In this document: piece after piece, positions 1-64,000 of the stretch
Layout of the letters: the number at the start of each line of letters is the position of its first letter
How positions within the stretch are numbered: the first letter of the stretch is position 1
Assembly (NCBI RefSeq): GCF_036088315.1
Contig: NZ_CP107996.1
Location: forward strand, 992,001-1,056,000
Source of the DNA: Streptomyces sp. NBC_00344
Lineage (GTDB): Bacteria; Actinomycetota; Actinomycetes; Streptomycetales; Streptomycetaceae
Reading direction: 5' to 3'
DNA: 64,000 nucleotides
Program-made: the position numbers and the translations under genes
Notes under the pieces: model-generated
Databases searched by the model: none
Seen by the model: the letters and a program-made list of their open reading frames with translations, nothing else
What the model was told of the DNA's origin: nothing

Positions 1-494
1 GAATCGGGCTCGAAGAGAGTGGCCCGCAGGGACTCCTGGGTGCTGGTGTCCTTGAGGAAGGCAAGCGCTGCCACCATCGGGCCGTGCAGGGTGGCGAGGC
101 CCATCCGGACGGCGAACGCCTCATGCAGCGTGGTCACATCGCTGTAGCCGACAAACACCTTGGGACCCGCCGCACGCAGCGCGGTCCAGTCGAGCAGATC
201 GACCATGCGCTGCGCGCCGTATCCGCCGCGCGCACAGAAGACCGCGGAGACCGCCGGGTCGCACCAGGCCTGCTCGAAGTCGCGGGCGCGTGCCTCGTCC
301 GCGCCCGCGAGATAGCGGAACTGCGGGTGGCGGTCGAGCACATGGGGCAGCACCACGGGGTCGAGGTCCCACCCGCGCAGGATGTCGAGGCCTGCGGCGA
401 GCCGGTCCTCCGGCACAGGGCCGCTGGACGCCACGACGGCCACTCTGGATCCCGGCCTCAGTCGGGCCGGCCGGGTCAATGGGGTCAGCGTCAT
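1..494 (-). CDS. LD-carboxypeptidase, peptidase family S66 (partial)
   Basis: The first 164 residues are present; the gene runs off the left edge. The N-terminal alpha/beta fold and the motif GYSDVT, which carries the nucleophilic serine in S66 enzymes, are visible; the catalytic Glu/His would lie beyond the edge. Family members cleave the L-D bond of murein tetrapeptides in the cytoplasm (LdcA) or peptide-nucleotides such as microcin C7 (MccF). The ATG at 494 overlaps the TGA of the upstream S9 peptidase gene by 4 bases (ATGA), so it is translationally coupled and is the last visible gene of a four-peptidase operon. Family assignment is confident; LdcA versus MccF role cannot be decided from this half. 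Confidence 0.85.
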   Translation of the reverse strand, partial: MTLTPLTRPARLRPGSRVAVVASSGPVPEDRLAAGLDILRGWDLDPVVLPHVLDRHPQFRYLAGADEARARDFEQAWCDPAVSAVFCARGGYGAQRMVDLLDWTALRAAGPKVFVGYSDVTTLHEAFAVRMGLATLHGPMVAALAFLKDTSTQESLRATLFEPD

Positions 495-2473
495 GCGTCC
501 AGCTCCAGAGTCGGGATGTCGGAGCGCGCGATCCTGAAGGTCTGCGCGTACAGGGAGAGTTCGGCTTCCAGGGCGCGGATCATGGTGTCGGCTCTGCGGA
601 AGCCGTGACCCTCGCCCTCGAAGGTGAGATACGCGTGCGGCACCCTCCGGCCGGCCATCCGCGCCAGGAAGTGTTCGCACTGCGCGGGCGGGCAGATCAC
701 GTCGTCGAGGCCCTGAAGCAGCAGAAACGGTGCGGTGATCTGCTCCGGATGCTGCGCGGGTGACCGCTCGCGGTAGCGCTCGGGGACTTCCGCCAGTGGC
801 CCGATGAGGCTCTCCAGATACCGGGACTCGAAGTCGTGGGTGCCGTCGTCCGATGCCCAGTCCGTCAGATCGAGGATCGGGTAGATGATGGTGCCGCAGG
901 CGTAGACGTCCGTGGAGACCAGTGATGCCGCGGTCGTCCAGCCACCAGCGCTGCCGCCGCGGATCGCCAACCTGGCCGGGTCCGCGGTGCCTTCGGACGC
1001 GAGAGCGAGGGCGACAGCCGCGCAGTCCTCGACGTCGACCAGCCCCCACTGACCGCGTAGCCGGTTGCGGTATTCCCTTCCGTATCCCGTCGAGCCGCCG
1101 TACTCGACCTCGGCGACGCCGATGCCCCGCGAGGTGAAGTAGGCGATTTCCAGGTCGAGTACCAGAGGAGTGCGGCCGGTCGGACCTCCGTGCGCCCACA
1201 TCACATAGGGCGGCAGCTCACCATCGGGGGCGGAGTGGTCCGGACTGTGCGGTGGATACACATGGGCGTGGATCTCGCGGCCCTGCGGACCCGTGAACGT
1301 ACGGACCTGGGGCTCGGGGTAGTGCGCGGGATCCACCACGTCCCGGTGGGCGGAGCCGACCACCCGGGTGTGACCGGTGCGGGTGTCGAGCTCGACGATC
1401 TCGGCCGCACGGCGAGGTCCGGCCGCCACGCCGAACACCCGGGAGCCTGCCGCCGACAGACTCGGCGCCCACTCGGTCCAGGGACCTGGCGCGTCGACCA
1501 GCTCGCCGGTCTCCGGGTCGAGTACGCCGAGGGCCGCGGCGCCCTTTCCGTGCACGACAGCGACCAGGCCGTTGTCCAGCGGTTCGAACCATTTCTGACC
1601 GATTTTCCAGAGCGCTCCGCCGAACTCCTCGTCGCGGGCACAGAGCGCCCTGGTCCCTCCGTCCGGCTCCACGCGGTAGAGATTCCACCAGCCGGTGCGG
1701 TCCGATGCGAACAGCAGTTGCCCGTCCGCGGTCCACCCGGCCTGGGCGACCGACTCGTCGGGCCCCCCGGCGCACTGGCGGGCCGCCCGGAGCGTGCCGT
1801 CCACACCGACATCGGCCAGCATCACGTCAGTGCCATCCCAGGGCATCCGGGGGTGGTCCCAGCCGAGCCACACCGCGCGGCGCCCGTCCGGTGAGAGCCG
1901 CGGGCCGGTCACGAAGCGGTGCGTGGTGTCGGAGAGCTCGCGGACCGCCGCGCGGTCGCCGGCTGCGGAACCGTCCAGCGGCACGGCCACGATCAGGCGC
2001 CGCACGGCGGTCGGCGAATCCCCGGTGAACTCCTCGAGGACGCACCAGACTTCGCCACGATCGGGGTGGATGGTGGGATCCACCCAGCGGAGCCCGCCGC
2101 CCACGGACGAAACCGGGGTGAGCGGCCTCGGCTCTCCGCCCTTGTCCGGCTCGCAGGCGTAGAGCCGCTGGTCGGCGAAGTGCACGAAGACCACGAGTGG
2201 TCCGCCGTCGGTGTGTGCCGTGCCGGCCCAGGGGTGCCCGCCGTACTCGATGACCCTGCTGCGGACGTTCCACGGGGCGGGCAGGACCGATTCCTCCGCG
2301 CCGTCGGCGCGCCGCCGCACCAGGGCGCGGCGGCCGCCTTCGTCCGGGCGCGGCTCGGTCCACCAGACCTCCTCGCCGACCACTCCGATGTATTCGGGCC
2401 TGCCGTCGTGCGATGCCGCGAGCGCGGCGTCGATCGGCGATGGCCAGGTTCCGTAAGGCCCGGTGGGCGCCAT
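491..2473 (-). CDS. S9 family peptidase (prolyl oligopeptidase type)
   Basis: Protein of 660 residues: an N-terminal beta-propeller-like region with WD/TolB-type repeats (roughly 1-390) and a C-terminal alpha/beta-hydrolase domain. Serine nucleophile in GGSAGG, then Asp in GLDDVICPP and His in EGEGHGF near the C terminus form a complete triad. Such enzymes cut short oligopeptides, often after proline or acylated residues. No signal peptide is visible, so it is probably cytoplasmic. Start: the ATG at 2473 follows AGGGGAGTTGGGAGC; an in-frame ATG 51 bases upstream lies inside the preceding M20 gene and lacks such a site. It begins 13 bases after that gene and overlaps the S66 gene by 4. Confidence 0.88.
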   Translation of the reverse strand: MAPTGPYGTWPSPIDAALAASHDGRPEYIGVVGEEVWWTEPRPDEGGRRALVRRRADGAEESVLPAPWNVRSRVIEYGGHPWAGTAHTDGGPLVVFVHFADQRLYACEPDKGGEPRPLTPVSSVGGGLRWVDPTIHPDRGEVWCVLEEFTGDSPTAVRRLIVAVPLDGSAAGDRAAVRELSDTTHRFVTGPRLSPDGRRAVWLGWDHPRMPWDGTDVMLADVGVDGTLRAARQCAGGPDESVAQAGWTADGQLLFASDRTGWWNLYRVEPDGGTRALCARDEEFGGALWKIGQKWFEPLDNGLVAVVHGKGAAALGVLDPETGELVDAPGPWTEWAPSLSAAGSRVFGVAAGPRRAAEIVELDTRTGHTRVVGSAHRDVVDPAHYPEPQVRTFTGPQGREIHAHVYPPHSPDHSAPDGELPPYVMWAHGGPTGRTPLVLDLEIAYFTSRGIGVAEVEYGGSTGYGREYRNRLRGQWGLVDVEDCAAVALALASEGTADPARLAIRGGSAGGWTTAASLVSTDVYACGTIIYPILDLTDWASDDGTHDFESRYLESLIGPLAEVPERYRERSPAQHPEQITAPFLLLQGLDDVICPPAQCEHFLARMAGRRVPHAYLTFEGEGHGFRRADTMIRALEAELSLYAQTFRIARSDIPTLELDA

Positions 2474-2486
2474 GCTCCCAACTCCC

Positions 2487-3833
2487 CTATGCGGTTCGCA
2501 GATAGTGATCGAGGACCTGAACACCGAAGTGCAGCGCGTCCACCGGGACCCGCTCGTCGACGCCGTGGAAGAGGGCCTGGTAGTCGAAACCGGGCGGGAG
2601 CCTCAGCGGCGAGAATCCGTAGCCGGTGATCCCGAGCCGGGAGAACTGCTTGGCGTCCGTGCCACCCGACATGCAGTAGGGCACCACATGCCCTTCGGGG
2701 GCGAAGCGCTCGATGGCGGCGCGGAGCTTGGCGTAGGTCGGGGAGTCCACCGGGGCCTGGAGTGCCACCTCGCCGTGGTCGAACTCCCAGTCGACACCGG
2801 GGCCGGTGAGCCGGTCGAGCGTCTCCCGGAACTCCTGCTCGCCGCCGGGCAGCGTCCGCCCGTCGACGTAGGCGGTCGCGTGTCCTGGGATCACATTGAT
2901 CTTGTAACCGGCTGTGAGCATCGTCGGGTTGGCGCTGTTGCGCACAGTCGCCTCGATCAGGGAAGCTGCCGGGCCGAGTTTGGCGAGCAGTGCGTCGACG
3001 TCGAAATCGGCGGCCCCGGTGTCCACGTCGATGCCGTACAGCGCGGCAGTCTCGCTGAGCGCTGCCCGGACGGTGGCGGTGAGCCGCACCGGCCACTGAT
3101 GCTCGCCGATCCTGGCGATCGCCCCGGCAAGCCTGCTCACGGCGTTGTCACGGTTGACCTTGGATCCGTGGCCGGCTCTGCCGTGCGCGGTCAGTTTCAG
3201 CCAGGCGGTGCCGCGCTCCCCCGCCGCGATCGGGTAGATGGATATTCCGGGCCCGGCGTGGAACGTGAAGGCACCGGACTCACTGATGCCCTCGGTACAC
3301 CCCTCGAAGAGACCGGGGTGCCTGTCGGCAAGAAAGCCCGATCCGTCGACGGCGCTGGCCTCCTCGTCCGCCGTATAGGCGATGACGATGTCCCGCCGGG
3401 GGCGGACCCCGTCCCGTGCCCAGGCCCGGACGACCGCGAGAACCATCGCGTCCATGTTCTTCATGTCGATGGCACCGCGCCCCCATACGACACCATCCCT
3501 GACCTCCCCGGAGAAAGGGTGCACGGTCCAGTCATCGGGCTCGGCGGGTACGACGTCGAGATGGCCGTGGACAAGCAACGCGTCGGCCGACGGATCGGTC
3601 CCCTCGATCCGCGCCACCACATTGGTACGTCCCTGGGCGCGCTCCAGAAGAGTCGGTTCGATTCCGGCACCGGCCAGCCGCTCCGCGACGTACTCCGCCG
3701 CCGGCCGCTCCCGGCAGTCGCCGCCGCCCCGGTTCGTGGTGTCGATCCGGATGAGCTCCGAGGTGAAGTCCACGACCTCGTCGAACGCCAGGGCATCCGG
3801 CGCGGCTGCTTCGGCGGGCCTGTCGTCAGCCAT
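2487..3833 (-). CDS. M20/M25/M40 family metallopeptidase
   Basis: Protein of 448 residues, normal for the family. Metal-binding motifs are intact: HGHLDVVP (His and catalytic Asp), GRGAIDMKN (bridging Asp) and ADEEAS (Glu pair); a dimerisation domain lies between about residues 190 and 310. M20 enzymes are cytoplasmic di-zinc dipeptidases, deacylases or carboxypeptidases; the exact substrate cannot be read from the sequence. The start at 3833 gives the typical short N-terminal tail (MADDRPAEAAAPDAL) and overlaps the end of the M55 gene by 8 bases. Position in the operon suggests it works on peptides together with the D-aminopeptidase upstream. Confidence 0.88.
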   Translation of the reverse strand: MADDRPAEAAAPDALAFDEVVDFTSELIRIDTTNRGGGDCRERPAAEYVAERLAGAGIEPTLLERAQGRTNVVARIEGTDPSADALLVHGHLDVVPAEPDDWTVHPFSGEVRDGVVWGRGAIDMKNMDAMVLAVVRAWARDGVRPRRDIVIAYTADEEASAVDGSGFLADRHPGLFEGCTEGISESGAFTFHAGPGISIYPIAAGERGTAWLKLTAHGRAGHGSKVNRDNAVSRLAGAIARIGEHQWPVRLTATVRAALSETAALYGIDVDTGAADFDVDALLAKLGPAASLIEATVRNSANPTMLTAGYKINVIPGHATAYVDGRTLPGGEQEFRETLDRLTGPGVDWEFDHGEVALQAPVDSPTYAKLRAAIERFAPEGHVVPYCMSGGTDAKQFSRLGITGYGFSPLRLPPGFDYQALFHGVDERVPVDALHFGVQVLDHYLRTA

Positions 3834-4659
3834 ACTGTTCCTCCACTGCGGACGAGACGATCGTCGTGATCGCCTTGAAGGTGCGAATGCCCTCATACAT
3901 CGTCCCGGTGGTGTAGGCGACACGCCGTTCACCGGTCCTGTCGACTCCCGGAACCACCGTCGCGGCACCGGCCAGATGCTCGGCGTCGAACTCCAGCTCC
4001 ACGGTGAACTGCTCACCGGTCACCGGTTCGTACCGGACTGCCAACGGCGCGGCCTCCGCGGCTGCCGCTCTGATGTCCGATGCGGTGCGCGCGGGGGTGC
4101 GGCACACCGCCGCATACCGCGAAACATGGTCCTTCACCGCGACCATACGGGCCTGCGGCGCCCATCCCAACGCGTCCTCGCAGGTCAGGTCGTCGCCGGT
4201 GACGAGCACCACGGGGACACCGTATTCCGCGACGACATGGGCGTTGAGAAGGCCTTCGCCGGCCCTGGCGCCGTTCAGCCAGACGCCGGTGATCGAGTTG
4301 GCGAGGTAGGTGTGGGCGAGCACGCCCTCCATGCCGGCACCCGTGTGGTAACCGACGAAGGCGATGCCGTCCACATCGCCGTGCTGCACGCCTTCGACCA
4401 TGGAGAGCGCCTTGTGCCGCCCGGTGAGCAGCTGGACTCGCTCATCGAGCCGCTCGATGAGCAGGTTGCGCATCGACCAGTGGGCCTCGTTGATGAGCAC
4501 CTCATCGGCGCCTCCATCGAAGAAACCGAGCGCGGCCGCATTCACATCGGAGGTGAAGAGCGACCGGCAGCGCTCCCACTGCGCCGTGCCCGGCAAAACA
4601 TCGCCGGGCCAGGTCACACCTGTTGCGCCCTCCATGTCGGCGCTGATGAGGATCTTCAT
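3826..4659 (-). CDS. M55 family D-aminopeptidase (DppA-like)
   Basis: Protein of 277 residues, full length for family M55. The N terminus KILISADMEG holds the zinc ligands Asp8 and Glu10; later histidines in EAHWS and GYHTGAG fit the remaining ligands. Bacillus DppA is a decameric zinc enzyme that removes N-terminal D-amino acids from peptides such as D-Ala-D-Ala, so peptidoglycan-derived peptides are likely substrates (inference). It is the first gene of the peptidase operon and sits 58 bases from the centre of a DasR-like palindrome. The leader before the ATG lacks a clear Shine-Dalgarno sequence. Confidence 0.87.
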   Translation of the reverse strand: MKILISADMEGATGVTWPGDVLPGTAQWERCRSLFTSDVNAAALGFFDGGADEVLINEAHWSMRNLLIERLDERVQLLTGRHKALSMVEGVQHGDVDGIAFVGYHTGAGMEGVLAHTYLANSITGVWLNGARAGEGLLNAHVVAEYGVPVVLVTGDDLTCEDALGWAPQARMVAVKDHVSRYAAVCRTPARTASDIRAAAAEAAPLAVRYEPVTGEQFTVELEFDAEHLAGAATVVPGVDRTGERRVAYTTGTMYEGIRTFKAITTIVSSAVEEQYG

Positions 4660-4714
4660 GCGACGAAACCGTACGCGTTGCGCAACGGCGCTACCAGGCC
4701 TGTGGATAACTATC

Positions 4715-4730
4715 GCTGGTCTAGACCTCT
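4715..4730. promoter_or_regulatory. DasR-responsive element (dre)-like operator
   Basis: The core GGTCTAGACC (4718-4727) is a perfect 10-base palindrome, and the 16-base window GCTGGTCTAGACCTCT matches 14 of 16 positions of the dre form ACTGGTCTAGACCACT recognised by the GntR-family regulator DasR. It lies in the 314-base gap 4660-4973, which holds no gene, about 60 bases upstream of the M55 peptidase start. On the minus strand TAGTTA (about 4707-4713) could be a -10 just downstream of the palindrome, a position suited to repression. No other GGTCTAGACC was noticed in the window. Confidence 0.7.
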
Positions 4731-4856
4731 AACTCACCTCCTATGGCCTACGACCAGTGCCTTCTCCCTGTGCGATGGCTGCCCTTTCGGTGCAGGCGAC
4801 CGGCTGCGCAGTGTCCGTACGGCGCGTCGTCGCGGCGGGCCGTACCGGCCCCGCGT

Positions 4857-4944
4857 TCCGGCAACTCGCATCCGGCATGCCGCTCCGGCCACTCCTCGGC
4901 GTGTCGCTCCGGTGAATCACTCCGGTGCCGGCGCGTCACTCCGG
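4857..4944. repeat. degenerate TCCGG-spaced repeat
   Basis: TCCGG occurs six times, at 4857, 4871, 4884, 4908, 4921 and 4940, three of them in a (T/C)CACTCCGG or CGCTCCGG context. It lies just downstream of the methyltransferase stop codon, in non-coding sequence. No function is claimed; the spacing is irregular (13-24 bases). Confidence 0.35.
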
Positions 4945-4973
4945 CGTCCCGTGCCGCAGTGCCGTCGGGAGTC

Positions 4974-5696
4974 TCAGGAGGCGGCGGCCAGTACGAACCA
5001 CCTGGCCGGCAGGTCGATCCGGCTGCCGTCAGGCATCTGCTCGGTCTGCGGCAGCACGGTGTCACCGCTCGCCAGAATCGTCAGCCCCGCACTCTCGAGC
5101 AGCTCGGGCACCTCCTCGTCGGTGGCGCCGGCCGGTTTGAGACCGTGGTCGAAGATCCGGCGCAGCTTCTCGGGCGGGCCGTCCGGGGCCTGTGCCGCCT
5201 GCTGGAGGACATCCCGCGACGCGGGGGTCAGCTCGACGACGAACGCACGGCCCTTCTCCCCGACAAGCTCCGCCACGGCGGCGGCGACGGCGGGGCGGGC
5301 CGCATGCTCGCTCTGGTGGATCACGGCGCGCATGTAGACATTGGTGTCGCCGATCCTGCGATGCAGGTCCTTCACCGCATCCCCGTCGGCAAGGTTGAGC
5401 TGCTCGAAATCGGCGACCCCCGCGGGGTCCGCGCGGCGCGCGTGCTCGATCGCCGCATGCGAGAGGTCGACCCCCATGGCGCGGGCGAAAACGGTGGAGA
5501 GGTACCGGGTCTGAGTGCCATTGCCGCAGCCGAGGTCGACCACGGGCAGCGAAATGTCCGCGTAGGGCAGCAGCAGTTCACAGTGCGGACCCGACGAGAG
5601 CGAGGCGTCGCAGTCCCAGATCGCCTCGCCGGGTGTGTCCGAAGTGGCCGACCAGAAGCCTTCCCATGCCTGGCGATACTGCTGTGACACGTCCAT
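4974..5696 (-). CDS. class I SAM-dependent methyltransferase
   Basis: Protein of 240 residues. Motif I VVDLGCGNGTQTRYL (about residues 52-66) and the acidic motif II GVDLSHAAIEHAR mark a Rossmann-fold methyltransferase of the Methyltransf_25/ubiE-like group. Substrate unknown. The ATG at 5696 is preceded by GGGAG at good distance; an in-frame TTG at 5723 would add nine residues and is less likely. It is a single gene, ending about 245 bases before the divergent side of the dre element and starting about 110 bases after the next minus-strand gene ends. Family is certain, role not. Confidence 0.82.
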   Translation of the reverse strand: MDVSQQYRQAWEGFWSATSDTPGEAIWDCDASLSSGPHCELLLPYADISLPVVDLGCGNGTQTRYLSTVFARAMGVDLSHAAIEHARRADPAGVADFEQLNLADGDAVKDLHRRIGDTNVYMRAVIHQSEHAARPAVAAAVAELVGEKGRAFVVELTPASRDVLQQAAQAPDGPPEKLRRIFDHGLKPAGATDEEVPELLESAGLTILASGDTVLPQTEQMPDGSRIDLPARWFVLAAAS

Positions 5697-5809
5697 CGGC
5701 ACTCCCAAGTCCGGCCCGCTCAAAGCGATTTGCTCAAGAACGGACTACCGTCCGGGACGGGCCGAAAGCAAGAGCGGGAGCGGACTCCGTCCTCAGGACC
5801 ACCCTGCTT

Positions 5810-8257
5810 TCACCAGGTGTTCGACCCAGGTCGCGCTACGTGGCCGAGTGCCTGCTCGAACCAGACGGTCTTGCCGTGCGCATTGGTGCTGGTGCCCCAG
5901 GCACGGGCAAGGCTGCTCACCACCAGCAGCCCACGGCCGAACTCGTCGTCCGCCGATGCGTTGAGCAGCGCCGCCGGAGCCGGTTCGTCGTCGCTGACCT
6001 CACAGAGGAGCGCATCGGTCCGCACCAGCCGCAGCCGGATCTGCTGGGTACGGCCGTTCTTCACGGCGTTGGTGACGAGTTCACTGACCATCAGCTCGGC
6101 CGTCTCCGCCGAGTCCGGGCGCCCCCACCGGAGCAGCCGGTCGCGCACCAGCCGCCTGGCCCGTGACACCTCACGCGGGTCGAGTTCCAGTTGCCACTCC
6201 GCGACGTCCTCCTCCGGAATGCCGTTCACCCTGGCCATCAGGAGGGCCACGTCGTCCTTGCGGCCATCGCTGGGGTTCAGCGCCCGGATGATCGCGTCGC
6301 AGGCGTCGTCCATCGAGGCCGCCGGATGGGCGGCGGAGGCGCAGAGCGCGGCCAGCCCATCTCCGATGTCCTGGCCGCGTACCTCGACCAGGCCATCGGT
6401 ACAGAGCACCAGGCGGTCGCCCGGTCGCACCCGGACGGTCGCGGTCTCGAAGGCGACACCGCCGACCCCGATCGGTGCCCCGGTCGGAAGCTCGATGAGT
6501 TCGGCCCTGCCATCCTCCGCGCGGACCAGCACGGGCGGGATGTGCCCGGCGTTGGCGATCTGGATCTCGGAACGGATCGGGTCGTAGACGGCGTAGAGAC
6601 AGGTGGCCAGATACTGCTCACCGAGCCGCTGCGCCAGGTCGTCGAGATTGCGCAGCAGCTGGGACGGAGGCATCTCCATGGTCGCCATGGTCAAAACCGC
6701 GGTGCGCAACTGGCCCATCATCGCTGCGGAGTTGAGCCCGTGGCCCATGACGTCGCCAACCACGAGCGCGGTCCGCGAGCCGGGGAGTTTCACGGAGTCG
6801 AACCAGTCCCCGCCGACCCTGCCGAGCCGGGCCCCGGGCAGATAGCGCGTGGCGATGTCACAGCCGGCCATCCGCGCTTCGACCTGAGGCAGCATGCTGT
6901 CCTGGAGCGTCTCCGCGACGTTCTCCTGATAGGTGTACATACGGGCGTTGTCGAGCACGAGCCCGGCCCGTGCGGCGAGTTCGGCGCCGGTGGTTCGGTC
7001 GATGTCGTCAAAGGGCTCGCGGCCCGGCCGGCGCATCAGCACCATGAAGCCCAGGACCACGTCGCGGGCCTTCAACGGCACAATCAGCAGAGACCGGTTG
7101 TTGATCAGCGGGCGCAGGTCCCGCTTCTCGAACTCGCCGGAGATCCGGGCACTCAGCTCTTCACCGACATGAGGGACGAGGACCGGCTCACCCGTGACCA
7201 TGCACTGGAAGAAGGGCGTGTGCTCGGGAAAGGCGATGGCCTCACCGACCGGCACGGTGTCGTCCCAGCGGCCCGGTTCGTCGTTGTGCTCGACCCACAC
7301 CCGGTGCCAGACGGTGGTCACATCCGGCGGCCCGTCGGGGAAACCCTCACCTGCCAGCACGGCGGCGCGCAGATGGGTACCCGCGAAGTCGGTGAACCGT
7401 GGCACGGCAGCGCTTGTCACTTCACGGATGGTGCGTTCCAGATCGAGGGAGGTGCCGATCCGGCCGCTCACCTCGTTGAGGAATTCCAGTCGCTCACGGA
7501 CCGCGGCGTATTCGAGGTCGAGCTCCGGACGCGGCGCCGCGAGTGGACGGGAACCCTCGTCGCCCTGGCCCCCGCCACTCGTGGCCCATCGACGGGCCGC
7601 GCGCCGCGGCACCCCCCAGTCCGGAGTGACCGGAACGCGGTCGCGCTGACTGAACTCCAGGATTGGATAGCCGAGTTCGAGGACCTGCGAGACGATCCCG
7701 GTCGCCTCGTGGACGCTCATGTTCGGCAGGATCTCGGGCAAGCGCCCGGCCAGGTCCTGGTAGCCCGGAAAGTCGGTGTGCAGCGCGAACGCCGGGGCGA
7801 CGGTCTCGGCGTCCGGACCACCGCCCCCCTCGCTCCCCCTGAGCTGAGCGGCGTCGGCGGCGAGCACCAGCAGCCGCTCGGGACCGGGACCGACCAGCGG
7901 GTACGCCCACCACAGCACGTCGATACGGCCGCCCCGCGGCTCGTCGACCCGGGCCCGGCCCGCCGCCGGATAGGCGATGCTGCCGCTCAGCGAGGTGTCG
8001 AGTTCGGGGCCGAAATCGGAGTAGGCGCCGTCCGCCCCCTGCACCACGTCCTGTGCCAACGCCCCGGATACCGGGAGGAGTTCACTTGCCGCGCAGCCGA
8101 CCGCTTCCTCCCTGCTGACACCGAAGAGTCGCCGGGCACCGGTCGACCAGTGGGACACAAGTCCTTCCGCGTCGACGACGACCACGGCGAGCGGCACGCG
8201 GCCAGCCGCGGCGTCCCGCGACTGTGGTGCCCTCTGCGGCGGTACACCAAGGTTCAT
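5810..8257 (-). CDS. PAS/GAF sensor with SpoIIE phosphatase and HATPase domains
   Basis: Protein of 815 residues. Order seen: PAS domain (about 20-130), a second PAS-like stretch (about 165-230), GAF (about 265-440), PP2C/SpoIIE phosphatase (about 455-670; RVGGDWFD, GDVMGHG, NAGHIPP and CTDGLVE carry the metal-binding acids) and a C-terminal RsbW-like HATPase (about 690-810; VSELVTNAV N-box, GRGLLVV). Proteins of this build control anti-sigma-factor antagonists by dephosphorylation and may also phosphorylate them, acting in the cytoplasm in response to a ligand or redox signal. Start chosen at MNLGVPP, with GGAAGGAG upstream; longer frames to 8452 have no ribosome site. No sigma or antagonist gene is adjacent. 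Confidence 0.88.
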   Translation of the reverse strand: MNLGVPPQRAPQSRDAAAGRVPLAVVVVDAEGLVSHWSTGARRLFGVSREEAVGCAASELLPVSGALAQDVVQGADGAYSDFGPELDTSLSGSIAYPAAGRARVDEPRGGRIDVLWWAYPLVGPGPERLLVLAADAAQLRGSEGGGGPDAETVAPAFALHTDFPGYQDLAGRLPEILPNMSVHEATGIVSQVLELGYPILEFSQRDRVPVTPDWGVPRRAARRWATSGGGQGDEGSRPLAAPRPELDLEYAAVRERLEFLNEVSGRIGTSLDLERTIREVTSAAVPRFTDFAGTHLRAAVLAGEGFPDGPPDVTTVWHRVWVEHNDEPGRWDDTVPVGEAIAFPEHTPFFQCMVTGEPVLVPHVGEELSARISGEFEKRDLRPLINNRSLLIVPLKARDVVLGFMVLMRRPGREPFDDIDRTTGAELAARAGLVLDNARMYTYQENVAETLQDSMLPQVEARMAGCDIATRYLPGARLGRVGGDWFDSVKLPGSRTALVVGDVMGHGLNSAAMMGQLRTAVLTMATMEMPPSQLLRNLDDLAQRLGEQYLATCLYAVYDPIRSEIQIANAGHIPPVLVRAEDGRAELIELPTGAPIGVGGVAFETATVRVRPGDRLVLCTDGLVEVRGQDIGDGLAALCASAAHPAASMDDACDAIIRALNPSDGRKDDVALLMARVNGIPEEDVAEWQLELDPREVSRARRLVRDRLLRWGRPDSAETAELMVSELVTNAVKNGRTQQIRLRLVRTDALLCEVSDDEPAPAALLNASADDEFGRGLLVVSSLARAWGTSTNAHGKTVWFEQALGHVARPGSNTW

Positions 8258-8320
8258 GGGTGGAAGGCTCCTTCCCGGCCGCAAGGTTCTGCGGTTAGTA
8301 ACCCCACCGTAAGGCCCCGG

Positions 8321-8338
8321 GCCCCGCGCACGCGGGGC
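8321..8338. terminator. GC-rich hairpin between MFS gene and SpoIIE gene
   Basis: GCCCCGCG and CGCGGGGC are perfect 8-base arms around CA. It follows the stop of the minus-strand MFS gene by about 70 bases and precedes the SpoIIE gene. There is no T-tract, as is common for Streptomyces terminators, so it could instead be a leader structure. Confidence 0.4.
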
Positions 8339-8405
8339 ATCGCCGGAATCGGCTCGCATGGGTGGTGCGCCCGGCGCGCACCGCGACGCGGGACCGGACG
8401 GTCCG

Positions 8406-10808
8406 TCAGTCTTCGTGCCCCAGCTGCAGATCACGCTCCGTACGGCCGCCACCGGCGACCTGGAGAACCGTGGCCACGGGCGGGTATCCCGCAGCGATCA
8501 CGGTGTATTCGCCGGACGACAGATCAACGAATCGGAACGTGCCGTCCGGACCGGTGGTAAGGGTGTCCACGACATTGCCCGCTGCGTCGAGCAGCGTGAC
8601 CCGCGCGTCCTCGACCGGTCGGCCGCCGCTCGCGCGTACCGTTCCGCGCAGCAGCGCCCCTCCTGCCAGTTCGATGTCCTGCCGTGTCTCACGCGCCGCC
8701 TGCACGCTGACCGGTAGTGCGGCGGGACGGAAGGCCGGGGCACTTCCGGCCAGGGTGTACTCGCCCGCCACCAGCTCCGAGATGACATAGCTGCCCTCGC
8801 GCCCGCTCCGGGTGCTCGCCACGACCTCGCCGCGCACGTCGGTGAGGGTTACGGCCGCGTCGCGCACGGGTGTCCCGTCGGCGTTGACCACCGACCCGGC
8901 CAGCCGCCCGGCGCCGCCGAGCACGACGTCGAGGTCGACCGGCCGCTCTCCGACGGTGACGCTGACGGCCTGCGGCTGGTGCCCGCCGGCCGCAGCGATC
9001 AGGACGTACGAGCCGGGCCCCGGCACGCTCAGCGCGTACCGCCCGTCCTCACCGCTCGCACCCCGCCCGATCTGGCGTCCGGTGATGTCGATCAGGGTGA
9101 GCGCGGCGCGCGGCACGGTGGAGCCGTCATGGTGCTGGACCGTCCCGCAGACCGGTACACCGGAGAGCTGGGACGGTGCTGCTGGAACACGCGCCGCGGG
9201 AACGGAGGTATCGGGTGCGGCTGCGGGGGCGTTGTGGGACACCAGCGGTTTCTCCTTGAGGAAGAAGGCGAAGAACAGGCCGAGCAGAAGCACCGGCACG
9301 AGGTAGAGGAAGATCCGCGGCATCGCATCCGTGTAGGCCTGGATGTAGCCGTCGCGCACCGCCGGCGGCATCGCGTGAACCAGCTGCGGGGTGATCGACT
9401 CGGGGTCGGGCAGGTGCGCGCCGGCCGGGATCCTCCGCGCGAGGGCGTCGGTGAGGCGGCCGGCGAAGAGCGTGCCGAAGACTGCCGCTCCGACGCTGCC
9501 GCCGATCTGCCTGAAGTAGTTGTTGGCGCTGGTCGCCGTGCCGAGGTCACCGGGGGGTACGGAATTCTGCACGGCCAGCACCAGGACCGGCATGATCAGG
9601 CCGATGCCCGTGCCGAGGACGGCCATCCAGATGCTGTACTCGAGCCGCGGGGTGTCCGTCTGCAGCCGCGACAGCAGCCACATGCCGACCGCCGAGACCG
9701 CGCTGCCTGCCACCGGATACAGCTTGTAGCGTCCGGTGCGGCTGATCAGCTGCCCGGATACGACGGACGCGACGACAACGCCACCCATCATCGGCAGCAT
9801 CAGCAGCCCCGATTCGGTGGCGCTGGCCCCGTCGACCATCTGCAGAAACGTCGGCAGATAGCTGGCAGCGCCGAAGAGCGCCACGCCCACGACCGCGCCG
9901 ACCAGCGCGGTCACGTTGAAGACGGAGTCGCGGAACAGCCTCAGCGGGATGATCGGTTCGGGCGCGAAGTGCTCGACGACGACGAAGAGCAGGGCTGACA
10001 CGAGCGCGCCCGCTCCCAGCCCGATGATGGTCCGCGAGCCCCACGGGTACTCGGTGCCGCCCCAACTGGTCAGCAGAACGAGGCAGGTTGACGCGGAGGC
10101 GAGCAGCATCGCGCCGAGCACGTCGAGGCGTGGCTTGGCGGTGGGCCGGGGAAGCTTCAGTACGAGGGCGATCACGGCCAGGGTGACCAGTCCGAACGGG
10201 ACGTTGATGTAGAAGCACCAGCGCCAGGACGCGTGGTCGGTGAAGAATCCGCCGATCAACGGGCCCGCGACGGAGGCGAGTCCGAAGGCCGCGCCGATCA
10301 GCCCCATGAACCGGCCGCGCTCCCGCGGCGGCACCACGTCCGCGATGATCGCCTGTACGCCGATCATGAGACCGCCGCCGCCGACACCCTGGACCGCCCG
10401 GAAGGCGATCAGCTCATCCATGGTCCTGGACCAGCCGGCCAGCGCCGAACCGCAGATGAACACGACGATCGCGAAGAGGAAGATGCTCTTGCGCCCGAAG
10501 AGATCGCCGAGCTTGCCGTAGACGGGCAGGCCGATGGTGGAGGCGAGGAGATAGGCGGTGACCGCCCAGGACATCCTGTCCAGGCCGTGCAGCTCGCCGA
10601 CGATCTTGGGCAGCGCGGTGGCCACGATCATCTGGTCCAGGGCCGCGAGCAGCAGAGTCAGCATCAGGCCGACGAAGACCATCCGCACCCGGCGCGGGTC
10701 GAGTTCGCCCTGCTCCACCGGCGGCAACGTGGCGGTGGCTGCGACCTGTTCCGTCCCGGTCCGCGGCCTCTGCGGCGGCCCGTCCTGCACCAGAGTGATC
10801 CCACCCAC
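8406..10808 (-). CDS. DHA2-type MFS exporter fused to three carboxypeptidase-regulatory-like domains
   Basis: Protein of 800 residues. Residues about 40-530 form a 14-helix EmrB/QacA-type (DHA2) drug:proton antiporter: motif [11 protein letters not shown], motif C region [18 protein letters not shown]. After the last helix ([17 protein letters not shown]) come three about 80-residue repeats of the form GTV..DG.PV..A.VTL.D..G..V....T..DG.Y....L..G.Y.., typical of CarboxypepD_reg/Cna-B-like beta-sandwiches, ending at the C terminus. With 14 helices this tail would be cytoplasmic. The GTG start has GGGGAG upstream. Known DHA2 members stop near 500-530 residues, so the about 270-residue tail is the unusual part. 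Confidence 0.88.
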
Positions 10809-10927
10809 GTACTGCTCCCCTCGTCGCGCCTGCGCCGCCCTTTTCTCGCATTCGGCGACAAGGGGTGCAAGCGCGACGATTGGCGCGCCAGGCGCACGCC
10901 GGGGGCTTCAGTGCCGGTGGGAGCCCC

Positions 10928-10949
10928 TACGGCGTACAACTACGCCGTA
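10928..10949. promoter_or_regulatory. inverted repeat upstream of MFS gene
   Basis: TACGGCGTA and TACGCCGTA are perfect 9-base arms around CAAC, lying 120 bases upstream of the MFS start and 66 bases after the SRPBCC stop. It could be a repressor operator for the exporter or a terminator hairpin for the SRPBCC gene; no T-tract follows on the minus strand. No regulator gene is adjacent. Confidence 0.4.
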
Positions 10950-11014
10950 CGAAAAACCACTCGAACCGGTGAGCATGAACTCCCCCCGGCACCCGGCGAA
11001 GAGCCGGCGGACGG

Positions 11015-11458
11015 TCATCCCGCGACCCGGGCGGCGAGCTTGTCCAGGACCGCGTCGTAGATGCGGCCGAGCCCCTTGGGCGCGAAGGTCCTCTCGAAGA
11101 ATCCGCCGATGCCGCCGGCGCCGTTCCAGACGGTGGAGACCACCACCTTGGACTTCCCCTCCCCGGCGGGGGTGACGGTCCAGGTGGTGACCATCGATGA
11201 GTTGCGGTCCTTCTCGACGAGCTGTCCGTCCGTGGGCTCGGACACGTCGAGCAGGCAGTCGCGGATGCGCTTGCTGGTGGCCTGGAGCTTCCAGTGCACG
11301 AGAGTGCCCGCGCCGTCGCCGCCCTCCCTGACCTCGTACTCGCTGAAGTGCTCGGGCAGCAGCTCGGCCCGCGTACCGCTGTAGTCGGCCAGCGCGTCGA
11401 ACACCGTCTCCGCATCCGCCGCGATGATCCGCTCCGTGGTGGCCTCTACCTGCGCCAT
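11015..11458 (-). CDS. SRPBCC family protein
   Basis: Protein of 147 residues with the START/Bet v1-like helix-grip layout: an N-terminal strand (ATTERIIAADAETVFDALADY), central strands with TWTVTPAGEGKSKVVV, and a long C-terminal helix (KGLGRIYDAVLDKLAARVAG). Such proteins bind lipids or other hydrophobic ligands, or act as polyketide cyclases; nothing shows which. The start at MAQVEATTER is preceded by GGAGGAA; an ATG 57 bases upstream lacks a site. Transcribed divergently from the radical-SAM gene, sharing a 147-base gap. Confidence 0.8.
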   Translation of the reverse strand: MAQVEATTERIIAADAETVFDALADYSGTRAELLPEHFSEYEVREGGDGAGTLVHWKLQATSKRIRDCLLDVSEPTDGQLVEKDRNSSMVTTWTVTPAGEGKSKVVVSTVWNGAGGIGGFFERTFAPKGLGRIYDAVLDKLAARVAG

Positions 11459-11545
11459 ACCAGTTCCTCCAGCTGTCGTTCTTCGGTCGGTGTGATGAAC
11501 CGCGTGATGAGCCAATCACCTCGGGTGGCGGCACGGAAATCCGGG

Positions 11546-11578
11546 TTGCACAAGCGATGGGAACAGGTGTTCTATTCA
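11546..11578 (+). promoter_or_regulatory. promoter with LexA-type SOS box
   Basis: GAACAGGTGTTC (11561-11572) is the core GAAC-N4-GTTC of the actinobacterial LexA box (full form TCGAAC-N4-GTTCGA; the outer bases here are GG and TA). A -35 like TTGCAC (11546-11551) and a -10 like TTCTAT (11570-11575) with 18-base spacing put the box across the spacer and -10, where LexA would block transcription of the downstream radical-SAM gene. The promoter assignment is inferred from sequence. Confidence 0.55.
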
Positions 11579-11605
11579 CGGGTACCGTGCTACCTAGGAG
11601 GCACC

Positions 11606-12652
11606 ATGCGCTGGGACCAGCTGACGGAGAACGCCGGGAACGACGGGGACGCCGCACCCCGGGGGAACCCCGCGCTCTTCGGTGCGGACGCGGTGACCAC
11701 CCGCACGTTCGACACCCCCGAGTTCCGCGGGATCACCTTCCACGAGGTGCGCGCCCGGTCGATCGTGAACCGGGTACCCGGCGCCTCACGCATGCCGTTC
11801 GAATGGACGGTCAACCCGTACCGCGGATGCAGTCACGCGTGCGTCTACTGTTTCGCCCGCCGCACCCACAGCTATCTGGACCTCGACACCGGGCTGGGCT
11901 TCGACTCGCAGATCGTCGTCAAGATCAACGCCCCTGAGCTGCTGCGCAGCAAGCTCGGCTCCCGGCAGTGGCAGGGCGCGCATATCGCGATGGGGACCAA
12001 CGTCGACTGCTACCAGCGCGCCGAGGGCCGTTACCAGCTGATGCCCGGCATCATCACGGCGCTCCGTGACCGGGCGAACCCCTTCTCCATCCTGACCAAG
12101 GGGACTCTGATCCTGCGGGACCTCGAACTGCTGCGGCAGGCGGCCGAGGTCACCGACGTCGGCGTCTGCGTCTCGGTCGGTTTCGTGGACGAGACTCTCT
12201 GGCGCACCGTCGAGCCTGGCACCCCCTCACCCGGGCGACGGCTCGATGCCGTGCGGACCCTCACCGAGGCCGGCATCGGATGCGGCGTGCTGATGGCCCC
12301 GGTGATCCCCTTCATCGGCGACCATCCGGACCAGTTGCGTGCGACGGTCCGGGCCATCGCGGCCGCCGGGGCGACCTCGGTGACACCGCTGGTGCTGCAT
12401 CTGCGGCCGGGAGCGAGGGAGTGGTTCATGGCCTGGCTCGGGCACCATCATCCGCATCTTGTGCGGCGCTACGAACGGCTGTATGCCGAGGGGGCGTACG
12501 CGCCGAAGTGGTACCAGCGGCGGATCACCGGCCACGTGCATCAGCTGGCGGCCGAATACGGCATCGGCCCGGCGCAGCGCGGCACCCCGCGCCGCGTCCC
12601 GGTACCTCGGGAGCCGGAGCTCGCCGAGCCCACCCAGCTCACCCTGCTCTGA
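11606..12652 (+). CDS. Rv2578c-type radical SAM protein (SplB-like)
   Basis: Protein of 348 residues. GCSHACVYC gives the CX3CX2C cluster motif (Cys75, Cys79, Cys82) that binds the [4Fe-4S] centre of radical SAM enzymes; the family resembles spore photoproduct lyase (SplB) and is named after Mycobacterium tuberculosis Rv2578c. Likely cytosolic, possibly DNA-repair related; the substrate is unknown. The ATG at 11606 follows a strong AGGAGG. A LexA-type box lies 34 bases upstream, in agreement with a damage-response role (inference). About 48 bases separate it from the GNAT gene, so they may be co-transcribed. Confidence 0.87.
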   Translation: MRWDQLTENAGNDGDAAPRGNPALFGADAVTTRTFDTPEFRGITFHEVRARSIVNRVPGASRMPFEWTVNPYRGCSHACVYCFARRTHSYLDLDTGLGFDSQIVVKINAPELLRSKLGSRQWQGAHIAMGTNVDCYQRAEGRYQLMPGIITALRDRANPFSILTKGTLILRDLELLRQAAEVTDVGVCVSVGFVDETLWRTVEPGTPSPGRRLDAVRTLTEAGIGCGVLMAPVIPFIGDHPDQLRATVRAIAAAGATSVTPLVLHLRPGAREWFMAWLGHHHPHLVRRYERLYAEGAYAPKWYQRRITGHVHQLAAEYGIGPAQRGTPRRVPVPREPELAEPTQLTLL

Positions 12653-12699
12653 GCCGCCCGGCGGACCGCCGCCGGGTACGGGGTGGCGATGATGGCCGC

Positions 12700-13284
12700 A
12701 TGACGACGCGGCTCGGGCAGGGTGGCCCGGCACATCCGCCCACGCACATCAGGGACATGACGGTCGACGACTGCGAGGCTGTGGCGAACGTGCGGGTCCG
12801 GGGCTGGCAGCACGCTTACGCCGGGCTCGTACCGCAGTCCCATCTCGACGTCATGGACGCGGCGCAGGACGCGGTCCTGCGCCGCGCACGCTTCGCCGAC
12901 GATGCCGGACGGTCCGTCAGTGTGGTCGCCGAGCGGGACGGTTCGGTGATCGGCTGGGCCTGCTGCGGGCCGCATCGCGCCGATGTCCGGCACACCGGCG
13001 GCGGCGAGGTGTACGCCCTCTACGTGCTGCCCGAGCACCTCTCCACCGGTGCGGGCCGCGCGCTGATGGCCGAGATGATCGCCCGTGCCTCCGGCCTGGG
13101 CCATCGGGTCCTGCGTCTGTGGGTGCTCGCGGAGAACCACCGGGCACGGCGCTTCTACGAGAAGGCCGGCTTTCTGCCCGACGGCGCCGAAGCGTCCTTC
13201 GGCGTGGGCTGTGCGTCCGTGCCCGAGGTGCGCTACGCGATGCGGATCAGCGCCTCCGACGCTGCGGCGGCCAACCGCGGATGA
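12700..13284 (+). CDS. GNAT family N-acetyltransferase
   Basis: Protein of 194 residues with a complete GNAT fold: VRVRGWQHAYAGLVPQ near the N terminus, EVYALYVLPEHLSTGAGRALM (acetyl-CoA pyrophosphate loop region) and LWVLAENHRARRFYEKAGF, the usual motif B. Acceptor substrate unknown. The start is the first in-frame ATG after the radical-SAM gene; its ribosome site is poor. The last 52 bases overlap the 3' end of the convergent HEAT-repeat gene. Confidence 0.84.
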   Translation: MTTRLGQGGPAHPPTHIRDMTVDDCEAVANVRVRGWQHAYAGLVPQSHLDVMDAAQDAVLRRARFADDAGRSVSVVAERDGSVIGWACCGPHRADVRHTGGGEVYALYVLPEHLSTGAGRALMAEMIARASGLGHRVLRLWVLAENHRARRFYEKAGFLPDGAEASFGVGCASVPEVRYAMRISASDAAAANRG

Positions 13285-13799
13285 CCGAGGGCGGCTTCGA
13301 GCACCGGCCGGGCCCGCGGATCACCGAGCACCCCCAGACCGTCCACACACCCCAGAGCCACCCGCCAGTACGGGTCGTCCGGCGCGAGCAGCCGCTCCAG
13401 CGTGCGGATCAGCGCGGGCACCGACTCGGGCGCCCGCAGCTGCGCCAGGAGCCGCACCGGATGCAGCGCGTAGGCGGTCCGCAGACTGTTTGTCGCCAGG
13501 GCCGCCGCGGCGCGCGCGGTGCGCGGGTCGTTCAGTGCGGCAAGGGCATGCGCCGCGGAGACACAGCGCTCCGGGTCCCGGTGATTGAGCAGCAGCACCA
13601 GAGTCTCGAAGGCCCTGCGGTCCCCGGCGCAGCCGAGCCGGAACGCGGCGCACTCGCGCGCCCAGAGGGGCTGCCCGGCCGCGGTGAGAACCGTCGCCAG
13701 TTCCTCGATGTCCTCGGTGGTGGTCAGCCGCCGGTACTCGTCCGAACCGTGCGATTCATCGTGCAGCCGGTCCGTGAGCGACCGTAACTCTTCGTCCAT
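13233..13799 (-). CDS. HEAT-repeat domain protein
   Basis: Protein of 188 residues made of repeated helix pairs: ECAAFRLGCAGDRRAFETLVLLL, AAHALAALNDPRTARAAAAL, VRLLAQLRAPESVPALIRTL, CVDGLGVLGDPRARPVLEAAL. This periodicity is that of HEAT/PBS-lyase-type repeats, which mediate protein-protein contacts. No enzyme motif is seen. It ends inside the convergent GNAT gene (52-base overlap). Function unknown. Confidence 0.78.
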   Translation of the reverse strand: MDEELRSLTDRLHDESHGSDEYRRLTTTEDIEELATVLTAAGQPLWARECAAFRLGCAGDRRAFETLVLLLNHRDPERCVSAAHALAALNDPRTARAAAALATNSLRTAYALHPVRLLAQLRAPESVPALIRTLERLLAPDDPYWRVALGCVDGLGVLGDPRARPVLEAALGHPRLAAAASEALIRIA

Positions 13800-13875
13800 G
13801 CGGAGAGCCTAGAGCGGCGGACCGGGGCGTGTCCGGGAGCGATCCAGATCACAGCCGGCCAGGTCTGGCGCGCTC

Positions 13876-13910
13876 GTTACTCGCCAGTTACTCTCAAGTG
13901 AGCGGGTCAC
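13876..13910. promoter_or_regulatory. 11-base-spaced GTTAC direct repeats upstream of 3HCDH gene
   Basis: GTTAC at 13876 and 13887, followed by GTGAG at 13898 and GTCAC at 13906. The 11-base period is that of response-regulator half-sites (GlnR- or PhoP-type). It lies in the 319-base gap 13800-14118, which holds no gene I can support, between the divergent HEAT-repeat and 3-hydroxyacyl-CoA dehydrogenase genes. TTACTCGCCAGTTAC here matches 13 of 15 bases of a sequence at 59534. Regulator identity is not established. Confidence 0.35.
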
Positions 13911-14118
13911 TCCCCGCTGGCACCACCCTCAGGGCGGCCTGGTGACGCAGCCGCCACGAGTGTTCGTCGGTTCAGTACTGCCTGTACGACGTGGCCCCGG
14001 GACCGGGCCCGTCGGCCCTTTCACCACGACACCTCACGCCCGGACCGCCCCGGCGTACCCCCGGGTACGGCCGCGCTCCGTGCGCCCCTCAGTCGTCACT
14101 CATCCCTGGAGTCCCGTG

Positions 14119-15900
14119 ATGGACACCCCTCTCCACACCATCGCCGTGGTCGGCCTCGGCACCATGGGCACCGGCATCGCCGAGGTCCTGGCCCACGCCG
14201 GACGCGAGGTCATCGGTATCGACATCAGCGCCGCGGCGACGCGGCACGCCGTCACCACCCTGGAGGCATCCACCGCCCGTTCCGTGCTGCGCGAGCGCTT
14301 CTCCGAGCAGGAACGGCAGAACATCCTCGCGCGGTTCCGTACCTTCTCCGATCTGCAGGCGGCGGCCGACGCCGATCTCGTCATCGAGGTCGCGCCGGAG
14401 TCCTACGAGACCAAGCAGCAGATCTTCCGGGCACTCGACGCGATCGTGCGGCCCACGGCGATCCTGGCCACGGGGACCAACGCTCTCTCGGTGACCCGTC
14501 TTGCCGCGGACACCGCGCACCCCGAGCGGGTCCTCGGCCTCCACTTCTTCAACCCGGCGCCGGCCATGAAGCTGGTCGAGGTCGTCTCCTCGGTGCTCAC
14601 CGCGCCGCCGGCCATCGAAGCGGTCACCGCTCTCGCGCGAGAGCTCGGCAAGGAGCCCGTCGCGGTCGGCGACCGCCCCGGTTTCGTCGCCGACGGGCTG
14701 CTCTTCGGCTATCTCAACCAGGCAGCCGCGATGTACGAGGCCAAGTACGCCTCCCGGGAGGACATCGACGCGGCGATGCGGCTCGGCTGCGGTCTCCCGA
14801 TGGGACCGCTCGCGCTGCTCGACCTGATCGGCACGGACACCGCCCGTACCGTCCTCGAGGCGATGTACTCCGCTTCGAAGGACCGGCTGCACGCACCCGC
14901 GCCGATCCTCAAGCAGCTCAGCGATGCCGGGCTGCACGGCCGCAAGACCGGCCGCGGCTTCTACACGTACGACGCGCCGGAGAGCGCGACCGTGGTCGCC
15001 GACGCCCTCACCCCGCTCGACGGCGAGGGGACCGTCACCGGACGCCGGGTCGAATCGGTGGGTGTCGCGGGGTCGGGGACCATGGCGTCGGGCATCGCCG
15101 AGGTGTTCGCCAAGGCCGGTTACCAGGTGGTGCTCGCAGCCCGCAGTCCGGAGAAGGCCGAAACCGCCAAGTCCCGTATCGCCAAGTCGCTTTCCCGCTC
15201 TGTCGACAAGGGCAGGATCACCGCGGAGGCCCGCGACGAGACACTGGCCCGGATCACTCCGGCCGGTTCGCTGGACGCCTTCGCCGATGTCGATCTGGCC
15301 GTCGAGGCGGTCGCCGAGGACCTGGCCGTCAAGCAGCAGCTCTTCGAGACGCTCGACAAGGTGTGCAAGGAGGGCGCGGTACTCGCCACCACGACGTCAT
15401 CGCTGCCGGTCATCGCCTGTGCGCGCGCCACCACACGTCCCCAGGACGTCATCGGGATGCATTTCTTCAACCCGGCGCCCGCGATGAAGCTGGTCGAGGT
15501 GGTGCGCACCGTCCTCACGTCGGACGACGTCCACGCCACGGTGCGCGAGGTCTGCGCCAAGGTCCGCAAGCACCCCGTGGACTGCGGTGACCGGGCCGGG
15601 TTCATCGTGAACGCGCTGCTCTTCCCGTACCTCAACAACGCGATCAAGATGGTCGAGGAGCACTACGCGACCCTCGACGACATCGACGCCGCGATGAAGC
15701 TGGGCGGCGGATACCCGATGGGCCCCTTCGAGCTGCTCGACGTGGTCGGGCTCGATGTCTCGCTGGCCATCGAGCGGGTGCTGCACCGCGAGTTCCGCGA
15801 CCCGGGTCTGGCTCCGGCCCCACTGCTCGAACACCTTGTCGCGGCGGGCTGCCTCGGCCGCAAGACCGGGCGCGGATTCCGCGAGTATGCCCGGCGCTGA
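14119..15900 (+). CDS. 3-hydroxyacyl-CoA dehydrogenase, two complete units in tandem
   Basis: Protein of 593 residues made of two about 285-residue copies of the 3HCDH module. Each has a Rossmann loop (VVGLGTMGTGIAEV and VAGSGTMASGIAEV), the catalytic-His motif HFFNPAPAMKLVEVV and a C-terminal helical domain (GDRPGFVADGLLFGYLN; GDRAGFIVNALLFPYLN). Such enzymes interconvert (S)-3-hydroxybutyryl-CoA or 3-hydroxyadipyl-CoA and the 3-oxo form with NAD(P). Next to ccr-ecm it probably supplies the C4 precursor of crotonyl-CoA (inference). Start ATG at 14119 with GGAG upstream; the longer open frame from 13942 is unlikely coding. Confidence 0.88.
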   Translation: MDTPLHTIAVVGLGTMGTGIAEVLAHAGREVIGIDISAAATRHAVTTLEASTARSVLRERFSEQERQNILARFRTFSDLQAAADADLVIEVAPESYETKQQIFRALDAIVRPTAILATGTNALSVTRLAADTAHPERVLGLHFFNPAPAMKLVEVVSSVLTAPPAIEAVTALARELGKEPVAVGDRPGFVADGLLFGYLNQAAAMYEAKYASREDIDAAMRLGCGLPMGPLALLDLIGTDTARTVLEAMYSASKDRLHAPAPILKQLSDAGLHGRKTGRGFYTYDAPESATVVADALTPLDGEGTVTGRRVESVGVAGSGTMASGIAEVFAKAGYQVVLAARSPEKAETAKSRIAKSLSRSVDKGRITAEARDETLARITPAGSLDAFADVDLAVEAVAEDLAVKQQLFETLDKVCKEGAVLATTTSSLPVIACARATTRPQDVIGMHFFNPAPAMKLVEVVRTVLTSDDVHATVREVCAKVRKHPVDCGDRAGFIVNALLFPYLNNAIKMVEEHYATLDDIDAAMKLGGGYPMGPFELLDVVGLDVSLAIERVLHREFRDPGLAPAPLLEHLVAAGCLGRKTGRGFREYARR

Positions 15901-15991
15901 TCCGCGCGGGGACTGGGGCGGGCTGCTGGAACCCGGCAGCGGCTCGCCCCCGCAGGCGCATCCTGCTGCGCAGATGCAGTACGTTCGGACC

Positions 15992-16807
15992 ATGCCCCAG
16001 CCCAGTGGCCCCGCACGGCGCCCCGTCCGCAAGAAGGCGTCGCCGGACGCCCCGGAGACCGCGGCGGGCAGCCGCGCCGCCGCACAGCGGCTGAAGATGC
16101 GCCGGGAGCTGGCGTCGGCCGCGATGGAGCTGTTCGCCGCCAAGGGGTACGAGGCGACCACCGTCGACGAGATCGCGGCGCGGGCCGGAGTGGCCCGCCG
16201 GACCTTCTTCCGCCACTTCCGGTCCAAGGAAGAGGCCATTTTCCCGGACCACGACGACACCCTGGTCAGGGCCGAGGCGGTGCTCAACGCGGCACCCCAG
16301 CACGAGCACCCGCTGGACACGGTGTGCCGGGGCATCAAAGAGGTCATGCGGATGTACGCGTCGTCTCCCGCGGTCTCGGTGGCCCGCTACCAACTGACCC
16401 GTGAGGTACCGACCCTCCGCGAGGCCGAGATCGCTTCGGTGGCCCGTTACGAGCGGCTGTTCACCCGCTATCTGCTGGGCCACTTCGACGAGCACGACCA
16501 GCACGACGGCAATGACGACCCGCTGCTCGCCGAAGTGGCGGCGTCCGCGGTGGTCACCGCGCACAACCATGTGCTGCGCCGCTGGCTGCGGGCCGACGGC
16601 CAGGGCGACGTGGAGACCCAGCTCGACCACGCCTTCGCCATCGTCAGGGACACGTTCGGCACCGGGATAGGCGCCGGCCGCACTGCTGAGCACAGGCCGG
16701 CCGCGACCGCGAAGAGCAACGGCGAGGTGCTGGTGACGGTGGCGCGTACCGACGCCCCGCTCGACGAGGTCATGCGCACCATCGAGCAGGCACTGCGCAG
16801 GCACTGA
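15992..16807 (+). CDS. TetR family transcriptional regulator
   Basis: Protein of 271 residues. The helix-turn-helix lies at about residues 35-80 (MELFAAKGYEATTVDEIAARAGVARRTFFRHF split by the usual turn). The C-terminal part is the ligand domain, followed by a short extension. It sits between the 3HCDH gene and the ccr operon, in the same direction, and a 15-base palindrome lies 120 bases downstream near the presumed ccr promoter, so it is the likely local regulator of the ethylmalonyl-CoA genes (inference). Start at MPQPSG is the conventional choice; an ATG 18 bases upstream is possible, and neither has a strong ribosome site. Confidence 0.84.
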   Translation: MPQPSGPARRPVRKKASPDAPETAAGSRAAAQRLKMRRELASAAMELFAAKGYEATTVDEIAARAGVARRTFFRHFRSKEEAIFPDHDDTLVRAEAVLNAAPQHEHPLDTVCRGIKEVMRMYASSPAVSVARYQLTREVPTLREAEIASVARYERLFTRYLLGHFDEHDQHDGNDDPLLAEVAASAVVTAHNHVLRRWLRADGQGDVETQLDHAFAIVRDTFGTGIGAGRTAEHRPAATAKSNGEVLVTVARTDAPLDEVMRTIEQALRRH

Positions 16808-16833
16808 CCGCATCCACCTGACTCCTCAACGCG

Positions 16834-16862
16834 ACGGCCGCCCCCCAGGGGCGGCCGTTTTT
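16834..16862 (+). terminator. rho-independent terminator after tetR
   Basis: ACGGCCGCCCC and GGGGCGGCCGT form a perfect 11-base stem around CCA, followed by TTTTG. It is 27 bases after the tetR stop, separating tetR from the ccr operon. Confidence 0.85.
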
Positions 16863-16926
16863 GCTCATGCGTGACCACCGGATGACAACTGCGCGAATTT
16901 GTTGGCACTCAGTGTCTTGCGGCTTG

Positions 16927-16941
16927 GCACGGGGTGCCATA
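16927..16941. promoter_or_regulatory. palindromic operator in ccr leader
   Basis: TGGCAC-GGG-GTGCCA is a perfect inverted repeat; a further TTGGCAC half-site lies at 16902. The 371-base gap 16869-17239 contains no gene. A plausible promoter is TTGCGG (16918-16923) with ATACGT (16941-16946), spacing 17, so the palindrome would fill the spacer. The adjacent TetR is the natural candidate binder. The remaining about 290-base leader to ccr shows no further strong signal. Confidence 0.45.
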
Positions 16942-17239
16942 CGTTGAAGGTGTCCGGGCGGCCGGCGTGCAGAAACCTTTCGTACGCCGGCTGTCCCCGA
17001 AGACCACGTGTCTTCGCGCCCGGGCGCCTGCGTCACAGGCACTCCACGCGCCCCACCACGGCGCGGCCGATTCCCGTTTTCCGCCGAACCGACGGCACAC
17101 CTCCACATCAGCATCGACGCTCCCCCCGGAGCGTTCCGTCAGCGCTTCCCCGAGCTCCCGGCGTCTCCCGCTCCCGGCCCAGAACCGGAGGGGGATACCA
17201 CCGCGAGCGAGGGAGCCCCCACCCGCCGGAGGCAGAACC

Positions 17240-18598
17240 GTGAAGGAAATCCTGGACGCGATCCAGTCGCGGACAAACACAGACAGCGGCTCCGCCGCCA
17301 CGGCCGAGGACTTCGCCGCCCTGGCCCTCCCCGAGTCCTACCGCGCGGTGACCGTGCACAAGGACGAGGCCGAGATGTTCGCCGGCGTCGCCAGCCGTGA
17401 CAAGGACCCCCGCAAGTCGCTCCACGTCGAGGACGTGCCGGTGCCGGAGCTCGGGCCCGGCGAGGCCCTGGTGGCCGTCATGGCCAGCTCGGTGAACTAC
17501 AACTCGGTCTGGACCTCGATCTTCGAGCCCGTGTCGACCTTCGGTTTCCTGGAGCGCTACGGACGGCTCAGCGACCTCACCAAGCGCCACGACCTGCCGT
17601 ACCACGTCATCGGCTCCGACCTGGCGGGCGTCGTGCTGCGCACCGGGCCTGGCGTCAACGCCTGGAAGCCGGGCGACGAGGTCGTGGCGCACTGTCTCTC
17701 GGTCGAGCTGGAGAGCTCGGACGGCCACAACGACACGATGCTCGACCCCGAGCAGCGCATCTGGGGCTTCGAGACCAACTTCGGCGGCCTCGCCGAGATC
17801 GCTCTCGTCAAGTCCAACCAGTTGATGCCCAAGCCGGGCCACCTCAGCTGGGAGGAGGCGGCGGCGCCCGGACTGGTCAACTCCACCGCCTACCGCCAGC
17901 TGGTCTCGCGCAACGGCGCGGGCATGAAGCAGGGTGACAACGTGCTGATCTGGGGCGCCAGTGGCGGCCTCGGCTCGTACGCCACCCAGTTCGCACTGGC
18001 CGGCGGCGCCAACCCGATCTGTGTCGTCTCGAGCGACCAGAAGGCGGACATCTGCCGGAAGATGGGCGCGGATGCGGTCATCGACCGCAATGCGGAGGGC
18101 TACAAGTTCTGGAAGGACGAGCACAACCAGGACCCGCGCGAGTGGAAGCGGTTCGGCAAGCGCATCCGTGAGCTGACCGGCGGCGAGGACGTGGACATCG
18201 TCTTCGAGCACCCCGGCCGCGAGACCTTCGGAGCCTCCGTCTACGTCACCCGCAAGGGCGGCACGATCGTCACCTGCGCCTCGACGTCCGGCTACAACCA
18301 CGAGTACGACAACCGCTACCTGTGGATGTCGCTGAAGAGGATCGTGGGCTCGCACTTCGCCAACTACCGCGAGGCGTGGGAGGCCAACCGCCTGGTGGCC
18401 AAGGGCAAGATCCACCCGACGCTGTCCAAGGTGTACTCGCTCGACGACACCGGCCAGGCCGCCCACGACGTCCACCGCAACGTCCACCAGGGCAAGGTCG
18501 GCGTGCTGGCGCTCTCGCCCGAGGAAGGTCTGGGCGTGCGTGACCCGGAGCTGCGCGAGAAGCACATCGACGCCATCAACCGCTTCCGGAACGTCTGA
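17240..18598 (+). CDS. ccr: crotonyl-CoA carboxylase/reductase
   Basis: Protein of 452 residues, right length for Ccr (about 447). It is an MDR-superfamily enzyme with cofactor loop GASGGLGSYATQFALAGG and the CO2-pocket residues known from Kitasatospora Ccr: Asn in SSVNYNS, Phe-Glu in WGFETNFGG and His in GSHFANY. It reduces crotonyl-CoA with NADPH while fixing CO2 to give (2S)-ethylmalonyl-CoA, the committed step of the ethylmalonyl-CoA pathway and a source of polyketide extender units. GTG start at 17240 after GGAGG; the frame is open further upstream without a start. First gene of the operon, 10 bases before ecm. Confidence 0.95.
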   Translation: MKEILDAIQSRTNTDSGSAATAEDFAALALPESYRAVTVHKDEAEMFAGVASRDKDPRKSLHVEDVPVPELGPGEALVAVMASSVNYNSVWTSIFEPVSTFGFLERYGRLSDLTKRHDLPYHVIGSDLAGVVLRTGPGVNAWKPGDEVVAHCLSVELESSDGHNDTMLDPEQRIWGFETNFGGLAEIALVKSNQLMPKPGHLSWEEAAAPGLVNSTAYRQLVSRNGAGMKQGDNVLIWGASGGLGSYATQFALAGGANPICVVSSDQKADICRKMGADAVIDRNAEGYKFWKDEHNQDPREWKRFGKRIRELTGGEDVDIVFEHPGRETFGASVYVTRKGGTIVTCASTSGYNHEYDNRYLWMSLKRIVGSHFANYREAWEANRLVAKGKIHPTLSKVYSLDDTGQAAHDVHRNVHQGKVGVLALSPEEGLGVRDPELREKHIDAINRFRNV

Positions 18599-18608
18599 GG
18601 TCTCCCCG

Positions 18609-20621
18609 ATGACTGAACGGCACAAGGACCGTCCCTGGCTCATGCGGACGTACGCCGGCCATTCCACGGCCGAGGCGTCCAACGAGCTGTACCGGCGCAA
18701 CCTCGCCAAGGGCCAGACGGGTCTCTCGGTCGCCTTCGACCTGCCGACCCAGACCGGCTACGACCCCGACCATGTCCTCGCCCGCGGCGAGGTGGGCCGG
18801 GTCGGGGTCCCGGTGTCCCATCTCGGTGACATGCGGCGGCTGTTCCAGGACATCCCGCTGGAACAGATGAACACCTCCATGACCATCAACGCCACCGCCA
18901 TGTGGCTGCTGGCGCTGTATCAGGTGGTGGCCGAGGAGCAGGGCGCGGACCCCGGCAAGCTCCAGGGGACGACGCAGAACGACATCGTCAAGGAGTATCT
19001 GTCGCGCGGGACCCATGTGTTCCCGCCGGGACCGAGCCTCCGGCTGACCACCGACATGATCACGTACACGGTGGCCGGCATCCCCAAGTGGAACCCGATC
19101 AACATCTGCAGCTACCACCTGCAGGAGGCGGGCGCCACGCCGGTCCAGGAGATCGCGTACGCGATGTCCACGGCGATCGCCGTGCTGGACGCGGTCCGCG
19201 ACTCGGGACAGGTGCCGCCCGAGAAGTTCGACGCGGTCGTGGCCAGGATCTCCTTCTTCGTCAACGCGGGCGTCCGCTTCGTCGAGGAAATGTGCAAGAT
19301 GCGCGCCTTCGGCCGCATCTGGGACCAGGTGACGCGTGAGCGGTACGGCATCAGTGACCCCAAGCACCGCCGGTTCCGCTACGGCGTCCAGGTCAACTCG
19401 CTCGGTCTGACCGAGGCCCAGCCGGAGAACAACGTCCAGCGCATCGTGCTGGAGATGCTGGCCGTCACGCTCTCCAAGGACGCCCGTGCGCGTGCCGTGC
19501 AGCTGCCCGCCTGGAACGAGGCGCTGGGGCTCCCCCGCCCCTGGGACCAGCAGTGGTCGCTGCGCATCCAGCAGGTCCTCGCGATGGAGAGCGACCTGCT
19601 GGAGTACGAGGACATCTTCGACGGGTCACACGTCATCGAGGCCAAGGTCGCTTCGCTGGTCGAGGAGTCCCTGGCGGAGATCGACCGCATCCAGCAGATG
19701 GGCGGCGCGATGGCCGCCGTCGAGTCGGGCTATCTCAAGTCCGAGCTGGTCTCGTCCCATGCCGAGCGACGGGCCCGTATCGAGGCCGGCGACGAGAAGA
19801 TCGTCGGCGTCAACTGCTACGAGTCCACGGAGCCCAACCCGCTCACCGCCGACCTCGACACGGCGATCATGACGGTCGACCCGGCGAACGAAGCACGGGT
19901 CGTGGCCGCGCTGCACACCTGGCGCGACAACCGGGACGAGGCCCGCGCGCAAGAGGCCCTGGCCGTCCTGAAGGCGACCGCGGCGGGCGACGGCAACCTC
20001 TTCGAGGCGACCGTCTCCTGCGCCCGTGCGGGTGTCACCACAGGTGAGTGGTCCTGGGCGTTGCGCGATGTCTTCGGCGAGTTCCGTGCGCCCACCGGGG
20101 TGAGCAGCGCCCCGGTGGCGGTCACCGCGGAGGAGGGCACGCCACTCGCCGCCGTACGGGCCGCGGTGACCCGCACGGCCGGCGAACTCGGCAGCGGGCG
20201 GCTCCGGCTCCTCGTCGGCAAGCCCGGCCTGGACGGGCACTCCAACGGCGCCGAGCAGATCGCGGTACGCGCCCGTGACGCCGGCTTCGAAGTGGTCTAC
20301 CAGGGCATTCGGCTGACACCGGAGGAGATTGTCGGTGCCGCGCTCGCCGAGGACGTGCACTGCGTGGGCCTGTCGATCCTCTCCGGATCCCACGCCGAAC
20401 TGGTGCCGGACGTGCTGGAACGCCTCCGCGAGGCGGGCGCTTCCGACATTCCGGTGATCGTCGGGGGGATCATTCCCAACGCCGACGCCACCGCGCTCAA
20501 GGAGGCCGGCGTCGCCGCCGTCTTCACCCCGAAGGACTTCGGTATCACTGAGATCATCGGTCGTATCGTCGAAGTGATCCGGAAAGCGAACAAGCTCGAC
20601 CCTCTGGAGGTCCCCGCATGA
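18609..20621 (+). CDS. ecm: ethylmalonyl-CoA mutase (B12-dependent)
   Basis: Protein of 670 residues in one chain: the MCM-type TIM-barrel domain (about 1-530; substrate motif TGYDPDH, TTQNDIVKEY, EAGATPVQEIAYA) and a C-terminal cobalamin domain with the lower-axial histidine motif LDGHSNG (D-x-H-x2-G). It converts (2R)-ethylmalonyl-CoA to methylsuccinyl-CoA. It is shorter than methylmalonyl-CoA mutase large subunit and single-chain, as for Ecm/MeaA. The epimerase needed between Ccr and Ecm is not in this window. It overlaps the next gene by 4 bases (ATGA). Confidence 0.94.
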   Translation: MTERHKDRPWLMRTYAGHSTAEASNELYRRNLAKGQTGLSVAFDLPTQTGYDPDHVLARGEVGRVGVPVSHLGDMRRLFQDIPLEQMNTSMTINATAMWLLALYQVVAEEQGADPGKLQGTTQNDIVKEYLSRGTHVFPPGPSLRLTTDMITYTVAGIPKWNPINICSYHLQEAGATPVQEIAYAMSTAIAVLDAVRDSGQVPPEKFDAVVARISFFVNAGVRFVEEMCKMRAFGRIWDQVTRERYGISDPKHRRFRYGVQVNSLGLTEAQPENNVQRIVLEMLAVTLSKDARARAVQLPAWNEALGLPRPWDQQWSLRIQQVLAMESDLLEYEDIFDGSHVIEAKVASLVEESLAEIDRIQQMGGAMAAVESGYLKSELVSSHAERRARIEAGDEKIVGVNCYESTEPNPLTADLDTAIMTVDPANEARVVAALHTWRDNRDEARAQEALAVLKATAAGDGNLFEATVSCARAGVTTGEWSWALRDVFGEFRAPTGVSSAPVAVTAEEGTPLAAVRAAVTRTAGELGSGRLRLLVGKPGLDGHSNGAEQIAVRARDAGFEVVYQGIRLTPEEIVGAALAEDVHCVGLSILSGSHAELVPDVLERLREAGASDIPVIVGGIIPNADATALKEAGVAAVFTPKDFGITEIIGRIVEVIRKANKLDPLEVPA

Positions 20622-21601
20622 CCGCGCCCGTAGAGCCCGTAGCCGCCGTGAACCGTCTGCGCCCGCGGCGCTCCTGTCTCGCCGTACCCGGATCCAACCC
20701 GCGCTTCCTCGAGAAGGCCCAGGGTCTCCCGGCCGACCAGGTCTTCCTCGATCTGGAGGACGCCTGCGCCCCGCTCGCGAAGGAAGGCGCACGGCACACC
20801 ATCGTCGAGGCGCTGAACCAGGGAGACTGGACGGGCAAGACCCGGGTCGTACGGGTCAACGACTGGACCACGCACTGGACCTACCGCGACGTCATCACGG
20901 TCGTCGAGGGCGCCGGCCAGAATCTCGACTGCATCATGCTGCCCAAGGTCCAGGACGCCCAGCAGGTCGTCGCTCTCGATCTGCTGCTCACCCAGATCGA
21001 GAAGACCATGGGCTTCGAGGTCGGGAAGATCGGCATCGAGGCGCAGATCGAGAACGCCAAGGGCCTGGTCAACGTCAATGAGATCGCGGCGGCCTCGCGC
21101 CGTACCGAGACCATCATCTTCGGCCCGGCCGACTTCATGGCGTCGATCAACATGAAGACCCTGGTAGTGGGCGAGCAGCCGCCCGGCTACGGCGCCGACG
21201 CGTACCACTACATCCTGATGAAGATCCTGATGGCGGCCCGTACCTACGACCTCCAGGCGATCGACGGGCCCTACCTGCAGATCCGGAACGTCGACGGCTA
21301 CCGCGAGGTCGCCAAGCGGGCGGCGGCGCTCGGCTTCGACGGCAAATGGGTGCTGCACCCGGGACAGGTCGACGCATCGAACGAGATCTTCTCGCCGTCC
21401 CAGGAGGACTACGACCACGCCGAGATGATTCTCGACGCGTACGACTGGTGCACCTCCGAGGCGGGCGGGAAGAAGGGCTCCGCGATGCTCGGCGACGAGA
21501 TGATCGACGAGGCCAGCCGCAAGATGGCCCTGGTCATCTCCGGCAAGGGCCGGGCCGCCGGTATGCAGCGCACGTCCAAGTTCGAAGCCCCGGAGGCATA
21601 A
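20618..21601 (+). CDS. mcl: HpcH/HpaI-CitE family lyase, L-malyl/beta-methylmalyl-CoA lyase
   Basis: Protein of 327 residues, CitE-like TIM barrel. Conserved LDLEDACAPLAK, AQIENAKGL and FGPADFMAS carry the CoA-substrate and Mg2+ ligands (Glu, Asp). In the ethylmalonyl-CoA pathway Mcl cleaves beta-methylmalyl-CoA to glyoxylate and propionyl-CoA. The assignment among CitE relatives rests on the operon position between ecm and maoC. Start ATG overlaps ecm by 4 bases; 3 bases to the next gene. Confidence 0.9.
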   Translation: MTAPVEPVAAVNRLRPRRSCLAVPGSNPRFLEKAQGLPADQVFLDLEDACAPLAKEGARHTIVEALNQGDWTGKTRVVRVNDWTTHWTYRDVITVVEGAGQNLDCIMLPKVQDAQQVVALDLLLTQIEKTMGFEVGKIGIEAQIENAKGLVNVNEIAAASRRTETIIFGPADFMASINMKTLVVGEQPPGYGADAYHYILMKILMAARTYDLQAIDGPYLQIRNVDGYREVAKRAAALGFDGKWVLHPGQVDASNEIFSPSQEDYDHAEMILDAYDWCTSEAGGKKGSAMLGDEMIDEASRKMALVISGKGRAAGMQRTSKFEAPEA

Positions 21602-21604
21602 GCG

Positions 21605-22108
21605 ATGCAGTTCGGACGTACCTACGAGGAGTTCGAGGTCGGCGCGGTCTACAAGCACTGGCCGGGAAAGACCGTCACGGAATACGACGATCATCTTTTC
21701 TGCCTGCTGACCATGAATCACCATCCCCTCCACATGGACAGCAACTATGCGGAGAAGACCACCGATTTCGGCAAGAACGTCGTGGTGGGGAACTACATCT
21801 ACTCCCTGCTGCTCGGCATGTCGGTGCCGGACGTCTCGGGCAAGGCCATCGCCAACCTCGAGGTCGAATCGCTGAAGCACATCGCGCCGACCTTCCACGG
21901 CGACACCATCTACGGCGAGACGACCGTCATCGACAAGACTCCGTCACGCTCCAAGAGCGACCGGGGAATCGTGTACGTGGAGACCAAGGGCTACAAGCAG
22001 GACGGCACCGTCGTCTGTGTGTTCCGCCGCAAGGTGATGGTCCCGACCGAGGCGTACATCAAGGAGCGCGGGGGCGAGCAGCCCGGCCGTCCGACACCCG
22101 CCAGTTAG
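21605..22108 (+). CDS. MaoC family dehydratase (probable mesaconyl-CoA hydratase)
   Basis: Protein of 167 residues, a single hot-dog domain with the hydratase-2 motif in NHHPLHMDSNYAEKTTDFG and the following hydrophobic helix GNYIYSLLLGMSV. By context it hydrates mesaconyl-CoA to beta-methylmalyl-CoA. Note that the proteobacterial mesaconyl-CoA hydratase is a double-size protein, so this short form may dimerise to do the same job. Start ATG at 21605, only 3 bases after mcl. Confidence 0.86.
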   Translation: MQFGRTYEEFEVGAVYKHWPGKTVTEYDDHLFCLLTMNHHPLHMDSNYAEKTTDFGKNVVVGNYIYSLLLGMSVPDVSGKAIANLEVESLKHIAPTFHGDTIYGETTVIDKTPSRSKSDRGIVYVETKGYKQDGTVVCVFRRKVMVPTEAYIKERGGEQPGRPTPAS

Positions 22109-22167
22109 GGCGTCCCAGAAGTCCCACCGCGTGCAACCCACTGCGTGAAGTCACAGGAGAAGCAGTC

Positions 22168-23373
22168 ATGAGCCGACTCGCCCAGACCCACGGTCTCACC
22201 GATGTCCAGCAGGAAATCCTGGCCACTGTCCGGGACTTCGTCGACAAGGAGATCCTGCCGGTCGCGACCGAGCTGGAGCACCGCGACGAGTACCCGGCCC
22301 AGATCGTCGAGGGCCTCAAGGAGCTCGGCCTGTTCGGGCTGATGATCCCCGAGGAGTACGGGGGCCTGGGTGAGTCCCTTCTCACATACGCGCTCTGCGT
22401 CGAGGAGATCGCCCGCGGGTGGATGTCGGTGTCCGGCATCATCAACACCCACTTCATCGTGGCGTACATGCTCAAGCAGCACGGCACGCAGGAGCAGAAG
22501 GACACCTTCCTGCCGCGCATGGCGCTCGGCGAGGTCCGGGGCGCCTTCTCGATGTCGGAGCCCGCGCTCGGCTCGGACGTCTCGGCGATCACGTCCAAGG
22601 GTGTGAAGGACGGCGAGGAGTACGTACTCAACGGCCAGAAGATGTGGCTGACCAACGGCGGCACCTCCTCACTGGTCGCCGTGCTGTGCCGCAGTGACGA
22701 GGGTCACCCCGAGGGAACGGCCCCGCACAAGTCGATGACGACCTTCCTGGTCGAGAAGGAGCCGGGCTTCGGCGAGGTCCGCCCCGGTCTCACCATCCCC
22801 GGCAAGATCGACAAGATGGGCTACAAGGGGGTTGACACCACCGAGCTGATCATGGATGGACTGCGAATTCCGGCCAATCGCGTACTTGGTGGTGTTACGG
22901 GCCGAGGGTTTTACCAAATGATGGACGGAGTGGAGGTCGGCCGCGTCAATGTGGCAGCTCGTGGCTGCGGCGTCGCGCAACGTGCCTTCGAACTGGGTAT
23001 TGGTTACGCACAGCAGCGGCACACCTTCGGTAAGCAGATCGCCCAGCACCAGGCCATTCAGTTCAAGCTGTCCGAAATGGCTACCAAGGTGGAAGCCGCG
23101 CATGCAATGATGGTCAATGCGGCACGCAAAAAGGACTCCGGGGAACGAAACGACCTCGAAGCAGGGATGGCCAAGTACCTGGCCTCCGAGTACTGCAAAG
23201 AGGTGGTGGAGGACGCCTTCCGAATCCACGGTGGATACGGGTTCTCCAAGGAGTACGAGATCGAGCGGCTCTACCGCGAGGCCCCGATGCTGCTGATCGG
23301 CGAAGGTACCGCCGAGATCCAGAAAATGATCATTGGCCGACGACTCCTCGAAGAGTACCGATTCCAGGGCTGA
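22168..23373 (+). CDS. acyl-CoA dehydrogenase (probable methylsuccinyl-CoA dehydrogenase)
   Basis: Protein of 401 residues with the complete ACAD fold: FSMSEPALGSD (FAD/substrate loop), QMMDGVEVGRVNVAARG, QRHTFGKQIAQHQ, RIHGGYGFSKEYEIERLYRE and the C-terminal GEGTAEIQKMIIGRRLL. By operon position it should oxidise methylsuccinyl-CoA to mesaconyl-CoA; it is shorter than the about 550-residue enzyme of Rhodobacter, so substrate is inferred. Start ATG follows AGGAGAAG. From about base 22830 to the stop the codons shift to A/T third positions (GGA, CGA, AAT, GTT, GAA), unlike the first half and the genes before it. Confidence 0.88.
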   Translation: MSRLAQTHGLTDVQQEILATVRDFVDKEILPVATELEHRDEYPAQIVEGLKELGLFGLMIPEEYGGLGESLLTYALCVEEIARGWMSVSGIINTHFIVAYMLKQHGTQEQKDTFLPRMALGEVRGAFSMSEPALGSDVSAITSKGVKDGEEYVLNGQKMWLTNGGTSSLVAVLCRSDEGHPEGTAPHKSMTTFLVEKEPGFGEVRPGLTIPGKIDKMGYKGVDTTELIMDGLRIPANRVLGGVTGRGFYQMMDGVEVGRVNVAARGCGVAQRAFELGIGYAQQRHTFGKQIAQHQAIQFKLSEMATKVEAAHAMMVNAARKKDSGERNDLEAGMAKYLASEYCKEVVEDAFRIHGGYGFSKEYEIERLYREAPMLLIGEGTAEIQKMIIGRRLLEEYRFQG

Positions 23374-23453
23374 TTGTCCGATTCAGGGCGGTATAGCAGC
23401 GAAGAAGATCACACCCAGTTATCATCTTCAGTCTGCCGACTCGGCTTCCTGGC

Positions 23454-23484
23454 TTGCCCAGTTGTGGTCCACAACCGATAGCAT
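23454..23484 (+). promoter_or_regulatory. candidate psd-pssA promoter with internal palindrome
   Basis: A -35 like TTGCCC (23454-23459) and a -10 like TAGCAT (23479-23484) are 19 bases apart. The spacer holds a perfect inverted repeat GTTGTG-GTC-CACAAC (23461-23475), a possible operator. It is 59 bases upstream of the psd start. Inferred from sequence only. Confidence 0.4.
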
Positions 23485-23542
23485 CGCCCGAAAGCCGCCG
23501 TCCCCCGTTACTGCGCGGCATCATCCGCTACGAAGGTCATTC

Positions 23543-24190
23543 ATGCCCCACAGCCAAACCTCTGCACCACGCGGCCGCGTCCGTCTCGCGCGCGGAGCAT
23601 CGCCGTGGCTTCTGCCGACTGTCGCGACAGCCGCTCTCAGCCTGGCCCGGGCCCGCAGATCCGGCCGCTGGGCGGCTGCCGCCGTGCCCACCACCGCTCT
23701 CGCGGCGGGCATGCTGTGGTTCTTCCGTGATCCCGAGCGCGAGATCGCGCAGGGCCGGGTCATCTCCCCGGCCGACGGTGTTGTGCAGAGCGTCATGCCG
23801 TGGAAGGACGGGCGCACCCGCGTCGCGATCTTCATGAGCCCGCTGAACGTCCACGTGAACCGTGCGCCACTGGCCGGCACGGTGACGTCGGTCGAGCACA
23901 TCCCCGGCGGTTTCGTCCCGGCGTTCAACAAGGAGAGCGAGAACAACGAGCGCGTTGTCTGGCACTTCGACACCGAGCTCGGCGACATCGAGATGGTGCA
24001 GATCGCCGGCGCCGTGGCACGGCGCATCGTGCCGTATCTCCCGCAGGGTACGAAGGTGGACCAGGGCGAGCGGATCGGCCTGATCCGCTTCGGCTCCCGT
24101 GTCGACATCTACCTTCCGGAAGGTATCGATGTCGCGGTCGAGGTCGGCCAGACCACCACCGCGGGGGTGACTCGAATTGACCGTGATTGA
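23543..24190 (+). CDS. psd: phosphatidylserine decarboxylase
   Basis: Protein of 215 residues, the short PSD form. An N-terminal hydrophobic stretch (about 30-55) anchors it; PADGVVQSV, MSPLNVHVNRAP and the self-cleavage site RFGSRVD, where Ser becomes the pyruvoyl group, are intact. It decarboxylates phosphatidylserine to phosphatidylethanolamine at the inner membrane face. Its 3' end overlaps the TTG start of pssA by 14 bases, so the two consecutive steps of PE synthesis are coupled, in reverse biochemical order. Start chosen at MPHSQTS, the first ATG near the promoter; an upstream extension would read back into the acd 3' end. Confidence 0.93.
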   Translation: MPHSQTSAPRGRVRLARGASPWLLPTVATAALSLARARRSGRWAAAAVPTTALAAGMLWFFRDPEREIAQGRVISPADGVVQSVMPWKDGRTRVAIFMSPLNVHVNRAPLAGTVTSVEHIPGGFVPAFNKESENNERVVWHFDTELGDIEMVQIAGAVARRIVPYLPQGTKVDQGERIGLIRFGSRVDIYLPEGIDVAVEVGQTTTAGVTRIDRD

Positions 24191-25031
24191 TCCGGACACG
24201 CAGACCGGCTGGGTCCCCGGGGCCGAGGACGAGGACGACGCCGAGGACATGCCGCTCTCACTGCGGTTGTCGATAGCGGACACCCTCACTCTCGGTAACG
24301 CCACGTGCGGTTTCATGGCGGTGTACTTCACCACCACCGGGATCCTCATCCCGCATCTCCAGGGCAGCCAGGAGACGGGCATGGCGCGGCACTCAGCCGC
24401 GACCGCGGTGATCCTGATGCTGATGGCAGCCATCTTCGACCTCTGTGACGGGCTCGTGGCGCGCAAGCTCCGCAGCTCGCCGATGGGCGCGGAGCTGGAC
24501 AACCTCTCCGACCTGATCAGCTTCGGGCTCGCCCCGGCGTATTTCGTACTGGTGTACGGAATGGTCGCGGACGACGCCCATCAGCGGGTTGCCGCCGTGG
24601 CTGCGATCGTGGTGCTGCTGGCGGTGGTGCTGAGGCTTGCGCGGTTCTCCTGCGTGACCTTGAAGGACGGCATGTTCCAGGGCATGCCGAGCCCCTTCGG
24701 GGCCCTGACGGTCGTCTCGATCGTGCTGCTCGAGCTGCCGTTCGTGCCGACGCTGCTGGCCGTCATCGGCGTCGCGTGGCTGATGGTGAGCCGGGTCGAG
24801 TACCCGAAGCCGCGGGGCATCCTCGCGGTGGGGATGCTCAGCTGGATCGTGGGCGCCATGGGGCTGCTCGCCGCCTGGGCGTTCGACGCGCCGGGCGGAC
24901 AGCTGCTGCTGCAGACCGGCTGCGCGCTCCAGGTGGTCATGGGCGCGGTCATCCCGCTCTTCGCCACCGCGCGCCGGGTGAACACCTTCCGGGGCAACCG
25001 CCGGGAGGCGCGTACGGCGCAACTGCCGTAG
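24177..25031 (+). CDS. pssA: CDP-diacylglycerol-serine O-phosphatidyltransferase
   Basis: Protein of 284 residues, integral membrane. The CDP-alcohol phosphatidyltransferase motif is complete: DG-x2-AR (91-96), then G104, D108 and D112 (DGLVARKLR...MGAELDNLSD). Seven or so hydrophobic segments follow. It makes phosphatidylserine from CDP-diacylglycerol and serine, feeding Psd. The TTG start at 24177 has GGGGGTGA upstream; GTG at 24183 is an alternative. Followed by a strong terminator. Confidence 0.93.
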   Translation: MTVIDPDTQTGWVPGAEDEDDAEDMPLSLRLSIADTLTLGNATCGFMAVYFTTTGILIPHLQGSQETGMARHSAATAVILMLMAAIFDLCDGLVARKLRSSPMGAELDNLSDLISFGLAPAYFVLVYGMVADDAHQRVAAVAAIVVLLAVVLRLARFSCVTLKDGMFQGMPSPFGALTVVSIVLLELPFVPTLLAVIGVAWLMVSRVEYPKPRGILAVGMLSWIVGAMGLLAAWAFDAPGGQLLLQTGCALQVVMGAVIPLFATARRVNTFRGNRREARTAQLP

Positions 25032-25045
25032 CGCATCCGAGCACA

Positions 25046-25088
25046 ACCGAGGGCCCCGAGTGCTGAGCACTCGGGGCCCTCGGTTTTC
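25046..25088. terminator. strong bidirectional terminator
   Basis: Perfect 19-base arms (25046-25064 and 25066-25084; ACCGAGGGCCCCGAGTGCT and its complement) followed by TTTT. It lies between convergent pssA and the marR gene and also reads with an A-run on the other side. Confidence 0.92.
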
Positions 25089-25103
25089 CCTGCCGGAACC
25101 GGC

Positions 25104-25565
25104 CTAGCGGCTCGTCGGGGGGATAGCGGCCGGCGCCGCCGCGAAGACACGCTCCAGGAGTCCGGCCAGCGTGGCGCGGTCGTCCTCGTCGAGCGTGGCC
25201 AGGCCGTCCAGCGTGAGGTGCATCTTCGCGCGGATCGCGTCGATGATGCGCTCGCCCTCGTCGGTGAGCACCACATTCTTGACCCGCCGGTCGGTGGGAC
25301 TGGGCTCGCGGCGCACGAGGCCGCGCTTCTCCAGCCTGTCGATGATTCCGGTCATGTTGGAGGCGTCGCAGGAGAGGGTCGTGGCGAGGGCCCGCATCGC
25401 GGAAGGCCCGCGGCGCAGCACCGTGAGCGTCTTGCCCTGGCTGGCCGTGAGGCCTTCGGTGGCGGCGGCGACGGTGAAGTCGCCGTAGTAGACGCCCAGG
25501 GACACCGAGAGGAGCTCCATGAGCTGGGCCGTGCCGGCCCTGGGATTTCCTGGCATGTGATGCAC
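25104..25565 (-). CDS. MarR family transcriptional regulator
   Basis: Protein of 153 residues with the winged helix: SAMRALATTLSCDASNMTGIIDRLEKRGLVRREPSPTDRRVKNVVLTDEG, the DRR wing being typical. It is divergent from an MFS exporter across a 103-base gap with two perfect palindromes, the standard layout of a drug-efflux pair where MarR represses both genes until a ligand binds. The start is either GTG at 25565, close to GGAG, or ATG at 25556. Confidence 0.86.
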   Translation of the reverse strand: MHHMPGNPRAGTAQLMELLSVSLGVYYGDFTVAAATEGLTASQGKTLTVLRRGPSAMRALATTLSCDASNMTGIIDRLEKRGLVRREPSPTDRRVKNVVLTDEGERIIDAIRAKMHLTLDGLATLDEDDRATLAGLLERVFAAAPAAIPPTSR

Positions 25566-25580
25566 CTTACTCCAGGAAAG

Positions 25581-25637
25581 TTGACGATCTCAAACATTGA
25601 TGTTTACGGTCTCCCCATTGCTTGAAGTTCTCAAGCA
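25581..25637. promoter_or_regulatory. MFS promoter with two palindromic operators
   Basis: A -35 TTGACG (25581-25586) and -10 TACGGT (25605-25610) are 18 bases apart. Palindrome 1, AAACAT-TG-ATGTTT (25592-25605), fills the spacer; palindrome 2, TGCTTGA-AGTTC-TCAAGCA (25619-25637), lies just downstream, with another CTCAAG half-site at 25645. Both are suited to the divergent MarR dimer. Confidence 0.65.
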
Positions 25638-25668
25638 TCAAGGTCCTCAAGTAGTGGGAAGAGTTTCC

Positions 25669-27177
25669 GTGACTGACGCACAGCACGCGGTGGCCCCGCG
25701 GCCCGCCGGGAAGCCCGGACAGACCGCGGTCGTCCTGGTGCTCGGGCTCGCCGCCATGGTGGTCTCGATGATGCAGACCCTGGTCGTCCCGATCCTGGGG
25801 ATCATGCAGACCGATCTCGGCACCAGCACCGCGAACATCAGCTGGGTGACCACGGCCACGCTGCTCTCTGCTGCCGTCTTCACCCCACTGCTCGGCCGTT
25901 TCGGCGACCAGCACGGCAAGAAGCCCACCCTCGTCGGCGTACTCCTCGTCATGATCGCCGGTTCGGTGCTCGCCGCCACCACGACATCCCTGACCTGGCT
26001 CCTCGTCGGCCGGGTGATGCAGGGAGCGGCCACCGCGATCTTCCCGCTCGCCCTGTCCGTACTGCGTGAGGAGATCAAGCCGGAGAAGCTGCACGGAGCC
26101 ATGGCGCTGGTGAGTGGCACGCTGGCCTTCGGCAGCGGACTCGCTCTGGTCGGCGCCGGGCTCCTCACCCAGGGGGCGGACCCCGACTATCACCGGGTGT
26201 TCTGGCTGGCCGTGGGACTCGCTGTGGTGGCGCTGGCCGGCGTGCTGTTCGCCGTGCCCGCCTCCCGTGCGAAGTCGGGCGGACGCACCGACTGGCTGGG
26301 CGCGCTCGCCCTCGCTGCCCTGCTGGTCCTGCTGCTGCTGCCCATCTCGCAGGGCCACGAGTGGGGCTGGACCTCCGGACGAACGCTCGGCGCGTTCGTC
26401 GGCGCCGTCGCCATGACGGCGGTGTGGGTGTTCACCGAGCTCCGGGTCGGTGAACCGATGGTGGACATGAAGATGTTCGCCCACCGCCCCGTTCTCTTCA
26501 CCAACCTGGCCGGCCTGCTGCTGGGCTTCGCGATGTTCTCCCAGTTCATCGGGGTCTCGTACCTGGTACAGATGCCCGAGAAGATCACCGGTTACGGCTT
26601 CGGGGCCTCGGTGCTCGGCGCGTCGGTGGTCTATCTGCTGCCCACCACGCTGGTCTCACTCGTCGGCGCACAGTTCGGCGGGCTGCTGGTACGCCGGATC
26701 GGAGCGCGCTTCACTCTCGCGGCGGGGGCCTGCTTCGGGGTGATCGGCTTCACCTGGCTGACCCTGGCCCATGACACCACCGCTTCGGTGATCACTGCAG
26801 GCATGGTGATCGGCCTGGCGATCAGCTTCGGATACGCTTCCATGCCCGCGCTCATCGTGGCCGGGGTTCCGCCGCACCAGACCGGGATCGCCAACGGCAT
26901 CAACTCCATCTCCCGCTCGGTCGGCAGCGCCATCGCCAGCGCCGTGATCACCTCCCTGCTGGCGTCGAAGTCCGTCGCCCACCTGCCGGCCGGGGTGCCC
27001 CCGCTGCCCGCGGAGAGCCAGTTCACGCTGAGCTTCGCCATCGCGGGCGCGGCCTTCGTAGCAGTCGTGGCGGTGTCGCTGTTCGGTCTGACCGCGGCGC
27101 ACTCGCCGCGCACCCAGAAAGCCGGAAAGGCACCGGCAGCCGATGCCGCCGATGCCCTGGAGACCGCCTCCGTCTGA
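25669..27177 (+). CDS. MFS drug-efflux transporter (DHA2 type)
   Basis: Protein of 502 residues with 14 predicted membrane segments: TM1 TAVVLVLGLAAMVVSMMQTLVVP, motif A LLGRFGDQHGKKP, motif C-like region SGTLAFGSGLALVGAGLL. EmrB/QacA-type proton-driven exporter of hydrophobic compounds. GTG start at 25669 with GGGAAGAG upstream; the frame is open 72 bases further upstream but through the operator region. It is paired with the divergent MarR gene. Substrate unknown. Confidence 0.87.
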   Translation: MTDAQHAVAPRPAGKPGQTAVVLVLGLAAMVVSMMQTLVVPILGIMQTDLGTSTANISWVTTATLLSAAVFTPLLGRFGDQHGKKPTLVGVLLVMIAGSVLAATTTSLTWLLVGRVMQGAATAIFPLALSVLREEIKPEKLHGAMALVSGTLAFGSGLALVGAGLLTQGADPDYHRVFWLAVGLAVVALAGVLFAVPASRAKSGGRTDWLGALALAALLVLLLLPISQGHEWGWTSGRTLGAFVGAVAMTAVWVFTELRVGEPMVDMKMFAHRPVLFTNLAGLLLGFAMFSQFIGVSYLVQMPEKITGYGFGASVLGASVVYLLPTTLVSLVGAQFGGLLVRRIGARFTLAAGACFGVIGFTWLTLAHDTTASVITAGMVIGLAISFGYASMPALIVAGVPPHQTGIANGINSISRSVGSAIASAVITSLLASKSVAHLPAGVPPLPAESQFTLSFAIAGAAFVAVVAVSLFGLTAAHSPRTQKAGKAPAADAADALETASV

Positions 27178-27179
27178 CA

Positions 27180-27217
27180 TGTGGGGCCGGTCCCGGATGA
27201 CCGGGACCGGCCCCACA
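27180..27217. terminator. hairpin between MFS and glycerate kinase genes
   Basis: Perfect 17-base arms (27180-27196 and 27201-27217; TGTGGGGCCGGTCCCGG and complement) around ATGA, directly after the MFS stop and before the convergent glycerate kinase stop. No T-tract. Confidence 0.75.
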
Positions 27218-27230
27218 GCAGGTCAGCGCC

Positions 27231-28385
27231 TCAGCGCAGGAAATCACGCGCGATGTTCTCCGCGACCTGCTCGAGGAGCGGGCCCGCCTCGGCAATGCAG
27301 CGTGCCGTGTCGGGTTCCAGTTCGGTGAGGGCATACGCACGGCGGATTCCCGCCCTGTTCAGTGCGTCGGCCGGGAGCAGCAGACGGCCGCAGACCGCGA
27401 CGACCTCCTTGCCCGCCGCGCGGGCCGCCGCTGCGACACCGGCAGGGGCCTTGCCGTGCAGGGTCTGCTCATCGAGCGAGCCCTCACCGGTGATGACCAG
27501 GGTCGCCCGGGCCACCGCGGGGGCGAAGCCCAGCACATCGAGCATCACCTCGATGCCGGCCCGGAAGCTCGCTCCGAGGCCCACCAGAGCGCCGTAGCCG
27601 ATGCCTCCGGCCGCCCCCGCGCCCGGTGCCCGTGCGGCGTCGGCCGCCTTCGCTCCGACGGTCTTCTCGAGCACGACGGCGAAATGCGCGAGTGCCGCGT
27701 CCAGCGCAGCCACCTGACCGGGATCGGCGCCCTTCTGCGGGCCGTACACCGCCGGGGCCCCCTTGGGCCCGGTCAGAGGGTTGTCCACATCGCTGGCCAG
27801 CACGATCTCCGTCTCGGCGATCCGTGCGTCCAGCCCGGAGAGATCGGCGGAGACAAGGTCACGCAACCCTCCGCCCCCCGGTCCCACCGGCCGGCCGTCC
27901 GCATCCAGGAAGCGGGCTCCGAGTGCGGCCAGCATCCCGGCTCCGCCGTCGGTGGTGGCGCTGCCGCCGACACCGAAGACAATGCTGCGGGCTCCCGCGT
28001 CGAGCGCGGCGCCCAGCAACTCACCCGACCCGTAGGTCGTCGCCGTGAGCGGAGCGAACACTCCTTCGGGGAGATGCTGGAGGCCGGACGCCTCTGCCAT
28101 CTCCACGACAGCGACGGTGCCCCGCAGTGCGAAGACCGCGTCCCGCTGCTCACCGAGCGGACCGGTGACCCGTACCTGGCGGCGCTCGAAACCCGCCGCC
28201 ACCGCGGCTGCGACCGTGCCGTCGCCGCCGTCTGCGACGGGCAGTGTCTCCACCTGCACTTCGGGAGCGACCCTCCGCAGTCCGGCCGTAACCCTCTCGG
28301 CGACCTGTACCGCCGTGAGTGATCCCTTGAACTTGTCCGCCGCCACGAGCACCCGTGGGGCTTCAGATACTGCTCCGTCCGTCAC
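27231..28385 (-). CDS. glxK: glycerate kinase (GK1 family)
   Basis: Protein of 384 residues. ADKFKGSLTA at the N terminus, VADGGDGT, GVGGSATTDGG (phosphate-binding loop) and ITGEGSLDEQT are the family signatures. It phosphorylates D-glycerate to 2- or 3-phosphoglycerate. It stands alone here; glyoxylate released by the ethylmalonyl-CoA pathway upstream can reach glycerate in many bacteria, but a link is only suggested by distance. GTG start at 28385 with AGGGA upstream. Confidence 0.92.
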   Translation of the reverse strand: MTDGAVSEAPRVLVAADKFKGSLTAVQVAERVTAGLRRVAPEVQVETLPVADGGDGTVAAAVAAGFERRQVRVTGPLGEQRDAVFALRGTVAVVEMAEASGLQHLPEGVFAPLTATTYGSGELLGAALDAGARSIVFGVGGSATTDGGAGMLAALGARFLDADGRPVGPGGGGLRDLVSADLSGLDARIAETEIVLASDVDNPLTGPKGAPAVYGPQKGADPGQVAALDAALAHFAVVLEKTVGAKAADAARAPGAGAAGGIGYGALVGLGASFRAGIEVMLDVLGFAPAVARATLVITGEGSLDEQTLHGKAPAGVAAAARAAGKEVVAVCGRLLLPADALNRAGIRRAYALTELEPDTARCIAEAGPLLEQVAENIARDFLR

Positions 28386-28448
28386 CTTGCTATCCCTTGC
28401 TTTCGAACAGGCAGTCGCGCCGCCCCGACCCTATCCGCTGCCGCGTCG

Positions 28449-28763
28449 TTGCAGAAGGAGCAGCCGGGCCCGGCAACCGGCCCCGCCTGCGTGAAGGCGC
28501 CGAAATGCGGGGCACCGGGGCCCGGCAGCCCGAGCCGGATCAGCGTCCCGTGTCCCACGCTGGTCCTGGACTACGACGACGAGACCTTCCATCCGGGTCA
28601 GCCACGCCAGTTCTTCGAGCTGCTGCGCAGCCGCAAGGAGTACCGGCTGATGCGGGCGGCCGCCGGTGCCCAGCTGCACTGCTCGCCCATGGCTCCGCCA
28701 CAGCACCGCGAGGTCGTCTTCGACTGGCTGGAGGACGCCCTGGGCCGGGGCGACCGCCGTTAG
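28449..28763 (+). pseudogene. C-terminal remnant of an alpha/beta-hydrolase
   Basis: The frame from about 28530 reads PTLVLDYDDETFHPGQPRQF, then YRLM.AAAGAQLHCSPMAP and EVVFDWLEDAL. This matches the last about 75 residues of S9-like alpha/beta-hydrolases: the acid loop, the catalytic His in GAQLHCSP and the final helix. The nucleophile half and the core are absent; the upstream sequence (28386-28530) shows no homologous stretch. A single ATG at 28449 would give a 104-residue product without a catalytic serine. I call it a gene remnant, not a functional enzyme. Confidence 0.55.
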
Positions 28764-28975
28764 GCCGTGGATCAGAACCCCCGGCTGCCCCACGGGCGGA
28801 CGCCGCTACTTCCGCACCCGCAACGGCCTCCCATACGTCACCCAGCTCGAAGGCCCGCCTTTCAGCAAGTTCGGCTCGGATCCGGGAACCGCCTGAGGCG
28901 CCACCGATCAAGACAGTGCGGAGGTCCCGGACCAGCGGCCCGGGGCGGGTGGTATCCCACGCGTCGGACGACCCG
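28764..28975. other. gap without a supported gene
   Basis: One plus-strand frame ends in YFRTRNGLPYVTQLEGPPFS and stops at 28896; it looks protein-like but is short, has no start with a ribosome site and is not recognised. It may be another decayed tail. Nothing else is seen. Confidence 0.3.
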
Positions 28976-30175
28976 TCAGCTCAGGCTCTGCGTTCGGCGG
29001 CGGCGCACGACGAGGAGCGTGCCCACCCCCGTGACCACGACCGCGGCAGCCGCACCCGTGAGCGGCAGCACCGAGGCCCCGGTCTCTGCGAGAGTGCCGC
29101 CGTTCGTCGTCGTCCCGTCGTCGCCGGTCGACGACGACCCGCCGGCCGAGCCGTCCGGTCCGTTGGTCGAGCCGCCCGCCGAGCCGCCCGAGCCACTGGT
29201 CGAGCCGCTCGGCCCCGCACCCGTGACATCCAGCGTGATGTCGGCCCTGTCGTTGGCCTTGTTGGGGTCGAACGGCCGTTCTTCGGTGCTCAGCGCCACC
29301 GAGCCCTTGGCGTGCGCCACCCGCTTCTCGATCTTCAGCTCGAAGGTGTAGGTCTCGTGGCTGCCGTCATTGAGCGACCGCATGCCGCAGACATACGCCT
29401 TACCCTTGGCCTGGCAGAACTGACCGCGCTTGACGACCGACGTTCCGGTGGGAAGCGTGATCCTCACACTGACGACCCGGTCCCCCGCCCTGGGCATGAC
29501 CCAGGCAGGCCCGGCGTTGGTGAACTTCACCCCCATCGTCACCGTGTCGCCGACGCTCCCCTTCAACGCGGCACCGGTCACCTGGTAGTCGGCCGTGTTG
29601 ACCGAGGTGACGGGGACATCGACGACGTGCGCGGACCCCTCGCCCCCGGCCTGTCCCTCGACCAGTTTCACCGCCGGTGCGGTTCCCGCCACCGGCGGAG
29701 TGCCGTTGTCGTCTGCCCCCGGCTCGTCCTCCCCGACACGAAGGCGCAGCTCGTCGTGGAGCGCGCGGTCCAATACCTTGACACGGAGAGGTCTCTCGGG
29801 CGTGTAGCCGACGCCCGGCTCCACCGCTTGGGCGAACGCGCACACCATGGTCCACCGCTCGGGCATCTCGTCATAGGGCCGGACATGCTGTGTGCGGCAG
29901 TTGGAGGGAACCTCCGCGAAGTCGAGTCCCCGGGTGACGGAGTAGGTGACCCACACCTTGTCGGCGACTCCGGTGCCCTTGTTCGCCACGGTGACCGGCG
30001 CATCGAAGATGCTCCCCGGTTTCACCCCGTCGATCGGCTCGACGCCTCCGATGACCAATTCGGGTGCGCTTTCATCGGCGAAGGCGGCGGGAGCCGCGGC
30101 CAGTGCGATCAGGCCGGCGGCGCCGAGGGCGGCGGCGGCACGGAAGGCGCGACGGTTGTGCGGGGGCATCGGCAT
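28976..30175 (-). CDS. LAETG-anchored surface protein (sortase E-type substrate)
   Basis: Protein of 399 residues. Signal peptide with Arg-rich start and cleavage near AAPAAFADE (about residue 33); two or three DUF11-like immunoglobulin-type domains (VTVANKGTGVADKVWVTYSVTRG; DTVTMGVKFTNAGPAWVMPRAG); a Gly/Ser/Thr linker (about 310-355); then LAETG, a hydrophobic helix (VLPLTGAAAAVVVTGVGTLLVV) and RRRR. LAxTG is the motif of Streptomyces class E sortases, so the protein is probably linked to the cell wall. Two cysteine pairs (SNCRTQ/MVCAF; QFCQAK/YVCGM) may form disulfides. ATG at 30175, with a second ATG two codons in. Confidence 0.84.
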   Translation of the reverse strand: MPMPPHNRRAFRAAAALGAAGLIALAAAPAAFADESAPELVIGGVEPIDGVKPGSIFDAPVTVANKGTGVADKVWVTYSVTRGLDFAEVPSNCRTQHVRPYDEMPERWTMVCAFAQAVEPGVGYTPERPLRVKVLDRALHDELRLRVGEDEPGADDNGTPPVAGTAPAVKLVEGQAGGEGSAHVVDVPVTSVNTADYQVTGAALKGSVGDTVTMGVKFTNAGPAWVMPRAGDRVVSVRITLPTGTSVVKRGQFCQAKGKAYVCGMRSLNDGSHETYTFELKIEKRVAHAKGSVALSTEERPFDPNKANDRADITLDVTGAGPSGSTSGSGGSAGGSTNGPDGSAGGSSSTGDDGTTTNGGTLAETGASVLPLTGAAAAVVVTGVGTLLVVRRRRTQSLS

Positions 30176-30483
30176 GGAGAGAACCCTCTGTTGGGACGCG
30201 GGCGAACGGACGGTGTTTCACAGGAGAACAGCCCTTCGATCGCTAGACTCCCGCCGACCCCGAACAGTTGCACGTGCGGTGTCACCTCCGCCTTGCGATC
30301 GCACCCACCGGATTCGTGACCGCCCTCGGACGCCCGGTTCGGCGTGCGGCAGGGCTCCCGGCGCGAGAACCCGTCCCCCACGCGGTGGACAAGTGGATGT
30401 GGATCCCGACGAAGCAGCGGAACCAGCCGCATCGCCCGCGCCCGGATATCCGGTCGCTCCGAGCAGGCGAGCGCCGTACCTTC
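30176..30483. other. 308-base divergent gap
   Basis: Lies between the divergent surface-protein and sirtuin genes. No gene, hairpin or strong palindrome is seen. TAGACT (30244-30249) could be a -10, but no matching -35 is present. An open plus-strand frame from 30268 continuous with the sirtuin is judged non-coding. Confidence 0.4.
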
Positions 30484-31218
30484 ATGTTCATGAACAGGAC
30501 ACTCGTCGCCATCCTCAGCGGCGCCGGGATCTCCACGGACTCCGGCATCCCCGACTACCGCGGCCCCAACGGCCTGTGGCGGCGCGATCCCGAGGCCGAG
30601 AAGCTGGTCACCTACGACTACTACATGGCCGATCCGGACATCCGCCGCCGCTCCTGGCTGATGCGCCGTGACAGCGAGACCTGGCACGCGGAGCCGAACA
30701 CCGCACATCGCGCCATCGCCGGACTCGAGCAGGCCGGCGTCCCGGTGCGGGTGATCACGCAGAACGTGGACGGGCTGCACCAGCTGGCCGGTCTCAGCCC
30801 GCGCAAGGTGCTGGAGCTGCACGGGTCGGCGCGGGCGGTGGTGTGCACCGGATGCGGGGCCCGCTCATCCATGGAGGAGGCGCTCGGACGGGTGGCGGCC
30901 GGTGAGGACGATCCGCCGTGCCTCCAGTGCGGCGGCGTCCTCAAGTCGACGACGGTCATGTTCGGGCAGCGTCTCGATCAACAGGTGCTGGGTGAGTCGA
31001 TCGGTATCGCCAAGGCCTGTGAGGTCTTCATCGCGGTCGGCACCAGCCTCCAGGTGCAGCCCGCCGCGTCCCTGGCAGGGATCGCGGCGGATGCAGGAGC
31101 CCGGCTGATCATCGTCAACGCCGAACCGACGCCGTACGACGAGCTGGCGGCAGAGGTGGTGCGCGAACCCATCGGTACGGCGCTGCCCCGGTTGCTGAAG
31201 AGGTACGAACACGGCTGA
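30484..31218 (+). CDS. Sir2 family NAD-dependent protein deacylase (sirtuin)
   Basis: Protein of 244 residues. AILSGAGISTDSGIPDYRGP binds NAD; TQNVDGLHQLAG and the catalytic His in LELHGSA follow; CTGC and CLQC form the zinc site. It removes acyl groups from lysines, producing nicotinamide and O-acetyl-ADP-ribose. Starts at MFMNRTL (30484) or at the second ATG (30490); the ribosome site is weak. It is convergent with ogt. A macro-domain gene that could process O-acetyl-ADP-ribose lies 2.1 kb away. Confidence 0.93.
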   Translation: MFMNRTLVAILSGAGISTDSGIPDYRGPNGLWRRDPEAEKLVTYDYYMADPDIRRRSWLMRRDSETWHAEPNTAHRAIAGLEQAGVPVRVITQNVDGLHQLAGLSPRKVLELHGSARAVVCTGCGARSSMEEALGRVAAGEDDPPCLQCGGVLKSTTVMFGQRLDQQVLGESIGIAKACEVFIAVGTSLQVQPAASLAGIAADAGARLIIVNAEPTPYDELAAEVVREPIGTALPRLLKRYEHG

Positions 31219-31258
31219 CCGGCCGGCGCGGCCGCGTCCCCTCTCACTCACCGGACAG

Positions 31259-31286
31259 GGGCGGGGCGCCTTCCGGCGCACCGCCC
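31259..31286. terminator. hairpin between sirtuin and ogt genes
   Basis: GGGCGGGGCGCC and GGCGCACCGCCC form a 12-base stem with one mismatch around TTCC, located between the two convergent stop codons. No T-tract. Confidence 0.55.
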
Positions 31287-31303
31287 GGCCGTCCCGCGGG
31301 CTG

Positions 31304-31816
31304 TCAGAAGAGGACATCGCCTCCGGCGGGCCCGGTGAACGCTCCGTTCTCGAAAGCCAGCAGTCGTTGCTTGCGGTCGAGCCCGCCGCCGTATCCGGTG
31401 AGACTGCCGGTGGAGCCGATCACGCGGTGGCACGGGACGATGATCCCCACCGGGTTCTTGCCGTTGGCCAGGCCCACGGCACGTGAGGCGCCGGGCTTTC
31501 CGAGACGGTCGGCAAGGTCTCCGTAGGAGCGGGTCTGGCCGTACGGGATCTCCTGGAGCTGCTGCCAGACGCTGCCCTGGAACGGGGTGCCGTGGAGTTC
31601 GAGCGGCACGGTGAACTCCCGCAGCTCGCCGTCGAAGTAGGCGGCCAACTGGCTGATGACCGCGCCGAAGGGGCGGGGATCCGGGTCGCCGAACGTCTCG
31701 TCGGGCGGCCGGTGCCGCTGTTCGGTCATGTAGAGACCGCTCAGCGCGCTGTCTGTCCCGACCAGGGTCAGGGGGCCGTACGGGCTGTCGATGACGGTGT
31801 GCTGCCTGACGGGCAT
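31304..31816 (-). CDS. ogt: methylated-DNA-protein-cysteine methyltransferase
   Basis: Protein of 170 residues. The acceptor motif IIVPCHRVI (Cys129) and the preceding RAVGLANGKNP helix are intact, as is the SYGDLADRLGKPGASRAVG helix-turn-helix. It transfers O6-alkyl groups from guanine to itself in a suicide reaction. It starts 12 bases after the AdaA-AlkA gene, so the two form an alkylation-response operon. Confidence 0.95.
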   Translation of the reverse strand: MPVRQHTVIDSPYGPLTLVGTDSALSGLYMTEQRHRPPDETFGDPDPRPFGAVISQLAAYFDGELREFTVPLELHGTPFQGSVWQQLQEIPYGQTRSYGDLADRLGKPGASRAVGLANGKNPVGIIVPCHRVIGSTGSLTGYGGGLDRKQRLLAFENGAFTGPAGGDVLF

Positions 31817-31828
31817 GAGTCATTTTCC

Positions 31829-33298
31829 TTACACGGGCAGGTTGTTGATGGGGTGGGTGTCGGTGGCCCACAGGTACTGGACCGCGTAGGCGCGCCACGG
31901 CCGCCAGGGCGCGGCGCAGCCGGTGAGGGCGGCCGGTGTCGACGGCAGGCCGAGTCCGGCGGCCGCGCGGCGCACACCGAGGTCGGTGGGGAGGAAGGCG
32001 TCGGGGTCACCGAGCGCGCGCATCGCGATCGCTTCGACCGTCCAGGGCCCGAACCCGGGCAGGGCGATGAGCCTGCTGCGGGCTTCGTCCCAGTCACTGT
32101 CGAAGCCGAGCTTCAGGGTTCCGTCGGCAAGGGACCCGACGAGGGTGGTGAGAGTGGTGCGTCTGCTGCGCGGCAGTGCCAGCGTCTCCGGGTCCAGGTC
32201 CGCCAGCGCCCGTGGTGCTGGGAAGAGATGGGTGAGACCCCCTCTCGGGTCGTCGACGGGCACCCCGTGGGCGGTGACGAGCCGGGCCGCGTGGGTACGT
32301 GCGGCCGCGGTGGAGACCTGCTGGCCGAGCACCGCCCGTACCGCGAATTCCTCCGCGTCGGCGGTGCGCGGCACCCGTCGCCCTGGTGCCTTGTCGACCA
32401 GCGGGGCCAGCAGTGGGTCTTCGCGCAACTGACCGTCGACGGCGACCGGGTCGGCGTCGAGGTCGAGCAGCCAGCGGCAGCGGCTGATGGCATGGGTGAG
32501 ATCGCGCAGATCGGTCAGTGAGAGCACGGCGCCGATGTGGTCGGGACGCGGGGTGAGCTCGGCGATGCCGTGGCCGTAGGGGAGGGAGAGCGTCCGGCGG
32601 TACGCGCCGTCCCGCCATTCCTCCACTCCGGGGACGCCCGTCGCCACGAGGTGTCCGAAGAGGTTGTCGGGATTGAGCGGTGCCCGGAACGGCAGCCGGA
32701 GCGAGATCGCGCCCGGAGTGTGCGGCTGCCTGCCGCGTGCGGCCCGGCTGCGCAGTTCGCTCGGCGCGAGCGCGAAGACCTCACGGACGGTCTCGTTGAA
32801 GGTGCGGATCGAGGAGAAACCGGCTGCGAACGCCGCGTCCGCCATGGGCAGGTCCGTGGTCTCGATCAGGATGCGCGCCGTCTGGGCGCGCTGTGCCCGG
32901 GCCAGGGCGAGAGGGCCCGCACCGAGTTCGGTGAGCAGCTGCCGTTCGATCTGGCGGGTCGAGTAGCCGAGTCTGGCCGCCAGGCCCGGCACTCCGTCGC
33001 GGTCCACCACGCCGTCCCTGATCAGCCGCATCGCCCGGGCCACCACATCAGCTCGGGCGTTCCACTCCGGTGAGCCTGGGCTGGTGTCGGGCCGACAGCG
33101 CTTGCAGGCGCGGAAACCGGCCTGCTGGCAGGCGGCCGCGCTGGGGTAGAAGGTCATGTTCTCGGCCTTGGGCGGCACGACCGGGCAGCTGGGCCTGCAG
33201 TAGATCCTGGTCGTCAGGACGGCCGTGAAGAACCAGCCGTCGAAGCGGGCGTCCTTCGACTGGACGGCACGTACGCAACGCTCGGTGTCGGTGTGCAT
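31829..33298 (-). CDS. alkA: AdaA-AlkA fusion: Ada N-domain/AraC regulator with 3-methyladenine glycosylase
   Basis: Protein of 489 residues. N-terminal Ada zinc domain (FDGWFFTAVLTTRIYCRPSC, with Cys34, Cys38, Cys65 and Cys68) that accepts methyl from phosphotriesters; AraC-type helix-turn-helix (about 85-185); AlkA glycosylase with the helix-hairpin-helix LPGFGPWTVEAIAMRAL and catalytic Asp in FLPTDLGVRR. It both senses and repairs alkylation damage, the methylated form activating transcription in the Ada paradigm. ATG at 33298. Such fusions are standard in actinomycetes. Followed directly by ogt. Confidence 0.94.
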   Translation of the reverse strand: MHTDTERCVRAVQSKDARFDGWFFTAVLTTRIYCRPSCPVVPPKAENMTFYPSAAACQQAGFRACKRCRPDTSPGSPEWNARADVVARAMRLIRDGVVDRDGVPGLAARLGYSTRQIERQLLTELGAGPLALARAQRAQTARILIETTDLPMADAAFAAGFSSIRTFNETVREVFALAPSELRSRAARGRQPHTPGAISLRLPFRAPLNPDNLFGHLVATGVPGVEEWRDGAYRRTLSLPYGHGIAELTPRPDHIGAVLSLTDLRDLTHAISRCRWLLDLDADPVAVDGQLREDPLLAPLVDKAPGRRVPRTADAEEFAVRAVLGQQVSTAAARTHAARLVTAHGVPVDDPRGGLTHLFPAPRALADLDPETLALPRSRRTTLTTLVGSLADGTLKLGFDSDWDEARSRLIALPGFGPWTVEAIAMRALGDPDAFLPTDLGVRRAAAGLGLPSTPAALTGCAAPWRPWRAYAVQYLWATDTHPINNLPV

Positions 33299-33347
33299 GG
33301 TTCAAGCATTGGGCATGGCGGCGGTTTCGGCTGGCGAGAATCCGACA

Positions 33348-33869
33348 TCAGCCTTGAGCGGCCAGGGCCTCCGCGAATTCACCGTAGGCGTAGTCGTCGA
33401 AGAGCACGAACCGCACCTCTTCGACCGAATCCGTGGCCGTCTCCCTGACCGTGCGCACCGCGATCCGTGCTCCGTCGTCCATCGGCCATCCGAAGATCCC
33501 GGTGGAAATGGCGGGGAAGGCCACGGTCTTCGCCCCCAGCTCCCCGGCCACCCGCAGCGCCTCGCGGTAACAGGACACCAGCAGTGCGGAACGGTCCTCG
33601 TTGCCGGACCAGACGGGGCCGACCGTGTGGATCACCCACCGGGCGTCCAGCTGCCCCGCGATGGTGGCGACGGCCTGGCCGGTCGGCAGCCCTTTCCCGT
33701 AGTGCGAGGCCCGGAGTTCACGGCAGGCCGCGAGGATGTCCGGGCCCCCCCGGCGGTGGATCGCACCGTCGACGCCTCCGCCACCGAGCAGGCTGGAATT
33801 GGCGGCGTTCACGATGGCGTCGACCTGTTGGCCTGTGATGTCTCCCTGCACCAGGGTGATGGCGGTCAT
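33348..33869 (-). CDS. macro-domain protein, O-acetyl-ADP-ribose deacetylase type
   Basis: Protein of 173 residues. IVNAANSSLLGGGGVDGAIH and the loop FPAISTGIFGWP are the ADP-ribose-binding signatures of MacroD-type hydrolases, which remove ADP-ribose from acidic residues or cleave O-acetyl-ADP-ribose. The start at MTAITLVQGD lies 7 bases after the stop of the FAD oxidoreductase gene, so they may share a transcript. The nearby sirtuin makes the corresponding metabolite. Confidence 0.9.
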   Translation of the reverse strand: MTAITLVQGDITGQQVDAIVNAANSSLLGGGGVDGAIHRRGGPDILAACRELRASHYGKGLPTGQAVATIAGQLDARWVIHTVGPVWSGNEDRSALLVSCYREALRVAGELGAKTVAFPAISTGIFGWPMDDGARIAVRTVRETATDSVEEVRFVLFDDYAYGEFAEALAAQG

Positions 33870-33876
33870 ACAGCCA

Positions 33877-35292
33877 TCATGCCTGGCGCAGCCGACGCCA
33901 TACGGCCTTCGCCGCATTATGCCCCGACATGCCATGGACGCCGGGGCCCGGCGGGGTCGCTGCCGAACAGATGTACACAGCCGGATGGGACGTGGTGTAC
34001 GGAAACAAGGACAACTTGGGCCTCAGCAGCAACTGCAGCCCCGACGCCGCACCGCAGGCGATATCGCCGCCGACATAGTTCGCGTTCCTGGCGAAGAGCT
34101 CGGCCGGCCCTGCGGTGGCCCGGGCGAGCACCCGGTCACGGAAGCCGGGCGCGAACCGTTCGAGCTGTCGCTCGACCGCCTCGGTGAGATCCCCTTCCCA
34201 GCGGTGCGGGACATGGCCGTACGTCCAGAAGACGTGCTTGCCACCGGGGGCCCGGGACGGGTCCACCAGGCTCGGCTGGGCGCTGATCAGGAACGGCGTA
34301 TCCGGGGCGCTTCCGCCCGATGCCTGGCGCAGCGCCGTGGCGATCTCCCGGCTGCCGGAGCCCAGTTGGACGGTACCCGCCCGCCGGGCTTCCTGGGCGG
34401 TCCACGGCACCGGCCCGTCCAGCGCGTAATCGATCTTGAAGACGCTCGCCCCGTACCGGTATCCGTCATAGACCCGGCCGAGGCCCGCCATCCGCGCGAC
34501 CGCCGTCGGTGAGGTGTCGAAGATGTACGCGCGGGCCGGCGGCAGGTCGTCGAGCCGCTTGACCTCGTATCCGGTGTGCACGACGCCGCCCAGATCGCGA
34601 AGCCAGCCGGCCAGCGCGTCGGAGATGGACTGCGAACCGCCGCGCGGCATCGGCCAGCCGCCCTCGTGCGCCGCCAGCGCGAACATCAGGCCGACGGCGC
34701 TGGTGGCGAGGCCGGTCAGCGGGGCGATGACATGCGCCACGAGCCCGGCGAACAGCGCCCGCGCCCGGTCGTCACGGAACCGCTTCAGCAGCCAGGTGGA
34801 CGGCGGAAGTCCGTTCAGTCCGAATCGGGCAAGGGTCACCGGATCACGCGGCAGGGCGGTCAGCGGCAGGGACATGAAGTCCCTTGCCAGGGTGTCCCAC
34901 TTGCCGAGGTACGGCGCGAGAAGCCGCCGGTAGGCTCCCGCGTCGCGCGGCCCGAAGGAGGCGGCGGTCTCGGCGACCGAGCGGGCGAGTACCGCGGCCG
35001 TCCCGTCGTCGAAGGGGTGCGCCAGGGGCAGCTCGGGGTGCAGCCACTCGAGCCCGTAGCGCCGCAGCGGCATTGTCTTGAAGACCGGGGATCCGACGCC
35101 CAGCGGATGAACCGCCGAGCACGGGTCGTGCCGGAATCCGGGCAGCGTCAGCTCTTCCGTCCGCGCGCCGCCTCCCACGGTGTCGCGGGCCTCGAAGATC
35201 TCGACGGCGAACCCACGGCGGGCCAGTTCCACGGCAGCGGTCAGGCCATTGGGTCCCGCCCCCACGACGACGGCATCGAGCATCGACGGCAC
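33877..35292 (-). CDS. FAD-dependent oxidoreductase, phytoene-desaturase type
   Basis: Protein of 471 residues. Dinucleotide-binding motif [19 protein letters not shown] at the N terminus, [20 protein letters not shown] in the middle and the C-terminal [13 protein letters not shown] flavin contact are those of NAD(P)/FAD oxidoreductases of the CrtI/amine-oxidase group (PYROXD2-like). Substrate unknown; no carotenoid genes are nearby. GTG start at 35292 after AAAGGAG; an ATG three codons later is possible. Divergent from the nucleotidyltransferase gene. Confidence 0.86.
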
Positions 35293-35376
35293 CTTCGGAC
35301 TCCTTTGTCAGCCGACGGCAGATGCCCCAGGATATTCCCGCGCGCCGACAGCCCTGCCGGGGGTAGCGTCCGGCCG

Positions 35377-36183
35377 GTGGACACATCCGTCGCGACCATG
35401 GCCGAAAGGCTCTGCGGTGTTCCCGGCATCCGGGCAATCGCCCTCGGCGGCAGCAGGGCGCGGGGCACGCACCGCCCTGACTCGGACTGGGACCTGGGCC
35501 TCTACTACCGGGGCCGCCCCGACCTCTCCGCGCTCACCGAGCTCGCCTGCGACATCGCCGACCGCCCGGTCGAGGTGGCGGCGCCCGGAGGGTGGGGTCC
35601 CTGGGTCGACGGCGGGGCCTGGCTCACTGTCGGCGGTGTGGCGGTGGACTGGATCCTGCGTGACCTCGACCGGGTCGAACGCGTATGGGCGGACTGCCGC
35701 GAAGGCCGGTACGAGGTGGGGATCCAGCCGGGCCATCCGCTCGGCTTCTGGTCCCCCGCGTACCCCGGAGAGGTGGCACTCGGCCGCGTACTGGCCGATC
35801 CGGCCGGAGAGCTGACCGCACTGCGGGCGCAGACACTTCGCTATCCCGAACCCCTTCGCAGGGCCCTGTCGGAAGCTGCCTGGGAGGCCGGATTCTCGGT
35901 GGCGGCGGCCCGGAAGTCGGCGCGCAGCGGCGACGTCCTGCACGGCTCGCTCTGTCTGTCCCGGGCGTTCGGCGTCCTGGTCCAGTCTCTGCACGCGCAC
36001 CACCGTGTCTGGTGCGTCAACGAGAAGGGTGCGCTGGCGGCGGCCGCCGCGCTGCCGCGAACGCCCACGGATTTCGCCGCCCGGGTGTCCGCCGCCCTGA
36101 CCGCACTGGACCCGGCCGCCGTGGAAACAGCTGCGGCCCTGGTCACCGAGGTCCGCGCGGTGCTGGCCAACGGCACGCCGTGA
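35377..36183 (+). CDS. nucleotidyltransferase-fold protein
   Basis: Protein of 268 residues. LGGSRARGTHRPDSDWDLG is the G-S-x10-D-x-D active-site motif of the polymerase-beta nucleotidyltransferase (MNT/KNTase) fold; a DUF4037-like helical region follows (about 150-265). It may transfer a nucleotide to a small molecule or protein, but the target is unknown. GTG at 35377 or ATG at 35398 may start it. It ends 8 bases from the convergent inositol-phosphatase gene. Confidence 0.78.
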   Translation: MDTSVATMAERLCGVPGIRAIALGGSRARGTHRPDSDWDLGLYYRGRPDLSALTELACDIADRPVEVAAPGGWGPWVDGGAWLTVGGVAVDWILRDLDRVERVWADCREGRYEVGIQPGHPLGFWSPAYPGEVALGRVLADPAGELTALRAQTLRYPEPLRRALSEAAWEAGFSVAAARKSARSGDVLHGSLCLSRAFGVLVQSLHAHHRVWCVNEKGALAAAAALPRTPTDFAARVSAALTALDPAAVETAAALVTEVRAVLANGTP

Positions 36184-36191
36184 GCCTGACG

Positions 36192-37031
36192 TCAGTCGCC
36201 TGAAGTCCCGGGCGCCGCCAGCAGTTCGTGCACCCGGCGGGCGGTGGCCGCGTCCCGGGCCGCCGTGAAGGGCAGCGCGTTGCCACCGGCGACGCGGAAC
36301 GGCTCGCCGGTCAGGGTCAGATGTACGCCGCCGGCCTCCTCCACCAGCAGCAGTCCCGCCGCGTGGTCCCAGGCCAGTTCCCAGTTGAACGCCACGGCGT
36401 CGAGGCGGCCCCTGGCGATGGCCAGGTACTCCAGCCCCGCCGAGCCGCAGGGCCGCGTGTGAATGCCTTGGGTCCGCAGACTCAGCAGCGACCGCTTCTG
36501 CTCGGGTGTGGTGAAGTCCGGGTGCGATGTGGCGACTTCGAGTACCGCACCTGGGCCGGGCGCGCCGGCGGACAGCGGTTCGCCGTTGAGACGGGCGCCA
36601 CGTCCCCGCACCGCCACGGCCATCTCGTCCAGCGCGGCGGCGTAGGTCCAGGAGGCGAGGAGTTCGCCCCGGTGGACCAGCGCCACCAGTGTGCAGAAGC
36701 CGGGTTCACCGCGGACGAACTGCCGGGTGCCGTCCACCGGATCGACGATCCAGACCGGGGCGTCGCGGTGTATCGCGTCGTACGACGACGGGTCGGCGGA
36801 CACAGCCTCCTCACCGACGACCACCGAGCCCGGCAGCAGTGCGCCGAGGGAGGCCGTGAGGTGTTCCTCGGCGCCGCGGTCGGCCACCGTCACCAGGTCG
36901 TGCGGGCCGCTCTTCTCGGCGATCTCATGTGCGGCGAGCTGCCGGAAGCGCGGCAGGATCTCCGCGGCGGCCGCCTCACGGACGGCAGCCTCGACATCGG
37001 ACACATCCCCGGCACCAAGTTGTTCGATCAT
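36192..37031 (-). CDS. inositol monophosphatase family protein
   Basis: Protein of 279 residues. Metal motifs: VGEEAVS (Glu), WIVDPVDGTRQFVRG (the Asp-Pro-x-Asp-Gly-Thr box) and AWDHAAGLLLVEEAGG near the C terminus. Members hydrolyse inositol-1-phosphate, histidinol phosphate, fructose-1,6-bisphosphate or PAP; which one cannot be read. It follows the gamma-glutamyltransferase gene by 41 bases on the same strand, so it may be the last gene of that operon by read-through. Confidence 0.88.
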   Translation of the reverse strand: MIEQLGAGDVSDVEAAVREAAAAEILPRFRQLAAHEIAEKSGPHDLVTVADRGAEEHLTASLGALLPGSVVVGEEAVSADPSSYDAIHRDAPVWIVDPVDGTRQFVRGEPGFCTLVALVHRGELLASWTYAAALDEMAVAVRGRGARLNGEPLSAGAPGPGAVLEVATSHPDFTTPEQKRSLLSLRTQGIHTRPCGSAGLEYLAIARGRLDAVAFNWELAWDHAAGLLLVEEAGGVHLTLTGEPFRVAGGNALPFTAARDAATARRVHELLAAPGTSGD

Positions 37032-37072
37032 TCACCCATCTCAGCACACCGCGGTGACGGCGAAGCACCCCG

Positions 37073-38884
37073 TCAGCGGCCTACGGCGTAACCCTGCATT
37101 CCACGGGGGTTCGCCGCGGCGCTCAGCACGCCCGTCTCCGGATCGCGGGCCACCGCGCAGAGCCGGCCCTCCGACCAGGCGTCACCGACGGTCACCAGAT
37201 GGCCGCGCCTGCGCAGTCCTTCGATCGTCTCCCGTGCCATGCGGGACTCGACCGTGACACTGCCGGGCTGCATCCCCCGGGGGTAGAAGGAGCCGGGGAA
37301 CGAGTCGTTGTGCCAGTTCGGTGCGTCGATGGCACCCTGCAGGTCGAGTCCGCCGCGGACCGTGGCGCGGAGGGCCACCGCCAGGAAGAAGTGCAGCTGC
37401 CACTGGTCCTGCTGATCGCCTCCGGGGGTTCCGAAGGCGAGCACCGGCACCCCGTTCCGCAGCGCGAGCGAGGGGGTCAGGGTGGTGCGTGGCCGGCGCC
37501 CCGGCGTGAGGGAGTTGGGCAGCCCCTCGTCCAGCCAGGCCATCTGCAGACGGGTACCCAGGGGGAAACCGAGCTCGGGCACGACCGGGTTGGACTGGAG
37601 CCAGCCGCCGCTCGGGGTGGCGGAGATCATGTTGCCCCAGCGGTCCACGATGTCCAGGTGGCAGGTATCACCGCGGGTGGCGCCGTCTTCGGCGACGGTC
37701 GGCTCCCCCGTACCGTCGGCCGGAGTACCCAGCGCATCGAAACCGGGCTGTCCCGCCGCGACAGCGGTGGCCTGGGCGCTCAGCCTCGGCTCACGGCCGC
37801 CGGGGCTGCCGGGGCGCAGTTCGTGCGAGGCGGTGCCGGTGACGAGCGCGCGCCGCTCGGCGTTGTAGCCGTCGGAGAGAAGTACGTCCAGCGGCACCTC
37901 ATCGGCGTCGCCGTACCAGGCCTCGCGGTCGGCCATCGCCAGTTTGCAGCCCTCGATGAGCAGGTGAACGTACTCGGCGGAGCCGTACTCCGGGAGTTCG
38001 CCGGGGAGCACCGCCAGCTGCTGGAGGAAGGCCGGGCCCTGGCTCCAGCCGCCCGCCTTGCACAGCGTCCAGCCGTTCCAGTCGTAGGTCGCAGGAGCTT
38101 CGTAGCTCGCCGACCAGCCCGCGAGGTCGCCCGCCGTGAGGGTGCCGGTGTGGCGGGAGCCGCTGGTGTCCCTCGTGGGCCGGTTCGACTGGCGCACCAG
38201 CGCCTCGGCGATGAAGCCCTCCCGCCAGATCGCGCGCGCGGTGTCGATCTGGGTCACCCGGTCACCGGCCGTCGACTCGGCGATCACCCGGCGCCAGGTC
38301 GCCGCCAGGGCCGGGTTGCGGAAGAGCTCACCCGGCGCGGGAGGCTTCCCGCCTGGGAGATAGACATCGGCGGACGACTGCCACTCCGTCTCGAAGAGGC
38401 CCCTGACGGTCTCGACGGTCTGGCCGACACGCTCGACCGGCGCATGACCTTCGCCTGCATAGCCGATGGCGTACTTCAGCACCTCGGCGAGGGTCTTGGT
38501 GCCGTGGTCGCGGAGGAGCAGGAGCCAGGCGTCGAAGGCGCCGGGCACCGCCGCAGCGAGCGGCCCGGTGCCCGGTACCAGTTCGAGGCCGAGCGAGCGG
38601 TAGTGGGCGGCTGTCGCCCCCGCGGGTGCGACACCCTGCCCGCAGAGCACCTGCACCCGGCCGTCGGCAGGGGCGATGATGATCGGCACCTCTCCGGCCG
38701 GGCCGTTGAGGTGCGGTTCGACGACATGCAGGACGAAGCCCGCGGCCACGGCGGCGTCATAGGCGTTGCCGCCGTCCTCCAGCACGGCCATCGCGGACTG
38801 CGAGGCCAGCCAGTGGGTGGACGACACCATGCCGAAGGTGCCCTGCAGAGTCGGCCGGGTGGTGAACATGTGGTGCGGCTCCAT
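37073..38884 (-). CDS. ggt: gamma-glutamyltransferase family protein, no signal peptide
   Basis: Protein of 603 residues, an Ntn-hydrolase proenzyme. DGGNAYDAAVAAGFVLHVVEP opens the large subunit; the nucleophile Thr is in GDTCHLDIVDRWGNM (about residue 405), and FGTPGGDQQDQW matches the oxyanion motif. There is no signal peptide, so it is probably cytosolic, like YwrD-type GGT. Its ATG overlaps the stop of the preceding ABC ATPase gene (TGATG), tying its translation to a peptide importer. Expected activity: hydrolysis of gamma-glutamyl peptides or amides after uptake. A GTG one codon upstream is an alternative start. Confidence 0.88.
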   Translation of the reverse strand: MEPHHMFTTRPTLQGTFGMVSSTHWLASQSAMAVLEDGGNAYDAAVAAGFVLHVVEPHLNGPAGEVPIIIAPADGRVQVLCGQGVAPAGATAAHYRSLGLELVPGTGPLAAAVPGAFDAWLLLLRDHGTKTLAEVLKYAIGYAGEGHAPVERVGQTVETVRGLFETEWQSSADVYLPGGKPPAPGELFRNPALAATWRRVIAESTAGDRVTQIDTARAIWREGFIAEALVRQSNRPTRDTSGSRHTGTLTAGDLAGWSASYEAPATYDWNGWTLCKAGGWSQGPAFLQQLAVLPGELPEYGSAEYVHLLIEGCKLAMADREAWYGDADEVPLDVLLSDGYNAERRALVTGTASHELRPGSPGGREPRLSAQATAVAAGQPGFDALGTPADGTGEPTVAEDGATRGDTCHLDIVDRWGNMISATPSGGWLQSNPVVPELGFPLGTRLQMAWLDEGLPNSLTPGRRPRTTLTPSLALRNGVPVLAFGTPGGDQQDQWQLHFFLAVALRATVRGGLDLQGAIDAPNWHNDSFPGSFYPRGMQPGSVTVESRMARETIEGLRRRGHLVTVGDAWSEGRLCAVARDPETGVLSAAANPRGMQGYAVGR

Positions 38885-39873
38885 CACTGTGGGATTACGG
38901 ATGCGGACGATGCGTCGGGCGGGGTGCCGTCGTCGGCGACCAGATGGCAGGACGCCTGCCGTCCGCCGTCGAAGGTACGCAGTCCGGGGATGTCGGTGCG
39001 GCAGCGGTCCACGGCGAGCGGGCAGCGGGTGTGGAAACGGCAGCCTGCCGGCGGGTCGAGCGGACTCGGCAGCTCGCCTCCCAGCACGATGCGCTCACGG
39101 GTCCGCTGGGTGACCGGATCGGGTACCGGTGCGGCGGACAACAGGGCCTGTGTGTACGGGTGTTTCGGCGCCGCGAACAGTTCGGAGGTCGGTGCCAGTT
39201 CAACGATCTGTCCGAGGTACATCACGGCGATCCGGTCGGCGAGGAACTCGACGGCGGCGAGATCGTGAGTGATGAACAGACAGCCGAACCCCCGGCCTCG
39301 CTGCAGATCGGCGAGCAGGTTGAGCACCGAGGCCTGTACGGAGACATCGAGCGCCGATGTCGGTTCGTCGGCGACCAGCAGATCGGGGTCCACGGACAGC
39401 GCGCGGGCGATGGAGATCCGCTGCCGCTGACCACCCGACAGCTCGTGCGGGTGCCGGTCCGCGTGTTCGGGCCGCATACCGACCTGGCCGAGCAGCTCCT
39501 CGACCCGGGCGCGTACCGCCTCCCCCTTGGCGAGCCGGTGCAGTGTGATCGGTTCCGCGATGATCTGTCCGATGGTCATCCGCGGGTCGAGGGAGGACGA
39601 CGGATCCTGGAAGACCAGGTGGAAGTTCTTGCGAAGCGGCCGCAGAGCGCGGCGCGACATGTGGGACACATCGGTGCCGTTGATGGCGACCGTGCCGCCG
39701 GTGGGCTCGTCGAGGCGTACCGCACACCGGCCCACCGTGGACTTGCCGCTTCCCGACTCCCCCACCAGGCCGACGACTTCGCCGCGGCCGACGGTGACGG
39801 ATACACCGTCGACAGCCCGTACCGGGCCGAAGTGGCGTTCCAGCCCGTTCAGTTCGAGTACCGCATCAGTCAC
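38884..39873 (-). CDS. peptide ABC transporter ATP-binding protein (DppF/OppF type)
   Basis: Protein of 329 residues. Walker [10 protein letters not shown], signature LSGGQRQR, Walker [13 protein letters not shown] and the C-terminal oligopeptide domain with its cysteine cluster (CRFHTRCP...CRTD...C), seen in OppF/DppF. Second ATPase of the importer. GTG start overlaps the preceding ATPase gene by 4 bases. Confidence 0.93.
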
Positions 39874-40961
39874 TGGGCCTTCTCCTCGCCAGTTGCCCCG
39901 GCAGTCGGTCCGCCGGCCGGTCCTGCCACCGCAGCGGCCGGGATGTTCGCATGCCAGCAGGCCGCGCGGTGCCGGGCATCGGCCCCGGAATCGAGGTCGA
40001 CGGCCCTGATTCCGGGCCGCTCGGTGACGCACTGCTCGTCGGCGAGTGCGCAGCGGGGCGCGAAGGTGCAGGCGTCCGGCTGCACATCGAGGCTGGGAAC
40101 CAGCCCGGGGATCTCCGGGAGCCGCCGTTTCCCCTCACCGCCCGGGGTGAGCACCGCGCCGAGCAGTCCGCGGGTGTAGGGGTGCCGGGGCTCCGCGAAC
40201 AGCTCGTCGACCGGGGCCTGTTCGACGGCGCGTCCGGCGTACATGACCAGTACCCGGTCGGCTGTGTCGGCCACCACCCCCAGGTCGTGGGTGATGAGCA
40301 CGATCGCCGTACCGAGCCTCTCGCGCAGCGATCGCAGTACATCGAGAATGCCTGCCTGGACGGTGACATCGAGTGCGGTCGTCGGCTCGTCCGCGATCAG
40401 CACCGACGGGTCGCAGGCCACCGCGATGGCGATCATGACCCGCTGCCGCATCCCTCCACTGAGCTGGTGCGGATACTCGCGGACCCGCTGCCGGGGTGCC
40501 GGGATGCCGACCAGTGCCAGGAGCTCGACGGCCCGCTCCCGCGCCTCTCTGCGACTCATGCCCAGGTGGCGGCGGAGCACCTCGCCGACCTGCCGGCCGA
40601 TGGTCAGCACGGGATTCAGCGACGTCATCGGCTCCTGGAAGATCACCGCGATGTCCTTACCGCGGACCTTGCGGAGCTCCCTGTCAGTGGCGCCCACCAG
40701 CTCGCGCCCGCTCAGCCTCACCGAGCCGGTGACGGAGGCGGAGGGGGGCAACAGGCCCGTCACCGCCATGGAGGTGACGGACTTGCCGCACCCCGACTCG
40801 CCCACCACCGCGAGGACTTCACCGGCCTTGACGTCGTACGAGACGTGGTCGACGGCGTGCACGGTCCGTTCGGCGGAGCGGAAGGACACCGAGAGATCAC
40901 GGACGCTCAGTACGGGTTCCGGTCCTGAACTCACCGGGCTCACGGGATTCACAGGGCTCAT
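39870..40961 (-). CDS. peptide ABC transporter ATP-binding protein (DppD/OppD type)
   Basis: Protein of 363 residues. Walker A GESGCGKS, signature LSGGMRQR, Walker [12 protein letters not shown], and the [14 protein letters not shown] cysteine motif. DppD/OppD-like first ATPase. ATG start overlaps the permease stop by 4 bases (ATGA). An Ala/Gly/Pro-rich tail follows the conserved domain. Confidence 0.93.
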
Positions 40962-41830
40962 CGGGTGGCTCCACGGGGGTCGAGAACGTCACGCAGTCCG
41001 TCGCCGAGCAGATTGAAGGCCAGCGTCGCCGCGACGATCGCCAGGCCGGGGAAGACCGCCATCCACGGCGCCGGTGCCAGGAAGGACTGCGCACTGGAGA
41101 GCATGACGCCCAGCGATGCGTCGGGTGGCTGCACGCCAAGGCCCAGGAAGCTGAGCAGCGCCTCACCGATGATCGCGGCCGGCACCCCGACGGTCGCCTG
41201 GACGATCAGCGAGGAGGTGGCGTTGGGCAGGATGTGCCGGAAGAGAACGGTCCCGTCGCCACCGCCGTTGGCGACGGCGGCCGCCACGTAGTCGGTGTGC
41301 TTCAGCCGCAGGGTCTCGGCCCGGGTGATCCGGATGACCGCCGGGATCTGCGAGATGCCGATCGCTACGGTCGCGTTGGTCAGGGAGGGGCCGAGGATGG
41401 CGGCGAGCCCGACCGCGAGAACCAGGAAGGGGAAGGCCATCATGGTGTCGGTGAGCCGGGACACAGCGCCGTCGGTGAACCGGCCGTAGTACCCGGCGAC
41501 AAGTCCCAGCGGTACGCCGGCCACGAAGGCGAGCAGCACCGCCAGCAGCCCGACCTGCATGGAGGCCCTGGCTCCGTACACGACCCTGGAGAGCTGGTCC
41601 CGTCCCAGGTCGTCGGTGCCGAGCCAGTGCGCCCAGCCGGGCGCGGCGAGCACATGACCGAAGTCGGGCTGCGCCGGATCGTAGGGGGCCACGAGCGGGG
41701 CACAGAGCGCCGCCAGTACAAAGACCGCCGCGATGACTCCGCCGGTGAGCGCGAGCCGGTTGCGCCGCAGCGCGCGCAGTTTGGCACCGCCCGCACCGGT
41801 CCTTGTCGCCGTGAGTGAGATCGCCGTCAC
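40958..41830 (-). CDS. peptide ABC transporter permease (DppC/OppC type)
   Basis: Protein of 290 residues with a first helix ([25 protein letters not shown]), the DppC-type loop [22 protein letters not shown] and the EAA motif region [25 protein letters not shown]. About six membrane segments. GTG start overlaps dppB-like stop by 4 bases. Confidence 0.92.
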
Positions 41831-42780
41831 CGGGCACCTCCGAGCCTGATGCGCGGGTCGATCACCGAATAGAGCACGTCGACCAGCAGGTTGATGAGGA
41901 TGTACGCGGCGGAGGTGCAGAGCACCACGCCTTGCAGTGTCGCGTAGTCACGGGTGAAGACCGCGTCGATGGTCAGCTTGCCGAAGCCGGGCAGTACGAA
42001 GATCTGCTCGGTGACGACTGCGCCGGAAATCAGGTGCCCGAGCTGCAGGCCGAGCACGGTCACCACCGTCACCAGCGAGTTCCGCAGCGCGTGACCGCCG
42101 ACGACCGCCCGCTGCGAGAGCCCCTTCGCCCTGGCCGTACGGACATAGTCCGCGGAGAGCGAGTCGAGCATCGCGGCCCTGGTCTGGCGCATCACCACGG
42201 CAGCGAGACCCGAGCCGAGCACGATCGACGGCAGCACCATGCGCCGCAGATTGTCGAGCGGGTCCGTGCCGAAGGGCACGAAGCCGGAGGCCGCGAAGAC
42301 CGGCAGGGCGATGGCGAAGCCGAGCACCAGCACCATGCCGAGCCAGAAGGTCGGCACCGAGAGCCCGAGCAGTGCGACGGCGTTGGCGAACCACTCGGCC
42401 GGCTTTCCGCGCCGTACGGCAGCGATCACACCCGCGCCGATCCCCAGCACGGTCGCCAGCAGCAGTGCGAGCGCGGAGAGTTCGAGGGTGATGGGCAGCG
42501 CCGCACCGATGGCGTCGGCCACCGGCAGGCCGGTGCGTGAGGAGTTGCCCAGATCTCCGGTGAGGGCATGGCCGATGTAACGCCCGTACTGCACCACGAT
42601 GTTGTCGTCGAGTCCGTAGCTGCGGCGAATGGCGGCGAGCGCCGCGGGGCTGCGCTCCTCACCCGCCATGGCGAGCGCCGGATCTCCGGGCAGTGCGCGG
42701 ATGCCCGCGAAAACCACCACGCTGACCAGGAAGAGAGTGATCAGGGACTGACGGACCCGCGTCAGCAGGTACTTGGTCAC
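41827..42780 (-). CDS. peptide ABC transporter permease (DppB/OppB type)
   Basis: Protein of 317 residues, with the family-typical N terminus LLTRVRQSLITLFLVSVVVF, the ALPGDPA motif, six membrane helices and the EAA region RTARAKGLSQRAVVGGHALRN. GTG start overlaps the binding-protein gene by 4 bases. Confidence 0.92.
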   Translation of the reverse strand: MTKYLLTRVRQSLITLFLVSVVVFAGIRALPGDPALAMAGEERSPAALAAIRRSYGLDDNIVVQYGRYIGHALTGDLGNSSRTGLPVADAIGAALPITLELSALALLLATVLGIGAGVIAAVRRGKPAEWFANAVALLGLSVPTFWLGMVLVLGFAIALPVFAASGFVPFGTDPLDNLRRMVLPSIVLGSGLAAVVMRQTRAAMLDSLSADYVRTARAKGLSQRAVVGGHALRNSLVTVVTVLGLQLGHLISGAVVTEQIFVLPGFGKLTIDAVFTRDYATLQGVVLCTSAAYILINLLVDVLYSVIDPRIRLGGAR

Positions 42781-44384
42781 CGTGTGTACCCCGCAGACTT
42801 CACTCGGACCAGACCATCGCCATAGACGGCGACGCCGGACACGGACTTGGTGGCGACGACGTAGTTCCGCTGCCGGTAGAGGTAGATGAGGGCATGCGCG
42901 GCGGTGACCCGTTTCGACAGCTCCCGGTAGATCCTGGTGCGCTCGGCCGGGTCCGCTTCGGAGCGGCCGCGCTCGATGAGCCGGTCGGTCTGCGGATCGC
43001 CGTAGCCGTAGGCGTTCATCGCGCCCCGGGTCTGCAGGAAGTTGGAGATGTTGCCGTCCGGATCGAGCCGCCCGGACCAGCCGCTGGTGAAGGCGTCGTA
43101 GTGCCCGTCATCGGTCTCCGAGAGGAGGGTCGCGTATTCCATGGGCCGCAGGACCACGTCGAATCCGGCCTCCTTGGCCATGGCCTGCACGACCTGGCCG
43201 ATACGGCTCGACTCGGGCGTGGTCGACACCTTGAACTCGATGCGCAGCGGGGTCCTGACCCCCGCCGCCTTCAGCAGTGCCTTCGCCTTGGCGACATCGC
43301 GCCGGGGGCAGTGGGACGGCTGCACGCCGGGCGCGATCGTGGACTCCGGCGATATGGGGCCGCAGGCCGGTTCGTACATGCCCTGGAAGACGACCTTGTT
43401 GAGCAGCTCGCGGTCGATGGAGAGGTCGAACGCCTCACGGACCCTGACGTCACGCGCGATCGGGGTGCCGGGCTTCCCGGGCTTCTGGCCGAGGCCCTTG
43501 GTGTTCCCGACGTTCAGTCCGATGCCCTGGTAGCCGAGCGACGGCGAGTTGAACAGCTGGAGTCCGGGCTCGGTCAGCGCGCTGCGTACATCGACCGGTG
43601 CCATCTGGTCGCCGACCTGCACGTCCCCGGAGCGGAGGTTGGCCAGCCGGACGCCGCCGTCGGGGATCGGCTTGTAGATCACCTTGTTGAGATGAACATG
43701 CGCGGCGTCGTAGTAGCCGGGGTCCTTCTCCAGCACGATCCGGTCACCGCCGACCCGCTCGACGAAGCGGAAGGGGCCGACGCAGCTGGGGTGGTTGGTG
43801 AAGTTCTTGCCGTACTTCCTGAGCGCGGTCGGTGACATCACCATCCCGGCACGGTCGGCCAGTACGCCGGTCAGCGGGGTGTACGGCCGGCTGAGCTTCA
43901 GCTGCACGGTGTACCGGCCGGTGGCCCGGACCGATGTGACCGGAGCCAGCTCGGTGGCGCGCGCGGAGCCCGGCAGGTCGCGGTGGCGCAGCAGCGAGGT
44001 GACGACGGAATCAGCGTCGAGGCCGGTCCCGTCGCTGAACTTCAGCCCCCTGCGCACTCGCACGGTGACGGTCCTGCCGTCCGTCGATGTCTCCGGCTGC
44101 GCGGCGGCCAGCTGCGGCACCACGGCGCCCTGCTGGTTGATGTCGTAGAGCTTCTCGCACATCCCGGCGAACACGGTCCGGCCGACAAGGGTCTGCGCGA
44201 GGCTCGGGTCGAGTTTGTCCGGGTCAGCGTTGAGGGCGACGGTCAGCGTGCCGCCGTCGCGTACCGGCCGGCTGTCCGTCATCCGCACCCCGCCGACCCG
44301 AGTGGCCGAGGATTGCAACGACGTACAGCCCGATATGAGGAACACCAAGGCGACTGCCACCGGGGCAACAGCTTTCAGGCGCAC
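42777..44384 (-). CDS. peptide-type ABC transporter substrate-binding lipoprotein
   Basis: Protein of 535 residues, SBP_bac_5 family. The lipobox LISGC (Cys20) directs lipid attachment outside the membrane; the GGTLTVALNADPDKLDP start and YDAFTSGWSGRLDPDGNI region are typical of Dpp/Opp/Gsi binding proteins. It is the first gene of a six-gene run in which every junction overlaps, ending with a gamma-glutamyltransferase; the likely cargo is therefore gamma-glutamyl peptides such as glutathione (inference). GTG start with GGGAGG 9 bases upstream. Confidence 0.92.
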   Translation of the reverse strand: MRLKAVAPVAVALVFLISGCTSLQSSATRVGGVRMTDSRPVRDGGTLTVALNADPDKLDPSLAQTLVGRTVFAGMCEKLYDINQQGAVVPQLAAAQPETSTDGRTVTVRVRRGLKFSDGTGLDADSVVTSLLRHRDLPGSARATELAPVTSVRATGRYTVQLKLSRPYTPLTGVLADRAGMVMSPTALRKYGKNFTNHPSCVGPFRFVERVGGDRIVLEKDPGYYDAAHVHLNKVIYKPIPDGGVRLANLRSGDVQVGDQMAPVDVRSALTEPGLQLFNSPSLGYQGIGLNVGNTKGLGQKPGKPGTPIARDVRVREAFDLSIDRELLNKVVFQGMYEPACGPISPESTIAPGVQPSHCPRRDVAKAKALLKAAGVRTPLRIEFKVSTTPESSRIGQVVQAMAKEAGFDVVLRPMEYATLLSETDDGHYDAFTSGWSGRLDPDGNISNFLQTRGAMNAYGYGDPQTDRLIERGRSEADPAERTRIYRELSKRVTAAHALIYLYRQRNYVVATKSVSGVAVYGDGLVRVKSAGYTR

Positions 44385-44426
44385 GAGGGACTACCTCCCG
44401 CCAGGGACGATCAAGGAATACCGCAG

Positions 44427-44456
44427 ACCGTATTTCGCATACAGTCCACAGGACAA
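44427..44456 (-). promoter_or_regulatory. candidate promoter of the importer-ggt operon
   Basis: On the minus strand TTGTCC (44451-44456) and TACGGT (44427-44432) are 18 bases apart, about 40 bases upstream of the GTG start. AATAC-N8-GTATT (from 44417) lies just downstream and might bind a repressor. The gap 44385-44863 holds this promoter and the GNAT-like remnant at 44656-44775; nothing else is seen. Confidence 0.45.
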
Positions 44457-44655
44457 GCCCCTCCGCCCACATCGTGGACGCCCGTTGATGAAGATCGGGT
44501 AACGCCGTGCGGCAAATGGTGCATCGAGCATCTAATTACCGGCGGACGGACCACCCGCCACCCCGTGCGCAGTACATCGCACCTGCGAAAACTTCACTCA
44601 CCCTCCGTCGCACCACTCGCCACGGCGCCCGTCGCCCCGCGCGCGGGTGCAGCCG

Positions 44656-44775
44656 GAAGGGCACGTCGCTGCCGTCCGGATCATCCCGGTTGGGATAGAC
44701 ATGAAACCGCCCGATGACGTGACCCCCCTCGCCGAGGACGGTGCAGGTGAAACCGCGACGCCATACGAAACCCCG
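44656..44775 (-). pseudogene. possible GNAT acetyltransferase remnant
   Basis: One minus-strand frame reads RGFVWRRGFTCTVLGEGGHV, then IGRFHVYPNRDDPDGSDV. This resembles the central strands of GNAT acetyltransferases (FTYTVLDPDG.VIGCVYVYP). No start codon with a ribosome site, no motif A/B follow-up, and the surrounding frame is not protein-like. It looks like a decayed fragment; similarity is from memory and short. Confidence 0.3.
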
Positions 44776-44863
44776 GGCGCCCTCCTCCGCTGGGCACACC
44801 CCGCCCGAGGCCGCTGCCGTACGGCACTCGTCCGGCTTCGTGCGCAGCCGGACCGGCCCGGCG

Positions 44864-45196
44864 TCACCCGGATGTGTCGCGGTGCGCTCCCCCGTCGCCC
44901 TCACCGCCTTCGGCCCCTCCCCCACCGGCCTCCGGCCCATCCCCGGGGCCCCCCTCGCCGGTCTCGCCGTCGTCGTCTCCCGGAGGGGCCTTCCGCAGCC
45001 GCAGGCCGAGATACACGAAGACCACCGCGATGGCGAACCACATGATGGTGGCGATCCAGGCATACGGCTTCGGCGCCCAGGCGAGCCAGATGAACGCCCA
45101 GACGACAAAGGCGACGGCAAGCGCGAAATATCCGGTCGCGGCCTTCCGGGCGGCCCACCGGGCGGCGGAGCCCTTCGGTCCTTCTGTCCGCTTCAT
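44864..45196 (-). CDS. small membrane protein of unknown function
   Basis: Protein of 110 residues with a basic N terminus, two hydrophobic segments (about 21-40 FALAVAFVVWAFIWLAWAP and 46-66 IATIMWFAIAVVFVYLGLRL) and an acidic Gly-rich cytoplasmic tail. No domain recognised. It is divergent from the dedA operon and its start lies 57 bases from the palindromes there, so it could share their control. ATG at 45196. Confidence 0.68.
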   Translation of the reverse strand: MKRTEGPKGSAARWAARKAATGYFALAVAFVVWAFIWLAWAPKPYAWIATIMWFAIAVVFVYLGLRLRKAPPGDDDGETGEGGPGDGPEAGGGGAEGGEGDGGAHRDTSG

Positions 45197-45252
45197 GCCC
45201 GGAACCTACCCGCTGACGGCGTGTGGCCGATTCCCACGCCACACCTCTCATC

Positions 45253-45289
45253 GTCTACAGTTCCGTAGACCGTCTACCTCACTGTAGGC
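45253..45289. promoter_or_regulatory. two tandem GTCTAC-N6-GTAGAC operators upstream of dedA
   Basis: Site 1 GTCTACAGTTCCGTAGAC (45253-45270) is a perfect inverted repeat; site 2 GTCTAC-CTCACT-GTAGGC (45272-45289) has one mismatch. Their centres are 19 bases apart. The same palindrome, extended to 24 bases, occurs at 47361. The TACA/TGTA core is like operators of BlaI/MecI/CopY-type winged-helix repressors. No such repressor gene lies in the window. Confidence 0.65.
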
Positions 45290-45344
45290 GCCCGCATCCC
45301 GCTCACGCCCTCCCCGCCCCCACACGACGAAAGGGCCCGCGCCG

Positions 45345-46016
45345 ATGGTCGCCCCCTTGTTCACAGCCTCACCGCTCGCGGTGAACGTCCTGGACGCCCA
45401 GTCACTGCTGTCCGCGTTCGGGGTGGCCGGCATCGCCGTGGTGCTGTTCGCCGAAACAGGTCTGCTGGTCGGGTTCTTCCTGCCCGGTGACTCGCTGCTG
45501 TTCACCGCGGGGCTTCTCTGCACCGGCACGTCGGACAGCGGCCTGCATCTCTCCCTGCCCCTGGTGTTGTTCGCATCCGCGGCGGGCGCCCTGGCCGGGG
45601 CACAGTGCGGCTATCTCATCGGCCGGAAGGCGGGCGGGCCCCTCCTGGCCCGCAGCCGTTCCGGGCGGCTGACACAGGGTGCACAGCGAGCCGACGAGCT
45701 CCTTGAGCGGTACGGACACGCCAAAGCCATCGTGCTGGCCCGTTTCGTACCGGTGGTGCGTACGGTGCTCAACCCGATGGCAGGCGCCCTGCGGGTCCCG
45801 GCACGGACGTTCACCCTCTGGCAGGTGATCGGCGGCCTGCTCTGGAGCCAGGGCCTGGCCCTTGCCGGATACGCACTGGGCTCCTCCATCCCGGATGTGG
45901 ACCGCTATCTGCTGCCGATCATCGCAGTGATCGTCGTCGTGTCCCTCGTCCCGCTGGCCGCGGAGTTGCGGCGCTCCCGCAAGCGGACCGCGCGCGAAAC
46001 GGAGCCGGGCCGGTGA
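45345..46016 (+). CDS. DedA family membrane protein
   Basis: Protein of 223 residues. DedA signatures: FAETGLLVGFFLPGDSLLF near the N terminus, LGYxIG-like QCGYLIGRKAGG, and ARFVPVVRTVLNPMAGA. Several helices. Some DedA proteins (UptA) flip undecaprenyl phosphate back across the membrane; others affect membrane potential. First gene of a three-gene operon with two PAP2 phosphatases; its stop overlaps the next start by 4 bases. Confidence 0.9.
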   Translation: MVAPLFTASPLAVNVLDAQSLLSAFGVAGIAVVLFAETGLLVGFFLPGDSLLFTAGLLCTGTSDSGLHLSLPLVLFASAAGALAGAQCGYLIGRKAGGPLLARSRSGRLTQGAQRADELLERYGHAKAIVLARFVPVVRTVLNPMAGALRVPARTFTLWQVIGGLLWSQGLALAGYALGSSIPDVDRYLLPIIAVIVVVSLVPLAAELRRSRKRTARETEPGR

Positions 46017-46618
46017 CACCTGCCTACAACGGATCCACGATCGACGGCGGCGCCTACACGGACGTCGTCCGCGCGGCCCACGACGCGCCGTCCTGGATGG
46101 ACACGCTTGTCTCCGCCTGGTCGTCCTACGGCCTGGCCCTGTTCGCCGTGCTGATGCTCGCCGGGTGGTGGCAGGCCCGGCGCCAGGGGGCGCGTTCCGC
46201 CCTGATGGCGCTTGCCGTTCCGGTGATCGTCCTGGTCGCCTACGCCGCGAACGACGCGCTCAAGCTGGTGGTGCGGGAGGACCGTCCGTGCCAGAGCCTT
46301 CATGTCACGACACTCGAGGCATGCCCCGCGGCGGGCGACTGGTCCTTCCCCAGCAACCACGCCGCACTCGCGGCCGCGGCCGCGGTGGCACTGCTCTTCG
46401 TCTCCCGCCGGATCGGCGCCCTCGCCGTGGTGGCCGCCGTCGCGATGGCAGCGTCGCGAGTCTGGGTAGGCGCCCACTATCCGCACGACGTCGTCGTCGG
46501 CGCAGCGGTCGGCACGCTCGTCGCGCTGTTGCTGGCGGCGGCACTGAGGAAACGGACGGAGGCCCCGGTGAACCGGCTGATGGAGACGCGGCTTCGGCCG
46601 CTGCTGGTCCCGTCGTGA
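46013..46618 (+). CDS. PAP2 family phosphatase, first copy
   Basis: Protein of 201 residues. The three PAP2 motifs are present: KLVVREDRP, SFPSNHAALAAA and SRVWVGAHYPHDVVVG. Five to six helices. Such enzymes dephosphorylate lipid phosphates or undecaprenyl pyrophosphate on the outer membrane face. GTG start overlaps dedA by 4 bases and its stop overlaps the second PAP2 gene by 4. Confidence 0.9.
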   Translation: MTPAYNGSTIDGGAYTDVVRAAHDAPSWMDTLVSAWSSYGLALFAVLMLAGWWQARRQGARSALMALAVPVIVLVAYAANDALKLVVREDRPCQSLHVTTLEACPAAGDWSFPSNHAALAAAAAVALLFVSRRIGALAVVAAVAMAASRVWVGAHYPHDVVVGAAVGTLVALLLAAALRKRTEAPVNRLMETRLRPLLVPS

Positions 46619-47316
46619 ACCGCAGGGGCGTCGCCGATCTGGCCGTGTCGACAGCCTTGGGGAGCCTGGTGGGCTTCGCCGTGCTGGCTCTGGCCGCGGC
46701 CGGCCGGCACGGTGCCCCGCTGCCGGCCGACAGCGCCCTGCATTCCTGGGCCGTGCAGCACAGGCCGGGTGTGGCGGTGGCCGCGGCGCGCGGTCTCACC
46801 TACACCGGCACCGGCGTGATCCCCTATCTGCTGGCCGCGCTGGCCGGAGTGATCGCCGGTCGCGGGGCCCGGCAGCGGCTGGCGTTCTGCGCGGCCTCCC
46901 TCGGCTGCCTCGGACTGTGCCAGGCACTGCGGTACGCCGTCATGCTCCTCGTCGCGCGTCCGCGTCCGCCCATGGCGGGCTGGGCCACGCATGCGTCGGG
47001 CTGGTCGTTCCCCTCGGGGCACACCACCACCTCCGCCGTCACCGCAGGACTGCTCGTCATCGCCGTACTGCTCCGGGCACCACGAAGCGGCAGAGCACTC
47101 GGCGCCGGCATCGCCTGCTGGGGTGTCCTGGTCGGACTGACCCGGATCTATCTCGGAGTCCACTGGTTCACCGATGTCCTCGGCGGCTGGCTGTTCAGCG
47201 TGTTCTGGCTGAGTCTCAGCATCCGCCTGGCACTTCGTTTCGTCCCCTGCGACACCGTCGGACCACGATCGGCGAACTGCGGCCCCGGCCGTGCGGCCGC
47301 GGCAGGTTCCGGCTGA
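46615..47316 (+). CDS. PAP2 family phosphatase, second copy
   Basis: Protein of 233 residues. Motifs: RYAVMLLVARPRPP, SFPSGHTTTSA and TRIYLGVHWFTDVLGG. It differs clearly from the first copy in sequence and in having an extra N-terminal region with helix STALGSLVGFAVLALAAAG, so it is not a recent duplicate. GTG at 46615 in a GTGA overlap. Probably specialised for a different lipid phosphate (inference). Confidence 0.89.
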   Translation: MNRRGVADLAVSTALGSLVGFAVLALAAAGRHGAPLPADSALHSWAVQHRPGVAVAAARGLTYTGTGVIPYLLAALAGVIAGRGARQRLAFCAASLGCLGLCQALRYAVMLLVARPRPPMAGWATHASGWSFPSGHTTTSAVTAGLLVIAVLLRAPRSGRALGAGIACWGVLVGLTRIYLGVHWFTDVLGGWLFSVFWLSLSIRLALRFVPCDTVGPRSANCGPGRAAAAGSG

Positions 47317-47360
47317 CGGGGCCGGCGGGAGAGCGGCCCGCGTCGGCCACCCCCGCCAAC

Positions 47361-47384
47361 ATCGTCTACAGTTCTGTAGACGAT
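47361..47384. promoter_or_regulatory. 24-base palindromic operator upstream of COG4705 gene
   Basis: Arms ATCGTCTACA and TGTAGACGAT are perfect around GTTC. The inner GTCTACAGTTCTGTAGAC matches site 1 upstream of dedA at 17 of 18 bases. It lies 52 bases before the start of the next gene and probably binds the same repressor. Confidence 0.7.
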
Positions 47385-47435
47385 TGCAGGCGGTAGCTCA
47401 CACGGCGCACGGCGCCCGAGGAGACGGGAGAGGCC

Positions 47436-48275
47436 ATGGCCGAGCCGGGAACCGGTATCACAGCCGACCCGAAGGGCGGTCCGGGCACGTCCCGGACGGC
47501 GGCAGCCGCCGTGCCGGGCCCGACCAAGGTACCGGAGGTGACCGCCTGGTTCTGGGTGGTCAAGGTGCTCACCACGGGCATGGGGGAGACCGCATCGGAC
47601 TATCTGGCCCGAGTGCTCGGCCCGGTACCGGCCGGCTGCCTCGGACTGGCCGGTCTGACGGCCCTGCTGTTCCTCCAGTTCCGTGCGCCCCGCTACGGCG
47701 CCTGGACCTACTGGTCGGCGATAGTGGCGGTGAGCGTCTTCGGAACCATGGCGGCCGATGTCGTCCACGTCGTGGCCGGAGTCCCCTACGTGATGTCGGC
47801 CGTGGGGCTTTCCGTGGCCCTGGCAGCCGTTCTGACGGTCTGGTACGCGAGCGAGGGCACGCTCTCCATCCACAGCATCCGCACCCGCAGGCGGGAGACC
47901 TTCTACTGGGCGACCGTCCTCACGACCTTCGCCCTCGGCACCGCGGTCGGCGACCTCACGGCCGGCACGCTGCATCTGGGATATCTCACGTCGGGCGTCG
48001 CCTTCGGCGCCCTCATCGCGCTGCCGGCCCTGAGCCGGCGCCTGTTCGGACTCAACGCGGTGGCGGCCTTCTGGTGGGCGTACATCCTCACCCGGCCGCT
48101 CGGCGCCTCCTTCGCCGACTGGATGGGCGTGGGAACCGGGAGGGGCGGGCTCGGCTGGGGCACCGGGGCCGTCACTCTCGCGTTGTTGGTGCCGATCATC
48201 GTCCTGATCAATCATCTTGCGGTCACCCGACGGGACACGACGCCGAGGCCCCGGGGCGCACACGCCGCCGACTGA
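47436..48275 (+). CDS. COG4705-type integral membrane protein
   Basis: Protein of 279 residues with a disordered N terminus (about 1-30) and eight or so helices. KVPEVTAWFWVVKVLTTGMG and ETASDYL at the start of the first helix, then YWATVLTTFALGTAVGDL, repeat the same pattern (T-T-x-GE/A-x-GD), a mark of the uncharacterised COG4705 family. Charged residues inside the helices suggest transport, but no function is known. It shares its operator with the dedA-PAP2 operon. ATG at 47436 after GGGAGAGG. Confidence 0.75.
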   Translation: MAEPGTGITADPKGGPGTSRTAAAAVPGPTKVPEVTAWFWVVKVLTTGMGETASDYLARVLGPVPAGCLGLAGLTALLFLQFRAPRYGAWTYWSAIVAVSVFGTMAADVVHVVAGVPYVMSAVGLSVALAAVLTVWYASEGTLSIHSIRTRRRETFYWATVLTTFALGTAVGDLTAGTLHLGYLTSGVAFGALIALPALSRRLFGLNAVAAFWWAYILTRPLGASFADWMGVGTGRGGLGWGTGAVTLALLVPIIVLINHLAVTRRDTTPRPRGAHAAD

Positions 48276-48309
48276 CCGCCCGGGACGCACACGCCGCCGA
48301 CCGGCCGCC
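48252..48309. repeat. 29-base tandem duplication across a stop codon
   Basis: Units 48252-48280 and 48281-48309 agree at 26 of 29 bases. The first unit contains the last codons and stop of the COG4705 gene; the second is non-coding. Confidence 0.7.
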
Positions 48310-48323
48310 CCGGGGCGGCCGGT
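48300..48323. terminator. palindromic terminator between convergent genes
   Basis: ACCGGCCGCCCC and its exact complement form a 24-base palindrome in the gap between the COG4705 and NCS1 genes. No T-tract. Confidence 0.65.
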
Positions 48324-48332
48324 CCCGGGCGC

Positions 48333-49837
<1,505 letters not shown>

Positions 49838-49841
<4 letters not shown>

Positions 49842-50851
49842 GAGCGGGCCGCCCCGCCGAGAGCGGGGATGATCTCTTCGCCGTAGGTGTCGATGACCCG
49901 CTCCCGCGCATCGTGCATGGCGTACACCGCGAACTGGTCGACACCCAGCGCCCGCAGCGCCTGCAGCTTCTCGATGTGCGCCTCGGCGGGACCGAGCAGA
50001 CAGAAGCGGTCCACGATCTCGTCGGGCACGAAGGCGGTGTCCGGGTTGTCGGCGCGCCCGTGGTGGCTGTAGTCGTACCCCTCCCGCTGCTTGATGTACG
50101 CGGTGAGCGCCTCCGGCACCAGCCCCGAGTGTTCACCGTAGCGGGACACCAGGTCGGCGACGTGGTTGCCGACCATTCCGCCGAACCACCGGCACTGCTC
50201 CCGCGCGTGCGTGAGGTCGTCGCCGATGTACGCGGGCGCTGCCACGCAGATCTTCACCGAGTCCGGGTCCCGCCCGGCGTCGGATGCGGCGGTACGCACC
50301 GCCTTGACCATCCATTCGGTGAGGAAGGGGTCGGCGAGCTGCAGGATGAAGCCGTCGGCCTGCTGGCCTGCCAGGGCCAGCGCCCTGGGGCCGTAGGCCG
50401 CCATCCAGACAGGCAGCCTTCCGTCCTTCACCCAGGGCAGTCTGAGGCTCTGGCCGTCGACCTGGGCCTCGCGTCCCTCGGCGAGATCACGGATCACTCC
50501 GATCGCCTCGCCCAGTCTGGCCAGGGTGTTGGGCTTGCGGCCGGCGACCCGCATCGCCGAGTCGCCGCGTCCGATACCGCAGATGGTGCGGTTGCCGTAC
50601 ATCTCGTTCAGGGTGGCGAAAGTGGAGGCGGTGACCTCCCAGGTCCTGGTGCCGGGGTTGGTCACCATCGGGCCCACGACCAGATCGGTGGTGTGTTCGA
50701 GGATGCGGCTGTAGATGACGAACGGCTCCTGCCACAGCACGGCCGAGTCGAAGGTCCAGCCGTAGCGGAAACCGTTGCGCTCCGCGCGCCGCATCAGGCC
50801 CACTACGGCCGATGCGGGCGGGTCGGTCTGCAGGACGAGTCCGAAGTCCAT
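49838..50851 (-). CDS. LLM-class flavin/F420-dependent oxidoreductase (TIGR03842 type)
   Basis: Protein of 337 residues, luciferase-like TIM barrel. FGLVLQTDPPASAVVGLMRRAE, TFDSAVLWQEPFVIYS, ICGIGRGDSAMRVAGRKP and WMAAYGPRALALAGQQADGF are the family pattern. Cofactor is F420 or FMN. Consistently found beside dihydropyrimidinase and NCS1 permease in actinobacteria as I recall; here it sits between them. It may carry out a redox step on the pyrimidine ring (inference). ATG at 50851, 125 bases after the dihydropyrimidinase gene. Confidence 0.86.
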
Positions 50852-50976
50852 GACGGGGGCTCCTGGTTCGGGGAGTGTCCGGTCGCACGGGCCGGATCAG
50901 CGAGCGGTGGTCGGTGCGCTGCCTTTGCCGCGCTCACTGCGGTGGGGGCTCATCGGTCTGCCCTTCCGGGCCCGGG

Positions 50977-52380
50977 TCAGACCAGGTACTGGCAGGTGGC
51001 TCGCGGCGTGTACTGGCCGTGTCCCGCCCGGCCGGTGAAGTCCCGCTCCGAGATGACGACTTCGCCGCGCGACAACACGGTCTCCACCTGGCCGGTGATG
51101 CGCTTGCCCTCGTACGCCGAGTAGTCGACGTTCATGTGATGTGTGGCGGCGGAGAGCGTCTGCTCCGTGTGCGGGTCGTAGATGACGACATCGGCGTCCG
51201 CCCCCGGGGCGATGGTGCCCTTCTTCGGATAGAGCCCGAACATCCGGGCCGGGGTGGCGCAGGCGATCTCGATCCAGCGGCGGCGAGAGATACGCCCTTC
51301 GACGACCGCCTGGTGGAGCAGGTCCATCCGGTTCTCCACGCCGGGCATCCCGTTGGGGATCTTGGAGAAGTCGCCCCGGCCCAGCTCCTTCTGCCCGGTG
51401 AAGCAGAACGGGCAGTGGTCGGTGGAGACGACCTGGAGGTCGTTGCGCCGCAGGCCGCGCCAGAGCGCCTCCTGGTGCTCGCGCGGGCGCAGCGGGGTCG
51501 AGCACACGTACTTCGCGCCCTCGAAGTCCGGCTCGGCGAGGTTGTCCGTGGAGAGGAAGAGATACTGCGGGCAGGTCTCGCCGAAGACGTTGAGCCCCTT
51601 GGTGCGGGCCGCGGTCAGCTCGGCCAGCGCCTCGTCGGCGGAGACGTGCACGACGTACAGCGGGGCCCCGGCGACCTGGGCGAGCTTGATCGCCCGATGG
51701 GTGGCCTCGGCCTCCAGCAGGACCTTGCGGACCTCGCCGTGGTAACGCGGGTCGGTCCGGCCCTCGGCCAGCGCCTGTTCCACGAGCACATCGATCGCGA
51801 TGCCGTTCTCCGCGTGCATCATGATCAGTCCGCCGTTGGACCCGGCACGCTGCATCGCCCGCAGGATCTGCCCGTCGTCGCTGTAGAAGACCCCTGGGTA
51901 GGCCATGAAGAGCTTGAAGGAGGTGACGCCCTCCCCCACCAGAAGGTCCATCTCCTTGAGACTCGACGGGTTGACGTCCGAGACGATCATGTGGAACGCG
52001 TAGTCGATGGCGCACTTGCCGTCGGCCTTGGCGTACCAGTCGTCGAGCCCCTCGCGCAGCGAACGGCCGACGGACTGGATGGCGAAGTCCACGAAGGTGG
52101 TGGTGCCGCCCCAGGCCGCTGCCCGGGAACCCGTCTCGAAGGTGTCGGCCGCGTAGGTGCCGCCGAAGGGCATCTCCATGTGCGTGTGCGCGTCGACCCC
52201 GCCCGGAATGACGTACTTTCCGGTGGCGTCGATCGTACGGTCGGCGGTCCAGCCCTCGGCGACGGTGGACCCGTGGGCAGCGAGGGCGGCGACGCGGCCG
52301 TCCTCGATCAGGACATCGGCGTGGGTCTCCTCGGCGGCCGTGATGACCAGGCCGCCGCGGATCAGGGTGCGGGTGCTCAT
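50977..52380 (-). CDS. hydA: dihydropyrimidinase
   Basis: Protein of 467 residues. Amidohydrolase metal site: DAHTHMEMP, the Lys to be carboxylated in TSFKLFMAYPG, MMHAENG, VVHVSADEAL and STDHCPF. It opens dihydrouracil/dihydrothymine to the N-carbamoyl beta-amino acid (or hydantoins to carbamoyl amino acids). It lies between the aminotransferase (54 bases upstream) and the LLM gene. ATG at 52380. Confidence 0.95.
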   Translation of the reverse strand: MSTRTLIRGGLVITAAEETHADVLIEDGRVAALAAHGSTVAEGWTADRTIDATGKYVIPGGVDAHTHMEMPFGGTYAADTFETGSRAAAWGGTTTFVDFAIQSVGRSLREGLDDWYAKADGKCAIDYAFHMIVSDVNPSSLKEMDLLVGEGVTSFKLFMAYPGVFYSDDGQILRAMQRAGSNGGLIMMHAENGIAIDVLVEQALAEGRTDPRYHGEVRKVLLEAEATHRAIKLAQVAGAPLYVVHVSADEALAELTAARTKGLNVFGETCPQYLFLSTDNLAEPDFEGAKYVCSTPLRPREHQEALWRGLRRNDLQVVSTDHCPFCFTGQKELGRGDFSKIPNGMPGVENRMDLLHQAVVEGRISRRRWIEIACATPARMFGLYPKKGTIAPGADADVVIYDPHTEQTLSAATHHMNVDYSAYEGKRITGQVETVLSRGEVVISERDFTGRAGHGQYTPRATCQYLV

Positions 52381-52434
52381 GGTGGTGCGCTCCCTCTCTC
52401 GTCCGCTCCTTCACGAGCCGGACGTCGTACGTGA

Positions 52435-53715
52435 CTACACGGTGTGCAGGGCCTGTTCGAGGATGGCGGCGCCCGCCTCCGCCTCCGCGACATTGAGCGA
52501 GAGCGGAGGTGCGATACGCAGCACGCTGGTGTTGTGGCCGCCGCCCTTGCCGAGCAGCAGGCCGCCCTCGCGGGCCGCTTCCAGCACGGCCGCCGCAGCC
52601 TCCGGGTTGGCGTCGTCGGTGCCGGGCTTCACCAGCTCGACACCGATCATCAGGCCGCGGCCGCGCACCTCACGCACCACGGGGGACTGGGCTCCGACGG
52701 CCCGCAGGCGCTCCAGCAGCAGTCCGCCGACGCGGCGGGCGTTGCCCTGCAGGTCGTGCTCCAGCAGATAGGTGAGATTGGCCAGCCCGGCGGCCATGGT
52801 GACCGGGGAGCCGCCGAAGGTCGAGATCGAGTTGGAGTCCAGGCAGTTCATCACGTCGGCGCGGGCCACGACCCCGCCGATGGACATGCCGTTGCCGATC
52901 CCCTTCGCGAAGGTGAGCATGTCCGGCGGTCCGTTCTCGGCGTGCGCCTGCCAGCCCCAGAAGTGGTCGCCGGTCCGCCCCCAGCCGGTCTGCACCTCGT
53001 CGGCGATCCACAGGATGCCGTGCCGGTCGAGTACCTCCCGGAACGCGGCGAACAGTCCGTCCGGCGGGGCGGTGAAACCGCCCACGCCCTGGACCGGTTC
53101 GGCGATCAGCGCGGCGACGTCACGGGTCTGACCCAGCAGATCCTCCAGATCGGCCACGCATGCCTGGATGAACCGGGCGTCGCTGAGCTGCGCATAGGGG
53201 CCGCGGCTGCGGACACCGCCATGGACGTACAGCGTCTGGAGCGGGGAGAGCGCGGTCGGGGACCAGCCGCGGTTGCCCGTGATGCCGACGGCCGTGAAGG
53301 AGCGCCCGTGGTAGCTGTTGCGCATCGCCAGGATCTGGTTGGACCTGCGGTACGCGGTGGCCAGCAGCAGAGCCGTGTCGTTGGCCTCGGTACCCGATGT
53401 GGTGAAGAAGACCCGGGCATCCGGGATCCCGGACAGCGCCGCGATCCGTTCGGCGAGTTCCACCATGGGGCGGTTCAGGTACAGGGTCGACGAATGGATG
53501 ATCCGGCCGGCCTGCTCGCTCACCGCCTTGGTCACCTCGGGCAGCGCGTGTGCGGTCATGGTGGTGAGAATGCCGCCGAAGAAGTCGAGGTAGCGGTTGC
53601 CGTCCGTGTCCCAGACATGGCGGCCCTCGCCCTGCGTGATCTCGATCGGATGCTCGTAGTACGTCGCCAGCCAGTCGGGGAGGACGGCACGGTGCCTGTT
53701 GTACAGATCGGTCAC
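52435..53715 (-). CDS. class III aminotransferase, probable beta-alanine/beta-aminoisobutyrate transaminase
   Basis: Protein of 426 residues. PLP site: TFAKGIGNGMSIG with the Schiff-base Lys, DEVQTGWGRTG, FFTTSGTEANDTALLLA and SYHGRSF. It is like AGXT2-type omega-aminotransferases. By context it converts beta-alanine or 3-aminoisobutyrate made by the upstream hydrolase into a semialdehyde. GTG start at 53715 overlaps the beta-ureidopropionase stop by 4 bases. Confidence 0.9.
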   Translation of the reverse strand: MTDLYNRHRAVLPDWLATYYEHPIEITQGEGRHVWDTDGNRYLDFFGGILTTMTAHALPEVTKAVSEQAGRIIHSSTLYLNRPMVELAERIAALSGIPDARVFFTTSGTEANDTALLLATAYRRSNQILAMRNSYHGRSFTAVGITGNRGWSPTALSPLQTLYVHGGVRSRGPYAQLSDARFIQACVADLEDLLGQTRDVAALIAEPVQGVGGFTAPPDGLFAAFREVLDRHGILWIADEVQTGWGRTGDHFWGWQAHAENGPPDMLTFAKGIGNGMSIGGVVARADVMNCLDSNSISTFGGSPVTMAAGLANLTYLLEHDLQGNARRVGGLLLERLRAVGAQSPVVREVRGRGLMIGVELVKPGTDDANPEAAAAVLEAAREGGLLLGKGGGHNTSVLRIAPPLSLNVAEAEAGAAILEQALHTV

Positions 53716-54554
53716 GGCTGCACCAGGCCCTCGTACGCGTCGGGGCGCCTGTCCCGGTAGAACGCCCATTGCTGGCGCACTTCGTCGATCAGGCTCATGT
53801 CGAGGTCACGGACGAGGAGTTCCTCCTCCTTGTCTCCGGCGACCTCCCCGACGAACTGCCCCCGGGGGTCCACGAAGTAGCTGGTGCCGTAGAAGTCGTT
53901 GTCGCCGTACTCCTCCTGACCGACGCGGTTGATGGCGGCGATGAAGTACTCGTTGGCGACCGCGGAAGCCGGCTGCTCCAGCTGCCAGAGATGGGCGGAC
54001 AGACCACGTGATGTGGCGGAGGGGTTGTAGACGATCTGAGCTCCGTTCAGGCCCAGTTGACGCCAGCCCTCGGGGAAGTGGCGGTCGTAGCAGATATAGA
54101 CGCCGACCTTGCCGACGGCCGTGTCGAAGACCGGCCAGCCCAGGTTTCCCGGTTTGAAGTAGTACTTCTCCCAGAACCCCTTGACCTGCGGGATGTGGTG
54201 CTTGCGATACTTCCCGAGGTACGAGCCGTCGGCGTCGATGACTGCGGCGGTGTTGAAGTAGAAGCCGGACTGCTCCAGCTCGAAGACCGGGACGACGATC
54301 ACCATGCCGGTCTCACGGGCGAGTTCCTGCATCCTGCGGACCGTCGGCCCGTCGGGCACCGGCTCGGCCCAGCGGTAGTGCTCGGGCTCCTGCACCTGGC
54401 AGAAGTAAGGAGCGTTGAAGACCTCCTGGAATCCGATGATCTTCGCACCCCTGCGGGCTGCTTCCCTCGCATGTTCCTCATGCTTGGCGATCATGGATTC
54501 GGTGTCGCCCGTCCAGGTGGCCTGGACCAGTGCGGCGCGTACGACATGGGACAT
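53712..54554 (-). CDS. nitrilase-superfamily amidohydrolase, probable beta-ureidopropionase
   Basis: Protein of 280 residues. Catalytic triad of the superfamily: Glu44 in IIGFQEVF, Lys in GKYRKHHIPQ, and Cys in VYICYDRHFPEG. It hydrolyses N-carbamoyl-beta-alanine to beta-alanine, CO2 and ammonia, the third step of reductive pyrimidine breakdown. First gene of the operon. Start at MSHVVRA with GAAGGAG 6 bases upstream; an ATG five codons earlier overlaps that site. Confidence 0.9.
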   Translation of the reverse strand: MSHVVRAALVQATWTGDTESMIAKHEEHAREAARRGAKIIGFQEVFNAPYFCQVQEPEHYRWAEPVPDGPTVRRMQELARETGMVIVVPVFELEQSGFYFNTAAVIDADGSYLGKYRKHHIPQVKGFWEKYYFKPGNLGWPVFDTAVGKVGVYICYDRHFPEGWRQLGLNGAQIVYNPSATSRGLSAHLWQLEQPASAVANEYFIAAINRVGQEEYGDNDFYGTSYFVDPRGQFVGEVAGDKEEELLVRDLDMSLIDEVRQQWAFYRDRRPDAYEGLVQP

Positions 54555-54586
54555 GAGCAGCTCCTTCAACAGGGCGCCACGAACGT

Positions 54587-54600
54587 TCTACGCACGTAGA
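54587..54600. promoter_or_regulatory. palindromic operator of the pyrimidine operon
   Basis: TCTACG-CA-CGTAGA is a perfect 14-base inverted repeat, 33 bases upstream of the beta-ureidopropionase start. A further GCGTAG half-site lies at 54607. The binder is unknown; no regulator gene is adjacent. Confidence 0.55.
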
Positions 54601-54718
54601 CAGGTTGCGTAGGAGGAGAACGTAAGCCCCGTCACACACAGGGGCAAGACCATCGCCGTTAACCGGCAGAGTCGATCATGTATCGCCTATCGCTGATCAC
54701 TTCAGCTCTCGGCAGTGA

Positions 54719-56038
54719 TCATTTTGTGAGCCCGGTTACCCGTAGTGCACGCGAGACATCGCGTTCATGGGCCGGGGAGGCCGTCGCAGCAGCTGCGAGC
54801 AGCCGGGGCACCAGAGTGCGCGGATCACGCTCTGCGATCATGACCGACTCCTCCGGCGGGTGCGCCCGCACGAACGCGCCGAGCAGCGCCAGCGACTCGC
54901 TGTCACGGCCGGCGGCGCCGAGGGCGATGACCGCATCCGCGATCTCGGAGGCGGGACGGGCGGCGCCCTGACGCAGCATGTGCCCGCAGTCCTCGCCGAG
55001 GCCCGCCGCGGTGAGCGCGCCCGCGACCGCGGCCAGCCGCTCGGGAGGCAGTGACGCGGCCTCCCAGAGCAGAGTGGCCCAGTCGGCCTCGAGTCCCGCC
55101 CTCGACAGCTCGGCCGCCAGCACCGGCAGAGCGCCGGCCGGCAGAAGAGCGGCCTGGCAGAGCACGGCGTGCGCCTCGCCGCTGAGGCCATCAGCGCGCA
55201 GCCGGGACAGCCGGCCGACGACCTGAGTGGCGGCGCGCAGGGCGGCGGGGTCCGCGGTCTGCTGCCGCGTCGGCGGCCGCTCCCGGCCGGCCGCACGGGG
55301 CGCTCCGCGGAACCTGGCACCGCGTGGCTCCGCGACGGGTGCCTCGGGCGGCGACGGCAGGGCCGCCGCCGTGCTGCCCTCGTCGTCGAGCCCGGCGAAC
55401 CTGGCGCCGCGCGGGCGGTGCCGGGGCGGGTCCGGCTCGGCTCCGGCCACGGGCTCCGCGGGGGCCGGAGCGGCCGTCGCACCTGCACCACGCTCGCCCG
55501 GCCCCCGGGACGCAGCCGGCCTGGGGCCCTGGCCGACGGCCGGCACTGCCGTAAGGCGCTCGCGCAGCTCCGCGCACCGGGCGGCGGCCCGCCGGCCGTC
55601 GTCGCGCACCCATGCCAGTTCGGCGCCGAGCCGCTGCGCCTCGGCGTCGTCCGCCACCCGCAGCCGGTGCTCCAGTTCCCGTTCGCGCCGCGACGCACGA
55701 GCCTGCTCGCCGAGCATCAGCGCCAGCCGTTCGCGCACTGCTTCCGATCCGCCGGGGCTCCGGTCATGTGCGGCAGCCGAGGCCGCGTAGAGCCCCCCGG
55801 CCCGTTCCGCCGCTCGCCGGGCGGTCTCCTCCCCCCGGAGCGCCGCGAGATCCTGGAGCAGCGAATCGACCACGTCCCAGGGCGGGATCTCGCTGCCGTC
55901 GAGACAGGCCCGCATCCCCTCGGGATCACGCCGCCAGAACACGCCGCACCAGCCGTCGGCCGGATCGAGCACGGCCGTCAGGTCTCGCAGATACCGTGCG
56001 AACGCATCGGCTTCCGCCGGGAGTTGGCTCACCGTCAT
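54719..56038 (-). CDS. uncharacterised protein with RGARF repeats
   Basis: Protein of 439 residues, not recognised. N-terminal helical domain (about 1-165; long coiled-coil-prone stretch EQARASRRERELEHRLRVAD), a Pro/Ala/Glu-rich linker (about 170-275) holding HRPRGARFAGLDDEG and AEPRGARFRGAPR, and a C-terminal Ala/Leu helical array (about 280-430; AALRAATQVVGRLSRLRADG, then AALLPAGALPVLAAELSRAG) of HEAT/TPR-like periodicity. No signal peptide or membrane segment; likely a cytoplasmic scaffold or regulator. ATG at 56038. Confidence 0.65.
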   Translation of the reverse strand: MTVSQLPAEADAFARYLRDLTAVLDPADGWCGVFWRRDPEGMRACLDGSEIPPWDVVDSLLQDLAALRGEETARRAAERAGGLYAASAAAHDRSPGGSEAVRERLALMLGEQARASRRERELEHRLRVADDAEAQRLGAELAWVRDDGRRAAARCAELRERLTAVPAVGQGPRPAASRGPGERGAGATAAPAPAEPVAGAEPDPPRHRPRGARFAGLDDEGSTAAALPSPPEAPVAEPRGARFRGAPRAAGRERPPTRQQTADPAALRAATQVVGRLSRLRADGLSGEAHAVLCQAALLPAGALPVLAAELSRAGLEADWATLLWEAASLPPERLAAVAGALTAAGLGEDCGHMLRQGAARPASEIADAVIALGAAGRDSESLALLGAFVRAHPPEESVMIAERDPRTLVPRLLAAAATASPAHERDVSRALRVTGLTK

Positions 56039-56116
56039 GGCGGGCCATTCGACCGCAGCAGTGTTACGGCGGCGCTACGGGACGGTTTTCGGCGATGACC
56101 CGTCGTGTCCGGGTGC

Positions 56117-56150
56117 GGCGCGGCCCGGCTCCGGTACGGCCGGCCGCGCC
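56117..56150 (-). terminator. hairpin after secreted ggt
   Basis: GGCGCGGCC and GGCCGCGCC form a perfect 9-base stem with a 16-base loop, 7 bases after the stop of the minus-strand gamma-glutamyltransferase gene. No T-tract. Confidence 0.45.
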
Positions 56151-56156
56151 TTCACG

Positions 56157-57992
56157 TCAGGGCCGCCCGGCCGGATGCACCACCATCGCGGACCCTCCGC
56201 CTCTGCGTACCGGCTCGGCGGCCGCCAGCCAGCGGCCGTCCGGCAGCCGTTGCACTCCGGTGGCCGCACCGATCTCCGGGTTCAGCTTGAACGAGTGACC
56301 GAGCGACTCCAGCCGGCTGCGCAGCGGACTGTCGTAGAGGGCGGGCTCCAGCTCAGTGGTCGCGGCGTTGCGCTGGCTGGCACGCGGCGCCGCGATGGCG
56401 TCCACCAGAGGCAGTCCCCGGTCGAGATGGCCGATCAGCGTCTGAAGAACCGTGGTGATGATGGTCGCGCCGCCCGGGGAGCCGAGTGCCAGAGCCGGCT
56501 TCCCACCGTCGAGCACGATGGTCGGCGAGATCGAGGAGCGCGGACGCTTGGCCGGGCCGGGCAGATTCGGATCGTGCACGGCCGGGTCCGCCGGAGTGAA
56601 CGAGAAGTCGGTCAGCTCGTTGTTGAGCAGGAATCCGCGCCCGGGCACGGCCATCCCGCTGCCCCCGGTCTGTTCGATGGTGAGGGTGTACGCGACGACG
56701 TTGCCCCACTTGTCCGCCACCGTGAGATGGGTGGTGTTCTCCCCCTCGTAGGTGGTGGGTGCCGCCGTGCCGCCGGCCGCGCACGCCGCGGGGTGGCGGG
56801 GGTCGCCCGGCGCGAGCGGGCTGGTGAGTACCGCGTCGTCCTTGATGAGGCAGGCGCGGGAGTCCGCGAAGCGCTGGGAGAGCAGTTCCCTGGTCGGTAC
56901 CGACTCGAAGGCCGGGTCGCCGACCCACCGGCCCCTGTCGGCGAAGGCGACCCGGCTCGCTTCGATGTAGTGGTGCAGGTACTGCTCCTGGGTCGCCTTC
57001 GAAAGGTCGGTGCGCTCCAGGATGTTGAGCGCCTCTCCCACGGTCGTGCCGCCGGACGAGGACGGCGCCATGCCGTACACATCGAGACCCCGGTAGGAGA
57101 CCTTCGTCGGCTCGCGGTGCAGTGCCCGGTACGACCGCAGGTCGTCCGCCGTCAGGTCACCGGGGCGGGCGTCTCGGGTGGAACCCGGAGCGAGGTCGGG
57201 ATGGCGCACCGTGCGGACGACGTCGCGTCCGAGGGCGCCGTGGTACAGATCGCCGATACCCTGACGGCCCAACTCCCGGTAAGTACGGGCCAGATCGGGG
57301 TTCTTCAGGGTCGATCCCACAGTGGGCGGCTGCCCGCCCGGCAGGAAGAGCTTCGCGGTGGCGGGGAAATCGGCGAACCGCGCCGCGTTGTCCTGGGTCT
57401 GGCCGCGGAACGTCGGGTCGACGGTAAACCCGTCGTTCGCGATCCGCTCGGCCGGCTTCAGTACCGTCTTCAGCGGCTTGCTGCCCCAGGCGTCCAGCGC
57501 CGAGTCCCAGGTCGCCGCCGTTCCGGGGACGCCCACACTCAGCCCGCTGGTCACCGCGTCGGCGAAGGCCAGCGGCTTGCCGTTCTCCAGGAAGAGGGAG
57601 GAGTCGGCGGAGTGCGGGGCTGTTTCACGCCCGTCGATGGTCTGCACCCGGTGGGACCTGGCGTTGTAGTAGACGAAATAGCCGCCTCCGCCGATGCCCG
57701 CGGAGTAGGGCTCCGTGACACCGAGTGCCGCCGCCGTTGCGACCGCCGCGTCCACCGCGTTGCCACCGTTGCGGAGCACCTCGATGCCGGCGGCGGACGC
57801 GTCCGCGTCCACGCTCGACACCGCTCCCCCGTAGCCCACGGCGACCGGCGACTTCCCCGGCGGTGCGCCGGCTTCGGGATGCGGAGCGGTCGCTCCGAGC
57901 GACACCACGGCGACGGCGACGGCCAGGCACGAGAACTTCCGGGCGGCGCGTGTGGGGTGCCGGCGCCCTGCCCGGAGAGTTTGGGGATGCAT
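56157..57992 (-). CDS. ggt: secreted gamma-glutamyltransferase
   Basis: Protein of 611 residues. Signal peptide: Arg-rich N terminus, hydrophobic LAVAVAVVSLGATA, cleavage near residue 35-42. Large subunit with RNGGNAVDAAVATAAALGV and GIGGGGYFVYY; autocleavage/nucleophile Thr in ENTTHLTVADKWGN (about 419); LGSPGGATI and RSSISPTIV complete the active site. It cleaves or transfers gamma-glutamyl groups outside the cell, for example from glutathione. It is paralogous to the GGT at 37073, which lacks the signal peptide. ATG at 57992 after GGAGG. Confidence 0.93.
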   Translation of the reverse strand: MHPQTLRAGRRHPTRAARKFSCLAVAVAVVSLGATAPHPEAGAPPGKSPVAVGYGGAVSSVDADASAAGIEVLRNGGNAVDAAVATAAALGVTEPYSAGIGGGGYFVYYNARSHRVQTIDGRETAPHSADSSLFLENGKPLAFADAVTSGLSVGVPGTAATWDSALDAWGSKPLKTVLKPAERIANDGFTVDPTFRGQTQDNAARFADFPATAKLFLPGGQPPTVGSTLKNPDLARTYRELGRQGIGDLYHGALGRDVVRTVRHPDLAPGSTRDARPGDLTADDLRSYRALHREPTKVSYRGLDVYGMAPSSSGGTTVGEALNILERTDLSKATQEQYLHHYIEASRVAFADRGRWVGDPAFESVPTRELLSQRFADSRACLIKDDAVLTSPLAPGDPRHPAACAAGGTAAPTTYEGENTTHLTVADKWGNVVAYTLTIEQTGGSGMAVPGRGFLLNNELTDFSFTPADPAVHDPNLPGPAKRPRSSISPTIVLDGGKPALALGSPGGATIITTVLQTLIGHLDRGLPLVDAIAAPRASQRNAATTELEPALYDSPLRSRLESLGHSFKLNPEIGAATGVQRLPDGRWLAAAEPVRRGGGSAMVVHPAGRP

Positions 57993-58107
57993 CCACGACC
58001 TCCAGAGGAGAGATGTAGGCGCAGCCTAGCCCGACCGCCGCACACCGGTCATGGACACGTCGATACCATGCCGCCCCAGATACCGTTCCTTCACAAGGTG
58101 GATCCCA

Positions 58108-58851
58108 GTGACCGACGATGTACGCAACATTCTGCTCGGCGTGATCGCTGCCGGAATCAGCGCCGCTCTGGGCTGGCTCGCCCGTACGTATCTCTGGCGG
58201 CGCAGACTCCGCCGCAAGCAGGCCTTCTTCGGGCTGCCGGGGAATTCCGAGTGCCTGCTGGTCGTCAACCGTGAAGCGGGCGGTGACGGTGCGGTGGCCC
58301 GCAATGACGTGTTCGCACTGCTGGAGCTCTCCGCCCTGATCAAGGACTGCGGTGCGCACGCGCAGATCGTCGCGGCCGACACCGCGCAACAGGGCATAGG
58401 CGAGCGTACGGAGTTCTGCGTCGGCGGCCCGGCGTCCAACCGCCGGATGACCGCGCACCTCCAGTCGCTCCTTCCCGGTGTCGATGTCAACACCGACGTG
58501 GAACCCGGGCCCGATCGCGGCGCCCTCCGGATCGGCAGCGAGCGCTACCGCCTCGAGAGCGGCAGGGTGGCCCATGTCCTTCTGGCCCGCCTCACCACGG
58601 GATCCGGCGCGCGGCCGGTCTTCCTCTTCTGCGGCCAGCAGTCCATCACCAATCAGGCGGCGTCGCGCTATCTGGCCCGCAACCACGAGAAGCTGGCGCG
58701 CAAGCATGGCGACAAGTCCTTCTGCCTGCTGCTGAAGGTCATCAACTCACAGGCGTACGGGCCCGACGTGGTCGAGCTGATCGCGGATGTCACACGCGCC
58801 GCGCAGACCCCGGCTCCGGCTCCCCGTACGACGCACCGCGCGGACCACTGA
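58108..58851 (+). CDS. membrane-anchored protein of unknown function
   Basis: Protein of 247 residues. One N-terminal helix (NILLGVIAAGISAALGWLA), then a basic stretch (WRRRLRRKQ) and a soluble alpha/beta domain (SECLLVVNREAGGDGAVARNDVFALLELSALIKDC; RPVFLFCGQQSITNQAASRYLA). No known motif; the domain looks NAD/nucleotide-binding-like but this is only impression. The basic residues after the helix suggest the domain faces the cytoplasm. GTG start with AAGGTGG upstream. Its last 62 bases overlap the convergent PH-like gene. Confidence 0.68.
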   Translation: MTDDVRNILLGVIAAGISAALGWLARTYLWRRRLRRKQAFFGLPGNSECLLVVNREAGGDGAVARNDVFALLELSALIKDCGAHAQIVAADTAQQGIGERTEFCVGGPASNRRMTAHLQSLLPGVDVNTDVEPGPDRGALRIGSERYRLESGRVAHVLLARLTTGSGARPVFLFCGQQSITNQAASRYLARNHEKLARKHGDKSFCLLLKVINSQAYGPDVVELIADVTRAAQTPAPAPRTTHRADH

Positions 58852-59413
58852 CCGGCATGTCCGCCGGCGCGTGCTCCCTGACCGCCGCCAGCAGGCCGGC
58901 CGCGTCCAGCTCGAAGACCTGTTCTTCGATGCAGAGCCCCTGTGTTCCCTCGGCACGGCCGATGGCGGGCGCGATCCTGCGGTACATCGACCGCGGGCGG
59001 CAGAGCCGGGGCAGCGCCTGCGTCCCCTGCGTGAAGTCCACCACGACGTACGCGCTGGTGCGGCCGCCCGTGGTGACGGTCTCGTCGGCCACACGCGCGA
59101 GCGCGGACCAGGGCACGGTCCTGGCCGGCCAGGTCGGCAGCCGTACGGTCAGACCCTCGCCGCTCACCGTGAGCCGCAGCGGGCGCACCAGGTAGCCGAC
59201 AAAGGTGACGGTGAAGAAGGCGAGGAAGATCCCCGCTATCACCATCAGGGTGCCGCCCACCGCTCCGTACGCGCCGTCGACGACCGGCGGTATCGCCAGC
59301 ACCCAGGCGACCAGCACCACCACGGCCGCGACCGGGACCCACTGCAGCTTCCCCCTGAGCCGCAAGGTCATGTCCGTCCGCGCGGACTCTGCTCCGCTCT
59401 CTGAATTCGTCAC
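58790..59413 (-). CDS. PH-domain-like membrane protein
   Basis: Protein of 207 residues with two adjacent helices (about 24-42 VPVAAVVVLVAWVLAI and 50-75 GAVGGTLMVIAGIFLAFFTVTFVGY) and a bPH2-like beta domain (RLTVSGEGLTVRLPTWPARTVPWSALARVADE). Typical small Streptomyces membrane protein; function unknown. Start GTG at 59413 or ATG of MTLRLRGK 42 bases later. The 3' end overlaps the previous convergent gene by 62 bases. Confidence 0.7.
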   Translation of the reverse strand: MTNSESGAESARTDMTLRLRGKLQWVPVAAVVVLVAWVLAIPPVVDGAYGAVGGTLMVIAGIFLAFFTVTFVGYLVRPLRLTVSGEGLTVRLPTWPARTVPWSALARVADETVTTGGRTSAYVVVDFTQGTQALPRLCRPRSMYRRIAPAIGRAEGTQGLCIEEQVFELDAAGLLAAVREHAPADMPVSGPRGASYGEPEPGSARRV

Positions 59414-59517
59414 ACCGAGAGCTTGGAACCTCCGACGCGATTGCGCCAGAGGCCGCACTGAATTGCGGGCAGCGGGGCAGGCCTGGCCAGGCCTCATTGA
59501 CGCCATGTCCAACAATC

Positions 59518-59574
59518 GTTACCCGCGCGTAACTTACTGACCAGTTACCAGAGGTAAACGCAGACGGTTAGCTA
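59518..59574 (+). promoter_or_regulatory. clustered GTTAC/GTAAC repeats and promoter
   Basis: GTTAC (59518), GTAAC (59529), GTTAC (59544) and TAAAC (59555): two pairs, each with 6-base spacer, like GlnR a/b half-sites (GTnAC-n6-GAAAC). TTACTGACCAGTTAC (59534-59548) also contains ACTG-AC-CAGT, a TetR-style palindrome. A possible -35 TTACCA (59545) and -10 TAGCTA (59569) with 18-base spacing fall on its edge. It precedes the secreted hydrolase gene by 40-95 bases. Confidence 0.45.
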
Positions 59575-59613
59575 CTCCTGACTCTGCAAGGGTGCAAGCG
59601 AGGAGAGCGATTC

Positions 59614-61212
59614 ATGGGACAGCCCCGTACGGCCACGGCCTCTGTGCTCACAGTGGCGGCACTTGTCGCGGGAGCGACTTTCGGCCTGGCACCCGCGGCC
59701 GGCGCCGCGCAGCCGGACCGGGCGGCACCTGCCGCACAGGCATCCGCCGGGCCGGAGTTCCACGACATACCGGGCTCCGGTGGCATCACGCTCAAGGGCA
59801 ATGTCTTCGCCCCGGCCGGGGCCACGGCGCGGAGCGCGGCGAAGTACCCGCTGATCGTCCTCCCGGCCAGCTGGGCGATACCGCAGATCGAGTACCTGGC
59901 CCAGGCGAAGAAGCTGGCCGACGCGGGCTATGTGGTCGTCAGTTACACCGCGCGGGGTTTCTGGGGCTCGGGGGGCCGCATCGAGACCGCCGGGCCGCCG
60001 GACATCGCCGACGTCTCGTCCGTCATCGACTGGGCGCTCGCCCACACGGCGGCCGATCCCCGGCGGATCGGCGTGGGCGGCGTCTCGTACGGGGCGGGCA
60101 TCAGCCTCCTCGCCGCAGGTCACGACAAGCGGATCAAGGCAGTGGTGGCGATGAGCGGCTGGGCCGACCTCATCGACTCGATCTACAGCGGGCGTACCGA
60201 GCACCGCCAGGCCGCCGCTCTGCTCGGGGGCCTGGGTGAGATCACCGGGCGTCCCAGTGCGGAACTGAGCCGGACGCTCAAAGCGTTCCTCGGCTCGGAT
60301 CTGTCCAAGGAGCAGGAGATGATCGCCTGGGGGAAGAAGCGCTCCCCGGCCGCGTATCTCGACCGGATCAACAAGAACGGCCCGGCCGTCATGATGGGCA
60401 ACGCCTGGGGCGACACCATCTTCCCGCCCAACAGCTATGCGAAGTTCTTCGACCGGCTGACCGGTCCCAAGCGGCTCGAACTCCGCCCGGGCGACCATGC
60501 CACGGCCGAGGCCACCGGCCTGCTCGGTCTGCCCAACGACACCTGGACCGACGCGCACCGCTGGTTCGACCACTATCTCAAGGGGGATGCCAACGGCATC
60601 GATCACGAACAGCCCGTGCAGCTCGCATCGCGTACCGGCGGCGGCTACGAGGGCTACCCGAGCTGGGCCGCCGTGCCGAACAGCAAGGAAAGGCTCTCGC
60701 TCGACGGCACGAAAGAGATCCTCACGAATGTGGACTCGGGCGCGGACGGCGGCATCTCGATCCTCACCAACGCCCTGGACCAGTTCCTCAGGATCCCGCC
60801 GCTGGCGTCGATCCCGCTGCTCCCGCGCGCCTGGGCAGCGGTCTGGCAGGACGGTCGCCATCATGCCGAGCAGCACATCCGCGGTACGGCCACCCTGCAC
60901 ACCACCCTCACCAGTACCAAGGAGAGCGGCACCCTCGTCGCGTATCTCTACGACGTGGGCCCGCTCGGCCTCGGCAAGCTGGTCAGCAATGCGCCGTACA
61001 CCTTCCACGGACAAACGCCGGGCAGGCCGTTCCCCGTGGACCTGGATCTGTTCTCCACTGCGTACGACGTGCCGGCGGGCCACCATCTGGCCCTGGTGAC
61101 CGACACTGTCGACCCGCTGTACATCGAGCACAACCCGACCGGCGCGCAGCTGACCTTCTCCTCACCCGAGTCCGACCCGTCGTATCTGTCGGTCCCGCTG
61201 CGCGAGAAGTGA
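59614..61212 (+). CDS. secreted S15/CocE-like alpha/beta hydrolase
   Basis: Protein of 532 residues. Signal peptide (about 1-32, AGATFGLAPAAGAAQ). Alpha/beta core with nucleophile GVSYGAG, catalytic Asp/His in MMGNAWGDTIFPPN and RPGDHATAE; a C-terminal jelly-roll as in X-Pro dipeptidyl peptidases and cocaine esterase (VTDTVDPLYIE). It hydrolyses peptide or ester bonds outside the cell. ATG at 59614 after GAGGAGAG. Confidence 0.87.
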   Translation: MGQPRTATASVLTVAALVAGATFGLAPAAGAAQPDRAAPAAQASAGPEFHDIPGSGGITLKGNVFAPAGATARSAAKYPLIVLPASWAIPQIEYLAQAKKLADAGYVVVSYTARGFWGSGGRIETAGPPDIADVSSVIDWALAHTAADPRRIGVGGVSYGAGISLLAAGHDKRIKAVVAMSGWADLIDSIYSGRTEHRQAAALLGGLGEITGRPSAELSRTLKAFLGSDLSKEQEMIAWGKKRSPAAYLDRINKNGPAVMMGNAWGDTIFPPNSYAKFFDRLTGPKRLELRPGDHATAEATGLLGLPNDTWTDAHRWFDHYLKGDANGIDHEQPVQLASRTGGGYEGYPSWAAVPNSKERLSLDGTKEILTNVDSGADGGISILTNALDQFLRIPPLASIPLLPRAWAAVWQDGRHHAEQHIRGTATLHTTLTSTKESGTLVAYLYDVGPLGLGKLVSNAPYTFHGQTPGRPFPVDLDLFSTAYDVPAGHHLALVTDTVDPLYIEHNPTGAQLTFSSPESDPSYLSVPLREK

Positions 61213-61218
61213 TCACCG

Positions 61219-61270
61219 GCTGCTGCCGGGCGGGCATGGCCCTACGAGCTACTGCACACCCGGCAGCAGC
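61219..61270. terminator. long-loop hairpin between convergent genes
   Basis: GCTGCTGCCGGG (61219-61230) and CCCGGCAGCAGC (61259-61270) are perfect 12-base arms with a 28-base loop. The right arm lies within the 3' end of gluD. No T-tract. Confidence 0.35.
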
Positions 61271-62118
61271 GTCCCTGGTTCGGCCGGACCCACTTCCACG
61301 GCCTCGGTCTTGGGATTGCGCCTCTGTCTTCCGGACACCCAGGTGGCGAACCAGGAAAGCAGTATGCACATCCCGATGTAGATCGGAGAGATCACCATCA
61401 CCACGGGGATGAACGGCAAATCGTAGTCGAGATTCGACGCGATGAGCTTGCCTGCATGGAGGAACTCCTCATAGGTGATGAGATAGCCGAGCGATGTGTC
61501 CTTCAGCGCGACAACCAGCTGGCTGATGATGGTCGGCAGCATCGCGCGTAACGCCTGGGGCACCAGGACGTACGACATGACCTGCGTCTTGCGCATCCCG
61601 AGCGCGTACGCCGCCTCCCGCTGCCCGCGCTCCACGTTGCCGACTCCGGTGCGGAACACCTCTGCGAGCACCGAACCGTTGTAGAGCGTCAGTCCGGCGA
61701 CCAGGGCCGGCAACGGCTGGACCTTGAGCGCGACGAAGACGAAGAAAATCATCACGAGCACCGGCATGGCGCGGAAGAACTCGACCAGCAGGGTGGCGGT
61801 CCAGCGCAGCGGGCGGTGCACCGAGAGCCGGCCCACGGCGAGTACCGCCCCGAACAGCAGGGACAGCACCGCCGCGCAGGCGAACGCCTTGAGCGTGTTG
61901 CCCAGGCCCCGCAGCAGCAGCTCCTGAATGCCCTTGTACTCGAAGGGCGTCCACTTCCGGCTGGTGAACTGGCCGGTGTCGAAGAGCAGATAGACGATCC
62001 AGCCGACCAGGGCCAGGATCAGGGCGGTCGAGATCAGTCCGTAGGCGAAGTGCCGCTTACGGGTGAGCGGCCCCGGGATGTCGTACAGCGCCGTGGCGGA
62101 GTGCGGGGAAAGGGTCAT
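61249..62118 (-). CDS. gluD: glutamate ABC transporter permease GluD
   Basis: Protein of 289 residues. HisM/GlnP-type permease: GLGNTLKAFACAAVLSLLFG, EFFRAMPVLVMIFF, and the EAA region REAAYALGMRKTQVMSYVLVPQALR. An N-terminal extra helix and longer loops are typical of GluD. ATG start overlaps? gluC's stop is 62115 and this start is 62118, a 4-base overlap. Last gene of gluABCD. Confidence 0.93.
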   Translation of the reverse strand: MTLSPHSATALYDIPGPLTRKRHFAYGLISTALILALVGWIVYLLFDTGQFTSRKWTPFEYKGIQELLLRGLGNTLKAFACAAVLSLLFGAVLAVGRLSVHRPLRWTATLLVEFFRAMPVLVMIFFVFVALKVQPLPALVAGLTLYNGSVLAEVFRTGVGNVERGQREAAYALGMRKTQVMSYVLVPQALRAMLPTIISQLVVALKDTSLGYLITYEEFLHAGKLIASNLDYDLPFIPVVMVISPIYIGMCILLSWFATWVSGRQRRNPKTEAVEVGPAEPGTLLPGVQ

Positions 62119-62759
62119 CGGGCGACTCCCAGACGTTTTTCCAGCACGGCGAAGAGCCCGCTGATCGCCAGCGTGATGATCAGATACCCGACGGCGATCC
62201 AGAAGAAGGACCAGACGATGCTGTAGCCCCGCTCGTTGAGGACCTTGTAAGTGCCGAGCAGTTCCGTGACACTGAACGCTCCGGCGATAGCGGAGTTCTT
62301 GGCCAGGGCGATCAGCGTCGAACCGACGGGCGGGATGACCGAGCGGAAGGCCTGCGGCAGCACCACGGTGCTCAGCGTCTGACCGAACGTCATCCCCAGA
62401 CTGCGCGCGGCCTCTCCCTGGCCGGTGGGCACGGTGTTGATGCCCGACCGCAGCGCCTCACAGATGAACGCCGATGTGTAGCAGCCCAGGGCGAGCACCG
62501 CGAAGACCTCGAAGGGCAGCACCAGCCCGAAGCGGGGCAGTCCGAGCAGTACCGCGAAGAAGAGCAGGGTCAGCGGCGTGTTGCGGAGCACGGTCACCCA
62601 GGCCGTGCCGAGCGCCCGCAGCGACCGGACCGGAGCGACCCGGAACGAAGCCATCACGAACCCCAGCAGCAGCGCCAGGACCGAGGCGTAGACGGTGAGT
62701 TCCACGGTGCCGAGAAAGCCCTTGCCGTAGAGCGAGAAGTTCTGGGTGAGTACGTCCAT
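62115..62759 (-). CDS. gluC: glutamate ABC transporter permease GluC
   Basis: Protein of 214 residues, same family: GFLGTVELTVYASVLALLLG, VLRNTPLTLLFFAV, GQGEAARSLGMTFGQTLSTVVLPQAFR. It pairs with GluD for the membrane channel. ATG at 62759, 14 bases after gluB. Confidence 0.93.
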   Translation of the reverse strand: MDVLTQNFSLYGKGFLGTVELTVYASVLALLLGFVMASFRVAPVRSLRALGTAWVTVLRNTPLTLLFFAVLLGLPRFGLVLPFEVFAVLALGCYTSAFICEALRSGINTVPTGQGEAARSLGMTFGQTLSTVVLPQAFRSVIPPVGSTLIALAKNSAIAGAFSVTELLGTYKVLNERGYSIVWSFFWIAVGYLIITLAISGLFAVLEKRLGVAR

Positions 62760-62773
62760 GGAGGCCGGTCCCC

Positions 62774-63685
62774 TCAGGTTGCCGGGTAGCGGTCGATGGG
62801 CGGCGGCGCTGGCGCCGGCGCCCCCGAGAGGCCCAGCGTGACGTCGTACGCCTTCTTCCAGTCGCCGTTCTTCTCGCGCGCCTCCAGCGCGTCGTTGAGC
62901 GCCGATCGAAGCGCGTTGTCACCGCGCGGGACGCCGATTCCGTACGGCTCCTCGGAGAACGGCTTGCCGACGACCTTCAGTTCGTCGGGAACCTTCGCCG
63001 CGAAGCCCAGCAGGATCGCGTCGTCGGTGCTGACGGCGTCGACCTGATAGGTCAGCAGGTTGTCGACACAGATCGAGTAGGTGTCGTAGGAGACCAGCTT
63101 CGCCTCCGGATAGTCGGCAGCGATGCGCTGGTACGGCGTCGACCCGGCGGCCGAGCACACCGTCCTGCCCGCCAGGTCCTGGGGACCATGGATGTCGTGC
63201 TCGTCGGTGCGTACCAGCAGCCCCTGACCGGCCAGGTAGTAGGGGCCGGCGAAGCCCACGAGCTTCTTGCGCAGGTCGTTGATCGTGTAGGTGCCGACGT
63301 AGTAGTCGATCTGGCCGTTCTGCAGCGCGGTCTCCCGGTTGGCCGACGCGATCGTCCGGAAACGGATCGTGCTCGGATCGAAGCCGAGGGACGCGGCCAT
63401 CATCCTGGCGATCTCGATGTCGAAACCGGAGTAGAGACCGGTGGCCGGGTCCTTCTCACCGAGATAGGGCTGGTCCTCCTTGGCGCCGACCACCAGATGG
63501 CCGCGCCGGTGCGCCGTGCGCCAGGTGCTCGAACCGGGCAGCCTGAAGCCGGTGACGACGTTGTAGTGCGGCAGTTGACCGGCCTTTGGCCCGTTGACGG
63601 GCGGGCTGCCGTCCTTGCCGCAGCCTGCGGCGAGCATGCCGAGCAGGAGGATCAGGACTGCGGCCGGAGCCTTTCTCGTACGCAA
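62774..63685 (-). CDS. gluB: glutamate-binding lipoprotein GluB
   Basis: Protein of 303 residues from the TTG at 63685, which has GGGAGG at 7 bases; lipobox LAAGC (Cys22). A TTG at 63703 overlaps gluA's stop (TTGA) but has no ribosome site. Type-2 periplasmic-binding fold (SBP_bac_3): HLVVGAKEDQPYLGEKDPATG, DIEIARMMAASLGF, YYVGTYTINDLRK. It binds glutamate outside the membrane and feeds GluCD. Confidence 0.9.
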   Translation of the reverse strand: MRTRKAPAAVLILLLGMLAAGCGKDGSPPVNGPKAGQLPHYNVVTGFRLPGSSTWRTAHRRGHLVVGAKEDQPYLGEKDPATGLYSGFDIEIARMMAASLGFDPSTIRFRTIASANRETALQNGQIDYYVGTYTINDLRKKLVGFAGPYYLAGQGLLVRTDEHDIHGPQDLAGRTVCSAAGSTPYQRIAADYPEAKLVSYDTYSICVDNLLTYQVDAVSTDDAILLGFAAKVPDELKVVGKPFSEEPYGIGVPRGDNALRSALNDALEAREKNGDWKKAYDVTLGLSGAPAPAPPPIDRYPAT

Positions 63686-63699
63686 CAGGGAGCCTCCCG

Positions 63700-64000
63700 T
63701 CAATGTTTGAGGATCTTGGACAGGAAGTCCTTGGCACGGTCGCTCTCGGGATGGCTGAAGAAATCCTCCGGTGTGCGGTCCTCCACGATGCAGCCGTCGG
63801 CCATGAAGACCACGCGGTTGGCAGCCGACCGGGCGAAGCCCATCTCGTGGGTGACGACGACCATGGTCATGCCGTCTCTGGCGAGCTGCTGCATGACTTC
63901 GAGGACCTCATTGATCATCTCCGGGTCGAGCGCCGACGTGGGCTCGTCGAAGAGCAGCGCCTTGGGATCCATGGCCAGCGCGCGGGCGATGGCCACCCGC
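63700..64000 (-). CDS. gluA: glutamate ABC transporter ATP-binding protein GluA (partial)
   Basis: Only the C-terminal 99 residues are here; the gene is cut by the right edge. [27 protein letters not shown] (split at the Walker B aspartates), the switch region [20 protein letters not shown] and a GluA-type ending SKILKH are visible. It energises uptake through GluBCD. First gene of the operon. Confidence 0.93.

Follow-up and report, generated by a model that had tools for sequence, protein, structure and literature searches.

A predicted DasR operator paired with a DnaA-box-like element upstream of a conserved peptidase operon in Streptomyces

The regulator DasR links the supply of N-acetylglucosamine (GlcNAc) to the uptake of sugars, the degradation of chitin, development, and antibiotics, and in Bacillus subtilis the D-aminopeptidase DppA is encoded by the first dpp gene. 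There, the LD-carboxypeptidase YkfA is encoded beside the dpp genes in a region for murein peptide use (PMC2954226; all articles with PMC numbers are cited for the parts of their text that were accessible). DasR is released by GlcNAc-6P and GlcN-6P (PMC12680351), and activation by DasR has been published as well (PMC9404778). A crystal structure of NagR on a dre operator displays base contacts solely to G-7, G-5, and G-4, i.e., to GG-N6-CC (PMC4333415), and autoregulation of dnaA by its product has been reported for Streptomyces (PMC8203912). In a literature survey at the level of titles and abstract openings that covered few subscription journals, we found among the papers listed no DasR-controlled D-aminopeptidase operon, no element joining dre and DnaA box, and no link of the genes of the peptidase operon described below to the replication initiator. 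Judging from its sequence, we consider it fairly likely (probability roughly 0.7) that a DasR operator and a DnaA-box-like element form a composite operator that controls this M55-M20-S9-S66 operon with amino-sugar supply.

The window, i.e., the whole 64-kb stretch of DNA analyzed here (G000:C1:992001-1056000 of a 7.06-Mb genome), contains GCTGGTCTAGACCTCT at positions 4715-4730 of the plus strand, as found by direct reading and pattern search. Compared with ACTGGTCTAGACCACT, which we take to be the dre consensus and used for scoring, this site matches at 14 of 16 positions (two mismatches) with a perfect GGTCTAGACC core, just as the first-pass annotation had reported. That annotation had also put 58 bases between the site and the D-aminopeptidase start, while the measured gap to the dppA ATG (4659, minus strand) is 55 bases. 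Sites of the ACTGGTCTAGACCACT form are present in the accessible part of PMC4398421 Table 1. The intergenic gap that hosts the site spans 314 bp from a methyltransferase gene to the M55 gene, both on the minus strand, and the features of the locus are the following:

4715 to 4730, reading AGAGGTCTAGACCAGC on the minus strand: predicted dre-type operator, centre 63.5 bp 5' of the dppA start codon
4700 to 4710, minus strand: DnaA-box-like element GTTATCCACAG, on the -35 side of the dre and separated from it by 4 bp
4692 to 4697, minus strand: putative -35 hexamer CTGGTA, from aligned upstream regions, 18 bp from the -10
4668 to 4673, minus strand: putative -10 hexamer TACGGT, 8 nt before the ATG
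3826 to 4659, minus strand: dppA, peptidase M55 D-aminopeptidase of 277 aa, by profile and structure match
2487 to 3833, minus strand: M20 peptidase/deacylase of the NF005913 subfamily, its start overlapping the dppA stop
491 to 2524, minus strand: S9 peptidase of the prolyl-oligopeptidase type, with candidate start codons at 2473 and 2524
1 to 494, minus strand: S66 LD-carboxypeptidase of 309 aa, a relative of muramoyltetrapeptide carboxypeptidase, continuing past the window start

To score such sites, we used a matrix composed of 39 published ones (PMC4398421 Table 1 as accessible, with intragenic and weaker non-canonical sites omitted). The window site is a 16-bp imperfect palindrome that scores 21.4, i.e., in the range of verified dre sites (16.4-24.6 for the 39 sites that built the matrix, an in-sample range). 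In 15 Mb simulated with a first-order Markov model of the window dinucleotides, three places had at most two mismatches to dre (0.013 per 64 kb) and two reached a matrix score of at least 21.4, and the runner-up place in the window itself scores 10.7. Positions 54516-54531 hold a second match with at most three mismatches (score 10.7), which is near chance level. Across the 7.06-Mb genome, 26+26 matches with at most three mismatches to dre compare with 9+12 for the reversed pattern. Both dre sites and dasR, for which the first-pass annotation had suggested searching the full genome, are present there. The dppA site belongs to a group of five that deviate from dre at no more than two positions; two of the others precede PTS genes (one confirmed as PTS_EIIC, the other named by eye) and one adjoins dasR. 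By matrix score the dppA site is not at the top, with eight of the 27 dre-like loci scored ranking higher and one equal.

In the 300 bp upstream of dppA in a first set of 81 loci (the window and 80 relatives; the nearest relatives found for this genome are Streptomyces), 46 had a site scoring at least 8, as did 0.6% of 2627 random windows from the same loci. Of these 46 sites, 39 begin 69-72 bp before the ATG, and 42 begin 56-58 bp before the -10 hexamer, the four exceptions being L073 (-139), L113 (-298), L063 (-91), and L090 (-69, no -10 by the rule used). Where the start codon has shifted 26-125 bp downstream from the former leaderless start (L105, L057, L048, and L071), the distance from palindrome to -10 is unchanged, and the dre therefore belongs to the promoter. 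A GAAGATC remnant follows the -10 in L048, L105, and L057 (together with an ATG in L057), and all four loci retain the old promoter and operator.

For a broader view we used a family sample of 121 genomes including our own, 91 of them with an M55 match. Leaving our own aside, we read the dppA upstream region in 84 of the remaining 90 genomes (all except six weaker matches and second copies), which together with the first set gave 165 regions, 162 of them distinct. A dre-like site scoring at least 8 is present in 73 of these, i.e., in 49/105 regions of Streptomyces, 17/27 of genus g7, 3/3 of g13, 2/2 of g16, 1/1 of g17, and 1/1 of g6, while none was found in the 23 regions of g3, g5, g8, g9, g10, g11, g12, g14, and g15. 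The -10 lies at a fixed spacing in 69 of the 73, either 56-58 bp (55 cases, 3 of them in g7) or 65-69 bp (14 cases, all in g7), two classes that differ by about one helical turn. A promoter-region site is thus conserved upstream of dppA orthologues, including those of five sister genera (g7, g6, g13, g16, and g17; e.g., AGAGGTCTAGACCACA, ATTGGTCTAGTCCACT, or AGAGGTCTAGACCTCT). Many of the sites outside Streptomyces are near-perfect, and many Streptomyces have a decayed dre upstream of dppA or none; only 38 of the 73 sites match the degenerate dre consensus given in the accessible text of PMC9404778.

On a quick DppA tree (134 rows, rooted on chosen g3, g11, and g14 sequences; 58 of its 128 inner forks are open), the first lineages to split off after the root are g9 and g12, both of which have no dre. 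The site is present in g6, g16, g17, g13, the majority of g7 rows, and the Streptomyces rows that branch early, but not in g8 and g10. The distribution requires 21 changes, and the simplest reading would be an early gain with many losses, though the tree cannot separate gain from loss. With 89 of 162 regions lacking the site and one Streptomyces clade of 29 rows keeping it in only three, control through dre is therefore dispensable. These absences would also fit a chance palindrome or a relic that has no regulatory role in this strain. The rarity expected by chance, the fixed spacing and deep conservation, and the perfect core of this strain all speak against such a reading, which we regard as extremely improbable.

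The first gene downstream encodes a protein that matches the M55 profile PF04951 with 300 bits and for which B. subtilis DppA (1hi9) was the sole solved relative found. Residues D8, E10, H60, H104, H115, and E133 of 1hi9, which we take to be its metal/catalytic residues, align with identical residues in the dppA protein, marking it as an M55 D-aminopeptidase. The NCBIfam DppA equivalog matches under its cut-off (177 of 430 bits), as does the NCBIfam muramoyltetrapeptide carboxypeptidase model for the S66 protein, so that substrates are assigned by inference; the peptidases of the operon probably break down the peptide moiety of the cell wall. All genes of the operon lie on the minus strand, tightly spaced or overlapping, and a GNAT acetyltransferase gene comes after S66 outside the window. 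The quartet with D-aminopeptidase and LD-carboxypeptidase described by the first-pass annotation thus holds up as M55-M20-S9-S66 and is conserved in Streptomyces, with the same order in 79 of the 80 relatives (the exception, L093, lacks an S9 match) and in one representative each of genera g16, g17, and g7. The g13 representative has M55-M20-S9 with no S66 match in the following 2.4 kb.

No ribosome-binding site was seen between the -10 and the ATG of dppA, and since the -10 lies only 8 nt before this start codon, the transcript is probably leaderless, with the dre centre near -62 to -64. The dre lies 5' of the putative -35 and overlaps neither hexamer, an arrangement that does not readily point to simple steric repression. 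We tentatively expect the effect of DasR on dppA to be repression, its default mode, but a location upstream of the -35 would be compatible with an activator as well, or with an anti-activator that masks the adjacent box.

Which regulator would own this site? The genome encodes eleven UTRA-domain regulators, one of which (L001) is DasR, as it matches the DasR structures 9i0v and 4zs8; two dre-like sites adjoin its gene. DasR is encoded in all 30 genomes searched (chosen from the 80 relatives), with a DNA-binding domain 93.8-100% identical and both operator-contacting arginines unchanged. The GG-N6-CC contacted in the NagR structure is the part retained in drifted dppA sites. Both contact arginines are present in only three of the eleven regulators, i.e., DasR and the HutC proteins L008 and L009. 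Provided that the site is functional, these sequence features make DasR its likely owner, and we hold this with good confidence. The first-pass annotation had proposed DasR as regulator and a link between the two halves of peptidoglycan breakdown. This proposal is partly supported: the site is of dre type, is conserved in six genera far more often than chance would allow and at a fixed promoter position, and precedes a D-aminopeptidase/LD-carboxypeptidase operon in a genome that encodes DasR. The choice of DasR over L008 or L009 as binder, the sign of regulation, and a murein substrate go beyond what these observations establish.

The alternative would be that the site belongs to another HutC regulator (L008 in the first place, L009 in the second) and that DasR binds it weakly or not at all. 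L008 is a DasR-like paralogue encoded in all 44 genomes searched (out of the 80 relatives), its gene is preceded by a near-invariant palindrome, ATTGGTCTTGACCAA(G/C), at 31 of 31 loci (L008 and L236-L265), and 33 of the 46 dppA sites of the first set have lower scores than any of the 39 published ones. However, the TCTTGA centre of the L008 palindrome, constant at all 31 loci, is absent from the listed dppA sites, the canonical dppA sites of the sister genera are of the DasR type, and a tblastn search of the eleven regulators against 80 dppA loci gave only weak partial matches (32-41% over 59-78 aa at 8 loci). The GntR/UTRA regulator L010 lacks both contact arginines despite the dre-like site upstream of its gene. 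We consider ownership by L008 or L009 improbable but not negligible. Since both L008 and L010 are encoded in 44 of 44 genomes, their co-occurrence with the dppA dre has no power in this matter. The site upstream of L010 is strong in this genome as well as in 11 of the 30 relatives read (L126, L128, L137-L142, and L144-L146), and is perhaps a further DasR target or the regulator's own operator.

We also considered a dedicated other regulator behind the drift of the core to GGTCCACTCC, GGACTGGACC, or GGTATGGACC, searching clade-specific drifted forms in nine and eight genomes, respectively, but came across no owner gene that shares the drift in an autoregulatory site. Exact TTGGTCCACTCCAA was found at four places in four of nine genomes, each at dppA by coordinates, and its one-mismatch matches lay inside coding frames in four of the four displayed. 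Exact AGGACTGGACCWYTG occurs at seven places in six of eight genomes, six of them at dppA and one elsewhere. At five of the seven displayed loci of the near form AGGTCTGGACCATTG, the gene that directly follows is always the same one. It encodes a secreted protein that looks fibronectin-III-like by eye, and our guess is that this is a chitinase.

While the operator palindrome itself was recognized by the first-pass annotation, the conserved DnaA-box-like element beside it was overlooked. The 9-mer TTNTCCACA, which we take to be the DnaA box consensus, is matched in this genome by TTATCCACA, and the variants seen upstream of dppA are TTATCCACA, TTTTCCACA, or TTGTCCACA. Their third base is A, T, or G among relatives, and DnaA boxes have A, T, or G at this position. 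In 44 of the 73 dre-bearing regions, TTNTCCAC(A/G)G lies 2-5 bp downstream of the dre (at 4 or 5 bp in 43 of them), and in those g7 regions whose dre is displaced by 11 bp away from the -10, the box is displaced as well. The 162 regions divide into 45 with dre and box, 11 with only the box, 28 with only the dre, and 78 with neither (Fisher p 3e-11, a descriptive value that ignores shared descent). This pairing at dppA is a new observation, and the box is likely a DnaA site as judged from its sequence.

The DnaA-like character of the element is also apparent from its distribution: GTTWTCCACAG has 14 exact places in the genome (none for the reversed control), and nine of them are no more than 85 kb away from dnaA (binomial p 5e-12). 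In 2.8 kb read beside dnaA (oriC not delimited), there is one TTGTCCACA and none of the 14 places. To either side of dnaA there is a group of GTTATCCACAG copies (G000:C1:3446647-3446700 and 3548021-3548320; L402 and L401), possibly clusters that titrate DnaA. The box is not a part of every dre, as it is missing from the 15 bp around each of the 26 other dre-like loci of this genome that were read (some 20 more pattern places are outside this set); composites of box and GG-N6-CC elsewhere in the family gave matches in at least 117 of 121 genomes.

Taken further, the DnaA-box-like element could be the main control and the dre secondary or vestigial, with DnaA coupling murein-peptide turnover to replication. 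The regions that retain the box alone, its sequence variants, and the clustering around dnaA would fit, but the regions with dre and no box and the near-perfect dre of many sister-genus regions would not, and we judge this reading very unlikely. In g6, g13, g16, and g17, an inverted box is present on the far side of the dre as well (left arm in 9 of 73 regions by our script's rule), while g7 and part of Streptomyces have one box only. At four dppA upstream regions of g16 and g13 (L318, L324, L325, and L329), the inverted boxes around a central dre form a perfect 44-bp palindrome.

In the mechanism that we favour, the dre would be the operator of the GlcNAc regulator DasR, a member of the GntR/HutC family, and together with the DnaA-box-like element 4 bp downstream would form a composite operator just 5' of the -35 of a leaderless promoter driving M55-M20-S9-S66. 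While GlcN-6P and GlcNAc-6P are scarce, DasR would sit on the dre and expression of the operon would most likely be low through repression. Once GlcNAc from cell-wall or chitin breakdown becomes available, DasR would leave, and peptidases for D-amino-acid and murein stem peptides would be produced alongside the sugar pathway. DnaA might bind the box and thereby also set operon expression. A bolder version, which we offer tentatively and consider rather doubtful, starts from an ancestral box-dre-box palindrome at which DasR and DnaA compete or cooperate so that murein-peptide recycling is gated by both amino-sugar supply and the replication initiator. If true, this would be a kind of operator that serves both a nutrient sensor and DnaA through a single element, with both boxes kept in the four genera named above.

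The same genome carries a strong dre, AGAGGTATAGACCACT (score 21.8, L434:2231-2246), that begins 173 bp ahead of an operon for a peptide ABC transporter of the Dpp/Opp type (2404-8262 of the same locus; G000:C1:1649231), of which the binding protein is confirmed as SBP_bac_5 and the four following genes are named by eye. An orthologue of this transporter at 1e-150 is present in 22 of 30 genomes searched, all 22 of them with a dre-like site scoring at least 13 upstream. In S. coelicolor, genes of the oligopeptide transporter operon SCO5476-5480 are up in a dasR mutant (PMC4398421), and DasR binds at bldK (PMC12680351). With a dre before both the peptide transporter and dppA, peptide import and the peptidases may therefore share a regulator.

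The conserved dre before the peptidase operon suggests joint control of wall sugars and peptides, i.e., the breakdown of both parts of the cell wall may be under common control. If true, the DasR signal would extend to the peptide half of cell-wall recycling, which would help explain the fate of stem peptides during dismantling of the mycelium, and the paired DnaA box would tie the M55-M20-S9-S66 genes to the replication initiator.

Compared with the DasR core regulon of S. coelicolor (nag, pts, das, and chi; PMC4398421), the locus shares the 16-bp dre palindrome in the promoter region, a distance to the gene start comparable with nagB (-68) and chb (-70; Table 1 of the same article), and the same regulator with an almost identical DNA-binding domain. 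It differs in that the target is a peptidase operon instead of sugar or chitin genes: no D-aminopeptidase is among the named genes in the accessible part of the DasR target table of PMC4398421 (which also lists unnamed SCO numbers), and the word "peptidase" is absent from the main text of that article. Unlike the 26 other dre-like loci of this genome, the dppA dre has a DnaA-box-like element beside it. The NagR/YvoA regulon of Bacillus (PMC4333415) has a HutC regulator, a GG-N6-CC operator, and the effectors GlcN-6P and GlcNAc-6P in common with this system, but no peptidase target was found in the accessible text on that regulon. The operon also differs from the dpp/ykf region of B. subtilis by its M20 and S9 peptidases, and its surroundings do not follow the arrangement of that region, in which a peptide transporter and YkfB/YkfC accompany the D-aminopeptidase; the order here is M55-M20-S9-S66(-GNAT), with no epimerase, NlpC/P60 endopeptidase, or transporter among these five genes. 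Shared control of peptide import and peptidases would recall B. subtilis, in which dpp and ykf genes are neighbours (PMC2954226).
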